NCBI GenBank assembly: GCA_019912545.1
Contig: JAIOIK010000013.1
Coordinates: 1-42,650, forward strand
Length of the DNA stretch: 42,650 nucleotides
Direction of reading: 5' to 3'
Origin: Ignavibacteria bacterium
Lineage (GTDB): Bacteria > Bacteroidota > Ignavibacteria > Tepidaquicellales > OLB5
A program made the position numbers and the translations under genes. The notes below the pieces were generated by a model. It saw only the letters and a list, made by a program, of their open reading frames with translations. It had not been told where the DNA came from and ran no database searches. This document shows positions 1 through 42,650 of the stretch, in pieces (within the stretch, counting starts at the first letter, position 1; each line of letters begins with the position of its first letter).

Positions 1-107
1 AAGAATACATTAGATTTTACAACCAAGAAAGAATACAACAAAAACTAAATAATCTCTCTCCAATATCATACAAGTTAAAGGAGAAAACACTCAACCTATC
101 CCATTAA
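1..107 (+). mobile_element. IS3-family transposase, C-terminal end (truncated by window edge)
   Basis: Reading from base 3 gives an open frame ending at TAA 105-107. Its sequence has the C-terminal signature of IS3-type DDE integrases: YIRFYNQERIQ, then LNNLSPISYK. In this family the tail carries a Y-x-x-x-YN-x-x-R-x-H/Q motif followed by L-x-x-x-SP-x-x-Y. Only about 34 codons lie in the window, so integrity of the element cannot be judged. It sits about 140 bp upstream of the first nos accessory gene. I could not fix the terminal inverted repeat; a small hairpin (acccc-tttc-ggggt, 116-129) follows the stop. Confidence 0.75.
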
Positions 108-175
108 GAAATGGTACCCCTTTCGGGGTTCAGTGCAGAAAGGAGAGGGGTGCAGGTGGATGACGGGAAGATATA

Positions 176-233
176 GATCCCTGCTTTCGCAGGGATGACA
201 ATAAGACTGGATCCCCGCCAACGCGGGGATAAC
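176..233. repeat. Two tandem short palindromic repeats
   Basis: Two GC-rich hairpins of the same design lie side by side. The first is ccctgc-tttc-gcaggg (179-194) inside gatccctg..agggatgac; the second is ccccgc-caac-gcgggg (213-228) inside ggatcccc..ggggataac. The shared pattern ggatcccYgc..gcRggatRac is a widespread type of dispersed palindromic repeat. The upstream in-frame ATG at 195 of the next gene falls inside this repeat and is therefore not trusted as a start. Confidence 0.7.
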
Positions 234-245
234 AGAAGAAATAAA

Positions 246-896
246 ATGAAAAAGATAACAAGAATACTGATAGCTGCCGCATCCCTTGCAATGATAACAG
301 CATTTTTCACTCCGATATGGATGATAGATCTTGAAGCGCCGCAATACCCCGAAGGCCTTGGAATGAAGATATGGATAAATAAAATTACAGGTGATCTGAA
401 CACAATAAACGGACTTAACCATTACATTGGAATGAAAAAGATCGAACCCGATTCAATCAAAGAGCTTTCAATTATGCCCTATGCACTTGGATTTCTGATA
501 GCTGCCGGAGTGTTGACTGGAATTACAGGAAGAAGTAAAATTTTTACTGCATGGGTGGTTATTTTTATACTTGCAGGTGTAGCAGGCGGAGTTGATTTTT
601 ATATGTGGGAATATGACTATGGACACAACCTGGACCCAACTGCTGCAATAATAGTGCCAGGCATGAGCTACCAGCCTCCATTGATCGGAAGCAAGCAATT
701 GCTGAACTTTGTAGCGAATTCATATCCCGATATCGGCGGGTGGGTAGTCATAGGCACAGGCTTTATGGGGCTATTACTTCTGGTTTACGAAAAGAAATAT
801 AATAAACAGTTAAAGAGTAAGATCAAAAATGAAACAGTTAAAGCTAAAAATACTGCTGGCAGTAATGCTAACAGCAGGGTTCTCGTGCAGCACTGA
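246..896 (+). CDS. NosB-like membrane protein of nos cluster
   Basis: A 216-residue protein with an N-terminal hydrophobic segment (LIAAASLAMITAFFTPIW), a middle domain with YPEGLGMKIW and INGLNHYIGMKKI, and three further hydrophobic stretches near residues 80-100, 105-120 and 165-180, so about four membrane spans. Clade II nitrous-oxide reductase clusters commonly carry an integral membrane protein of unknown function, called NosB, between nosZ and the nosDFY genes. Position directly before nosL and nosD and the general architecture fit that. The start at 246 is preferred because an earlier in-frame ATG (195) lies in a palindromic repeat. The 3' end overlaps the nosL start by 68 bases, so the two are translationally close. 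Naming as NosB is from context and remembered family features. Confidence 0.6.
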   Translation: MKKITRILIAAASLAMITAFFTPIWMIDLEAPQYPEGLGMKIWINKITGDLNTINGLNHYIGMKKIEPDSIKELSIMPYALGFLIAAGVLTGITGRSKIFTAWVVIFILAGVAGGVDFYMWEYDYGHNLDPTAAIIVPGMSYQPPLIGSKQLLNFVANSYPDIGGWVVIGTGFMGLLLLVYEKKYNKQLKSKIKNETVKAKNTAGSNANSRVLVQH

Positions 897-1278
897 GCCT
901 GAGGACATAAATTTTTCGGGTGACCAGTGTTCGCTTTGCAAAATGAACATTTCCGATACAAAATTCGGCGCAGAGATAGTCACAAAAAAAGGAAAGATCT
1001 ACAAATATGATGCTGTTGAATGTATGATGAATGCGCTCAGTCTTGGAAATGTTGCATATGATGATGCAGCGGGATTCTACACGATCGATGCTTCACATCC
1101 AAAACATTTAACCGATGCCGTAAATGCGGCTTATCTTATCAGCGAAAAGCTTCCGAGTCCGATGGGCGCGAACTTAACGGCATTTGGTAAAAAAAGCGAC
1201 GCTGAATCAAAACAGAAAGAATTCGGCGGTGAAGTACAATCATGGAATGATTTGCTGCTGAAGTTTAAGGTCAAGTAG
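829..1278 (+). CDS. nosL: NosL-type copper-binding lipoprotein
   Basis: A 149-residue exported protein. Residues 1-20 form a lipoprotein-like signal (LLAVMLTAGFSC), with Cys20 the likely lipidated residue, though the lipobox is not ideal. The mature part carries C34-S-L-C-K-M39, the CxxCxM pattern of NosL that binds Cu(I), and KYDAVECMM, matching the conserved FDDxxC region of the family. NosL delivers copper to the NosDFY/NosZ system for assembly of the CuZ site in the periplasm. It overlaps the upstream membrane-protein gene by 68 bases and precedes nosD, so it is part of the nos accessory cluster. No strong Shine-Dalgarno sequence is visible. Confidence 0.88.
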   Translation: MKQLKLKILLAVMLTAGFSCSTEPEDINFSGDQCSLCKMNISDTKFGAEIVTKKGKIYKYDAVECMMNALSLGNVAYDDAAGFYTIDASHPKHLTDAVNAAYLISEKLPSPMGANLTAFGKKSDAESKQKEFGGEVQSWNDLLLKFKVK

Positions 1279-1346
1279 AAAGTTTAAAAAATTAAAAAGT
1301 TCATTAAAGAAACGGGAGAGGAAAGCAAAGTAGCTGCAGATTACAG

Positions 1347-1390
1347 GTTGTCCCGCGAAGCGGGATTTGGTTCAAGCATAGCTTGAATTC
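1347..1390. repeat. Paired hairpin repeat between nosL and nosD
   Basis: Two adjacent palindromes: tcccgc-gaa-gcggga (1351-1365) and ttcaagc-ata-gcttgaa (1371-1387). The first belongs to the same type as tcccgc-cacg-gcggga at 6302-6317; both sit in the context ttgtcccgc..gcgggattt. The rest of the 184-base gap (1279-1462) shows nothing gene-like. Confidence 0.6.
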
Positions 1391-1462
1391 AACAGGTATC
1401 GGGAAACAAGTTGCAAGTTGAAAGATTCAAGTTTGAGCTTAGAAGATTGTTAAAATTTAAAA

Positions 1463-2689
1463 TTGAAAAGAATATATTACATACTGATAATCCTTGCAAT
1501 AGCTAATATAAATATATGCAGTAAAGATATTATTGTTAGACCGGGCGGGAGCATTAAGTCTGTAGTTGAAAGCTCTGAGGCTGGCGACAGGGTAATTGTT
1601 AAAGAAGGGTTTTACAAAGAGTACGAGATAGTTATCAACAAATCCATAGAGCTTATCGGTGAAGGCAATCCGACAATTGATGGAATATCAAAAGGCGAAA
1701 TTATTGTAATACGCGCAGACAGCGTAACGGTTAAGGGATTTTACGTGAACAATTCGGGATTCAGCGGAATGCGCGATTATGCAGCTATCAGGGTGGAAAA
1801 CAGCAGGTATTGTACCATCAGCGCAAACAAGCTGGTGAATAATTACTTCGGGATATACCTTGCCGGATGTAATGACTGCACGGTGATATACAACGAAGCG
1901 ATGAGCAATGCAATATCAGAAAGTTCTTCAGGTAATGGTATTCATTTATGGAAGTGCAGTAATATTTCAATACTTAACAATACCATTACAGGGCACAGAG
2001 ACGGAATTTATTTTGAGTTTGTAACTTCAAGCCTGGTGCAGAATAATTCCACTTTCAGGAATATAAGGTACGGACTGCATTTTATGTTCTCTAATGGGTG
2101 TGATTATGAAAATAATGTATTCACCGAAAACGGCGCAGGTGTTGCCGTAATGTACACAAAAAATGTTAAGATGATAAATAACCGCTTTGAAAACAACTGG
2201 GGAGCCAACTCCTACGGCCTGCTGCTTAAAGATATTTCAGACAGTTTCATTTACCGCAACACGTTTGCAGGCAATACAGCGGGAGTTTATTCCGAAGGCG
2301 TAACCAGGCTGAATATTGTGAATAATAATTTTACTGCAAACGGTTATGCTTTAAAGATACTGGGTAACTGCACTGATGATACTATCAAAAACAATAATTT
2401 TGCGGGAAACACTTTTGATGTGACAACAAACAGTTCACGCAACAGCAACTTTTTTGCAGGCAATTACTGGGATAAATACAAAGGATATGATCTTGATAAA
2501 GACGGCACGGGCGATGTTTCTTACAGGCCGGTTAATCTTTTCAGCAAGATTGTTGAAGAGACTCCGGAATCGGTTTTTCTGCTGAGGAGTTTCATTGTTG
2601 ACCTGCTTGATGCTGCGGAAAAAGTTGTGCCTGTGTTTATACCCGAGACGCTGATCGATGATGAGCCGAGTATGGAGAGGGTGGATTGA
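1463..2689 (+). CDS. nosD: NosD, periplasmic beta-helix copper-cluster maturation protein
   Basis: A 408-residue protein starting with a signal peptide (ILIILAIANINICS), followed by repeated short beta-strand turns rich in Asn/Gly (for example NNYFGIYLAGCNDC, SILNNTITGHRDGIYF, RNIRYGLHFMFSNG) typical of the right-handed parallel beta-helix/CASH domain of NosD. NosD works with the ABC transporter NosFY to supply copper to NosZ. The only in-frame start after an upstream stop (1451-1453) is TTG at 1463, immediately before KRIYY and the hydrophobic core, so a TTG start is likely. It lies downstream of nosL and 101 bases before nosF. Length agrees with the family (about 400-450). Confidence 0.9.
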   Translation: MKRIYYILIILAIANINICSKDIIVRPGGSIKSVVESSEAGDRVIVKEGFYKEYEIVINKSIELIGEGNPTIDGISKGEIIVIRADSVTVKGFYVNNSGFSGMRDYAAIRVENSRYCTISANKLVNNYFGIYLAGCNDCTVIYNEAMSNAISESSSGNGIHLWKCSNISILNNTITGHRDGIYFEFVTSSLVQNNSTFRNIRYGLHFMFSNGCDYENNVFTENGAGVAVMYTKNVKMINNRFENNWGANSYGLLLKDISDSFIYRNTFAGNTAGVYSEGVTRLNIVNNNFTANGYALKILGNCTDDTIKNNNFAGNTFDVTTNSSRNSNFFAGNYWDKYKGYDLDKDGTGDVSYRPVNLFSKIVEETPESVFLLRSFIVDLLDAAEKVVPVFIPETLIDDEPSMERVD

Positions 2690-2692
2690 AGT

Positions 2693-2735
2693 TTGATTTC
2701 GGATTTCGGATTGGTGATTGCGGATCATGTATTTT
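2693..2735. repeat. Degenerate gatttcgga repeat in nosD-nosF gap
   Basis: A run of short degenerate units (gatttcggatttcggattgg, then tgattgcggat) fills much of the 101-base gap. The same kind of unit recurs at about 37041-37085 (ttcggat, atttcggatgggtgatttcgg). I see no coding content in it. Confidence 0.45.
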
Positions 2736-2790
2736 TCAGGATTTCTTTGTGTGGCGTTATTTGCCATAGCAATCAGTTAAAAAGATTAAG

Positions 2791-3513
2791 ATGATAAAAA
2801 TAAAAGATCTGAAGAAGAAGTTTGGAAAGAATGAGGCACTGAAGGGGGTTACTCTTGAGCTTGGTGAAGGGAAAGTTATTGCCATTATGGGGCCGAACGG
2901 TTCTGGAAAAACCACTTTGCTCAAATGCATATTGGGACTGGTTAAGGCGGATTCAGGCGACATATATGTAAACGACTGCCATATAAACGGCGAGTGTGAG
3001 TATAGAAAAAACGTAGGCTATATGCCGCAGTATTCGTGTTTCCCGGAGAACCTTAAGGTTAAAGAAGTTATGGCGATGATTAAGGATATCAGGGGCAATC
3101 ACTGCGTTTATGATGAAGAACTGTTAAGCAGCCTTAAGATTAGCGAAATGAATGATAAGCAGATTGGGACGCTCTCAGGCGGGATGAAGCAAAGAGTAAG
3201 CTGTGCGGCTGCGTTTTTGTTTGGCGGAAGTATAATTATTCTGGACGAGCCCACTGCGGGGCTTGACCCGGTATCAAGCGAACTGGTGAAGAATAAAATT
3301 GCCGCAGAAAAAGAAAAAGGAAAGCTTGTGATAATAACTTCTCACATAGTAAGCGAAGTGGAATCTCTTGCCGATAGCATTATTTATATGCTTGATGGGA
3401 GAATATATTTTGAAGGCACTAAGGAATCTATGTACACACAGACAGGCGAGGCAGATCTGAATAAAGCGCTGGCGGTTTTGATAGAAAGGAACCGAAGTAA
3501 TGAAAAAGGTTAA
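2791..3513 (+). CDS. nosF: NosF, ABC transporter ATPase
   Basis: A 240-residue ATP-binding subunit. It has Walker A GPNGSGKT (residues 34-41), Q-loop near Q80, signature LSGGMKQR (128-135), Walker B IIILDEP (148-154), D-loop and switch H185 in ITSH. The CYDEELL-like insert has extra cysteines (C83, C105, C138) whose role is unknown. NosF pairs with the membrane protein NosY and the periplasmic NosD in the complex needed for CuZ assembly in N2O reductase. It lies between nosD and nosY; the gap to nosY is 140 bases, unusually long for this cluster. Confidence 0.92.
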   Translation: MIKIKDLKKKFGKNEALKGVTLELGEGKVIAIMGPNGSGKTTLLKCILGLVKADSGDIYVNDCHINGECEYRKNVGYMPQYSCFPENLKVKEVMAMIKDIRGNHCVYDEELLSSLKISEMNDKQIGTLSGGMKQRVSCAAAFLFGGSIIILDEPTAGLDPVSSELVKNKIAAEKEKGKLVIITSHIVSEVESLADSIIYMLDGRIYFEGTKESMYTQTGEADLNKALAVLIERNRSNEKG

Positions 3514-3643
3514 TCACTTAACGAAAAGCAATAATGTAACTAACTTCCTCGTGCCGAGAAAAGGAATCCGGATGAATTATTCGTTTTTAAGTATAATCTT
3601 CTCAGCAGGATTGCTTCAATACTCTATTCGGGGCACGAGATGA
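3500..3643 (+). CDS. Possible 47-residue small ORF between nosF and nosY
   Basis: An ATG at 3500 overlaps the end of nosF (stop 3511-3513) and opens a frame of 47 codons ending TGA 3641-3643, just before nosY. It encodes a basic start (MKKVNHLTKS) and one short hydrophobic stretch (YSFLSIIFSAGLL). The same bases also contain an inverted repeat: ctcgtgcc at 3548-3555 and ggcacgag at 3632-3639, so the insert might be a small mobile repeat instead of a gene. I do not recognise the product. Confidence 0.2.
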   Translation: MKKVNHLTKSNNVTNFLVPRKGIRMNYSFLSIIFSAGLLQYSIRGTR

Positions 3644-3653
3644 GGCAATTAAA

Positions 3654-4427
3654 ATGACAACACTTAAGATATTAAAATACGTTTTGTATGATGTACTCAG
3701 GAGCAAGATGATAATCATTTATACTGTCCTGTTATTCTTAATTACATTTGGAATAATTTACACCGGAAGAGATGTTTCAAAGGCTGTCATCAGTCTGCTT
3801 AATGTAGTATTACTTGTTGTTCCTCTTATCAGCATCATTTTCGGGACGATACATTTTTACAACTCAAAGGAATTCATGGAAATGCTTCTTGCAATGCCCG
3901 TCAAGAGAAAAAGCATTTTCTGGGCAGAGTATGCAGGGCTATCCATAGCGCTATCACTTGGATTCATAGCCGGCGTTGGGTTGCCACTATTGATCTACGG
4001 CGGAGATTTAAGCTCGCTTTACCTGATAATAGCGGGAGTACTGCTTACATTCATATTTATATCGCTTGCTTTTTTAGCATCAGTATTAAATAAGGATAAA
4101 GCCAAAGGTATCGGCATGGCGCTTGTGATATGGTTCTACATGGCGGTGATATTTGATGCGCTTGTTCTGCTATTCTATTATATGTTCAGCTCATACCCGC
4201 TGCAGAAAGCCACGATAGTTATATCAGCTTTAAACCCGGTTGATCTCGCGAGGATCCTAATATTGCTAAAACTTGATATCAGTGCGCTGATGGGATATAC
4301 GGGAGCTACGCTGCATAATTTCTTTGGTTCTGCTTTCGGTGTGATGTTTGCGCTTGGTTTTTTAATGATATGGGCGGCAGGCCCGACAATGCTTGCGCTT
4401 AGAGTGTTTAACAGGAAGAATTTTTGA
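3654..4427 (+). CDS. nosY: NosY, ABC transporter permease
   Basis: A 257-residue integral membrane protein with about six hydrophobic segments (near residues 19-35, 45-65, 88-110, 118-140, 155-180 and 230-250). A family-like region NSKEFMEMLLAMPVKRKSIFWAEY (residues 71-94) matches the cytoplasmic elbow/coupling part of NosY and other ABC-2 permeases. It is the membrane partner of NosF. TGAGG about ten bases before the ATG may serve as ribosome binding site. It closes the nos cluster; the following 430 bases hold repeats. Confidence 0.88.
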   Translation: MTTLKILKYVLYDVLRSKMIIIYTVLLFLITFGIIYTGRDVSKAVISLLNVVLLVVPLISIIFGTIHFYNSKEFMEMLLAMPVKRKSIFWAEYAGLSIALSLGFIAGVGLPLLIYGGDLSSLYLIIAGVLLTFIFISLAFLASVLNKDKAKGIGMALVIWFYMAVIFDALVLLFYYMFSSYPLQKATIVISALNPVDLARILILLKLDISALMGYTGATLHNFFGSAFGVMFALGFLMIWAAGPTMLALRVFNRKNF

Positions 4428-4858
4428 GTACGGCAAAATTTCCGGGACCTTGTCGAATGGAATTGCGCTTCGACGGAGTTTATCCCGTGCTTGCTACGGG
4501 GCTCAGCGCGACATTCTGTAAAACATGTGTCAGGTCTGAGGACCTGACACAACCAACCCACCCCGTCTCGCCATAGGCAAGCCACCCCTGCCTGCTCCAA
4601 AGGAGCTCCTTCGGAGCAGACCTGTCCGGCTAAGACGGAAGGCAGGCCTCCGTAAGAGGCGAATATTATCCTTACACTCCCAAATTTCAAGTAAATTGAA
4701 GTGTCGATTTGCAGAAGGACTCTGCATAGACTACAAAGTTCACTCTGAAACGGGGGAGATTTTAAAATGGAAGGGCAGGGAAATCTTTAGTATTATTGTA
4801 ATTATACTTCCGCCTTCATGCATTTCGTGAAGGAGGAAAAACATCAAATACTACCAAG
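4428..4858. repeat. Gene-free repeat stretch after nosY
   Basis: No gene is visible in these 431 bases. They hold a perfect hairpin gtgtcaggtc-tgag-gacctgacac (4527-4550), which may act as a processing site or weak terminator although no T-run follows; a GC-rich segment (about 4582-4660, core cctgtccg..gacggaaggca) shared with 12950-13015; and at 4700-4726 a block that is the inverted counterpart of 12845-12871 (gcagaaggactctgca against tgcagagtctttctgc). Confidence 0.6.
4807..4839 (+). promoter_or_regulatory. Hairpin in leader of the hydrolase gene
   Basis: cttccgccttca (4807-4818) and tgaaggaggaaa (4828-4839) form a stem with two mismatched positions over a 9-base loop, ending 19 bases before the ATG at 4859. 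The right arm contains AGGAGG (4831-4836), so folding would hide the only purine-rich ribosome-binding-like sequence. That could be regulatory or chance; the distance of AGGAGG to the ATG is longer than normal. Confidence 0.3.
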
Positions 4859-6268
4859 ATGATCCTGAAATATATGCTTCTTCTGCTGATGTACTTCGTT
4901 ACTCTTACAGCTTACTCTCAATCCGAAATTGACACTATCTGGAAAGGTGCTATTGACGTAATCGGCACAAAAATAGGATTTACTGTTAAGTTTGTGACAG
5001 CTTCGGGTGTAACAAGGGCTACAATGGATATACCCGAGCAGAGCGCAATGGGAATTGAGCTGAACAAAGTGTCATTCAAGAATCCGAAAGTGCATTTTGA
5101 GCTGCCTTCATCAAACGGAATAGCCGAGTTTGAGGGGCTGTATTATGGTGATTCTATAGGCGGGACTTTTCTGCAGGGCGGTATTGCAGGAAGATTCAGT
5201 TTGGTAAAAGGAGAGTTGAAAACCGAACAGACCATTACGGATCCATCAACACTCACTTATAACGCAGAGGAAATAAGTTTCAGTAATGACGGCAATACGT
5301 TTTCAGGAACATTAACATATCCCAAAACAGGGGAAAACTTTCCGGCAGTGGTTATGATAACAGGCAGCGGAGCGCAAAACAGGGATGAAGAAATTTTCGG
5401 ATTTAAGATATTCGGCATAATCGCAGATCACTTAACCAAAAACGGAATTGCAGTCCTGCGTTATGATGACAGGGGAACGGGGAAATCGAAAGGGAAAACA
5501 GTATCTGAATCAACCACTGAAGATTTTGCAGGTGATGTTGGTGCTGCGGTTGATTTTCTTAAGACGCGCCCGGAAATTGATGCAGGGAAGATCGGGCTCT
5601 TTGGGCATAGCGAGGGCGGAGTAGTTGGGCCGCTGACTGCTTCAAAGAGAAGCGACATTGCTTTCCTTGTTTTGATGGCAGGCACGGGGGTAAAAGGAGT
5701 TGATATAATTAAAGAACAGTCAAAGCTGATAATGAAGGCCGAAAACGCCACTGATAATGATGTTGAAGGATATGTTATGATGATTGATATGATTTATGAA
5801 ACCCTGAAGAAAGAGGGCAATATTAACGAGCTTGAAAGTCAATTGGAGCAGAACGTTAAAGACAGCTATGATAAAATGAGTGCAGAGGAAAAAAAAGCTA
5901 TCAAAGATAAAGATGCGTGGGTTAAGGAAACTGTCAGCAGCACAATCTTACAGTTCAACAATAAATGGATGAAATTTTTCTTAAGCTATGATCCGGTTCC
6001 GGCGCTGACCAAGATCAAAGTACCTGTACTTGTTTTATTTGGTGAGAAAGATCTCCAGGTCCCGCCAAAGCAAAGCCAGAAATTTATTGAAGATGCGTTA
6101 AGAAGCGGCGGCAATAATGATTTTTTAGTAAAAGTCTTCCCGAATGCAAATCATTTATTCCAGGAGGCAGGTACGGGGAGTCCGAACGAGTATGCGCAGC
6201 TGCCAAAGGCATTTGTGCCTGGGTTTTTGGATGATATAAGTGAATGGATTTTGCAAAAAGTGAAATAG
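4859..6268 (+). CDS. Secreted alpha/beta hydrolase (S9-like/esterase type)
   Basis: A 469-residue exported protein. Residues 1-20 are a signal peptide (LLLLMYFVTLTAYSQ). Residues about 25-125 resemble a DUF-type beta domain often found before the hydrolase fold; the hydrolase follows with VVMITGSGAQNRDE (oxyanion region), LRYDDRGTGKS, and the nucleophile elbow GHSEGG with Ser251. Asp398 (FGEKDLQVPP) and His432 (PNANHLF) complete a catalytic triad. A long helical lid insert (about 290-370) is charged. Proteins of this kind act on esters or peptides in the periplasm or outside; the substrate cannot be told. It appears to be a single-gene unit. Confidence 0.85.
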   Translation: MILKYMLLLLMYFVTLTAYSQSEIDTIWKGAIDVIGTKIGFTVKFVTASGVTRATMDIPEQSAMGIELNKVSFKNPKVHFELPSSNGIAEFEGLYYGDSIGGTFLQGGIAGRFSLVKGELKTEQTITDPSTLTYNAEEISFSNDGNTFSGTLTYPKTGENFPAVVMITGSGAQNRDEEIFGFKIFGIIADHLTKNGIAVLRYDDRGTGKSKGKTVSESTTEDFAGDVGAAVDFLKTRPEIDAGKIGLFGHSEGGVVGPLTASKRSDIAFLVLMAGTGVKGVDIIKEQSKLIMKAENATDNDVEGYVMMIDMIYETLKKEGNINELESQLEQNVKDSYDKMSAEEKKAIKDKDAWVKETVSSTILQFNNKWMKFFLSYDPVPALTKIKVPVLVLFGEKDLQVPPKQSQKFIEDALRSGGNNDFLVKVFPNANHLFQEAGTGSPNEYAQLPKAFVPGFLDDISEWILQKVK

Positions 6269-6301
6269 TAAAATGGCGAAATGGTGAAATAAAGTAGATT
6301 G

Positions 6302-6317
6302 TCCCGCCACGGCGGGA
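6302..6317. repeat. Short palindromic repeat tcccgc..gcggga
   Basis: A hairpin tcccgc-cacg-gcggga downstream of the hydrolase gene, in the same ttgtcccgc..gcgggattt context as the copy at 1351-1365. No T-run follows, so it is listed as a repeat and not a terminator. Confidence 0.55.
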
Positions 6318-6430
6318 TTTCGCCTGCGGCTCAAAGTGTTTTGAGTGCTCAAAGTGCATTGTGTGTTGAATATGACAAACATACTTCAAATCATATAGAA
6401 TTAGCCTGAAGAAATGATTATTTTTGGAAG

Positions 6431-6739
6431 ATGAATGAAAAAATAAAAAGTATTATTGAAGCTAACCTTAAAGGCTACGGACTTGAAAAGATAATCCTTT
6501 TCGGTTCCAGGGCAAGGGGTGATGGAGATGCCGATAGTGATTATGATATTCTGGCTATCATAAAAGAAGAACTTGACTGGACGCTAAGAGAAAATATTTG
6601 TTCAAAGATCAGGAAAGATATGGCTAAGCTCGATATAAATGTTGACATTTTAGTCAGGTCCGAAAAATATATTGGAGAAGCCAGGTTTGAAGAAGGAAAT
6701 GTCATTCATGAGGCAATTGAAGAAGGAACAGAAATATGA
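6431..6739 (+). CDS. MNT-type nucleotidyltransferase antitoxin
   Basis: A 102-residue minimal nucleotidyltransferase. The catalytic pattern is intact: G25-S-R-A-R-G30, D37 and D39 in SDYD, and D72 in VDILV, which coordinate the metal ions in this superfamily. Known MntA proteins neutralise their HEPN toxin partners by adding AMP. The stop overlaps the start of the following HEPN gene as ATGA (6736-6739), the usual layout of a translationally coupled antitoxin-toxin pair. Assignment as antitoxin rests on this pairing and family knowledge. Confidence 0.85.
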   Translation: MNEKIKSIIEANLKGYGLEKIILFGSRARGDGDADSDYDILAIIKEELDWTLRENICSKIRKDMAKLDINVDILVRSEKYIGEARFEEGNVIHEAIEEGTEI

Positions 6740-7149
6740 ATGACGGCCGGGTAGAAAAATGGCTGATATCTGCAAACAACGATTTTATTGCGGCGGGAAA
6801 TCTTTTGTTTGTAACCAAGGAAAAGATTGTAACTAATGTAATTTGTTATTTGTGCCAGCAATCCGCAGAGAAGTTCCTTAAAGCATACCTGCTGAATAAT
6901 AGAGAACCATTTCCTAGAACACATAACCTTGAATTATTAATCGAGAAATACAGGAAAGCAGATCAGACATTTCCCGATTTGGATATAGGCAGACTTACAT
7001 CATATAATATTTCTATGAGATACCCCGATGAATTCAGAATTCCAACACTTGAAGAAGCTCAGGTAAGCTATGAAACTTCAAGAATTGTACGGGGCGAGAT
7101 CTTGCTTAGGTTAAAGATCGCTGAAAATGAAATCACGTTGTTTAATTAA
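6736..7149 (+). CDS. HEPN-domain toxin, probable RNase
   Basis: A 137-residue all-helical protein. WLISANNDFIAAGNLL and CYLCQQSAEKFLKAYLL match the two conserved helices of the HEPN fold (Pfam HEPN, with the AxxDL and QQxAEKxLKA features). R56..H63 (REPFPRTH) fits the Rx4-6H ribonuclease motif. No Tyr immediately follows the His as in the HepT toxins whose Tyr is AMP-modified, so neutralisation may differ. It directly follows the MNT gene with a 4-base overlap, and 20 bases later lies ppx. Probable role: RNase toxin of a MNT/HEPN module. Confidence 0.83.
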   Translation: MNDGRVEKWLISANNDFIAAGNLLFVTKEKIVTNVICYLCQQSAEKFLKAYLLNNREPFPRTHNLELLIEKYRKADQTFPDLDIGRLTSYNISMRYPDEFRIPTLEEAQVSYETSRIVRGEILLRLKIAENEITLFN

Positions 7150-7169
7150 TCATCCTTACAGTATATTAA

Positions 7170-8708
7170 ATGGATAGACCACGTTTAGCGGCAATAGATA
7201 TCGGGACGAATTCATTTCATCTTATTATAGTTGAAGTGGATACCAATACCGGCAAGTTTAACATACTTGGCCGCGAGAAGGAAAGTGTGCGGCTTGGCTC
7301 GGGTTCAAAAGATATGAAGTTCCTTGGTGAAGATGCTATGAACAGGGGAATCGAAGCACTTAAAAAGTTCTCAAGCCTGGCGGAATCAGCCGGGGCGCAG
7401 GTGCGGGCTATTGCAACAAGCGCGGTTAGGGAGGCAGTCAACCAGCAGGAATTTATAATGCGCGCAAGAGTTGAAGCTGGCATAAGAGTGGAAGTTGCCT
7501 CAGGGGTTGAAGAAGCAAGGTATATTTATCTCGGCATACTGCAATCAGTACCCGTGTTTGATAAACGGATACTTATGATTGATATCGGCGGCGGAAGCAC
7601 GGAGTTCTTGATCGGAGAGGGTCGCGACATTCACTACGATAACTCGCTTAAGCTTGGAGCGATCAGGTTGACCGAAAGATTTTTTGGTGATAAAGATACC
7701 GATAGCAAATCGGTTAAAGCCTGCAGGGCGTATATATCGGGATTCATGGCCTCAGTAACCCGCCAAAGCGCTAAGCATAAGTATGATATTGCTGTGGGAT
7801 CATCGGGTACTATACTGAATATTGCATCCATGATAAATCTGAAGCGCGGCGGAAACGTAGAAACAAGGCTGAACAATTTTGTTTTTTCTAAAAGCGAGCT
7901 TTATGAAGTTGTAAATGAAATTGTTGAGGCAAAGAGTTTAAAGCAAAAACTGAAAATTCCGGGACTAGACCCGGCGCGCGCTGATATAATAACCGCAGGT
8001 GCGTTATTGCTTGAGCAGATATTCAAAGAGCTGAAGATAAAGGAAATGATGATAAGCGAGTATGCTTTGCGTGAAGGAATTATTCTTGATACGATAGAAA
8101 AGAAATTTATACTCAAAGATGAAGATCACCTGGGCAATTTAAGGTATAACAGCGTGATGCATGTTGCTGAAAATTTCAGAATAGAAAAGGAACATTCAGC
8201 ACATGTTACCGGACTGGCGTTAAAGATATTTGACCTGACGAAGAAACTGCATAAGCTTGGGAATATTGAAAGGGAGTACCTTGAGGCTGCGACGATTCTG
8301 CATGAGGTTGGTGGATTTGTTTCGCACTCCCAGCATCACAGGCATTCATACTATATAATACGCAATGCTGAAATGCTTGGATTCACCGAAAATGAGAAGG
8401 AAATTATTGCCAATGTTGCGCGCTATCACAGGAAGTCACACCCTAAGGCAAAGCATGCGGATTATGTGAAGCTCAGCGCAGAAGACCAGCTAGTGATACG
8501 CAAGCTTGCAGCAATCTTAAGGGTTGCCGATGGACTCGACAGATCGCATACTTCATCAATAAAAGAAATTGAGTGTACAATTGTAGATAAGCGTATTGTA
8601 TTTACGTTGCACGGAGATGAAGCGAATATTGAACTTGAAAAGTGGGGCGCAGAGAGCAAGAAGCAGTTGTTTGAGGAAGTGTTTGGTGTTGAGGTGGTGT
8701 TTGTGTAG
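7170..8708 (+). CDS. ppx: Ppx/GppA family phosphatase (exopolyphosphatase)
   Basis: A 512-residue member of the ASKHA phosphatase family. It opens with AAIDIGTNSFHL (phosphate loop, residues 7-18), has IDIGGGSTEFLIG near residue 136 (second loop), and GSSGTI near 212. The C-terminal third contains the HD-like helical domain (ATILHEVGGFVSHSQHHRHS) typical of long-form Ppx. It hydrolyses polyphosphate or pppGpp and so touches the stringent response; which substrate is used cannot be told. Only 20 bases separate it from the HEPN gene, so cotranscription is possible. Confidence 0.9.
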   Translation: MDRPRLAAIDIGTNSFHLIIVEVDTNTGKFNILGREKESVRLGSGSKDMKFLGEDAMNRGIEALKKFSSLAESAGAQVRAIATSAVREAVNQQEFIMRARVEAGIRVEVASGVEEARYIYLGILQSVPVFDKRILMIDIGGGSTEFLIGEGRDIHYDNSLKLGAIRLTERFFGDKDTDSKSVKACRAYISGFMASVTRQSAKHKYDIAVGSSGTILNIASMINLKRGGNVETRLNNFVFSKSELYEVVNEIVEAKSLKQKLKIPGLDPARADIITAGALLLEQIFKELKIKEMMISEYALREGIILDTIEKKFILKDEDHLGNLRYNSVMHVAENFRIEKEHSAHVTGLALKIFDLTKKLHKLGNIEREYLEAATILHEVGGFVSHSQHHRHSYYIIRNAEMLGFTENEKEIIANVARYHRKSHPKAKHADYVKLSAEDQLVIRKLAAILRVADGLDRSHTSSIKEIECTIVDKRIVFTLHGDEANIELEKWGAESKKQLFEEVFGVEVVFV

Positions 8709-8745
8709 TGACAAACCTATGTGTTTGTCAATGTTTTGTTTTTAG
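8709..8745 (+). terminator. Hairpin terminator after ppx
   Basis: tgacaaac (8709-8716), loop ctatgt, gtttgtca (8723-8730), then a T-rich tract (atgttttgttttt). A perfect 8-bp stem followed by T-rich sequence right after the ppx stop supports an intrinsic terminator. Confidence 0.6.
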
Positions 8746-8763
8746 GGACGACACGCAGGTCGT
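8745..8763. repeat. REP-like hairpin, copy 1 (downstream of RAYT)
   Basis: gggacgac-acgcag-gtcgt, a palindromic unit with arms acgac/gtcgt. Identical cores (acgacacgcaggtcgt) lie within the neighbouring RAYT gene at 9041-9056 and 9080-9095. Proximity of copies to a RAYT gene is typical of REP elements and their transposase. Confidence 0.7.
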
Positions 8764-8799
8764 TTTCTATGGGTTGAAATTTTCTGGATTATTCTTTTC

Positions 8800-9363
8800 T
8801 CATTCCCATTTTAAAGGATTATACAAAATATAATTCCTGATGTTTTCTAATTCTTTTTCATTTCTTATAATCCTGTCATAAAAAGATCTCTGCCAAAGGT
8901 GCTTGTCAAACGGAGGATAAATATTTTCTTTTACTCCGCGTATGTATTCATTGGTTGTCATTGTTTTAAACCATTGAATAACCCTGGATAGAGAAATGCG
9001 AGTTTGTTTTTCTGAATTACCTGGAACGATTCTATCCGGTACGACACGCAGGTCGTCGGGTACTGGTTTGTTTTCAGGGACGACACGCAGGTCGTCCCCT
9101 ACAAGATGTTCGTTGAAGAGAAAAATTATGCCGTGTATATGATTTGGCATAATGATGAATTGGTCAAGAACTATTTCGGGGAATTTGTCATCTAGTTCCC
9201 CCCACCATTTACTGATCATTGTTCCCGAGGCTGATAAAACAGATTCCTCATTTTTGATCTCAGCAAACAGATGGTGATGATTGTGTACACAAATAGTTAC
9301 AAAATACCCGTTGTTTGATGAATAGTCAAAACCTTTAAGTCGATTTCGTTTTCTGAACTTCAT
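8800..9363 (-). CDS. REP-associated tyrosine transposase (RAYT, Y1/HUH family)
   Basis: A 187-residue transposase-like protein. It begins FRKRNRLKGFDYSSNNGYFVTICV, has the metal-binding HUH motif in MPNHIHGII (about residues 85-93), and the C-terminal LWQRSFYDRIIRNEKELENI with a likely catalytic Tyr, then NYILYNPLKW. These match the RAYT/Y1_Tnp family that mobilises REP hairpins as single-stranded DNA. Start: ATG at 9363 gives the usual family N-terminus. The part following the HUH motif contains two in-frame translated REP copies (GDDLRVVP and PDDLRVVP). The gene follows truA by 9 bases on the same strand. Confidence 0.85.
   Translation of the reverse strand: MKFRKRNRLKGFDYSSNNGYFVTICVHNHHHLFAEIKNEESVLSASGTMISKWWGELDDKFPEIVLDQFIIMPNHIHGIIFLFNEHLVGDDLRVVPENKPVPDDLRVVPDRIVPGNSEKQTRISLSRVIQWFKTMTTNEYIRGVKENIYPPFDKHLWQRSFYDRIIRNEKELENIRNYILYNPLKWE
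9038..9060. repeat. REP-like hairpin, copy 2, inside RAYT gene
   Basis: Core acgacacgcaggtcgt in the RAYT reading frame, translated on the minus strand as DDLRVVP. Arms acgac/gtcgt enclose acgcag. Confidence 0.75.
9077..9099. repeat. REP-like hairpin, copy 3, inside RAYT gene
   Basis: gggacgac-acgcag-gtcgtccc, a perfect 8-bp stem and the best-preserved of three copies. Translated in RAYT as GDDLRVVP. It starts 17 bases from copy 2. Confidence 0.75.
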
Positions 9364-9372
9364 AGACGACAA

Positions 9373-10152
9373 TCAATATTCAACTTTCTCCAGAAACAAG
9401 CCTGATGGCGGGGCGGTGTATTCGGCGGGATTGAAAACCTCACCCCCGGCCCCTCTCCTGGGAGGAGAGGGGAGTAAAAGAGATTGAATGCTGCTACTTG
9501 ATATATTTCCTCGACCGACTTCTGCGAGTGTGCCGACAATACGGCGGACCATTTTCCATAAAAAATGCGAGGCTTTTATGCGGATATAGATCTTGTTCTC
9601 ATCATCAGTTACTTCAATTGATTCTACAAGACTTTTGGTTGATTTATCCTCAGGTGACTTCTCGGCAAAGGTTTTGAAATCATGCATACCCTCAAACAAC
9701 TCAGAGGCTTCCTTCATTTTCTTTACATCCAGCCTGTCTTTTATCCACCACACAAATCGCTTTTCAAATGCTGTTCGGCGTTTTGAAATTACGTACAAGT
9801 ATTGTCTTGATTTTGCATCATGCCTTGCGTGAAAATTCAGTGCAGCTTTTTCAATTTCAAGTATATTGATATCGGAGGGAAGCACGTCGTTGAGCTTCAT
9901 CTTAAGTATTTCGGGGGCGAGCATTGTTTCGCACTCCAGGTGAGCAACCTGCTCAAGGGCATGCACTCCCGCATCCGTGCGCCCTGAGCCCTGAAGATCT
10001 GCAAACCGGTTAGTGCCTTTGTTGCTCCTAAAGACTTCATGTATGGCCTTTATTATCGTGCCCTGGACAGTTTTTATTTTTGTTTCATTTGGCTGTTTCT
10101 GCCAGCCGGAGTAATTTGCGCCGGCATATTCGAGATATATTTTGAATTTCAT
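9373..10152 (-). CDS. truA: tRNA pseudouridine synthase A
   Basis: A 259-residue TruA that modifies U38-U40 in tRNA anticodon arms. LEYAGANYSGWQKQP at the N-terminus and LQGSGRTDAGVHA (catalytic Asp60) are diagnostic; HARHDAKSRQYLY and FLWKMVRRIVGTL are further conserved blocks. Near the C-terminus an inserted segment LLLPSPPRRGAGGEV, encoded by a GC-rich palindromic repeat (9438-9474), precedes the normal end EYTAPPSGLFLEKVEY. The core enzyme is intact, so it should be functional. The RAYT gene follows on the same strand. Confidence 0.92.
   Translation of the reverse strand: MKFKIYLEYAGANYSGWQKQPNETKIKTVQGTIIKAIHEVFRSNKGTNRFADLQGSGRTDAGVHALEQVAHLECETMLAPEILKMKLNDVLPSDINILEIEKAALNFHARHDAKSRQYLYVISKRRTAFEKRFVWWIKDRLDVKKMKEASELFEGMHDFKTFAEKSPEDKSTKSLVESIEVTDDENKIYIRIKASHFLWKMVRRIVGTLAEVGRGNISSSSIQSLLLPSPPRRGAGGEVFNPAEYTAPPSGLFLEKVEY
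9438..9474. repeat. GC-rich palindromic repeat inside truA
   Basis: cccctctcct (9450-9459), loop ggg, aggagagggg (9463-9472): a perfect 10-bp stem preceded by cctcacccccgg. The codons read SPPRRGAGGEV in truA. This is a different repeat family from the REP copies in the next gene. Confidence 0.75.
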
Positions 10153-10221
10153 AGTCGTTAATACAAAGATACGGAGAGTTAAGTGAAGTTAAATTGCAAT
10201 TTTTGATATGTTAATGATGTT

Positions 10222-10235
10222 CTATGTACACGACA
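10222..10235. mobile_element. Solo terminal repeat of IS4-type element
   Basis: ctatgtacacgaca differs by one base from the left end of the IS at 32805 (ctaagtacacgaca) and by one from its right end (ctatgtactcgaca). The sequence that follows does not resemble either side of that IS, so this may be the end of a related lost element or a chance match. Confidence 0.4.
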
Positions 10236-10324
10236 CTAAAGATGATGGATAGGAGATCTCAATTAGGATTTAATTCTGAAATTGTTTTAACATAATGAAT
10301 AAAGCAAATAATCTTTTTTTTGTG

Positions 10325-10368
10325 GCGTCAGATATTCATCTGACGCACGTCAGGTAAATACCTGACGT
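10325..10368. repeat. Two adjacent palindromes (gtcag family)
   Basis: gcgtcaga-tattca-tctgacgc (10325-10346) is directly followed by acgtcaggta-aa-tacctgacgt (10347-10368). Both are perfect. A related hairpin, gtgtcaggtc-tgag-gacctgacac, lies at 4527-4550 and a degenerate one (caggtaaatatctgg) at 34041-34055. They could fold into a double hairpin in RNA, and they lie beyond the 3' end of the minus-strand gene 10504-11925. Confidence 0.65.
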
Positions 10369-10503
10369 TACAATAAAAGATATCTATTAAACATGTGATT
10401 TTTTACACTCATATCGCTTTTAATATCATGTAATGAGAATGATGTTTAAAAAAAAGAGAGGGCACTATTACCCTTTCAGCGATCTTGAAAAACAGAAAAA
10501 ATC

Positions 10504-11925
10504 TTACTCACCAAAGTTTCTAAGAGACGGTGCAATTCTTTGTCCGCCAGTATTACCGGGGGCGCCCACTCTTTTTTGCGGATTTGGTTTTTTGGGTGTA
10601 TCGTCATTATCACATGAGCCTCCCGAAAGCGCGTTTGAAGAACAATTCCACCAGTCTTTAACATAATTCAAATGCTTATTGATCCAGCTGGTTTTCTTTA
10701 CGACATTTGTCGGGTTCTTGATGGAGTACATTGCATCGCTCTGGTGTTTATCGCTGTTAAAGCCATCTGTAAGATTTGATTCCGAGCCCTTGCCGGGATT
10801 ATTAGAATCTTTTTTATATTTTGAAATTTTTTTAAAGAAATCGTTAGCGGTCGCCAATCGGGCATTATATAAAGCCGAAGAAGGATCCTGTGGATAGCTC
10901 TTAAACTCAGTAACATTTTTCAGCTCTTTGCCGTCACCCCTTATCATCCAGCCGAAGTTTTCAATTAGCTCTTCCTCACCGGGATTTGCACCTGTATATT
11001 TAACAGATTTAAATCTGTAAACGGGATAGAATTTTCCGTCATCAGCTTTAAGTACATCGCTTCCCGGTTCATCCATGAAAACGATATCTATTTTGTTCCC
11101 GTCTTTTTCAAACTGTGTAATTCTGTTTAATGCATCTCTTTGAATATTGACAGACTCCGGTCGATAAAGTTCAAGAACAGACCTTCTATATCCATCGGGC
11201 ATTAACCTCATAAAGAAACCATCACCAATATAAGCCCAGTTACCCGGGTTTACCTGCTTTTTTAACATGCTTGAAGGCGGATCACCCGGTAAAACCGCCA
11301 TTTGTTCAATTTCTTCAAATGAACTGGATGGGTCGGTAATTTTGCCTCTTAGATCTTTATAAAATTTTGCTGTGGATTTCATTTCATCAGGCAGGAGATC
11401 CAGAGGAATATCGCTTATACCCACACTCAGGCGTGCGATCTCGGTATCGCTCAGCAGCGGGCGAACCCTTAATTGAAGTGCCGGATCAAGATCAGTAAAT
11501 TTAGCGCCGTAAATAATTGACCATAGCAAAAGCTGGATATCTTTTTGAGCAATATCAGAATGATCGGCAGACCGCGTGAGGATACCGGTAACAATGTCAT
11601 CAAGTTTGCCTTTTATGGGAGCGATCAAATGTCCGCTACCTTTTGTGGGGCCATGCGTTCCGGCTTTAAGGCAGTAACTCTGGACTGTCATCCTGTAAAA
11701 TCCGGGGCCAAGCTCTGAATTATAGTTTGCCGGTTCAACGGGATCTACATATCCTTCAATATCATCGATCCAGAATGCAGTTGGATATGCATCATCAATC
11801 GAAGTAGTGATATTTTTTTCTTCAAGTAATTCCGGAGCCGCAGTTTTTTTGATCAGATCATCTAACTGGGCATTGATGAACATTGGAGTAAGGAAAAGAA
11901 TTGCTAAAAGTAATTTTGAAAACAT
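10504..11925 (-). CDS. Large secreted protein of unknown function
   Basis: A 473-residue protein. Residues 1-19 are a signal peptide ending in FINAQ. There are no obvious later membrane spans. A striking block near residues 84-140 reads YCLKAGTHGPTKGSGHL, then IAPIKGKLDDIV and later QKDIQLLLWSIIYGAKF; an aromatic stretch WAYIGDGFFMRL follows. The C-terminal 110 residues are rich in Lys, Asn, Ser and Gly and look disordered. I do not recognise a catalytic motif. A strong ribosome binding site (gaggagg, complement of 11932-11938) lies seven bases before the ATG, which supports the start. It appears to be monocistronic. Confidence 0.75.
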   Translation of the reverse strand: MFSKLLLAILFLTPMFINAQLDDLIKKTAAPELLEEKNITTSIDDAYPTAFWIDDIEGYVDPVEPANYNSELGPGFYRMTVQSYCLKAGTHGPTKGSGHLIAPIKGKLDDIVTGILTRSADHSDIAQKDIQLLLWSIIYGAKFTDLDPALQLRVRPLLSDTEIARLSVGISDIPLDLLPDEMKSTAKFYKDLRGKITDPSSSFEEIEQMAVLPGDPPSSMLKKQVNPGNWAYIGDGFFMRLMPDGYRRSVLELYRPESVNIQRDALNRITQFEKDGNKIDIVFMDEPGSDVLKADDGKFYPVYRFKSVKYTGANPGEEELIENFGWMIRGDGKELKNVTEFKSYPQDPSSALYNARLATANDFFKKISKYKKDSNNPGKGSESNLTDGFNSDKHQSDAMYSIKNPTNVVKKTSWINKHLNYVKDWWNCSSNALSGGSCDNDDTPKKPNPQKRVGAPGNTGGQRIAPSLRNFGE

Positions 11926-12067
11926 AACACGCCTCCTCTAATCTTTATTATATTTATGCAAGATAACAAAAAATTTCGATTATAATAATAAAGACAAGAG
12001 GCACCAAAATCAGATTATGCAAATATGATGATTATTATGACTAAAACTAAAAATTGTTACTCTTTTC

Positions 12068-12502
12068 CTAAGAGTTCTGCACTTTTCTGCCAAAAAGGAT
12101 TTTATCCAGACTGTACTTACCTGCTCCAAGGAATATCAACGCCATGAATACTGAAAACATTTCCATCGGGTAGATAACCCTTGCCCAGGAATCGAGCTTC
12201 ATCAAATGCTGTGATGATGCAATTACCATTGTAAAAGCCATGAATGCCGCAGCGGGACGGGTGAATAAGCCGAATATTAATAATATTCCGCCGCCGAACT
12301 CGGAAGCTGATGCCATGAATCCCCAAAATGCAGGCGCGAATGTAATACCGATATTTGCCATAGCTCCGCCGATCTTAGTCCACATTTCCGGGCCGCCGAA
12401 AATTTTGTTCCAGCCATGAGTAAAAACAAATGCTATGCCGATGCCGACTCTTAGTATTAATATACCTGCATCAGAGTGTTTAGAAAGAAAATTTTTGATC
12501 AT
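12068..12502 (-). CDS. DoxX family membrane protein
   Basis: A 144-residue membrane protein with four hydrophobic segments. ILILRVGIGIAFVFTHGWNKIFGG near the start and FGGGILLIFGLFTRPAA match the DoxX family; the spacing and length are typical. DoxX proteins are thought to take part in quinone or thiol redox reactions, but their exact job here is unknown. The gene stands alone. Confidence 0.85.
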   Translation of the reverse strand: MIKNFLSKHSDAGILILRVGIGIAFVFTHGWNKIFGGPEMWTKIGGAMANIGITFAPAFWGFMASASEFGGGILLIFGLFTRPAAAFMAFTMVIASSQHLMKLDSWARVIYPMEMFSVFMALIFLGAGKYSLDKILFGRKVQNS

Positions 12503-13098
12503 GTAAATTGATGGTTTGGTTAGTGAAAGTTGTTAGAAGGTGTAACCGGAATAATGGGGTTTTGGTTTCAGGCTTACAACTGGGTACGAATACAGTTAAC
12601 AGATAAGTTCGATGGCATGACGCAATCATTTAATCCTTTATTTATGTACTTTTTGTCTTGATACAAAAAGTACCAAAAAAATCAAGGCTGATGAAAATTA
12701 CCTAAAATTATCTTCGCCTTACAGGAAAATAACTCGTTCCGTCTATCGCCGGAACTCAGACACATTTTCCTGCGCTGTTTCTGCTCGATAATTTTCAAAC
12801 GGCAATTTTCATAGGCCGTTAAAAATAAAAAAGCCATATCCGGTTGCAGAGTCTTTCTGCGAAGTGACACTGCAAAACTTTGAAAACCCACCCTCTACGA
12901 GTCTTCGACTCGAAGAGTCGTAGACCGTCTTTGCCTTCCGTCAGTGGCCGGACAGGTCTGCAAATCCACCCCTGCCTGCCCCTGTCCGCTTGGACGGAAG
13001 GCACCCCTCCGTTGGAGGGGAATTGGCAATTGCATATTTCTAATAATTCAACATTGACGCAGTCAATGCACTCTAAAGAAAAGCATTTGGCTATTGGA
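12503..13098. repeat. Repeat island (mosaic of dispersed repeats)
   Basis: No gene is visible in these 596 bases; apparent frames are built from repeats. From left: tactttttgt-cttgat-acaaaaagta (a 10-bp palindrome, 12646-12671); a block 12732-12820 closely repeated at 34063-34153; a block 12845-12871 found inverted at 4700-4726; a 15-bp-arm hairpin at 12894-12924 (tctacgagtcttcga with ctcgaagagtcgtaga, one mismatch); and a GC-rich block (12950-13020) shared with 4582-4660. The palindrome followed by accaaaaaaatcaaggctg resembles dispersed elements I associate with Bacteroidota, which is a recollection and not a check. Confidence 0.65.
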
Positions 13099-13854
13099 TT
13101 ATTTTATGTTGGAATGTGTTAACAGGGTATCGTTTACTAAGAAGAAGTTCAGGCCTTTAGAGCTATCGGTTGATACAAGAACATTACGGTAATTGCTTCC
13201 AATGTAATATACAACATTGTGAGAGCCGGGAGTGAGCTTGATCGTTTTGGTTATGAAGTTATCTATATCGTTTTCGCTCATAACCGTGCTTTTGGGAATA
13301 ACAACAAGCCTATCTACCTGTACAAAGATTTCTTTCCCGAAAACCGATCTATCGATACGCACTTCATATTCCGTCTGCTGTTTATTCACCTGGGTTTTTA
13401 TAATATCGCTTAGTGCGTTTTCGCAAGCGCTCCACTCCTTACTCCATGATTTTTCTATAAAGCTTTGGCCTGAATTTGATATTGATGCTCCGCGGCTTTT
13501 GCCCCAGCGAAGGTTGATCGTCTCGCCGCCTCGATCGTAAACCTGCTCAATCTTTGTTTCGATACTTCCGAAATCATTTTTTACAAATACATTATACAGA
13601 TCGTCGAGCTCTTTACCCGAAAGTTTAAAATATATCTTACTGATAGCTCCGCCATCGTTTATCAAATAATAGCAGCTATCACCGGAAATATACAGGTCTT
13701 CGTAGTAATACATCATGCCGCCGCTCATTGCAAGCTGGAATGAAATATTATCAGGCCGTTTATCGGGCAGTTCATCATTGCCGGTACTTTTAGCACAAAG
13801 GAATCCTGTTGCTGCAAAACAAATACACAATACTGTTAATGATAAAATTTTCAT
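13099..13854 (-). CDS. Exported protein of unknown function
   Basis: A 251-residue protein beginning MKILSLTVLCICFAATGFLCAK, a signal sequence with a possible lipidation Cys but a poor lipobox. The body has no motif I recognise; it contains YYYEDLYISGDSCYYLIND and a helical stretch (IEKSWSKEWSACENAL), and a C-terminal beta-rich part (LTPGSHNVVYYIGSNYRNV) that resembles a carbohydrate- or ligand-binding sandwich. The TTG at 13932 would add 26 residues in front of the signal and is unlikely. It is divergent from the cupin gene, which begins 112 bases away. Confidence 0.7.
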   Translation of the reverse strand: MKILSLTVLCICFAATGFLCAKSTGNDELPDKRPDNISFQLAMSGGMMYYYEDLYISGDSCYYLINDGGAISKIYFKLSGKELDDLYNVFVKNDFGSIETKIEQVYDRGGETINLRWGKSRGASISNSGQSFIEKSWSKEWSACENALSDIIKTQVNKQQTEYEVRIDRSVFGKEIFVQVDRLVVIPKSTVMSENDIDNFITKTIKLTPGSHNVVYYIGSNYRNVLVSTDSSKGLNFFLVNDTLLTHSNIK

Positions 13855-13966
13855 TTTCAATTTTACAAAATTTATACTTAATTGTATTACTTGTTTCACC
13901 CCTGTAATGTTCCGGATATTGAATGGCTTCAAAGAGATGCGTTTAAAGTAAAAATAATTATAAATT

Positions 13967-14470
13967 ATGAATAAAACAGAGCATTATATAAGCATACTGG
14001 CCCTTGAAAAACATCCTGAAGGCGGGTGGTTTAAAGAGGTTTACAGGTCAAATGAGCTGATCAAAGCGGAGCACCTGCCGGCAAGATTCAACGGACACAG
14101 GTACCACTCAACTTCGATTTACTTTCTTTTGACAGGAGATACGTTTTCTGCGTTGCACAGAATTAAATCCGATGAGCTCTGGCATTTTTATGACGGGTCA
14201 CCGGTAACAATACATATGATAGACGAGAAAGGAAATTATTCAACTGTTCGGCTGGGGCGGGATGTTGAGCAGGGCGAAGTTTTTCAATTCGCGGTACCTG
14301 CGGGAGCGTGGTTTGGTGCAACTGTTGATGATGCTGATTCATTTACACTTGTTGGCTGTACTGTCGCGCCGGGGTTTCATTTTGATGATTTTGAGTTAGC
14401 AAATCGTGATAGGCTTATGAAGCGTTTTCCGCAGCATAAAGAGGTCATTGGGAGATTGACGAGAATTTAA
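13967..14470 (+). CDS. DUF985-type cupin protein
   Basis: A 167-residue cupin. EGGWFKEVYRS and the block RYHSTSIYFLLTGDTFSALH, then DELWHFYDGSP, are hallmarks of the cupin_5/DUF985 family, whose conserved histidines suggest a small-molecule or metal site. The exact reaction is not known. The leader is A-rich with no Shine-Dalgarno sequence. It is convergent with the GNAT-nitrilase gene. Confidence 0.85.
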   Translation: MNKTEHYISILALEKHPEGGWFKEVYRSNELIKAEHLPARFNGHRYHSTSIYFLLTGDTFSALHRIKSDELWHFYDGSPVTIHMIDEKGNYSTVRLGRDVEQGEVFQFAVPAGAWFGATVDDADSFTLVGCTVAPGFHFDDFELANRDRLMKRFPQHKEVIGRLTRI

Positions 14471-14524
14471 CAAAAAAAGTTTAATGCGGCTGAGCAAAAC
14501 AAGTTATTTCAGCCGTATTAAACT
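14471..14524. terminator. Terminator between convergent genes
   Basis: agtttaatgcggctga (14478-14493) and tcagccgtattaaact (14509-14524) pair over 15 of 16 positions around a 15-base loop. A run of seven A (14472-14478) on the left supplies a T-run for the minus strand, so the hairpin should end transcription of the GNAT-nitrilase gene and may also stop the cupin transcript. Confidence 0.75.
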
Positions 14525-14554
14525 CATACAGGAGGATGTTAAAACTATTCTAAG

Positions 14555-16114
14555 TTACATTTCCAGATTCTTTTCATCTTCTTTGAAATGAATTGAATAG
14601 AGATCTTTTCTTCTATCCTGCCAATTAAGAACGCTGCCAAGTTTTTGCTGACGTTTTATAAGGTTTACATCAAGATCATGAAAGATAAGTGTTTCAATAT
14701 TTGGCGAACATTCAGCCGCAATGCCGTCTCTTTCAAACGGAATATCTGAGGGTGTTAGAATTGCTGATTGAGCATAATGTATATCCAGGTTTTCAACCGC
14801 AGGGATATTTCCCACACAGCCTGCAATAACTGTATAAACCTGGTTTTCAACACATCTTGCGTGCGCGCAATACCTTACTCTTAAATAGGCTGATCTTTCA
14901 TCGGTATTAAAAGGTACAAAAATTATGTTCGCTCCCTTTTCAACAGCTATTCTGGATAGTTCAGGGAATTCAATATCATAACAAATTAATATCGCAATTT
15001 TACCTTTATCCGTATCAAAAACTTCTACTTTGTTACCGGGTTTAACGCCCCACCATTTACGCTCACTTGGAGTTATATGAATTTTATACTGTTTGCCGAT
15101 TGTTCCGTCACGTCTGAAGAGATAAGAAATATTAAAAAGATCATTTCCTTCAAGTGTAAAGTGTGAACCGCCGATTATATTAATATTATATTTTATAGCA
15201 AGTTTTGTAAAGACCTGGAGATATTTAGGGGTATATTCAGAAAGTCTCCGCATAGCTATTCCGGGGCGTTCGGGTTTCATAAACGAAAGGAGCTGAGTTG
15301 TAAACATTTCCGGGAATAAAATGAAATCGCACCTGTAATCAGAGGCTACATCAATGAAATACTCACAATATTTTGCGAAATCTTTAAAATCTTTTAATTG
15401 ACGCATAAGATATTGTATAGCGCAAACCCTTACATACTCAGGTTTATTGCTGAATGACTTTGATGAATGAGGATCGTAATCAATGTTAGTCCACTCAAGA
15501 TAAGTCGCATATCCCATAGATTCCTTATCTGATGGCAGGTAATCAGGGATAAGTCTTATAAGAACAAAGTTGTTCGAGATTTGCGGAGTCAGAACAGGAT
15601 CAATCAGCTCTTTAGAAACAACTTTTTCAATATACTCTCTGGCGCTCATTTTTGAGGAGTGTCTTGCGTACCCGGGAATTCTCCCTCCAATAACAATCCT
15701 TTTTAAATTGAAACTACGGGCGATCTTCTTTCTTTCATTGTATAGCCTTCTTGAAAGTTTCAGTCCCCTGAAATCAGGGGACGTCATAATTTCTATACCG
15801 TACAGGGTATCTCCATTTACATCGTGATTGGTAATGAATCCACCATTGGTGATTTCGTTCCAGTTATGAACAGAAGAATACTCATCAAAATTAAGGATCA
15901 TGCAGGAAGCAGAAGCAATGATCTTTCCGTCATATTCAACGCATACCTGCCCTTCGGGAAACACCGTAACAAGACTTTTGAATTGTTCGGGTGACCATGG
16001 TTTCATTTTAGGGAAACACTTCTTTTGCAGAAACGTTATGGCTTCATAATCCTTAATTTCAAGGAGTCTTATCTTCAGTTTTTTTTCGAACTGTTTCAGG
16101 TTTAATTCACTCAT
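14555..16114 (-). CDS. GNAT acetyltransferase fused to carbon-nitrogen hydrolase
   Basis: A 519-residue fusion. The N-terminal about 200 residues are a GNAT domain (IRLLEIKDYEAITFLQKKCFP; FRGLKLSRRLYNERKKIA as acetyl-CoA loop). The C-terminal half is a nitrilase/CN-hydrolase with the triad Glu in LFPEMF, Lys in KQYKIHITPSE and Cys in ILICYDIEFPE. Both parts look intact. This architecture is a known but uncharacterised class. AGGGAG about eight bases before the ATG supports the start. It starts 17 bases after the Balon-like gene on the same strand, so both are likely cotranscribed. Confidence 0.88.
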   Translation of the reverse strand: MSELNLKQFEKKLKIRLLEIKDYEAITFLQKKCFPKMKPWSPEQFKSLVTVFPEGQVCVEYDGKIIASASCMILNFDEYSSVHNWNEITNGGFITNHDVNGDTLYGIEIMTSPDFRGLKLSRRLYNERKKIARSFNLKRIVIGGRIPGYARHSSKMSAREYIEKVVSKELIDPVLTPQISNNFVLIRLIPDYLPSDKESMGYATYLEWTNIDYDPHSSKSFSNKPEYVRVCAIQYLMRQLKDFKDFAKYCEYFIDVASDYRCDFILFPEMFTTQLLSFMKPERPGIAMRRLSEYTPKYLQVFTKLAIKYNINIIGGSHFTLEGNDLFNISYLFRRDGTIGKQYKIHITPSERKWWGVKPGNKVEVFDTDKGKIAILICYDIEFPELSRIAVEKGANIIFVPFNTDERSAYLRVRYCAHARCVENQVYTVIAGCVGNIPAVENLDIHYAQSAILTPSDIPFERDGIAAECSPNIETLIFHDLDVNLIKRQQKLGSVLNWQDRRKDLYSIHFKEDEKNLEM

Positions 16115-16131
16115 GGATCATCTCCCTATGG

Positions 16132-17211
16132 TTAGTATCTTAATATCATGGCGATTCTGCCATATTTTTCAAGTGAATTATTATCAAAGAATACAACATT
16201 ACCGCCTTTAGAAACAACACTTTCAATCAGTTCATCAATAATGTCTTCTGTTCCGCCTTCTACAAACTTTTCGGTCATCTCAACATGATTATCTTTGATA
16301 ATTCCGGAAACAGCAAAATTAATTTCAACCAGCAAAATCAAACCCCGGCCCTCATTTGCCAGATTCCATATTTCCTGTATGCCAGCAGCAAATTTTTTCG
16401 CGCTTACGGCAGTATCAATTTTTTTGATTACTTCATTTCTAATTTCAGCAAAACCTTTCTTGGCTTCAGGCCAAATTATCTTAGAAAGTTCCGAGGGTGA
16501 AGAAAAACCGTAGTTCCCTGTAATCTCGGCTATTACCTGAATATTTGAGGCGCAAATTTCTCTGAAAAAAGATACTTGTTTTTCTGTACCGCAAATCACA
16601 ACAGATGCCGGGTTACCGTTGTTTAATTCTTTCAGAATTTTCATGGTATCCCGCAGATGATTTTTAAGTCGTTCTTCGTTTTCCCTGATTCTATCATTGA
16701 AGGAAGCATCAGGAAAATTTCCATCTTTAATATCGTGGACTATGTTTTTAAGAGGAAGTAATTTATGAACCGCTTCTTTAACTTTTTCTCTTTCACAATT
16801 AAATATACGCGTATTTTTATCATCTAATACCACGGCGAAATACGGCTGCGTTCTGTTGAGTCCGAAAATAAGGTCGCGGGTAATAAAATTAGCATCAATA
16901 ATAACTCTTTCTTTAACCGGAAAACTGAATGTAAATTTATAATAACTATCGCTGCTGATAAAAACAGCAAGCCCATCTTCGAGATGATTAATATCGATCT
17001 CATCATTAAGACTGTTAAGTTTCTTGATTACTGACTTAGTATCATGGTTGCTGAAATCCTTTTTCAATTTATCAATTGCTTCATTGATAAGATTTTTGAG
17101 TCTGATCTTATCCTGCAAATTATCAGGAAAATTCCGGTGGGTTGGCATAAGTAAAGAAATACTGGGAGTTGATTTATGTGTTTGGAGTTGATTCAGTATG
17201 ATCCTGTTCAT
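16132..17211 (-). CDS. Balon/baeRF-type ribosome-binding factor
   Basis: A 359-residue protein resembling the bacterial archaeo-eukaryotic release-factor family (baeRF; Balon of Psychrobacter is a characterised member that binds the ribosomal A site in cold-shocked or dormant cells). The opening STPSISLLMPTHRNFPDN, the KIRLKNLINEAIDKL helix, the strand FAVVLDDKNTRIF and the C-terminal RIAMILRY fit that three-domain layout, as far as I can judge by eye. AAAGGA about nine bases before the ATG supports the start. It is divergent from a universal stress protein and leads the GNAT-nitrilase gene. Family assignment is by recollection of the pattern and should be taken as likely but not certain. Confidence 0.7.
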   Translation of the reverse strand: MNRIILNQLQTHKSTPSISLLMPTHRNFPDNLQDKIRLKNLINEAIDKLKKDFSNHDTKSVIKKLNSLNDEIDINHLEDGLAVFISSDSYYKFTFSFPVKERVIIDANFITRDLIFGLNRTQPYFAVVLDDKNTRIFNCEREKVKEAVHKLLPLKNIVHDIKDGNFPDASFNDRIRENEERLKNHLRDTMKILKELNNGNPASVVICGTEKQVSFFREICASNIQVIAEITGNYGFSSPSELSKIIWPEAKKGFAEIRNEVIKKIDTAVSAKKFAAGIQEIWNLANEGRGLILLVEINFAVSGIIKDNHVEMTEKFVEGGTEDIIDELIESVVSKGGNVVFFDNNSLEKYGRIAMILRY

Positions 17212-17324
17212 TGTTGAATCCTTTCAGAATTTAAATAAAATTAATAATGGAATTACATAATTTTATGGTGCTTAATTTCAATAAATTTATGATTATTTTT
17301 AAGCAACAAAATGTATTCAGTAAA

Positions 17325-18185
17325 ATGAAAAAAATAAAAACAATAGTAGTGCCGTTAGATTTTTCTTATTCTTCTTTTGAGGCTGTTAAATATGCTTCAT
17401 TTTTCGCCAAAGCCCATAATTCCAGAATACATCTTATAAACATAATACCCGGGTTAAATTATTTCTATGCATATCCTGACGCCGGTGTAACTTCTGCGCA
17501 TGTAATTGGCATGCATAGAAAAATGATGGATGAAATGAAGGAAAATAATTTAAAAAGATTGAAATATACAGAAAATACGAGATTTTTAAAAAACCTACAA
17601 GTCAATAGTACGGTGCTGGCGGGTACCGATATTTATTCGGATATAATCAGTTTTGCTGAAAGCAAAAATGCTGATCTTATAGTAATGGGAACAAAAGGAA
17701 CTACTTCATTTAAGAAAGCATTTTTAGGATCTAAAACAGAACGGTTAATAAGATTTACAAATATACCTGTCTTAGCAATCAGAGGCAAGATCGGAGTTCC
17801 GAAAATAAAAAAAGTGGTATTTGCTTCAGACTTTACAACTGAAAGTTATGCTGTATATCCAACCCTGAATAATTTAGTTAAAGAGCTTAACCCTGTAATT
17901 CATTTATTAAAAATTAATACAAAAAACCAATTCAGATCGTTTAAAAATAATAAGAGCGATCTGGATAAATTTGCAAAGAGATTTACCGGGAAATTTGTAC
18001 CTCATGTCAGGGCAAATTATGAGATTGATGAAGGAATCGTGAATTTCGCCAGATTAAATAAGGTAGATCTAATAGCCATTGGTTTGAGAAGAAAAAAGGG
18101 ACCGAGAAGAATATTGGGTAACAGAATTGCAGAAGGCATAATCAGGCTGACAGGATTACCTGTTCTGGCAATTGATATACCCTGA
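17325..18185 (+). CDS. Tandem universal stress protein (two UspA domains)
   Basis: A 286-residue protein with two UspA folds. The first starts IKTIVVPLDFSYSS and holds IVMGTKGTTSFKKAFLGSKTE, the GxxGx8-9GS ATP-binding pattern; the second starts IKKVVFASDFT and ends GLRRKKGPRRILGNRIAEG, a less complete version. Usp proteins act in stress and energy limitation. The ATG at 17325 fits the family start; the earlier ATG (17247) would add 26 odd residues. It is divergent from the Balon-like gene, so they may share control sequences. Confidence 0.9.
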   Translation: MKKIKTIVVPLDFSYSSFEAVKYASFFAKAHNSRIHLINIIPGLNYFYAYPDAGVTSAHVIGMHRKMMDEMKENNLKRLKYTENTRFLKNLQVNSTVLAGTDIYSDIISFAESKNADLIVMGTKGTTSFKKAFLGSKTERLIRFTNIPVLAIRGKIGVPKIKKVVFASDFTTESYAVYPTLNNLVKELNPVIHLLKINTKNQFRSFKNNKSDLDKFAKRFTGKFVPHVRANYEIDEGIVNFARLNKVDLIAIGLRRKKGPRRILGNRIAEGIIRLTGLPVLAIDIP

Positions 18186-18203
18186 AATTATTAAAAACCA
18201 GAT

Positions 18204-19568
18204 TTATTTTATTATTATTGTGTCAGATTTGTATTTATCCTTAAGAATTTTTTCGATTTCCTTGATGTTTGTTCTTTTGATTTTCCCTGTAATTTTATTG
18301 TTCCATTTTATTGTAAAAATGGGAATAGTATTAATTTTCAGCGAATCAGAAAAATTGTTTTCAATTGACTTTTCGAATTTAATGTTTTCAATTTCCGGGT
18401 AAATTTTCTTTAATTCCGCGGCTGTTTGAGAAAAGATGACTGAATCACGTGTGTAATAATTCAGCTTGCTCTCAAGCTGTTCGGTTCGTTTTATATTTTC
18501 ATCAAGCCTTTTGCCGAGTTCAGCAAGTTCTATAACCGTATTTCTTGTTTCTTCACCGTCGTGTTCATCCACTAACCCCACCTGTATGATACTTAATTTC
18601 ATATCACTTAGCCCAAATGAAGACATCTGAGATCTTAAAGAATCAAGTTTAAGAGAATCAAGCTGTTCACCTGCCAGAAGTATTTTCAAAGTCGTTGAAT
18701 CGCCTTTTCGGATAGAATTCCATCTTAATACGTTCGTTTTATCTGAAGCAACTTTCCTGTTTATAAAAATACTGATCTTCGCGTTCGTTCTTGCTTCGAT
18801 AATAATTCCATAAAAAATATATATACTTGGAACAGTAATAATCAGAACAAGCACCATAACTACGTAGCGCAATCTTCTTTTTGTAATGGAATTAGGATAA
18901 ACCTTATAAGGAAACTTCAGGAACCTGACAATGAAATATACTGAAAGACTTATAAATACGGCGTTAATAAAGAAGAGATAAATTGCACCGAAAAATATAT
19001 GCCCGTTTCCGCTGGCGATCCCGAAACCTGCCGAACATATCGGGGGCATTAAAGCAGTTGCAATAGCTACGCCCGGAATAGCATTTGCAGCTTTTGACCT
19101 GGACCCGGCTACAATTCCGGCTATACCCCCGAAAAATGCGACACCAACATCTAGCAGTGTTGGATTTGTTCTTGCAAGTATCTCGGTCGTGGGACTGCCA
19201 AGCGGAGAAACCAGAAAATATACCGTACTGGTAAACACACTTAATGCAACCGCTATTGAGAACTCTCTTACCGAAAAAAGAATTGTTTCTTTATCATGAA
19301 TGCCGAAGGCAAGCCCAATTCCCAGAATTGGCGACATAAGCGGTGATATCAACATTGCGCCGATAATTATAGCAGGCGAGTTTACGTCAAGCCCAATTGA
19401 AGCAAGCAAAGCAGAACAGATCAGGTACCAAAGGTTGGCGCCGCGCATAGGAATAGCAGCTTTGATAGATGAAACAGTGTTGACTTTATCAGTATCAGAT
19501 TTCAGGTCAAAATATTCCCGAAACTTCACAATAAATCTTAATAATTTATTATTCAAAGGTTTCTTCAT
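18204..19568 (-). CDS. DUF389 family membrane protein
   Basis: A 454-residue protein. The first half has the DUF389 pattern: IPMRGANLWYLICSALLASIGLDVNSPAIIIGAMLISPLMSPILGIG, SAIVAGSRSKAANAIPGVAIATALMPP and several membrane segments. The second half is soluble and partly coiled-coil (ELAELGKRLDENIKRTEQLESK). The family is seen widely but its function is not known. Gene ends 19 bases from the Usp stop, convergent. Confidence 0.88.
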   Translation of the reverse strand: MKKPLNNKLLRFIVKFREYFDLKSDTDKVNTVSSIKAAIPMRGANLWYLICSALLASIGLDVNSPAIIIGAMLISPLMSPILGIGLAFGIHDKETILFSVREFSIAVALSVFTSTVYFLVSPLGSPTTEILARTNPTLLDVGVAFFGGIAGIVAGSRSKAANAIPGVAIATALMPPICSAGFGIASGNGHIFFGAIYLFFINAVFISLSVYFIVRFLKFPYKVYPNSITKRRLRYVVMVLVLIITVPSIYIFYGIIIEARTNAKISIFINRKVASDKTNVLRWNSIRKGDSTTLKILLAGEQLDSLKLDSLRSQMSSFGLSDMKLSIIQVGLVDEHDGEETRNTVIELAELGKRLDENIKRTEQLESKLNYYTRDSVIFSQTAAELKKIYPEIENIKFEKSIENNFSDSLKINTIPIFTIKWNNKITGKIKRTNIKEIEKILKDKYKSDTIIIK

Positions 19569-19605
19569 TCACAGCATTATCCAATCTAATATTACAAAAA
19601 TAATA

Positions 19606-20865
19606 TTATTTCATGACTTTAATACCACACATCAGCCCGTGTCCAATACCTTCAGCTTCTGAATATGACATTTCAATATTTCTCAGTATCATTGCAACCT
19701 GCGGTCCGATCACACTTGCCCAGAAATCTGCAACAGGAAACCTGTCTGAATTCCGGAATAACCATGCAAGAAACTTAAAATCATCCTCCATATGCTCAAT
19801 CTCTTCACTCTCAATAAATGCGGAGATCTTTGTATCTTTGTGATTAAGCAAAGCTTCAAGGAAATATATTACCCTGTTCCAGCTGTTCTTGTAAGTTACC
19901 AGCTTATTCCAAAAGGTTGAATTTTCCGGAACATATTTTTCAAGGTATTCAAGGTTTAACTTTAGATGTTTAGGCTCCCCGCGGTAACCATGATCTATAA
20001 GCCTGTTTACCTGGTAGCGCAACTGAGTAATTAAAGGGCTTAAGAGTCCGGTATCCATATGCCTGCCAACGAAGATGCTTCTATCGTGCATATAGCATAT
20101 TTCAATTTCGCGGTTAACACTTTTTGCAGCGCGCTCAATTCTCATTTTCAGATCTGCGGGTTTCCAATAACATATATTAAACCACTCTATTTTATTCTTT
20201 TCTCTTATATCTTTATTGTAAAGATATGCCATTGAATACGGCAATAATTCTTTTTCAACTTTCCAATGAACCGGCCACTCAGGTGAAAATTTACCGTGCA
20301 CATCAAAAATAAACACAGAATCTTTTTGTGCATGAGAAAATATCTGCCGAAACAGTGATTCCAGTGAATCTGGTGTAAGATGTGAAAGTGCGCTATATGA
20401 TGAAAAATAAATATTAAAGGGTTCGTGGTTTAGTATTGCCGGAGGCAGGCCTTCTTCCAGGTTTGCATATTCAAATTTGAAATTGTTTTTGCCCCTGTAA
20501 TTTGCCCTGCCCTGTGTTATCATTGAAGGGCTGATATCCAGTCCGTAATATTCGCGGATCTTAATCGGCAGAAGAATGAAGTTTTTATTTACCATTTCTT
20601 TGGGATTTGAAGGCGGTATATGTGTTAAAAGTTCAATACCCTCACCACTCCCGCAACCCAGATCAAGTATAGTAATCTTTGAGTGTTGATTTAAGAAATC
20701 CTCTATAAAGGGTCTGCAATAAGTTTTAAGCACCATATCTTCCCAGAATTTTCTAACATTATCTTTTTTCCCAAAAAGACTTGCTTCTTCATTCCCGTAA
20801 AAACCCATAGAGACAGCCGTTTCATAAAACTCTGTCCGGTTTTGTTTTATTTTAATTTTCGACAT
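19606..20865 (-). CDS. Class I SAM-dependent methyltransferase
   Basis: A 419-residue protein with motif I ITILDLGCGSGEG near residue 65, and YYGLDISPSMI (motif II acidic loop) followed by YANLEEGLPP. The C-terminal half (from about residue 210) is a separate helical region without a known motif. AGGAGA, the complement of 20873-20878, lies eight bases upstream of ATG 20865, so this start is preferred to the longer frame from 20898. Substrate unknown. Confidence 0.85.
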   Translation of the reverse strand: MSKIKIKQNRTEFYETAVSMGFYGNEEASLFGKKDNVRKFWEDMVLKTYCRPFIEDFLNQHSKITILDLGCGSGEGIELLTHIPPSNPKEMVNKNFILLPIKIREYYGLDISPSMITQGRANYRGKNNFKFEYANLEEGLPPAILNHEPFNIYFSSYSALSHLTPDSLESLFRQIFSHAQKDSVFIFDVHGKFSPEWPVHWKVEKELLPYSMAYLYNKDIREKNKIEWFNICYWKPADLKMRIERAAKSVNREIEICYMHDRSIFVGRHMDTGLLSPLITQLRYQVNRLIDHGYRGEPKHLKLNLEYLEKYVPENSTFWNKLVTYKNSWNRVIYFLEALLNHKDTKISAFIESEEIEHMEDDFKFLAWLFRNSDRFPVADFWASVIGPQVAMILRNIEMSYSEAEGIGHGLMCGIKVMK

Positions 20866-21043
20866 AACAAAATCTCCTGTATAGAAAGTTAAGCTCAATA
20901 ATTTAATCTATAAAGGTTTGGATTTTTACAATGTAAAATTATCCAAGATAATTACAAGGTAAATTGACCAATAATACATTCAAATGTAAAGTAAATAACC
21001 GCCAAGCAATAGTTAAATCGGGAATATTTATATTCTTTAAATA

Positions 21044-22279
21044 TCATATAAATACTTTTGAAACAATTTTTTTAAGCGTTAAGCCCTGAACAACTATAGT
21101 AAAAATTACAACAATGTATGTAAGATATATAAAAAGATCTCTATCCATAGCACTGCTAAGAGAAAGCGCCATTGCAAGGGAAAGCCCCCCTCTTAATCCC
21201 GCCCAAACCAATACAGCTACAGTTTTTTGAGGTATTTTCTCTTTTAAAGGGATGATAAAAGAGGGAATTGTTATCGATAGCCAGCGGCTTACGATAATTA
21301 TCAGCACAACGGCAACAGAAATCATAAGAAAGTTTTCCGGGGGATGAATAATTAATATTTCAAGACCTATCCAAACGAATAACACAGCATTTAGTATTTC
21401 ATCGATTAGTTCCCAGAATTTTTCCAGGTATTCCTGTGTTTGCTTAGACCAGCCATCCTTTTTACTCAAATTTCCGATCAGCAGACCACTAACAACCATC
21501 GCCAATGGTCCGGATACATGCAGAAACTGGGCAATTGAAAATCCTCCCATAACAATTGCTAATGTAATAAGTACTTCAACCTTATATGAATTAATCCTTT
21601 TAAGCATAAGGTAACCGCCGTATCCAATTGCCGCACCGAATAAGACACCCCCTAATGCTTCCCTGAGAAACATCAAAATAGTTGAAGAAACGCTGAAGTC
21701 AACCTGAGAAAAAGCAGCTATTTGATATAGCGAAGCGAACACAACTACAGCTATTCCGTCATTGAACAGAGACTCTCCTGATATTTTCATTTCTAATGAA
21801 CGGGGAAGTTTTGTTTCTTTTAAAACACCCAATACTGCGATAGGATCTGTGGGCGATATCAGCGCTCCGAATAAGAGACAATTTATATATGAAATGTTAA
21901 ATCCAATTAGCAGAAAAGTATAGTAAATAAGTGTACCTATAATAAATGTGGAAAGAATAATTCCAATTGTCGAAAACACAAGAATAGGTCCTTTCTGAGG
22001 CAAGAGATCATCGAGTGGAATATGAATAGCTGCCGCAAAAAGCATAAAACTAATCATTCCTCCCATCAAAGCATTATTGAAATCTACAGAATTTACAACT
22101 ACAGAAATCTCCTTTAAAAATGTAAAGCCAAAAAAATTAAGAATTAAAACAATGAATGATATAAACATTGATGCAAGCAATAATCCGATTGCAGAAGGAA
22201 GCTTAATAAATTTGTGATTAATAAACGCAAGGATTGCGGTTAAAGTAATTAAAGCCGCAATTAGTTCATATATATTCAT
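21044..22279 (-). CDS. CPA1-type sodium/proton antiporter
   Basis: A 411-residue transporter with about twelve hydrophobic segments. ALISPTDPIAVLGVLKE and GESLFNDGIAVVVF are the cation-binding and unwound-helix motifs of the CPA1/NhaP family, and LRGGLSLAMALSL is the late conserved segment. It exchanges Na+ or K+ for H+ across the inner membrane. An ATG at 22318 could add 13 residues, but a strong palindrome lies just five bases upstream of it and the shorter start gives a more normal first helix. Confidence 0.9.
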   Translation of the reverse strand: MNIYELIAALITLTAILAFINHKFIKLPSAIGLLLASMFISFIVLILNFFGFTFLKEISVVVNSVDFNNALMGGMISFMLFAAAIHIPLDDLLPQKGPILVFSTIGIILSTFIIGTLIYYTFLLIGFNISYINCLLFGALISPTDPIAVLGVLKETKLPRSLEMKISGESLFNDGIAVVVFASLYQIAAFSQVDFSVSSTILMFLREALGGVLFGAAIGYGGYLMLKRINSYKVEVLITLAIVMGGFSIAQFLHVSGPLAMVVSGLLIGNLSKKDGWSKQTQEYLEKFWELIDEILNAVLFVWIGLEILIIHPPENFLMISVAVVLIIIVSRWLSITIPSFIIPLKEKIPQKTVAVLVWAGLRGGLSLAMALSLSSAMDRDLFIYLTYIVVIFTIVVQGLTLKKIVSKVFI

Positions 22280-22322
22280 ACTGCCTAAAAATTTATCATA
22301 AAATATCAAAACCCGCATAATA

Positions 22323-22346
22323 TAGCTATCTATAAATAGATAGCTA
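22323..22346. promoter_or_regulatory. Perfect palindrome upstream of antiporter gene
   Basis: tagctatcta-taaa-tagatagcta: two 10-base arms and a 4-base centre. It lies in the intergenic region between two divergent genes and looks like an operator or a leader hairpin of the antiporter gene. No known regulator is assigned. Confidence 0.5.
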
Positions 22347-22397
22347 AAGTTAACAGTATTGATAATTTTATCTATTAAAAATCCTTTTCAAATATGT

Positions 22398-22405
22398 TAT
22401 ATTTG
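22398..22405 (+). promoter_or_regulatory. Possible -7 element for small membrane-protein gene
   Basis: TATATTTG fits the TAnnTTTG -7 element known for Bacteroidota promoters, 20 bases before the ATG at 22426. No clear -33 element was found at the right distance. Confidence 0.3.
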
Positions 22406-22425
22406 CATAAACAAACAATACTGAA

Positions 22426-22695
22426 ATGATAGAAACCTGGATACTGGTTGTAACTTTGTTTTTACCGAGAATTGCATTATTGATAGCTTATTTTTCTCAC
22501 CACATACCTGCCAATAATATTCCGTTCATTGGCGATATACTATTATATATATTCCTGCCGCGGCTGCTGATGATCATCTATATTTATGATAATATGGGCT
22601 GGGAGAATCCGTGGTTCTGGATACACATTGTAGTGGCAATAATAGTATGGTCGAAAGGCTCGCATGAAACATATAAGAGGAAGTTCAGGAAATAA
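22426..22695 (+). CDS. Small membrane protein, unknown function
   Basis: An 89-residue protein with three hydrophobic segments (WILVVTLFLPRIALLIAYF, FIGDILLYIFLPRLLMIIYIY, WIHIVVAIIVW) and a basic C-terminus (KRKFRK). I do not recognise a family. It is divergent from the antiporter gene and is followed at once by a good terminator, which supports that it is a real transcription unit. Confidence 0.6.
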   Translation: MIETWILVVTLFLPRIALLIAYFSHHIPANNIPFIGDILLYIFLPRLLMIIYIYDNMGWENPWFWIHIVVAIIVWSKGSHETYKRKFRK

Positions 22696-22716
22696 GGATA
22701 TTTGAGTTATTGATAG

Positions 22717-22738
22717 AGGGGCGGAAGCCCCTATTTTT
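22717..22738 (+). terminator. Intrinsic terminator
   Basis: aggggc-ggaa-gcccct (22717-22732) followed by attttt. It ends the small membrane-protein gene. Confidence 0.8.
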
Positions 22739-22761
22739 GTGGTTGATGGTTGTTATTTAAA

Positions 22762-22857
22762 GTAGGGAACGCATCTTACGATTCTTTTTATTTCAGATTT
22801 ATTGTACTATTAATATAATACTCCAGGGATAGAAAATTGTCAAGATGCGTTCCCTAC
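22762..22857. mobile_element. Short inverted-repeat (MITE- or REP-like) element
   Basis: gtagggaacgcatctt (22762-22777) and aagatgcgttccctac (22842-22857) are perfect 16-base inverted repeats around 64 bases with no coding content. Flanking aaa on both sides could be a target duplication. A single half (atgcgttccctac) recurs at 37205-37217. Confidence 0.6.
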
Positions 22858-22922
22858 AAAGCAAGAGATACAATATTTTTAGAGCAGTAGCTTCTGAGAG
22901 CTTGCATATACTTTCATGACAT

Positions 22923-22947
22923 AAAAAAAGGATGGCCGGAGCCATCC
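22923..22947 (-). terminator. Minus-strand intrinsic terminator
   Basis: ggatggc-cgga-gccatcc (22930-22947) preceded on the plus strand by seven A, which is a T-run on the minus strand. It is followed on the right by a further inverted pair gctgcc..ggcagc (22950-22973). No protein gene reading leftwards ends within 550 bases. Confidence 0.65.
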
Positions 22948-22985
22948 CGCTGCCCGCCTTACGGCTGGCAGCTATTCCTGCTACA

Positions 22986-23180
22986 ATAAATTAACCTGGA
23001 GAGTATATTTATTAGTTAATGCAGGTAAAATTTTCTGTAATATAGTTATTTAATTGTTAATATTGAAACAAATCATTTGAATTCAGAATGTTCCGGTATA
23101 GAATTTCAATTAAGAAAATTGCTCACAAGAGAAATGTTGTCATTGGATAAAGCATGAATCGAAAAACAAATAACAGGAAT
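22986..23180. other. Gene-free AT-rich spacer
   Basis: I see no reading frame, strong hairpin or repeat in this stretch. It separates the minus-strand terminator from the candidate RNA. Confidence 0.5.
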
Positions 23181-23382
23181 CATCACATGCCGGATAATTA
23201 GGCATGGACCAACGAGACAAAAATTATTTCTATAAGGGGGAACTTATAGGCACAGCGGCCGGGTTATCTATAAAATAGCGGTTACAATTACCTCCGTAAA
23301 AGCTATAAGATTCATGCCAAACTCATTCATGTTTTGGCAGCAGAATACAGGAAAGGCTGTCTCAAAAGGGCAGCCTTTTTTA
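23181..23382 (+). ncRNA. Candidate structured RNA ending in a terminator
   Basis: Three short hairpins follow each other: catgcc-ggataatta-ggcatg (23186-23206), ctataag-ggggaa-cttatag (23230-23249) and tgccaaac..gttttggca (about 23315-23338), then a T-tailed hairpin (aggctg..cagccttttt, 23354-23382). No protein frame fits. The arrangement could be a small RNA; the strand is set by the last terminator. It could also be a decayed element. I do not recognise it as tmRNA, RNase P RNA, 6S or a named riboswitch. Confidence 0.35.
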
Positions 23383-23470
23383 AAACCGGACGGTTTTCGG
23401 TTTTCCATTATTGTATTATTACAATTTTGTTCAATATTTCATCAAAAAGGCTGCCTTTTTAAGACAGCCT
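23354..23470. terminator. Pair of facing T-tailed hairpins in inverted repeat
   Basis: The segment 23354-23381 and the segment 23443-23470 are near-perfect inverted copies (aggctgtctcaaaag..cagcctttttt against aaaaaggctgcc..aagacagcct). Each arm is itself a hairpin with a T-run for its own strand: the left arm for plus-strand transcripts, the right arm for the minus-strand operon ending at 23501. Between them lies a small palindrome aaaaccg-ga-cggtttt. It may also be a short inverted-repeat element; terminal repeats starting ggctgtctcaaaa are found on some insertion sequences. Confidence 0.6.
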
Positions 23471-23500
23471 CCTTCTTTACCGCTGCTGTGTATCCACTGT

Positions 23501-24121
23501 TTACATTCCAAACTTAACCCCGGCAGCAAACTGAAAGCCCCTGTTCCTTAGACTTACTGTGGTTTTAGAAGTGTTAGTTAATCCAAGCGAATAACCGCCA
23601 CCTGTAAACATTGAAATTTTGTTGCCAACATTATATTCAATACCGCTGCCAAAATACAAACCAAAATCCAAACTTTCATATAAACTTCCAGCATCGTAGT
23701 TGTTTGATTGGTTTGCAGTCGTTTGGTCCTCGCTTGCTGAAAGCTGAATTGCAAGAGTAGGTCCGGCTTCAAAATATGGCTTAACATCATTTAACGGAAT
23801 ACCGAATTTCATCAATATCGGAAATTCTATATAATGCAGGTTTTCCGAAAGGCTGAATCCATTGTTTGATCTGGTAAAGCCTTTTACAATATACCTAATG
23901 CCCGGTTTTATCGAAGCAATCCTAGATACTCCAATATCAGCAAAACCACCCACCATAAACCCTGTTCTTGAATTGAGGTTAACTGAAGGGGTTGAGCTCA
24001 CATTGGCTATATTTATCCCACCTTCAATTCCTAATCCGGTTGATTGAGAAAACACCCGGGGTGTAAGAAAAATTATCATTGATACTGCGAAAACAATAAT
24101 AGTGAATCTGATTAATTTCAT
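23501..24121 (-). CDS. Outer-membrane beta-barrel protein (PorT-like)
   Basis: A 206-residue exported protein: signal peptide ending FSQ (about residue 26), then alternating strands such as GLGIEGGINIANVSS, GFMVGGFADIGVS and a C-terminal strand NRGFQFAAGVKFGM ending in an aromatic-Gly-Met pattern typical of 8-stranded barrels. It fits the outer-membrane-beta-barrel Pfam class seen in Bacteroidota. GAAAGGA lies nine bases before the ATG. It is the last gene of a four-gene minus-strand operon. Confidence 0.8.
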   Translation of the reverse strand: MKLIRFTIIVFAVSMIIFLTPRVFSQSTGLGIEGGINIANVSSTPSVNLNSRTGFMVGGFADIGVSRIASIKPGIRYIVKGFTRSNNGFSLSENLHYIEFPILMKFGIPLNDVKPYFEAGPTLAIQLSASEDQTTANQSNNYDAGSLYESLDFGLYFGSGIEYNVGNKISMFTGGGYSLGLTNTSKTTVSLRNRGFQFAAGVKFGM

Positions 24122-24151
24122 TTTTTGAATCCTTTCTTTTTTAAAATATTA

Positions 24152-24568
24152 TTATTGAACTGTATAATTTATTGATGTATTGTACTGTGAGTTTGAACCG
24201 GGGACTGTGCCGGTAAAATCGAAAATCCAATGCTGCCCGGCATAAACATTCACATACCTGTTTATTATATAAGTTGTATCTTTGCTGTAAACATAATTTG
24301 GGTTACCGAAAATTAAAGTATCCGCAAACTGTTCAGCAGGAAATTTGCTTATAAGCTGTGATATTTTTATATCGGTTCCGGGTTTAAACATAAACTGCAT
24401 AGAGCCCGTTTGGGACACTTCCTGGGTTATACTGAATGTCACATTTGAATTTTGATTAGGCCCCAAGACATTTCCATTATTGCTGCATCCCGATGCCGCT
24501 GCCAGCATTATTGCACCAGTTAAAATTGTTATTAAAAACCTTGCCACTTTATTTTTATTTCCTTTCAT
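24152..24568 (-). CDS. Small lipoprotein, unknown function
   Basis: A 138-residue protein with a clear lipoprotein signal: LITILTGAIMLAAASGC (lipobox AASGC). The mature part is beta-rich and contains YVNVYAGQHWIFDFTGTVPGS, no family recognised. The start lies 11 bases after the preceding gene's stop; 30 bases separate it from the barrel gene, consistent with one operon. Confidence 0.7.
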   Translation of the reverse strand: MKGNKNKVARFLITILTGAIMLAAASGCSNNGNVLGPNQNSNVTFSITQEVSQTGSMQFMFKPGTDIKISQLISKFPAEQFADTLIFGNPNYVYSKDTTYIINRYVNVYAGQHWIFDFTGTVPGSNSQYNTSINYTVQ

Positions 24569-24579
24569 AATTTATTTTT

Positions 24580-24945
24580 TTATCTGTTTAATTTTTCTGT
24601 GACACTGTTATTTACTTTTTCTTCTCCTTTAAACAAGTATCTGTTAAGCACGGTTACGGAATCTTTACTGAAACAATAATATGAGCTGTTTAACTTGTCA
24701 GAATCATTGTTTACAGGCGACGTGTATAAATTCATTACATGCCATACCCTGCCGTCTTTCTCATCGGTGAAGTAAAACTCCGAAGCTCCTTTAAAGTCCT
24801 TTTCGGCACCTGTAAATTGACCGCTAAAAAAACCCGTATTTTTAACCTTGCCTTCAGACGAGCTGTTTTTAACAAGACCGGCCAGAGCAGCAGCACATAT
24901 TATCAACATCAGAGCTAAAACTGCAAAATGCTTTTTGTTTTTCAT
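24580..24945 (-). CDS. Small exported or membrane-anchored protein
   Basis: A 121-residue protein with an N-terminal hydrophobic segment (FAVLALMLIICAAALAGLV) and a soluble part with EFYFTDEKDGRVWHVMNLYTS. No family recognised. AAGGGA lies ten bases before the ATG. Its start overlaps the stop of the preceding gene by four bases (24942-24945), so it is translationally coupled to it. Confidence 0.65.
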   Translation of the reverse strand: MKNKKHFAVLALMLIICAAALAGLVKNSSSEGKVKNTGFFSGQFTGAEKDFKGASEFYFTDEKDGRVWHVMNLYTSPVNNDSDKLNSSYYCFSKDSVTVLNRYLFKGEEKVNNSVTEKLNR

Positions 24946-25151
24946 AACTGTATTCCCTTTTCATTATTATTTATTAAATAATTATTTTTATCTTTTTTAT
25001 TTTTTTTCAGAAGAAGATTGAGCGACATGCAGAAAATGGAATCATAGCTAAGGTTAAGTAACTGCCTGGCTTTTTTTACCTTTTTATGAGTTGAGCATTT
25101 CAGTCTGTAACCTTTTGCAATTGTAGCTTCTTTCTTCTGTCTGTTTTTCAT
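24942..25151 (-). CDS. Possible ribbon-helix-helix DNA-binding protein
   Basis: A 69-residue basic protein: KGYRLKCSTHKKVKKARQLLNLSYDSIFCMSLNLLL looks like the short strand plus two helices of a ribbon-helix-helix fold (residues about 13-48), with a Lys/Asn-rich tail. It heads an operon with three small exported or outer-membrane proteins. If correct, it may control its own operon or the divergent gene at 25326. The assignment is from pattern only. Confidence 0.5.
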   Translation of the reverse strand: MKNRQKKEATIAKGYRLKCSTHKKVKKARQLLNLSYDSIFCMSLNLLLKKNKKDKNNYLINNNEKGIQL

Positions 25152-25325
25152 TAATTCTTTTGGTTAAATTTAAAGACACACAAAAATACGTTGCTGTTAT
25201 GTGCACAATCAAAGAAACTTTTTTTGGAAACTAAACAATAAACAAGTAAGAGTTTTTCTAAAAAACATTGATTTTTAACTTATTTCAGCGATATTTTATC
25301 TGCTAAAACTAATCAGGGAAATAAC

Positions 25326-26783
25326 GTGAATGATACTAAACTCATAAATATTTTACGGACTTTTTCAAAAAATGAAATGAAAGAGTTTGAAAAACTGATT
25401 GAATCACCTTTTTTTAATAAGGGGAGAAGTTTTATACCCTACTTTAAACAGATAAGAAAGTTTTACCCTGATTTTAACGATGAGAAAATGACCCCCAAAT
25501 ACATTTATTCAAAAATATATCCCGGTAACAAATTTAATAAGCAGGTTATCTGGAATATGAACTCGGGTATGTTAAGAATGGCTGAAGAATACCTGGTGAA
25601 TGTTTCGATAAAAAAAGACATTTATCAGAGAATTTTTCATTTAAGCAGCGAGCTTTCTGAAAGAAATCTTAGAAATTTATATAACAAAAACCTTGATGTA
25701 ATTGAAAAAGCCCTTGTTCAAGCCGGAATAGATTATCATTATTTCCAGTACAAAACCGAGCTTGAAACAGGACGGGTTAATCTGTGTTTTATGGAAGATA
25801 AACAGCACAATATATACAGGCATACAGTAAAACGAGGTGAATTTGCAATTTTGCACTTTTTAGGTCAGCTCGCTTCTGTAATTAATGATATTGATGCCAA
25901 CAACTCAATGTTTAATTCAGAATCCTCAACAAACATGCCAAATGTATTCATTAACAACTTAAAACTTGACATAATTGTTGAGTTCGCCAAAGCAGACAAA
26001 TTTAAATATGCATACATTATGGAAATGTATTATAATTCGATTATGGCGATAATTGAACCTGCTAATACTTATCATTTTTTTAAGTTAAATGAACTATACC
26101 AAAACAATTCCGGTAAATTTACACCAGATCAAAGAAAGAGCTGGCTGACTCTTCTGGCTAATTATTGCGTCCAAAAAAGTGATGAGGGTGACGATTCTTT
26201 CAGGCTGCCTTTGTTTATTATAAATAAGGATCAACTTAAGGAAATTGAAGCCTCTCCTAAAAAGGATTTGGGTAAAATTTTTTATATGCAGGTACTCATA
26301 AAAGCGTTATCATTAAACGAAATTGATTGGTCAAAAAAGTATATAGAAAAATACACAAAATTTTTGAAGCCTTCATATCAAAAAGCCATGAAAGCCATTT
26401 CGTATGCGTTTCTGAAATTTAAGATTAAACAATACAATGAAGTTTTAGAATATTTAAGCAAGGTAAAATTTATAGATGTTCGTGATAAATACCATGCAAA
26501 ATCACTTTCAATAAGGGTTTATTATGAGCTTAATGATTTTATAACACTTTACTACAGCATCGATTCTGCAAAACAATTTGTAAGTAAAAATGAATCCCTT
26601 GGAAAAATTACAAAGAAAAGATTTAATCATTTTCTGGATTACCTCAAAAAACTTACAGCTATTAAAGAACAAAATGATTTAAGGTTACTTGACAGGCTCA
26701 AACAGGAGATCGAGCTTGATACCCAAATTGTAAACAAACTATGGTTGCTTGAAAAAATAGCAGAAATAGAAAATAAAAATTAA
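25326..26783 (+). CDS. Large helical protein, unknown function (GTG start)
   Basis: A 485-residue, mainly helical, charged protein without signal or membrane spans. It begins NDTKLINILRTFSKNEMKEFEKLIESPFFNKGRSFIPYFKQI; conserved-looking segments resemble uncharacterised Bacteroidota proteins that carry LxxFSxxExKxFxxFLxSPFFN at the N-terminus (recollection). The later part could be helical repeats. Start GTG at 25326 is preceded by AGGGA nine bases upstream. It is divergent from the operon 25151-23501, across a 174-base gap. Confidence 0.75.
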   Translation: MNDTKLINILRTFSKNEMKEFEKLIESPFFNKGRSFIPYFKQIRKFYPDFNDEKMTPKYIYSKIYPGNKFNKQVIWNMNSGMLRMAEEYLVNVSIKKDIYQRIFHLSSELSERNLRNLYNKNLDVIEKALVQAGIDYHYFQYKTELETGRVNLCFMEDKQHNIYRHTVKRGEFAILHFLGQLASVINDIDANNSMFNSESSTNMPNVFINNLKLDIIVEFAKADKFKYAYIMEMYYNSIMAIIEPANTYHFFKLNELYQNNSGKFTPDQRKSWLTLLANYCVQKSDEGDDSFRLPLFIINKDQLKEIEASPKKDLGKIFYMQVLIKALSLNEIDWSKKYIEKYTKFLKPSYQKAMKAISYAFLKFKIKQYNEVLEYLSKVKFIDVRDKYHAKSLSIRVYYELNDFITLYYSIDSAKQFVSKNESLGKITKKRFNHFLDYLKKLTAIKEQNDLRLLDRLKQEIELDTQIVNKLWLLEKIAEIENKN

Positions 26784-26799
26784 CTCCGGAAAGTCTATA

Positions 26800-26834
26800 A
26801 GTGAACTTTTTATCTGTTAAAAAGTTTACTTTTA
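26800..26834 (+). terminator. Terminator after helical-protein gene
   Basis: agtgaacttttta (26800-26812) and taaaaagtttact (26818-26830) pair with one mismatch and are followed by ttta. The AT-rich stem and short T-tract make it a probable but not strong terminator. Confidence 0.5.
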
Positions 26835-26927
26835 GCATATTAGCGCTGAATTCACAACAAAAAGTACGCTTTAAAAATCTTTTTTAAACAATTTATTAAT
26901 TTTTAGCAATCTATTTAGCGGGATAAC

Positions 26928-27359
26928 TCAAATTGCTCTCTTGCTTAATTTAATAGAGCTTCCGATTCTGATTAGTGTACTTTCCGGAAGTGTGCTTTCG
27001 ATCATTGGAAACAATTCACGCTCTTCAAACCTGATATGTGACTCCAGCAGCTCACCAAATGATTGCAGCGTGTTTTCTAAATCACCGGCAGCGCTCATTG
27101 AAACAAATATCCGCCTAAGTTCATTATGCTCCCTGCACATTCTTTTTATTAGTAAATTATCTCTTAACCAAGGCGCAAGAAAATTCTCTTCTTCAGAAAA
27201 ATGTCCTGTAAGTTCGTTATGAAAGAAATCTGATAGCTTATTATATACAGCTTCTGTGCCCAAAGCTTTGATTCGCTCCTTTGATCTCAGCATCTTTGCG
27301 ATACTTAAACCCTGATGATGATCAGAGGATAACAGCGCCAGAGATTCATGTCTTTTCAT
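26928..27359 (-). CDS. Hemerythrin-like HHE domain protein
   Basis: A 143-residue four-helix protein. The iron-binding residues of the HHE fold are recognisable: H in SSDHHQGL, HFSEEENFL, REHNELRRIF and HIRFEERELFPMIE. These fit a cation-binding hemerythrin, possibly a sensor or store of oxygen, nitric oxide or iron. The gene is alone; nothing in the 330 bases upstream says how it is controlled beyond a palindrome (tacaagt..acttgta, 27452-27472). Confidence 0.85.
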   Translation of the reverse strand: MKRHESLALLSSDHHQGLSIAKMLRSKERIKALGTEAVYNKLSDFFHNELTGHFSEEENFLAPWLRDNLLIKRMCREHNELRRIFVSMSAAGDLENTLQSFGELLESHIRFEERELFPMIESTLPESTLIRIGSSIKLSKRAI

Positions 27360-27689
27360 ATTTTGTTCATATAGACAAATAGAGCAGCTAAAAAGCTCCT
27401 TATATCATTGTAATTATACACCGGTAGATTATTTTGTTCTTTAACTGCTTTTACAAGTTTTTAGTACTTGTATGGATGATTATTTTTGTGAATAACTTTT
27501 TTACAGGCAATTTTTCATCAATGTTTCAATTTTTAAATACTTTAAGATATTTTTGAAATTTTAATGAAACATACGCAAAATAACAACATATTAAATTCAC
27601 AAAACCATATTTACTGTTACGTAAGCAATAACCATTAACTTACCTTAATGTAGCGAAAATTTAAATAAAAGTTTATATTTTAATTAATA
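27360..27689. other. Intergenic region with a palindrome
   Basis: No gene lies in these 330 bases. A 7-bp palindrome tacaagt (27452-27458) with acttgta (27466-27472) and a weak hairpin (gagc..gctc, 27382-27398) are the only structures noticed. It must carry the hemerythrin promoter and the end of the kinase transcript. Confidence 0.45.
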
Positions 27690-29672
27690 TTAAGTTGTTT
27701 GCTGTAATAAATTTTTTTCAATAATTTTCAATAGCTCCGCAGCAGTAAACGGCTTGGCCAGAAAATCATTGCAGCCGGCATTAAAACAATTTTTCTTATC
27801 TTCCTCAAATGTAAAACCGGTCACTGCAATTATTGGAATATTCTTATATTCAGAAATATTTTTTAGCATTTTAGTTAAGTCCAAACCATTCGTATCGCCT
27901 TTCAGAGAAATATCCATTAAGATCAAATCGAATTTATCTTCTTTAAGTTTATTCAGTGCAGCACCCGCATTAAACGCTATATCAGTTACAAACCTATTTT
28001 TTAAAACATTTCGTGTATATAGCTGATTTATAGCATCATCTTCAATTATCAAAATTTTATGAATATTGTTATGTTTAACAATCCTGTTATTTTTCTCTTC
28101 TCTGTGCATAAAACCAGATTTAGAATTGTTAAACATTTTAACTGAATCACTTTTATACCCTTTATTTTTAGAATTGCTGAAAATTATTGAAAAAGTTGTA
28201 CCTTTATTTTTCTCACTAACAACCTCTAATTTTGCATCAATTAATGAAAGAAATTTTTTGACCAGTGATAATCCCAGGCCTATACCTTCGTAACTCCTGC
28301 TATAGCCAAATTCTTCCTGGGAATATGGTTCGTATATAAAATTCAAATATTCCTTTGATATTCCTATACCTGTATCCTGAATATCCAATCTCAGATTATC
28401 GTCAATATCTCTCTGTAAAAATATTTTCACAAAACCTTCGTTTGTAAATTTTACAGAGTTATCAACTATACTCAAAATTGCCTCTGTTAAACAGTAAAGG
28501 TCTGCCGCAATTTCAGTATCCCTGCAATTACATTCAAAAATCAAATTAACTGATTTGTTTTCGGCAATTGGCTTGTGCGAATTAAGAATACTTTCAATAG
28601 TCTTTTGCAAATCAATATTTACAAAAGTAACAGGCAAGTCGCCGGCTTGTATTCTTGAATAATTCAATATCATATCTATTGTTTTTACAATTCTGCGGCT
28701 TGCTTGATTTATTGCTTGAAAATATTCTTTTTCTTTATTTCCTATTAATCCAGAATATGATTCTTGAAGCAACTCTGTCATTCCAACTATCCCGTTTAAT
28801 GGAGTTCTGATTTCATGAGAAATATTTGCAATAAACGCGTCTTTCAACTTATTTGAAGTTTCGGCTGATTCTTTTGCCATAACTAATTCTTTCTGAATAA
28901 TTTTACTTTCTGTAATATCCCTTGCTGAAGCGTATATTTTGTTATCAAACAAAGAGGCTTTCCATTCGATATACTTATATGACCCATCTATTGCTCGAAT
29001 TTTATTTATGAACCCGTCTATTTTACCATGTTTTATCAAAAATTCAATGCTGTTAATAGTTACGTTAAGATCATCTGCGTGAGTGTATTCCAGAATTGTT
29101 TTGCCAATCATATCCTTCGTATCATACCCCAAAACATTATTCCAATTTTTATTCAACCTTTCAAAACTAGAATCCAAATCTGCTATACAAAAAAGATCCA
29201 ATGAATTGTTAAAGTAATTTTCAAATTCTGTGTTTTTTTTGTTAATTAATAATTGCGCTTTTTTAAGTTCTGTATTATCCATTACTATCCCGGTGATAAT
29301 ATCTTCATTCAGGAAGATATTACCAATTACACTTATTAATTTACCGTTTTTGGTAACAAAATTAATTTCTTTGTTAAGCAGCACGCGCTTTGTGTTTAAT
29401 ATTTTTATAAGTTCATTCCTGTCTTCTTTTCTGGGATAAAAGTCGTATGCATTATGTTCATATAACTCCGCTAATGAATTATATTCAAGAATTTGGAGAA
29501 ATGCTTGATTTATGAATAAAATTTCACCTGTTAAGTTTGTTTCATAAATGCCCATTAACGCGTTTTCTACTAAATCTTTGTATTTCTTTTCTGAAACGGA
29601 GCTGCTACCTGATAACTTACTGATTTGCTTTTTTTTATTTACAGCTATAATCTGTTTTTTTTTTGCTTTCAA
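27690..29672 (-). CDS. Hybrid sensor kinase: two PAS, HisKA, ATPase, receiver
   Basis: A 660-residue cytoplasmic protein with no membrane span. After a basic Lys-rich N-terminus come two PAS domains (about 25-145 and 150-260), HisKA with the phospho-acceptor in ISHEIRTPLNG (about residue 290), the ATPase N/G boxes (DNSVKFTNEG; DIQDTGIGIS; GIGLGLSLVKKFL), and a C-terminal receiver (IEDDAINQ; acceptor Asp in LILMDISL; AKPFT). The frame starts at a TTG (29672-29670), the first start after an upstream stop. The next gene upstream encodes a stand-alone receiver, probably partner or phosphorelay element. Confidence 0.9.
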   Translation of the reverse strand: MKAKKKQIIAVNKKKQISKLSGSSSVSEKKYKDLVENALMGIYETNLTGEILFINQAFLQILEYNSLAELYEHNAYDFYPRKEDRNELIKILNTKRVLLNKEINFVTKNGKLISVIGNIFLNEDIITGIVMDNTELKKAQLLINKKNTEFENYFNNSLDLFCIADLDSSFERLNKNWNNVLGYDTKDMIGKTILEYTHADDLNVTINSIEFLIKHGKIDGFINKIRAIDGSYKYIEWKASLFDNKIYASARDITESKIIQKELVMAKESAETSNKLKDAFIANISHEIRTPLNGIVGMTELLQESYSGLIGNKEKEYFQAINQASRRIVKTIDMILNYSRIQAGDLPVTFVNIDLQKTIESILNSHKPIAENKSVNLIFECNCRDTEIAADLYCLTEAILSIVDNSVKFTNEGFVKIFLQRDIDDNLRLDIQDTGIGISKEYLNFIYEPYSQEEFGYSRSYEGIGLGLSLVKKFLSLIDAKLEVVSEKNKGTTFSIIFSNSKNKGYKSDSVKMFNNSKSGFMHREEKNNRIVKHNNIHKILIIEDDAINQLYTRNVLKNRFVTDIAFNAGAALNKLKEDKFDLILMDISLKGDTNGLDLTKMLKNISEYKNIPIIAVTGFTFEEDKKNCFNAGCNDFLAKPFTAAELLKIIEKNLLQQTT

Positions 29673-29711
29673 AGTGTTGTTTTAATGTTGATTTTAATTT
29701 TCTAAAACTTT

Positions 29712-30071
29712 CTAATTCAATTTATTTTCAATAATAGCGGTTAGTTCATTGAATTCTGAAGATTTGTTTAAATAGAAATTTGCGCCTTCCTGGTAGCTTT
29801 TTTCTTTATACTTGATATTATTAGCATTGGTAAAAATGCATATCTCAATTTCTTTGTTAAATTTTCTTGTTTGTTTAAGGACATTCAGCCCATTTAGTTT
29901 TGGCATTTTTATATCGAGTATTATAATATCAAGTTTCTCGTTTCTAATAATTTCCATCGCTTCTTCTCCATCACATGCTTCATCAATAAGAATATTTACA
30001 GAAATATTATGTATATATTCCTTAATCCTCTTTCGAATTAGCTCGGAATCGTCAGCTATTAAAATTCTCAT
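29712..30071 (-). CDS. Stand-alone receiver-domain protein
   Basis: A 119-residue CheY-like protein: LIADDSELIRKR (acidic pocket), IIILDIKMPKLNGL (phospho-acceptor Asp), FTNANN and NKSSEF with the conserved Lys. It has no output domain. It lies 39 bases upstream of the hybrid kinase on the same strand and probably functions with it in a phosphorelay. Confidence 0.88.
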   Translation of the reverse strand: MRILIADDSELIRKRIKEYIHNISVNILIDEACDGEEAMEIIRNEKLDIIILDIKMPKLNGLNVLKQTRKFNKEIEICIFTNANNIKYKEKSYQEGANFYLNKSSEFNELTAIIENKLN

Positions 30072-30264
30072 AATGAAAATAGTTATTATTGTTTTTCTAT
30101 TACAATAATAACTTTATCTATTAATATGCAGAATAAGAATTATCATAATTAACAGTAAGGCTTGTAATACAAATTTTGTAGTTGTTTAACTTACAAATAA
30201 GAGTTAAATGCGGATATAGCGGTAATTTATGTAAAAGCAGTAATAGGATTAAATTAGATAATAA

Positions 30265-30891
30265 TTATTCTATTAATTTATTACGAAGGGCATATAAAGA
30301 TAATTCTGAATTAGTTTTTGTTTCCATTTTTTCCATAATCCGTGCCCTATATGTGCTAATTGTTTTGTCGCTTAGAAATAGGTGATTCGCAATTTCTTTA
30401 ACGGAATTTCCTTTTGCCAACAAAATCATTGTTTGAAATTCACGCTCAGATAGTTTTTCGTGAGGTAATTTTGTCATATCATTTTTATCAAAAATTACTT
30501 TCTCTGCCAGATCGGCAGAAATGTATTTTCCTCCGTTCAGGATTTTATTAATTGCTTTAATTAACTCATCATATACACTATCTTTAGAAAGATACCCTGA
30601 CGCTCCGGCTTTAAGAGCTCTTATTGCATATTGCGCCTGTGGATGAATGCTTAATATTAAGAATTTTGTATTTAATTTTATATTTTTAACAGAATTTAAA
30701 ATTTCTAAACCACTCAATTTAGGCATTGATAAATCAAGTATGGCTAAATCAAAATTTCCTTTTTTGATTTTTTCCAGAGCATCAAGACCGTTATCAGATT
30801 CTTCAATAAGATCAACTTCCGTGATTCTACGGACAATATCTTTTAAACCTACTCTAACAACGGCGTGGTCATCAGCAATTATTATTTTCAT
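30265..30891 (-). CDS. NarL/LuxR-type response regulator
   Basis: A 208-residue regulator: receiver IIADDHAVVRVGLKDIV, LAILDLSMPKLSGLE and LSKDSVYDEL, then a GerE/LuxR helix-turn-helix LSEREFQTMILLAKGNSVKEIANHLFLSDKTISTYRARIMEKM. Its cognate kinase lies directly upstream with an 11-base gap, so the two form one operon and one two-component pair. Confidence 0.92.
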   Translation of the reverse strand: MKIIIADDHAVVRVGLKDIVRRITEVDLIEESDNGLDALEKIKKGNFDLAILDLSMPKLSGLEILNSVKNIKLNTKFLILSIHPQAQYAIRALKAGASGYLSKDSVYDELIKAINKILNGGKYISADLAEKVIFDKNDMTKLPHEKLSEREFQTMILLAKGNSVKEIANHLFLSDKTISTYRARIMEKMETKTNSELSLYALRNKLIE

Positions 30892-30902
30892 CGGATTAAT
30901 AT

Positions 30903-32684
30903 CTAAATTAATGGAATTTTAACATTTAATTCAACACCCTCCTTGTAAGCCGATAATATTTTCAAATTTCCGTTAAATTGCTTCAGTCTTTCCCTGATTC
31001 CAATTAACCCAAGCGATTTAACGTCATTGATCTTATCCATAGACATTCCTACTCCATTATCTTTAACATCTAATACTATATTATCATTTGCATAATACAG
31101 TTTTATTATAACATTAGTTGCTTTTGAGTGCCTGATAATATTTGTCATAGCTTCCTGTAAAATTCTGTATAATGCAGTGGTAATTTGAGGATTGTCAATA
31201 TCAATTTCCTCGGGTTTGTAGGAACATTTTATCTTTGTTCGGTTTTCAAATTCTTCAAGGTACCAGTCTATAGCTGATGGCAATCCAAGATCATCAAGTA
31301 TCCCCGGTCTCAAGTCAGAAGATATTTGCTGAACTTTCTTAATTGAATCGTTAACTATCTCTATCATAATATCAAATTTCTCATAATTTGCCGATTCTTC
31401 AGCCTGCATATTTTTCAGATCAATTTTTAAAGCAGTCAAATTTTGCCCCAATACATCGTGTAGTTCCCTCGAAATTGCGGTTCTCTCGTTTTCTCTGATC
31501 TCATTTATTTTTTGATACAGGTTTTCTAATTCTCTTTTAGAATTTAAGATTTGATCTTCTTTCAGGCTTCGTTCGGTAATATCCTGGGTTGTACCAACTG
31601 CATCCAGTATTCTTCCTTCTGAATCTCTGTTAATTTTTCCTCTGGAGTATAGGGTCTTAATCTCCCCCCCAGATAAATGAATAGCGCTCTCTGTTTCAAA
31701 TTCTGTATCCTCTGATTCAAGTACTTTTTGGAAAGTTTTACTATCACTTGTACCACGATATTTTAATTTGAGTAATGCAGATAATTCTTCAAAATCAATT
31801 TGTTTATTCCTGGGTAAGCTAAACAGTTCAAACATTTGATCAGACCAAATTAATGGTTTTCCCGGTATATATTTCCAACTCCCTATTTTAGCGGTCTGCT
31901 GCGCTTCTTTTAAGCGCTCTTCGCTTTCGCGTAAAGCCTCCTGGGTAAGTTTGCGCTCCTCTATATCTCTGATTATCATTGAAGTCCGCTGCCTGCCTGC
32001 GTGATCCAGAAATAAAGAAGTAGATAATTCAGCGGGAAATTTTGTTCCATCTTTTCTCAAAAATGTCAGTTCACCCAAAAAACCACCTGTTTCTGCCCGC
32101 TCTTTTAAAGCAATATCTAAACGTGGATCATTAACATCAACCAAACCATTTCTACCAATTTTCACTATTTCTTCTGTTGATCTTCCGAATAATCTGGATG
32201 CAGCCGGATTTGCTGAATAAATACTTCCATCAGGCGCTGTTAATAATATAGCATCTAAGCTGTTTTCAAATAATTGTCTGAAGCGTTCTTCACTTTCCTG
32301 CAATAAAATAATCTGCTTTTTTGTCTGAGTAATATCTCTGAAATATATCGATAAACCATCAGGAGATGGATAAATATGGTTTTCAAACCATTTATCATAA
32401 GGAGGATAATATTCTTCAAGGTAAACGTACTTCTGCTCTTCCATTGCTTTATAATACGCATTGTAAAATGGCTGCCCTACACCTTCCGGAAATTCAGTCC
32501 ATATATGTTTCCCAATCATTCGCAATGGATCGCGGTTGAAAATTTCTCCTGCTTTTCTATTCATGAAAACATAACACCAGTTTGTATCCAGTGCTACAAA
32601 AGCATCTGAAATTCTTTCTAATATTGAACTTAACGATTGAGGATTATCATTTTGAGGTGTACGGGTTATTTTTGAATTTTCCAT
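30903..32684 (-). CDS. PAS sensor kinase of the HisKA_3/NarX type
   Basis: A 593-residue soluble kinase with three PAS domains (about 10-120, 125-245 and 255-370), a coiled-coil linker, and HisKA_3 phospho-acceptor in ERTAISRELHDVLGQNLTALK (about residue 405), then ATPase boxes EAMTNIIRHSKA and DNGVGMS and a GLIGIRERL motif. No membrane segment is seen, so the signal is probably cytoplasmic (for example redox, gas or small molecule). It is followed by its NarL-type partner. Confidence 0.92.
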   Translation of the reverse strand: MENSKITRTPQNDNPQSLSSILERISDAFVALDTNWCYVFMNRKAGEIFNRDPLRMIGKHIWTEFPEGVGQPFYNAYYKAMEEQKYVYLEEYYPPYDKWFENHIYPSPDGLSIYFRDITQTKKQIILLQESEERFRQLFENSLDAILLTAPDGSIYSANPAASRLFGRSTEEIVKIGRNGLVDVNDPRLDIALKERAETGGFLGELTFLRKDGTKFPAELSTSLFLDHAGRQRTSMIIRDIEERKLTQEALRESEERLKEAQQTAKIGSWKYIPGKPLIWSDQMFELFSLPRNKQIDFEELSALLKLKYRGTSDSKTFQKVLESEDTEFETESAIHLSGGEIKTLYSRGKINRDSEGRILDAVGTTQDITERSLKEDQILNSKRELENLYQKINEIRENERTAISRELHDVLGQNLTALKIDLKNMQAEESANYEKFDIMIEIVNDSIKKVQQISSDLRPGILDDLGLPSAIDWYLEEFENRTKIKCSYKPEEIDIDNPQITTALYRILQEAMTNIIRHSKATNVIIKLYYANDNIVLDVKDNGVGMSMDKINDVKSLGLIGIRERLKQFNGNLKILSAYKEGVELNVKIPLI

Positions 32685-32804
32685 TAGTCAATAAATAATT
32701 TAATTAATATCGATATTATTGTATAACAAAATAATTCTTAGTTATTAATATTAATGTATTTATTCTTGAGTAGCAAGTATAAAAAATGAATCTGAATAAA
32801 TTTA

Positions 32805-33878
32805 CTAAGTACACGACAAAAAGTTGGAAACTTCATTAAATTGAGTCCTGTTATGAATAGAGCCATTTAACCGTTTTATAAATATATTAGTTATATAGTC
32901 AAATCCACTTCTAAAAATGCTTTTAGTTTTCCTGCCATGTATTTTAACGGTTATTTTTATTTCACTACTTAACCACAGACCAATGAGTATACACCAACTA
33001 TATGCTATGCTTACTAAAACTAACAATTTCTCTATTTTTTCCGCATCTGTCATATGGGTGTTTTCAAAATTAAATCCTCTGGTTTTAAAGACAAAAAAAA
33101 TATTTTCAATAATCCAGCGAAATTGATATTTCATTAATGAGTCTATATTGTCTTTATTGCTTACTACTGAACAATAATCTATTTTTGATTTCATTCCCGA
33201 AAGGTATAATTGAAACCCCTGTATTATGATTTTCTTTGGATGTTCTATGCATACTTTTTCCTTCCAATGCCTGAATATATCATTAATTGTCCTGCGGTTT
33301 TTCTTTAAAATACTTCCTATCTTAATTTGCTTGGGTAAACGTATATGAAATTCAAAATCTTGGTCTATTAAATATTTAAACCAGTATAAGCCTATAAACT
33401 CCCTATCGCCTAATAATGCTATTATCCTATGTCTTCCCTGTAATTTTATCGCTTTTTATAATAATTCTATCTTTTCTGATGTATTTGATGAACCGCCTTT
33501 TTCTAAGTTCTTCCAGTATAAGGGAAAGCACATATTTTTATATATTATTCCCCGCATTAATATATTTATCGGCTTTTTGCCAAATTTCCAGTTCGTTCAA
33601 TCCATTACTAAATAAAATCTTTCCTTCTTAGGCAACTGAGATACCACAAACATTGCATATTCATCCATATTCATCTTGAAATCCTTAAAGAAATTCTGCA
33701 ACCTTCGGTACCGGGATTCTTTCTTTATATTTAATTGCATTAAAGACAATATCCAGGAAAGATTTACTGTTGCTGTTAATATCAATGCCGGTATAAAACT
33801 GATAAATAAACTTATATAGGAATTCTTCCATTGGAAATGTAATTGCAATGTTAATTTTAATTTTTGTCGAGTACATAG
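32805..33878 (-). pseudogene. IS4-type insertion sequence with decayed transposase
   Basis: A 1074-base element with imperfect ends ctaagtacacgaca (32805-32818) and tgtcgagtacatag (33865-33878, inverse of ctatgtactcgaca). The transposase frame (33848 to 32805) carries SRYRRLQNFF, the D-x-TNW motif, LLGDREF and the family C-terminus RWIIENIFFVFKTRGFNFE, but two in-frame stop codons interrupt it: TGA 33597-33599, where the family has R in DRTNW, and TAA 33456-33458. The rest stays in one frame. Its stop codon TAG lies in the terminal repeat. No convincing target duplication was found. Confidence 0.85.
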
Positions 33879-34246
33879 CGAAACGAGACTAAACGATTAA
33901 TCCGTCTGAGCCGGATTGACCCGGAGTGTACCCCGTCCCTTTAATGCAGGACTCAACAGGGCTGGTGAAAAACAAACTCCTTTTCCGCCTAGTGGTTTCG
34001 GGTATGTAACCCGACCTGTCTGCAACAAGCAGACACGCCTCAGGTAAATATCTGGGGCCACCACTCGTTCCGACTATCGTCGGAACTCAGACACATTTTC
34101 CTGCGCCTTGATTCTGCTTGATAATTTTTTAACGGCAATTTTCATCGGCCGTTCAAAAGCCGGCACTTATTATAAGTGTGGGGAAGTGCCTGGGCAGGTT
34201 TGGAGAACTAAAAAACGAGACAGTTATGAATCTGCATATGCGCCGG
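33879..34246. repeat. Repeat-bearing stretch after the IS
   Basis: No gene is visible in 368 bases. It contains the second copy of the 90-base dispersed block (34063-34153; first at 12732-12820), with the perfect hairpin gttccgac-tatc-gtcggaac inside (34067-34086). A degenerate caggtaaatatctgg unit lies just before it (34041-34055). Confidence 0.6.
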
Positions 34247-35971
34247 TTACAATCGGGATTTATATTTAAGTTCTTTAAAATTTACTATCACTTCTGTGCC
34301 GCCGGTGTTATTCATAACAGCAGTGCCGTCAAGCTGTGAAGCCAGCCCGGTTATAAGCGATACCCCGAGCGAGCGGGTTTGTTCGGGGTCAAAATCTTCA
34401 GGCAGCCCTACGCCGTTATCGCATATTCTAAGCCGGTATGATTCATCTGGATTTTGGGTAATATCAAGAATAATTCTCCCTTTTTTTTCATCAAGAAATG
34501 CATGCTTAAGTGAATTTGATATTACTTCGTTGATGATAAGTCCAAGCGGTATAACGGTATCTATGCCAAAGTTTATTCCAAGCGCATTTTGTTTAAATCC
34601 AACGCGCTCAAATGAGACGCCGTATGCGGAATAAATATTTCTGGAAAGCATATTGATATATTCGCTCATTTCGGTTTTGGAAATGTTAGATGAGCGGTAA
34701 AGATTTTCATGGACAAGCGCCATTGCCTTAACACGGTTGCGGCTTGAATTTATTGCATCTATTGCCTCGGGGTTTTTGTAATGCTCCACCTGCATGTTCA
34801 GCAGGCTTGATATGACCTGCAGATTATTCTTAACGCGGTGATGAATTTCTTTAAGCATGATCTCTTTTTCTTCCAGCGATTCCCTGATTAGCTGTTCCTG
34901 TTTTTTCTTTTCGGTGATATCCTGCTTTATTGCGATATAATGAGTCGTATATCCGTTCTCATCAACTATCGGGCCGATCGAAGCGGATTCCCAGTATAGT
35001 TCGCCGCTTCTTTTCATGTTCAGGAACTCTCCATGCCACACTTTCCCGGAGGAGATCGTTTTCCACATTTCTTTATATGTATCGGCAGGAGTCTTCCCTG
35101 ATTGCAGCATCCTGGGATTCCTGCCGACTACATCATTTAGTGTATAACCTGTAAGCTCGGTAAAATAAGGATTAATGTACTCAATATTTCCTTTGGAATT
35201 TGTAATAATAATCGAGTTAGGGCTTTGCTCTATGCCCATTGAAAATTTCCGAATCTGGTCATATGCGCTTTTCTTTTCCCGCAGCTCTTCCCGGGCTTTG
35301 ATAAGCAGCATAGATATCTTTTCTTCATATTTCTTTGAGGAAGTGGTATCTTCATAATAAGCCAGTACACGGCTAACTGCTCCGTTTGCCTCAGTTACCG
35401 GATAAGAATATAATTTCAAGGGAATACTCTCACCGTTTCTCCTTTTTCTTAAAAGTTCAAGTCCCTCAATTCTTTGACCGCTAAATGCGGTCGCTCTGGT
35501 CTTTTCGAACTCAGCAAGTTTATCAGTCGGAACAATCGGCAGGAACTTACCAATCACCTCACTTTCTTTCCACCCGAACATTTTTTCTGCGGCGCGGTTC
35601 CAGATGCTTACTACTTTGCCATCTCTATCAATATCAAATATTGCGTATGGAGATGCTTCGATAACTGCATTAAGGTAATTAGATTTTTCAACGAGTTTTT
35701 CATCACTTGAATCAAGCACACGCGCGGCAAGATCGATCTTAGAGAAGTATTTTTTTAACAGGAAATAGAATATTATTGATGTTACGATAACGAAGAAGAT
35801 GCCTTTTGATACCGAAGCAATGAATTCACTAAACTGCCCGCCAAAGGATTGCATATGCAGAAAATCGGTGATGACTATCCAAAGCATAGATAGCAGAGCG
35901 TAAACCAGGATGATCCTTCTGGCATGTCCGGCTTCATTCAGCTTCTTAAGTTTTTCACTTAGATTATCCAT
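34247..35971 (-). CDS. Membrane sensor kinase, two PAS domains, HisKA_2 type
   Basis: A 574-residue protein with two N-terminal membrane segments (RIILVYALLSMLWIVITDFL; GIFFVIVTSIIFYFLLKKYF) separated by a short loop, then PAS domains (about 95-215 and 240-350), a HisKA_2-type dimerisation helix LKEIHHRVKNNLQVISSLLNMQ (acceptor His about 380), and ATPase boxes LIINEVISNSLKHAF and CDNGVGLPED. No response regulator lies beside it, so it is an orphan here. It is divergent from a DUF4239 gene. Confidence 0.9.
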   Translation of the reverse strand: MDNLSEKLKKLNEAGHARRIILVYALLSMLWIVITDFLHMQSFGGQFSEFIASVSKGIFFVIVTSIIFYFLLKKYFSKIDLAARVLDSSDEKLVEKSNYLNAVIEASPYAIFDIDRDGKVVSIWNRAAEKMFGWKESEVIGKFLPIVPTDKLAEFEKTRATAFSGQRIEGLELLRKRRNGESIPLKLYSYPVTEANGAVSRVLAYYEDTTSSKKYEEKISMLLIKAREELREKKSAYDQIRKFSMGIEQSPNSIIITNSKGNIEYINPYFTELTGYTLNDVVGRNPRMLQSGKTPADTYKEMWKTISSGKVWHGEFLNMKRSGELYWESASIGPIVDENGYTTHYIAIKQDITEKKKQEQLIRESLEEKEIMLKEIHHRVKNNLQVISSLLNMQVEHYKNPEAIDAINSSRNRVKAMALVHENLYRSSNISKTEMSEYINMLSRNIYSAYGVSFERVGFKQNALGINFGIDTVIPLGLIINEVISNSLKHAFLDEKKGRIILDITQNPDESYRLRICDNGVGLPEDFDPEQTRSLGVSLITGLASQLDGTAVMNNTGGTEVIVNFKELKYKSRL

Positions 35972-35991
35972 TTTACATCAAATAATAGTTC

Positions 35992-36133
35992 ATCACCCGC
36001 AATGAGCGAAGGTAAAGTTTACTAATTAGTTAATAACACAAAACCTGCTAAACGACATGTATCACCATAATATATGACTTTTATGTCTAATAGTAAATAC
36101 AACATTATGTAATAATAATCTTTTGCGGGTGAT
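35992..36133. promoter_or_regulatory. Inverted 10-base repeats at both ends of a divergent intergenic region
   Basis: atcacccgca (35992-36001) lies 21 bases upstream of the kinase start and tgcgggtgat (36124-36133) lies 48 bases before the DUF4239 gene. They are perfect inverse copies, placed symmetrically in the 210-base divergent region. A shared regulator site or a remnant element are both possible. Confidence 0.45.
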
Positions 36134-36181
36134 AATCATTGATTACTTGTATAAGTTTTATATAAAGTATATTTTAGTATT

Positions 36182-36964
36182 ATGAAATTCCTGATAGATC
36201 TTCACCCCGCAATAGCAGTACCTCTGCTTTGTATCATTACACTTTTTATAAGTTTCCTTGGGCTTAAACTTGTAAGGAAGAGGTTTGAACAGGATACCTT
36301 AAAAGAAAACCACGAAGTAGGCGGACTGATATTCAATGCATTCGGGCTGATATATGCAGTGCTGGTTGCATTTGTTGTATTTGCAACATGGACGGAATAC
36401 GATGATTCTAAGAAAAATACAGACCTTGAGGCAATTGAAATATCCGACCTGTTCCGTAACTCGATGGCTCTTCCGGATTCGGCAAGAGAAGTAATCAAGC
36501 AATCGCTTACCCAATACTTAGATGATGTCATAAGCGATGAATGGCCTGTGCTTGACCAGGGGAAAGCAAGCAGTAAAACAGCAGCAAGTTTTGACAGGGT
36601 CTGGGAAATTTATACGAAAACGGATGTTAAGAACATTACCAACGTGTATGTTTACCAGGAGTCATTGAAGCATTTGAACGACCTGGGAGAGCGAAGAAGA
36701 ACACGCCTTTTTGACAGCACTAATAATATTCCAGGGATTATATGGGCGACGCTTTTGTTCGGCGGGATAATGACCATTATATATACATACTTTTTCAGCA
36801 CGAAGAAATTTATGCCGCAATACATGATGACGGCTGCGCTGACTATACTGAATACCCTGATATTGTATATGATATACATTCTTGATAATCCGTTTGCAGG
36901 GTATATAAAGATAGATACTAAGCCATATGAAGTGACGTTGCAGCTGATTAAAATGGGAATGTAA
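36182..36964 (+). CDS. DUF4239 (bestrophin-like) membrane protein
   Basis: A 260-residue protein with about four hydrophobic segments (AVPLLCIITLFISFLGLKL, FGLIYAVLVAFVVFATW, WATLLFGGIMTIIYTYFF, LTILNTLILYMIYIL). The spans and the middle soluble helix match DUF4239, found across bacteria with unknown function. It is divergent from an orphan sensor kinase. Confidence 0.8.
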   Translation: MKFLIDLHPAIAVPLLCIITLFISFLGLKLVRKRFEQDTLKENHEVGGLIFNAFGLIYAVLVAFVVFATWTEYDDSKKNTDLEAIEISDLFRNSMALPDSAREVIKQSLTQYLDDVISDEWPVLDQGKASSKTAASFDRVWEIYTKTDVKNITNVYVYQESLKHLNDLGERRRTRLFDSTNNIPGIIWATLLFGGIMTIIYTYFFSTKKFMPQYMMTAALTILNTLILYMIYILDNPFAGYIKIDTKPYEVTLQLIKMGM

Positions 36965-37239
36965 GTTGATTCATCGGATTGCAGATTCGTCAGATTTATC
37001 AGATTAAAAGATTTCGCCTGCCTGCCGCAGGCAGGGAATTCGGATTATTTAGAATTCGTATTTCGGATGGGTGATTTCGGATTTAAGAATAAGGAATTTG
37101 TACAGATTGGAAGTAAAAAGCCTTTGCCACGAATTTACACGAATTATAATTAACAAGAATTCAACAGCAGCATCGATGCAGTTGGTGCACTCCAAAATAA
37201 TCAAATGCGTTCCCTACAGGTTCAAAGAACCCAAAATTC
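36965..37239. repeat. Intergenic degenerate repeats
   Basis: The gap of 275 bases holds a perfect hairpin cctgcctg-ccg-caggcagg (37017-37035), a run of ttcggat / gatttcgga units (37041-37085), and a half-copy of the element at 22762-22857 (atgcgttccctac, 37205-37217). No gene is supported. Confidence 0.5.
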
Positions 37240-38211
37240 TTACCATGGAGCTTTCAGGCCCATGCTATCAAGCTTATCGGTAAACTCATCGCGCTCGCGG
37301 TTCTTTTTCAGCTGACCGTCATCTTTCACCCAGCCGAATGATTTAGCCCGCTCAACCGCTGCAGCATTATTACCCTGTGATATCAGCGTCAGCACTTCCA
37401 GCTCAAGCCGGGTTAAGTTTGCGGAGTTCACGCGATAGTCAAGGAATGCCTCCCATGCCGCCGGGCACCACTTTGCAACAATTTCATTCCCTATGATCTC
37501 AGCGTAACAGCGGATCTCGTACTGCGCATGTGAATCCATTCGCAGATACAGGAAATGGAATAAATTATGGAGATCAACTTTCCAGTATGCCTCTGTGTAT
37601 GTGCTTAGCGGAAGATCTTTTCTTGCCTGTTCACGGGCAATGCCTGCTTTGAGGCGCTCTTCATAAACCTCGCGGGCAAGGGATTGCAGGTAGCGCTCTT
37701 TTTCGCTTAGAGTTTTGCCTGCGTCTGATTCAGCAAATCCGGCGGAGCCCTGGCGGTTACCTGAGGCCTGTATGCGCCACTCATCGTGACCTGTTGCCTG
37801 CGCGGAATCAATCGCAACACTATAGCGCGTTGAATATTCATTAACGTTTGCGGTGCGGTGGCGTATCCATTGACGCCAGCAATCCATTGGCACACGAACG
37901 TGGAGTTTCAGCTCACACATTTCAAAAGGAGTTGTGTGATGGTGGCGCATTAAATAGCGGATGAGGCCGCGGTCTTCATGAACTTTTTTTGTGCCTTTGC
38001 CGTATGATACGCGCGCTGCCTGTACTATGGATTCATCCGAGCCCATGTAATCGATCAGGCGAACAAATCCGTCATCAAGCACTTTGAACGGCTTGCCAAG
38101 CACTTCATCAAGTGCGGGTACAGTGGGACGGGTGAGGGATTCTACCTGTGGATTAGCTTCGGGAATTTCTTCGGTGTATTCTTTATTATCGTTCTGGTTG
38201 CTATTTGCCAT
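37240..38211 (-). CDS. thyX: FAD-dependent thymidylate synthase
   Basis: A 323-residue ThyX, making dTMP from dUMP with reduced flavin. The signature RHRTANVNEYSTRYS (with the conserved RHR and S-x-R) follows FEMCELKLHVRVPMDCWRQW; the C-terminal half carries DLHNLFHFLYLRMDSHAQYEIR. The ATG at 38211 is preferred; a TTG 30 bases upstream (38241) would add ten residues. It stands alone. Its presence means ThyA need not be present. Confidence 0.93.
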   Translation of the reverse strand: MANSNQNDNKEYTEEIPEANPQVESLTRPTVPALDEVLGKPFKVLDDGFVRLIDYMGSDESIVQAARVSYGKGTKKVHEDRGLIRYLMRHHHTTPFEMCELKLHVRVPMDCWRQWIRHRTANVNEYSTRYSVAIDSAQATGHDEWRIQASGNRQGSAGFAESDAGKTLSEKERYLQSLAREVYEERLKAGIAREQARKDLPLSTYTEAYWKVDLHNLFHFLYLRMDSHAQYEIRCYAEIIGNEIVAKWCPAAWEAFLDYRVNSANLTRLELEVLTLISQGNNAAAVERAKSFGWVKDDGQLKKNRERDEFTDKLDSMGLKAPW

Positions 38212-38423
38212 TATTTTATTGTTAAACAATACTTTAAGCAATTTAGATCTAAGAAGATCTGTGCCTGCGGTATTGTGTAGTAAAATTTATTGATTGCCCG
38301 CAAAATAACTAAATTAATGGAATGATTAAAGGATTTAAGGCTTAACACATAAAGAATGATAGATTATATAAATACTACTTTGTTGAATTGTAGTACTTTT
38401 TGTATATGTAAGAAATTTTATAC

Positions 38424-38454
38424 TTGACTTACTTTATAGATATTTCTAACTTTG
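38424..38454 (+). promoter_or_regulatory. Probable promoter of vapBC
   Basis: TTGACT (38424-38429), a 17-base spacer, and TAACTTTG (38447-38454), which fits the TAnnTTTG -7 element of Bacteroidota. The start would lie near 38461, about 24 bases before vapB. GAGG nine bases upstream of the ATG serves as ribosome binding site. Confidence 0.5.
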
Positions 38455-38484
38455 GACAATTGAAAAAAAAAGCCGAGGTTATAA

Positions 38485-38715
38485 ATGGAATCGTCAATTG
38501 TTACAACAAAGGGGCAAATAGTTATCCCGTCTAAAATCAGAAAAAAGTACAATATAAAGAACGGAACCAAGGTCCATTTTTATGAAGAAAAAGGTCAAAT
38601 AAAGATTGTACCCATTACGCCGGAAACGATAAGAGAAAACTTCGGGATATTGGGTACTAAGGGTAGAATGCTAAAGGCTCTTGCTGAAGAAAAAAAGAAA
38701 GAACGTGAATTATGA
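38485..38715 (+). CDS. vapB: AbrB/VapB-type antitoxin
   Basis: A 76-residue protein with the swapped-hairpin AbrB domain: SSIVTTKGQIVIPSKIRKKYNI and GTKVHFYEEKGQIKIVPI. The C-terminal helix (about 50-76, Lys-rich) should bind the toxin. Its stop overlaps the vapC start as ATGA (38712-38715). It likely represses its own operon. Confidence 0.88.
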   Translation: MESSIVTTKGQIVIPSKIRKKYNIKNGTKVHFYEEKGQIKIVPITPETIRENFGILGTKGRMLKALAEEKKKEREL

Positions 38716-39113
38716 AACGATATGTACTGGATACGTATTCTATAATAGCATACCTGGAAGGAGAGAGTTCCGGTAAAGGATTAATACCAATCCTGGAAAA
38801 TGCTGTAGAAGACAAAGCAAAACTTTTTTTATCAGTTGTAAACTGGGGCGAAGTTTATTATATAACACTGCGGGAAGGCGGAAAAGAACGCGCAGAAATT
38901 TACCGTTCGATTATAGATAAATACCCGATAGAAGTAATTGATGCAGATAAGAACTTAACTTTACTTGCTGCAAAATATAAAGCGCATTATAAAATGAGTT
39001 ACGCTGATGCATATGCCGCGGGGCTTGCAGAAATGAAAAAAGCGGAGCTTGTCACAGGCGATAAAGAGTTTAAACAAGTAGTAAATGAACTGAAAATTGT
39101 ATGGCTAGCATGA
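38712..39113 (+). CDS. vapC: VapC-type PIN-domain toxin
   Basis: A 133-residue PIN ribonuclease. The four acidic residues of the active site are visible: D7 in VLDTYSII, E47 in NWGEVYY, D99 in SYADAYAA and D117 in TGDKEF. VapC toxins cleave specific RNAs, often tRNA or rRNA. It is coupled to vapB by a 4-base overlap and appears complete. Confidence 0.9.
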   Translation: MKRYVLDTYSIIAYLEGESSGKGLIPILENAVEDKAKLFLSVVNWGEVYYITLREGGKERAEIYRSIIDKYPIEVIDADKNLTLLAAKYKAHYKMSYADAYAAGLAEMKKAELVTGDKEFKQVVNELKIVWLA

Positions 39114-39163
39114 ATGCATACATTCAGAAATTAGAAATTTTCAGGCTTTTAAACGGGAAGACT

Positions 39164-40468
39164 TTAATATCCGCTGTTGGTGTTATCCCCACCGTTCTGT
39201 GAATTTTTCTTCCGGAATTTTTGCCAGATAATTTCGGTGATAAAGGAGGCTATGAGCAGTGCGATCATTGTATAAACTGCTTCAGGCGCTTTGCGATAAG
39301 TATAAACCTCAAGTATAAAGAACATAATTATGCAGAGCACAAGCGATACGGCAACTATCCATGCCTTTGCTCCTGTTCGCTTTAATATCCTTAAATGACC
39401 GGCATTAACTGCAGCATAAACAAGCAGGAACGCACCCGAACCCATCATTGCAATACCGGCAAGATCGAAAAATAAAATGAAACATATTACAAGCAGCGCT
39501 GTTATTAAAAGTCCGCCTGTTGCGCCTTTCGCAACGCTGCGTGAAAATACTGCGGGAAGCTCGCCCTCTTTTGCTATCATGTAACTTACATTTGCGCCGC
39601 CAAAAAGTGTTGCATTAATTGCCGATGCTGTTGAAAATAATGCCGCTATTGCTATGAGCTTAAATCCAAACATCCCAAGGAATGGCTTTGCCGCCTCAGC
39701 AAGCGCAAAGTCACGGGAGGCAAGAATTTGAGAAGATGAAAGATTCCCGGTAACGGTAATTGAAACCCCAAGGTAGATAAGAATTACCATGAACACCGCA
39801 ATATATAATGCTTTAGGCAGGGTATTTGCAGGATTATCCATATTTCCAGCAGTATTGGTTATGAGCCCGAACCCTTCATAACCGATAAAAAGCACACCGG
39901 CTCCGAAGAAAATATATTCAGTTGAATTCCAGTGAACCGGCGAAAGATCTGCCGGGTGAATGAAGAATAATCCCGCCGCAGTGAATAAAACAAGTATGCT
40001 GACCTTAACTGTAACAATGAATGTTTCGGCTTTGCCAACATCACCTGCGCCAAGCATGTTAAGCGTGGTAAAAAGTATTACAGCTCCCGCAGCAACTGCT
40101 TTGATAAGAACAGGTGAGGGGCTTGCAGTGAAAAACGTCATGGCGTAAGATGAAAATCCCTGCGCGTATAATGCTATTGCGATCACGTAACCGATCCACA
40201 TGAAGAGGTTCAAGCCGCCGGATATTGTGCCCGTGCCCCAGCCTTTGGAAAGGAATTCAACTGCGCCGCCGGAGGTGGGAAACTTTGCTCCAAGCTTTGC
40301 ATAGGAGTAAGTTGAAAACAAAGCGACAACTCCCCCGATAAGAAACGAAAGCCACATTGCCCCGCCGGATGCTTCGGCAACAACGCCGAGGATGGAGAAG
40401 ATTCCTGCGCCTATCATTCCGCCGATACCGATGGAGATTGCTGCGATAAGCGAGATGCGGTTTTTCAT
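39164..40468 (-). CDS. APC family amino-acid permease
   Basis: A 434-residue transporter with about twelve hydrophobic segments. The first carries GIGGMIGAGIFSILG, the substrate-binding unwound helix of APC transporters, and FIGYEGFGLITNTAGNMDNPANTLPKAL is another conserved block. It imports or exchanges amino acids; the substrate is not clear. It lies between convergent vapC and a repeat-bearing intergenic region. Confidence 0.9.
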   Translation of the reverse strand: MKNRISLIAAISIGIGGMIGAGIFSILGVVAEASGGAMWLSFLIGGVVALFSTYSYAKLGAKFPTSGGAVEFLSKGWGTGTISGGLNLFMWIGYVIAIALYAQGFSSYAMTFFTASPSPVLIKAVAAGAVILFTTLNMLGAGDVGKAETFIVTVKVSILVLFTAAGLFFIHPADLSPVHWNSTEYIFFGAGVLFIGYEGFGLITNTAGNMDNPANTLPKALYIAVFMVILIYLGVSITVTGNLSSSQILASRDFALAEAAKPFLGMFGFKLIAIAALFSTASAINATLFGGANVSYMIAKEGELPAVFSRSVAKGATGGLLITALLVICFILFFDLAGIAMMGSGAFLLVYAAVNAGHLRILKRTGAKAWIVAVSLVLCIIMFFILEVYTYRKAPEAVYTMIALLIASFITEIIWQKFRKKNSQNGGDNTNSGY

Positions 40469-40781
40469 GCTTTAGCCGGTAATTTCATTGATTATCACGA
40501 ATTTACAATTAATTTTGATATAGTTGTAAGGAGAAAAAAGAGTAGAAAATTCCAAGTACTACACAGGAAACGAATCATTATTTTAAAATGCCTTTTGACC
40601 ACCCCGTCTTTCGCTTCGCGAAATCCACCCCTCCTTAAAAAAGGAGGGGAGCTTCTTAGAAACACCTTATGGAACTTTGCAAATAAGAAACCCGCCTGCA
40701 GGAGGCGGGTCATGAATCAACTTTGGAAACGATAGAATGCTTCAGTCTCTGGCAAGCCAGACACCTACAAAAACCAAGGTA
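40469..40781. repeat. Intergenic repeats and terminator
   Basis: The 313-base gap carries a perfect hairpin cccctcctt-aaaa-aaggagggg (40628-40649), which resembles common GC-rich dispersed repeats, a terminator (40683-40710) and a small palindrome tctggc-aa-gccaga (40748-40761). No gene is supported. Confidence 0.55.
40683..40710 (-). terminator. Terminator of beta-propeller gene
   Basis: acccgcct-gcagg-aggcgggt (40690-40710). On the minus strand the stem is followed by ttcttattt, a T-rich tract. It lies 72 bases after the stop of the minus-strand gene. Confidence 0.65.
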
Positions 40782-42443
40782 CTATGGAGTTACTTCGACC
40801 CAGTACATATCATTGCCTTTTGATGCAACAAATGTAACAAGCCCGGCATCGTTAATGTTTAAGTTGTTGTAAGCAGAATATTCATCGCCAACAGGTTTAT
40901 TGTTGATGTAAAGCCTGTATTTATATATATAAATATTCTTAACCGGCTGGTTGCCTGCAAAGTAAAGAAGCTTTCCGTTTACCAGTTTTATATCAGAAAT
41001 GTTATCAAATTCTTTACTATTGCCTTTATTGCTTATGACTCTGTATTTGAATATATAATTGTCATAATCGGTATTTTTACCTACGCTGAATGCATAGTTG
41101 CCGCTCTTATCGCTTGTTATGGTGGCTCCCGTCTTCCAGTCAATTGTATTTATTATATCATACGGTCCATAGCTTTCATCACCAAGGAAGAAATAGCATT
41201 TATCGACCTGCTTCTTTTCATAGTTGCCGTAGTTTGTGGCTGAATATGTAAAGCCATCTTTTGAAAGCCACATGAAATCTGATATGTAATCATACTTTCC
41301 GCTGAGAATTTCCTCCCCGCTGACGACGACTGATTTGTTATTCTTATCAGAAGCAACATAGGCTGCGCGGCCGGAGGGATCAAACTTTACGTTCAAAATA
41401 GAGTTGTATGAAGCGCTTTGTTTGCCATCATAAACAAGACGGTTTTCATAAATGATATCGCCCTTCTTATCGGTTTTTTCTTCAGATGTAACGTAGGCAA
41501 GCTTTCCGGAAGGAGAGTAAAGAAAGTTATTGATGTATCCTTCGATAGTCTTTACCGGTTCGCCGCCGTGCATTAAAGTTGAGCGGGATTTATACTCTCC
41601 GATCGAATCCTGCCCTGAGTAAACCGGAATTCCCGCATTATCAAAAACGATCGGTCCGTAGATCCAGTCGAAGCTTTTGTATTCTTTATCACCCTTTACA
41701 ACAAATGTGTTTCCGCGCTCCATATAAAATACGCCGGATGATTTAGCAATGTAACAGGGTACATCCTGCGCATCAAATGTAAGCTCATACCAGCCTATAT
41801 CGGAATAATGCTTCTGTTCGGTATCGCCAATAACGAGGAATGTCTCGGAACCGATTCTTGCAATGTAATACGGCTGGCCGGATTTGGTGAATCCTACAAA
41901 TCCCTGCGGCTCGCCTTCAGCGTATCTATCAGGTACGTAAGAAAGGCGTACTTCATCGTAGGCCTTGCTTTTGGAAAAAGAGCCGGATCTTGTATCGTAT
42001 GCAATAAGATATTCTTTTTCGGATTCTCTTACTCCAAAGTATATCTTTCCGTCATTTATTGCCCAGCCGTCTTTGATATCTTCATATGTTGCTAAGACTT
42101 CGTTATTTTTCAGAAGTGAATATGTAAAAGTTGTATCTGTAAGATTGGTGGATGCAATTATGTATGAATTTCCATCAGTATCAAACAGGGCATTATACTG
42201 GTTGGCATAGCTAAATTCAATTGACGAACCCTTTGGAGTGATGACGGTATATTTCCTGGTTAAAGTATCATAGCTGAAGAATACCCAACCGCCGGATTTG
42301 GAGTCGTAAGAAATTGAATACGCATCATTATATGCGCCGGCAGATGAAATTGTTGTGATAAGTTTTTGATTCACAGACTGTGAATTTGCTGTGAAAGCAC
42401 AGAGAAAAACTGTAAAAAACAGTAATATTGCGGCTTTTTTCAT
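40782..42443 (-). CDS. Secreted beta-propeller-like protein, unknown function
   Basis: A 553-residue exported protein. Signal peptide LLFFTVFLCAFTANSQS (cleaved near residue 22). The mature part consists of repeated blade-like units with recurring GYxYxSG/GKLAYVTSE, SGRAAYVASD, GNYAFSVG patterns, about 40-60 residues each, suggestive of a WD40-like or TolB-like beta-propeller. No catalytic motif is visible. Possible role: binding scaffold in the periplasm or outer surface. No Shine-Dalgarno; leader is A-rich. Confidence 0.65.
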   Translation of the reverse strand: MKKAAILLFFTVFLCAFTANSQSVNQKLITTISSAGAYNDAYSISYDSKSGGWVFFSYDTLTRKYTVITPKGSSIEFSYANQYNALFDTDGNSYIIASTNLTDTTFTYSLLKNNEVLATYEDIKDGWAINDGKIYFGVRESEKEYLIAYDTRSGSFSKSKAYDEVRLSYVPDRYAEGEPQGFVGFTKSGQPYYIARIGSETFLVIGDTEQKHYSDIGWYELTFDAQDVPCYIAKSSGVFYMERGNTFVVKGDKEYKSFDWIYGPIVFDNAGIPVYSGQDSIGEYKSRSTLMHGGEPVKTIEGYINNFLYSPSGKLAYVTSEEKTDKKGDIIYENRLVYDGKQSASYNSILNVKFDPSGRAAYVASDKNNKSVVVSGEEILSGKYDYISDFMWLSKDGFTYSATNYGNYEKKQVDKCYFFLGDESYGPYDIINTIDWKTGATITSDKSGNYAFSVGKNTDYDNYIFKYRVISNKGNSKEFDNISDIKLVNGKLLYFAGNQPVKNIYIYKYRLYINNKPVGDEYSAYNNLNINDAGLVTFVASKGNDMYWVEVTP

Positions 42444-42500
42444 ATTTTTTTGGGAGATTTAATTTCGGTTAGTACAAAGATAATCAAAGAAATATCAATG

Positions 42501-42528
42501 AACAATTAACAATGAACAATTAACAATG
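42501..42528. repeat. 14-base tandem direct repeat
   Basis: aacaattaacaatg occurs twice head to tail (42501-42514, 42515-42528), with a partial unit before it and aaca after it. It abuts the end of an insertion element. Such short AT repeats are common between genes in this phylum. Confidence 0.6.
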
Positions 42529-42532
42529 AACA

Positions 42533-42650
42533 CTAAGTACACGACAGTAAATGTACAACTTCATTAAATTCATAAGTGTTAGATATTTCTTTTGCTAAGA
42601 GCCTTTTAATAAATGAAGTTAAGTAGTCAAAGCCTACCCTAAAAATGCTT
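42533..42650 (-). mobile_element. Second IS4-type element, left end (cut by window edge)
   Basis: The terminal repeat ctaagtacacgaca (42533-42546) is identical to that at 32805. The minus-strand frame ends SIFRVGFDYLTSFIKRL..NEVVHLLSCT and its TAG stop is in the repeat, homologous but clearly diverged from the copy at 32805 (SIFRSGFDYITNIFIKRL..NEVSNFLSCT). It is therefore a different member of the same family, not a recent duplicate. Its integrity is unknown. Confidence 0.85.

Follow-up and report, generated by a model that had tools for sequence, protein, structure and literature searches.

The closest described system is that of the TnpAREP transposases of subclass 2.4 of Quentin et al. 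(2018; PMC6006769), a subclass equated in that paper with group 4 of the RAYTs of Bertels et al. In this subclass, REPs were described as inserted in the tnpAREP genes themselves, generally in the interval between the HuH and Y motifs and with the frame undisturbed, and Table 1 of the same paper gives NH[IFV]H, WQ and YIxNNP as the HuH, W and Y motifs. Intragenic REPs of the GTAG and CGTC types, including the RPEs of Rickettsia, were reported in 2013 to lie in frame, perhaps in flexible linkers or loops of the encoded proteins (PMC3733652).

Three copies of a REP-like hairpin at a RAYT gene

We analysed a stretch of 42,650 nucleotides from an Ignavibacteria bacterium (contig JAIOIK010000013.1; hereafter the window). 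On its minus strand lies a RAYT or TnpAREP-like HUH transposase gene encoding 190 amino acids (8800..9372, stop included), with a TTG start at 9372 and a possible ATG start at 9363, whose neighbours, named by eye from the open reading frames and not by family search, we take to be truA and a ppx/gppA-like gene. The protein matches the Y1_Tnp family with 23.8 bits at a cut-off of 23. A first-pass annotation of this DNA had noted three copies of ACGACACGCAGGTCGT, one 3' of the RAYT gene and two inside it, the latter translated in frame, and both observations are borne out: exact copies are present on the plus strand at 8748-8763, 9041-9056 and 9080-9095, and the two inner ones both read DDLRVV within the minus-strand gene. 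In a shuffle control allowing up to 3 mismatches, 0.10 copies were expected and 0 of 100 shuffles gave three. The count and orientation of the core over the whole 3.66-Mb genome, proposed as a check by the same annotation, yielded no copies at up to 2 mismatches beyond these three (the reversed-pattern control gave 0) and a direct, not inverted, orientation of the inner pair. The paired inverted REPs of a REPIN are therefore not formed by the inner copies. A genome-wide REP family as the source of the copies was rejected, since only three exist. Because there are three genomic copies, two of them within one gene, in place of the many and mostly intergenic copies of a REP, we call these elements REP-like; the same count leaves no sign of present mobility of the family. 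An Rfam search of the window gave no match.

An intact canonical REP is formed by one copy only, at 9077..9102 (minus strand). It consists of a GTAG foot (9099-9102) and a stem-loop (9077-9098; GGGACGAC-CTGCGT-GTCGTCCC) with a perfect 8-bp stem and three basal G-C pairs (-15.7 kcal/mol), and it encodes VGDDLRVVP (coding strand GTA GGG GAC GAC CTG CGT GTC GTC CCT). The second in-frame copy (9041..9056, minus strand) encodes VPDDLRVVP (coding strand GTA CCC GAC GAC CTG CGT GTC GTA CCG) and has an identical core, the foot GTAC and a partly decayed, weaker stem (-8.5 kcal/mol). In the third copy, 3' of the RAYT gene (8745..8763, minus strand), the core is again identical and the foot decayed (-5.0 kcal/mol). 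Beyond the core, the intact inner copy and the 3' copy have 14 of 16 tail bases in common, and the repeated unit is therefore larger than the palindrome.

Both inner copies are hosted by the DNA (8992..9117, minus strand) of a linker of about residues 86-127 that connects strand beta3 with helix alphaC. In an AlphaFold2 model based on 44 sequences (mean pLDDT 84), beta3 spans residues 78-85 and is followed by coil and then by alphaC at 128-148, with pLDDT values of 52-56 in residue blocks 91-120, compared with 95-98 across most of the core. The linker loop is predicted to be disordered and the core well folded, and the structural check suggested in the first pass thus places both inner hairpins within a predicted disordered loop. 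The adjoining truA carries, near its C-terminus (window 9450-9472), an in-frame palindrome CCCCTCTCCTNNNAGGAGAGGGG with 42 genomic sites at up to 2 mismatches.

Linker hairpins in the genome, the genus and other relatives

All five group-4-like RAYTs examined in the own genome have linker hairpins. In each of the four besides the window gene (L190, L196, L198 and L012/L199), the linker hairpin has a sequence of its own, and in three of the four a 12-mer is common to the hairpin and the own flank. The own-genome RAYTs L009, L011 and L014 show hairpin repeats on both flanks, and none was found inside them.

Across 44 genomes of the order, a stem pattern is present only in the own genome and in one congener. 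The congener G402, a sister species, has a RAYT orthologue in the same gap between truA and ppx/gppA with a single inner hairpin, i.e., without the second copy (9041-9056). Between this orthologue and the window gene the hairpin is identical in 24 of 24 nt and 8 of 8 codons, the rest in 329 of 495 nt (66%), and third codon positions are identical at 8 of 8 codons in the hairpin, compared with 60 of 101 same-residue codons elsewhere. We examined 11 truA neighbourhoods of the genus: two retain an intact RAYT, one has a relic, and in the other eight no RAYT was found within 1.5 kb downstream (for one of these the contig offers just 1.1 kb). In the relic (L210, congener G401), which sits at the same truA site, the frame is lost just past the HUH motif and the hairpin persists. 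The same synteny with one versus two inner copies in sister species, and with a RAYT relic or none at this position in the other members of the genus that we examined, constitutes a clean natural experiment on the question of whether REPs are inserted by TnpAREP enzymes.

We surveyed 109 homologous loci, 106 of them usable, from the phylum of the window (29 of 30 loci, window gene included) and from records of many other phyla (80 of 80); these relatives were taken for their top scores against the window protein or against its alignment and are not a random sample. L122, L129 and L136, for which the motif regular expression failed, and L044, at a contig end, were left out, and in some rows (e.g., L016 and L023) the linker is shortened by an early W/F-Q/E match. 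Linker hairpins of at least 7 bp are present in 91 of the 106 relatives and absent at this threshold from 15; dinucleotide shuffles gave an expectation of 15.7, so that the counts at 7 bp include some chance matches. Neighbouring coding stretches of the same genes contain such hairpins in 11/106 and 5/106, the downstream control stretch being shorter (mean 131 versus 192 bases). Hairpins of at least 9 bp occur in 52 linkers, compared with 2.0 by shuffles and with 3 and 3 in the control stretches. A total of 141 linker hairpins comprises 58 with a CTAC-type 3' foot, 47 with a GTAG-type 5' foot, 12 with both and 24 with neither; at least two hairpins are present in 42 loci, and 33 of the 106 loci have a REPIN-like pair of a forward GTAG and a reverse CTAC in frame within the linker. 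The forward feet follow directly after beta3 (median relative linker position 0.06), and the GTAG phases among the hairpins are 49, 8 and 0, phase 2 being the one that creates a TAG stop. When feet were chosen blind to the stem (GT[AG]GGG within 14 codons of the HUH motif; 54 of 106 loci), 47 of the 54 loci showed complementarity at 7 or more of 8 positions (the best result over 11 total lengths), and the phases, GTAG and GTGG pooled, were 46/8/0. The stems of these loci vary on both sides, with A-T, G-C and C-G at three stem positions.

The linker, whose absence from homologues had been considered, is present in the relatives, where it holds different hairpins with a tendency to match the flanks of their own locus. 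Instead of a segment conserved in RAYTs without this REP family, as ordinary coding sequence would be, we found a 12-mer common to the inner hairpin and the own flanks in 41 of 91 loci, compared with 3.3 expected with swapped flanks; in the other 50 no 12-mer is shared with the flanks (up to 1 kb per side), and the inner copy is therefore often not demonstrably cognate. The peptides encoded at the linker site differ among relatives (GADLRVCP, GAGLVPAQ, GATRRVAP, GQPQGIAP and others). On a core tree computed with the linker removed, which has few columns, many open forks and a bootstrap that is not settled, the foot label needs 37 changes compared with 40.5 for shuffled labels (35 of 200 shuffles were as low), suggesting that the foot is hardly inherited and that hairpins come and go. 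One ancestral insertion inherited by all relatives is not supported by this tree.

Origin and retention of the inner hairpins

We favour, with a probability of about 0.68, the reading that the window gene encodes a TnpAREP of subclass 2.4 (RAYT group 4) and that its own REP has entered the part of this gene that encodes the surface loop separating beta3 from alphaC. The HUH enzyme would act on single-stranded REP hairpins with a GTAG foot, and the REP would spread by cutting and joining of single-stranded DNA, mostly near the enzyme's own gene. Insertions into the catalytic core would be lost, and those into the disordered loop would survive when the reading frame through them is open (GTA|G, never G|TAG). 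Loop hairpins are repeatedly gained and lost, and a resident copy retains its base pairing over at least the divergence of two sister species. The second inner copy would be younger or less constrained, having been added either as another insertion or through duplication in place. Uptake of own hairpins by a tolerant loop would explain why the hairpins match the flanks, avoid the TAG phase, turn over and are confined to the loop. The first-pass annotation had proposed that the coding region of the transposase took up its own substrate, which could show self-targeting. Its own REP-like hairpins are indeed in frame, and uptake is their likeliest origin; that the enzyme itself placed them we infer from the cognate match and, in part, from the published biochemistry of TnpAREP. 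Their retention would be mainly a matter of tolerance, and the exact identity with the sister species exceeds what pure tolerance predicts, albeit over 24 nt that are a short stretch and were chosen for being REP.

An alternative, which we consider unlikely, is autoregulation, in which the inner hairpins are kept because the RAYT binds them, either in the mRNA that encodes it or in its gene when single-stranded, and thereby limits its synthesis or marks the gene as a substrate. Because the pairing is kept, this explanation retains some probability: the two-sided stem changes of the foot-selected loci, the complete identity with the sister orthologue and the occurrence of a hairpin in most relatives would all fit. 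However, 15 relatives are without a hairpin at the threshold used, the foot is distributed almost at random over the tree, which a fixed regulatory element would not be, and REP copying yields the same compensatory pattern without selection. It is less probable still that the second inner copy (9041-9056) is no more than a 39-nt tandem duplication of the slippage type, uninformative on transposase activity. The inner copies are spaced, start to start, exactly 39 nt or 13 codons apart, a period with which a second copy can be added with the frame intact and which allows plain tandem duplication, and the sister gene has a single copy. Through the 39-nt unit of the intact copy, one of the three sense-strand frames is open, the foot GTAG and CCCTGA giving TAG and TGA in the others. 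However, the 39-nt units of the two inner copies match at 26 of 39 positions, and their tails outside the 16-base core at 6 of 16, whereas a recent duplication should be alike throughout; the intact inner unit is closer to the 3' copy (33/39). That selection acts on DDLRVVP as a functional linker, with the similarity of the DNA only secondary, i.e., the selected peptide suggested in the first pass, is very improbable, since the kept frame and the occurrence of DDLRVV twice in the window gene and once in the sister gene are set against peptides that vary among relatives at the same place, a loop with low pLDDT and predicted disorder, the identity of the sister hairpin even at all third positions, paired DNA bases that are kept, and a core that also lies outside the gene.

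In-frame palindromes in other HUH genes and comparison with known systems

The own genome also offers a second RAYT lineage (L045; C174:42065-42595), flanked on either side by its own perfect palindrome GAACAAGGGGGCATGCCCCCTTGTTC, which recurs once within the gene, in frame as EEQGGMPPCS; the wider AACAAGGG-N8-CCCTTGTT family has 21 own-genome copies at up to 1 mismatch. None of the Y motifs listed in Table 1 of PMC6006769 is matched by L045, whose motifs read DHVH, LWAQ and YVKHNR, and in-frame own palindromes therefore do not look unique to subclass 2.4. Of 394 other genomes of the phylum that were searched, 5 have relatives of L045 (the own genome being the sixth among 395), always within a large frame of 767-1273 aa.

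In these five other Bacteroidota genomes (loci L046-L050 and L154-L158), the whole Y1/HUH domain lies in frame within the methyltransferase of an MmeI/Eco57I-like restriction enzyme, before the NPPY motif, and Pfam matches on four of the five nested proteins comprise Eco57I in two stretches, Y1_Tnp and MmeI-type domains. Empty-site homologues (G061, G076 and G033) read GNSLIDD...VF-xxGGFDVV[IV]GNPPY without an insert; the filled genes have an insert of about 165 residues or more at this position, in which the HUH and Y residues look intact by eye. The filled genes carry a perfect or near-perfect in-frame palindrome, namely ACAAGGAGTTGCAACTCCTTGT as NKELQLLV in three, AACAAGGGGTTTAAACCCCTTGTT twice as NKGFKPLV in one, and a different palindrome, CCACCCCAAGCTAAAGCTTGGGGTTG, in another. 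Palindromes of the AAGGG...CCCTT type lie just behind the gene or its early-closed remainder in four of the five (none just behind L157), and the inner ACAAGGAG...CTCCTTGT shows a paired change compared with the 3' ACAAGGGG...CCCCTTG. There were no plasmid records for this lineage. Search listings of the literature returned no paper describing a Y1 domain inside Eco57I/MmeI-type enzymes and no description of a second RAYT lineage with its own in-frame palindromes. The main text of PMC6006769 holds no word beginning with 'restriction' or 'methyl', and the paper states that a few unexpectedly long proteins, attributed to fused genes or to errors of annotation, were discarded. A specialist may not have seen the nested restriction-enzyme form. 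We tentatively raise the possibility, which we regard as rather doubtful, that Y1 HUH enzymes in general, and not subclass 2.4 alone, take up their own palindromes and that this uptake can scale up to a whole HUH domain as an in-frame insert in a methyltransferase. If true, RAYT and REP would together be a mobile element at the level of protein domains that needs no splicing, and the restriction enzyme might have been lent a hairpin-directed single-strand nuclease. The nested HUH domain and its empty-site relatives would make protein-level mobility of RAYTs directly testable.

Like subclass 2.4 as described in PMC6006769, the window gene has HuH and W motifs (IMPNHIHGI and LWQRSF) that fit NH[IFV]H and WQ, a long variable insertion between beta3 and alphaC, seen in the alignment and in the model, a canonical long REP (9077-9102) with a GTAG foot (GT[AG]G in the subclass) and three basal G-C pairs, and in-frame intragenic REPs inserted between HuH and Y. 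Its Y motif reads YILYNP (YIYYNP in the sister), one residue off YIxNNP, with Y181, N185 and P186 invariant across 44 aligned relatives. Unlike that subclass, it has a REP family of three copies that all lie at the gene, and it scores 60.8 bits against NCBIfam REP_Tyr_transpos, under the cut-off of 80. With the intragenic REPs of PMC3733652 it shares short palindromes in frame within protein genes; there, however, the targets were varied and unrelated genes, whereas here the palindromes sit in the gene for the element's own transposase. Foldseek with the model of the window protein matched the IS608 and ISDra2 transposases and E. coli TnpAREP (4er8), and the PDB, searched with a profile of 22 relatives, gave 4er8 as the single matching chain. 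The HUH/Y1 fold is common to the window protein and 4er8 (Foldseek TM 0.55 by query length, 3.5 A, 17% identity), but the family profile matches 4er8 in two separate pieces, as expected if the loop of the window family falls between the pieces. Own hairpins in frame, called unusual in the first-pass annotation, are already published for subclass 2.4 (PMC6006769) and are a common habit there, as the relatives and own-genome RAYTs surveyed here also indicate; the phenomenon itself is known, and what the window gene adds is a good new example with an informative sister species.

Follow-up and report, generated by a model that had tools for sequence, protein, structure and literature searches.

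Within a 42,650-nucleotide stretch of an Ignavibacteria genome (the window), we identified a homologue of the ribosome hibernation factor Balon encoded next to an ATP-binding universal stress protein (Usp). We consider it likely that this Balon-type factor and its Usp partner belong to an optional cassette, and that species have exchanged the Balon-Usp pair through homologous recombination. The novelty lies in the optional cassette and in the replacement of the pair in place; the protein itself adds a new member to a known family, in a new and mobile context. Balon is a recently described protein that occupies the ribosomal A site of idle bacterial ribosomes under stress and does not possess the GGQ and NIKS motifs (PMC10901736).

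The Balon homologue and its two partners

An earlier, sequence-only reading of this DNA had proposed a Balon-like gene, divergent from a tandem Usp and cotranscribed with a GNAT-nitrilase fusion. The gene in question (16132 to 17211, minus strand; single copy in the genome) encodes 359 aa. Its middle domain matches baeRF_family3 (PF18845, E 6.8e-26, 92.1 bits, above the curated cut-off of 31.5), and the NCBIfam Balon model NF052287 matches it over the full length (312.4 bits, E 5e-93) but misses the curated equivalog cut-off of 330 by 18 bits. On these profile scores, we withhold the strict "equivalog" label and keep the family membership. Orthologues from the same order lie on both sides of this cut-off, with that of G015 passing (357.8 bits) and that of G009 falling 0.4 below. 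A phmmer comparison with the solved Balon structure 8rd8_B aligned the two proteins end to end (E 1.7e-30; residues 5-359 to 4-369), so that the sequence alignment covers the complete three-domain architecture. The PDB entry of 8rd8_B carries the molecule name "Methyl-accepting chemotaxis protein".

We searched the 359-aa protein for GGQ and NIKS strings and found neither, as in Balon. At the position of the decoding-centre HP motif it reads THRNFP, where the proline and the following QD are kept and the histidine is changed to phenylalanine. The histidine position is variable among 67 homologues, and most close relatives in the same order have a phenylalanine there. An AlphaFold model built from only three sequences reached a pLDDT of 33, too low to extend the sequence evidence. 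The nearest named records are from Ignavibacteria/Chlorobi metagenome-assembled genomes, and RaiA/HPF is encoded elsewhere in the same genome (G000:C14:13054-13329). The searches place the protein inside the baeRF/Balon group, far beyond chance, rather than outside the baeRF clan, and we take it, as judged from sequence, to be a real full-length Balon homologue of baeRF family 3.

Downstream of Balon on the minus strand lies the GNAT acetyltransferase-nitrilase fusion (GNATnit; 14555 to 16114, 519 aa; PF00583, E 4.9e-6; PF00795, E 1.5e-28). Its Glu-Lys-Cys nitrilase triad (E269-K344-C378) is intact and is invariant among 16 homologues. Only 17 nt separate the Balon stop from the GNATnit start, which is preceded by a good ribosome-binding site (AGGGAGATGATCC-ATG). 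GNATnit is followed by a hairpin and a T-run (14478 to 14524, minus strand; -24.7 kcal/mol, z -5.9), a likely terminator that would also mark the left edge of the cassette; this terminator-like hairpin is found in the four genomes that carry the cassette and has no counterpart at the empty sites in G001 and G004. Because of the short gap and the hairpin and T-run after GNATnit in the carriers, the two genes very probably form one transcript, and the proposed cotranscription is well supported.

The tandem Usp gene runs in the opposite direction. Its open reading frame opens at 17247 (312 aa), and PF00582 matches the protein in two stretches (E 2.3e-31). The ATP-binding motif GX2GX9GS is present in the first domain (residues 122-136), and the copy in the second domain is degenerate. 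The true start is probably at 17325 (MKKIKTIVVPLDF) rather than at 17247, because homology in the carriers begins there and the ATGAAA at this position is a conserved start in 4/4 carriers; the gene would then span 17325 to 18185 on the plus strand and encode 286 aa. Coordinates and PF00582 bear out the divergent arrangement, with this correction of the start. The intergenic region common to Balon and Usp (17212 to 17324) therefore measures 113 bp and not 35 bp. In the Usp gene of G003 (L020 9270-9368), the last 33 residues lie in another frame past an A-run, which points to a frameshift or a sequencing error.

Alignment of the four carriers revealed a 16-bp element (17268 to 17283) in this region that is kept in 4/4 carriers despite the divergence of the genes. 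A regulon search with RTGCTTWAWTTMAATW across this genome returned this element as the sole match; as the element was defined from the four carrier sequences, the informative part of this result is its absence from the rest of the genome only. No wider regulon is visible, since the element has no other match in this genome. The Bacteroidota -7 motif TAnnTTTG was also sought in the Balon-Usp gap of the window and is absent there.

An optional cassette at a variable site

To describe the distribution of the three genes, we compared genomes at several taxonomic ranks. Balon has a match in 12/44 genomes of the order and in 4/13 of the genus. Full-length GNATnit occurs in exactly the same four genus genomes (that of the window, G003, G009, and G012), as does a close orthologue of the window Usp (at least 66% identity, vs at most 37% for other Usps). 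GNATnit, Balon, and Usp stand in one identical order in all four carriers, and the other nine genus genomes are without all three. The chance of two independent genes picking the same 4/13 genomes is 0.0014, with kinship ignored.

The site of the cassette is bounded by resident genes, a Cupin_5 gene on the left (cupin5; 13967 to 14470, plus strand), which also stands beside s89 in genomes without Balon, and an 89-aa gene on the right (s89; 22426 to 22695, plus strand), which is found in 14/15 genomes of the family. Where the cassette is missing and the site can be read, cupin5 and s89 lie 61 bp apart in G001 and 155 bp apart in G004, and G007 has a somewhat longer gap. Other genomes hold different genes there: a ParE-type toxin-antitoxin pair in G002 (L105 1383-1941, by Pfam) and in G008 (L104 8584-9112, by resemblance), both without Balon, and a 252-aa protein in G005. 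The sister-genus genome G013 carries only Balon within the same DoxX-s89 interval. Hence, GNATnit-Balon-Usp is an optional cassette of one Ignavibacteria genus, and the cupin is part of the site rather than of the cassette. The carriers are few (four genomes), and the joint gain of the three genes could go back to a single ancestral event, with later losses in other genomes.

Three further genes lie between Usp and s89, all on the minus strand. A DUF389 membrane protein (18204 to 19568; PF04087, E 1.3e-40) and a class I methyltransferase (19606 to 20898; PF13847, E 1.7e-10; 91% aa identity to G009) are optional cassette genes in 2/4 carriers, with DUF389 present in G009 and absent from G003 and G012. 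The Na+/H+ exchanger (21044 to 22318; PF00999, E 4.1e-59) is found only in this carrier and has no match in the other three carrier loci. The DUF389, cupin, and antiporter genes were thus correctly recognized from the sequence, and the stress regulon into which they had been drawn stands in part: GNATnit, Balon, and Usp are linked, in one genus only, whereas DUF389 is shared by 2/4 carriers, the antiporter is confined to 1/4, and the cupin is a gene of the site. A wider regulon was not borne out, as the promoter element does not recur in this genome.

Rfam and tRNA scans of the window gave no hits; the cassette site is thus not marked by a tRNA. Defence-system models matched none of Balon, GNATnit, Usp, and DUF389. 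For the methyltransferase there was a weak PADLOC hit (mads_2, E 1.9e-7), confined to the methyltransferase domain, which probably reflects just a common fold. We also recorded three features of the surroundings. The sequence TATATTTG at 22398-22405 is a Bacteroidota -7 promoter motif 28 bp ahead of s89, and much the same sequence is present in most relatives. The cupin5-s89 gap of G007 (L107) contains, by eye, REP-like palindromes of the CCAGCGGAGGCTGGTATCCAG type, and similar translated repeats occur at 195-422 of the window. At 6431-7149 of the window, adjoining small open reading frames resemble, by eye only, a minimal nucleotidyltransferase and HEPN, a known toxin-antitoxin arrangement.

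Beyond the genus, the linkage fails. Among 296 genomes of the phylum, Balon is present in 76, the GNAT-nitrilase fusion in 84, and both in 19 (Fisher p 0.56), i.e., their co-occurrence is at chance level; adjacency of the two genes in this sample is seen only in its two genus members. A tandem Usp, sought with a profile built in the analysis, was found within ~6 kb of none of 48 other Balon loci, where a divergent single-domain Usp could escape the profile. A Pfam tally of 119 proteins neighbouring Balon contained peroxiredoxin (3), RtcB (2), and DnaJ (2); the 25 commonest neighbour families listed, each with at least 2 members, do not include Usp. Outside the genus, Balon does not regularly have Usp or GNATnit as a neighbour.

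Probable exchange of the Balon-Usp pair between species

Pairwise identity along the locus changes in steps. Between the window and G009 it is 83-90% over most of GNATnit, drops to ~60% just inside Balon, and stays at 54-71% across Usp. For G003 compared with G012, identity is 86-98% over Balon-Usp, from the first 270 bp of GNATnit on, vs 76-86% in the flanks. At fourfold sites, the same two genomes agree at 77-87% in Balon and Usp vs 41-53% in p10504, DoxX, cupin5, and s89. The gene trees conflict in a corresponding manner. In the Balon tree, the window groups with G003 and G012, and a grouping with G009 is rejected (AU p 3.5e-5); in the GNATnit tree, the window groups with G009, and a grouping with G003 and G012 is rejected (AU p 0.0096). 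The Usp tree is not decisive by itself. Fast evolution or unequal rates of Balon alone, considered in place of recombination, is rejected by both AU tests. An assembly mix-up is unlikely because the carriers are separate assemblies, with G009 in two contigs. As we read these alignments, the tree conflict and the identity steps are explained by two or more exchanges that have a boundary at the GNATnit/Balon junction or close to it. On the other side of Usp, DUF389 and the methyltransferase (18204-20898) have 79% and 83% DNA identity to G009 vs ~70% for several flanking genes, and these two genes look recently shared between the window and G009 lineages too.

Could the three genes simply be chance neighbours, kept in order as genes of close species generally are, without being a unit of function or of transfer? 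Conservation of the flank genes and the heterogeneous neighbours of Balon elsewhere would fit, but relatives retain the flanks while being without all three genes together, and the tree conflict and the sharp identity steps at gene boundaries speak against such an origin, which we regard as improbable. A functional three-gene stress pathway, in which GNATnit modifies a ribosomal or metabolic substrate in dormancy, would account for the all-or-none presence in the genus, the common transcript of Balon and GNATnit, and the identical gene order in 4/4 carriers. Nevertheless, Balon and GNATnit meet in no more of the 296 phylum genomes than expected by chance and lie side by side in the genus alone, and the GNATnit tree differs from the Balon tree; we think such a pathway unlikely.

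The activity of the protein itself might also differ, with a kept or altered release-factor or ribosome-rescue function that frees stalled ribosomes instead of storing them. The baeRF-1 clade was first proposed for rescue, and some families keep the catalytic glutamine (PMC6514570). The window protein, however, is without GGQ, and its best match is to family 3 and the Balon subfamily, whose characterised member is without peptide release (PMC10901736); rescue is therefore very unlikely in our judgement.

We favour a hibernation factor in an exchangeable pair, and suggest that it would act as follows. Upon an energy drop, the Balon homologue would enter the ribosomal A site, where its N-terminal domain would touch the decoding centre and its GGQ-less middle domain the peptidyl-transferase centre. 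Held on the ribosome with EF-Tu(GDP), it would render ribosomes inert and protected. RaiA/HPF, which in Psychrobacter urativorans is bound alongside Balon (PMC10901736), could occupy the same ribosome. Balon and the ATP-binding Usp use one short control region and are probably induced together, presumably by stress. GNAT-nitrilase would be a carry-on, a putative amidase/acyltransferase on the same transcript and no general partner of Balon. The three-gene cassette would be gained or lost as a whole at a single site of the chromosome, with Balon and Usp exchanged as a pair between species via homologous recombination. A bolder generalization, which we consider doubtful, is that hibernation factors can act as accessory, allele-swapping genes, and that Balon, the divergent Usp, and their common promoter make up a recombining module replaced in place. 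Selection for different Balon-Usp alleles could perhaps come from differences in ribosome-targeting attackers or in dormancy regimes.

Comparison with known systems

These results extend Balon to uncultured Ignavibacteria, a little-studied group; our literature search on ribosome hibernation in Ignavibacteria found incidental co-mention only. Balon is optional in the genus: at a site that is otherwise conserved, the majority of close relatives do without it. Should Balon and Usp indeed be exchanged as one unit, dormancy capacity could be acquired or re-tuned through recombination. In the papers that we consulted, we found no account of Balon being exchanged along with a divergent partner gene.

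The window protein resembles Balon of P. urativorans (AOC03_06830; PDB 8rd8, 8rdv, and 8rdw) in its length, end-to-end alignment, absence of GGQ and NIKS, and the HP proline and QD. It differs in having a phenylalanine for the HP histidine, and its gene has Usp and GNAT-nitrilase as neighbours, not RaiA. Stress genes beside Balon are a published rule, with RaiA, Hsp20, DnaJ, RtcB, and others as neighbours (PMC10901736). Stress-operon Balons elsewhere likewise keep the company of stress genes, and DnaJ, RtcB, and peroxiredoxin neighbours recur in our phylum sample; unlike in the window, neither Usp nor GNAT-nitrilase is named among the published neighbours (PMC10901736).

The mycobacterial homologues Msmeg1130 and Rv2629 are likewise Balon-type A-site factors (PMC10901736), from which the window protein is distant (29.6 bits with the MSMEG_1130 model vs a cut-off of 480). 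In M. tuberculosis, the DosR block Rv2623-Rv2631, for which no GNAT-nitrilase is named, contains Rv2629 together with the Usps Rv2623 and Rv2624c (PMC5309233). By their numbering, several genes separate Rv2623/Rv2624c from Rv2629, so they do not form an adjacent divergent pair as in the window. Nevertheless, since Rv2629 and these Usps lie in one DosR block, there is a precedent for a Balon gene in the vicinity of Usp genes (PMC5309233).
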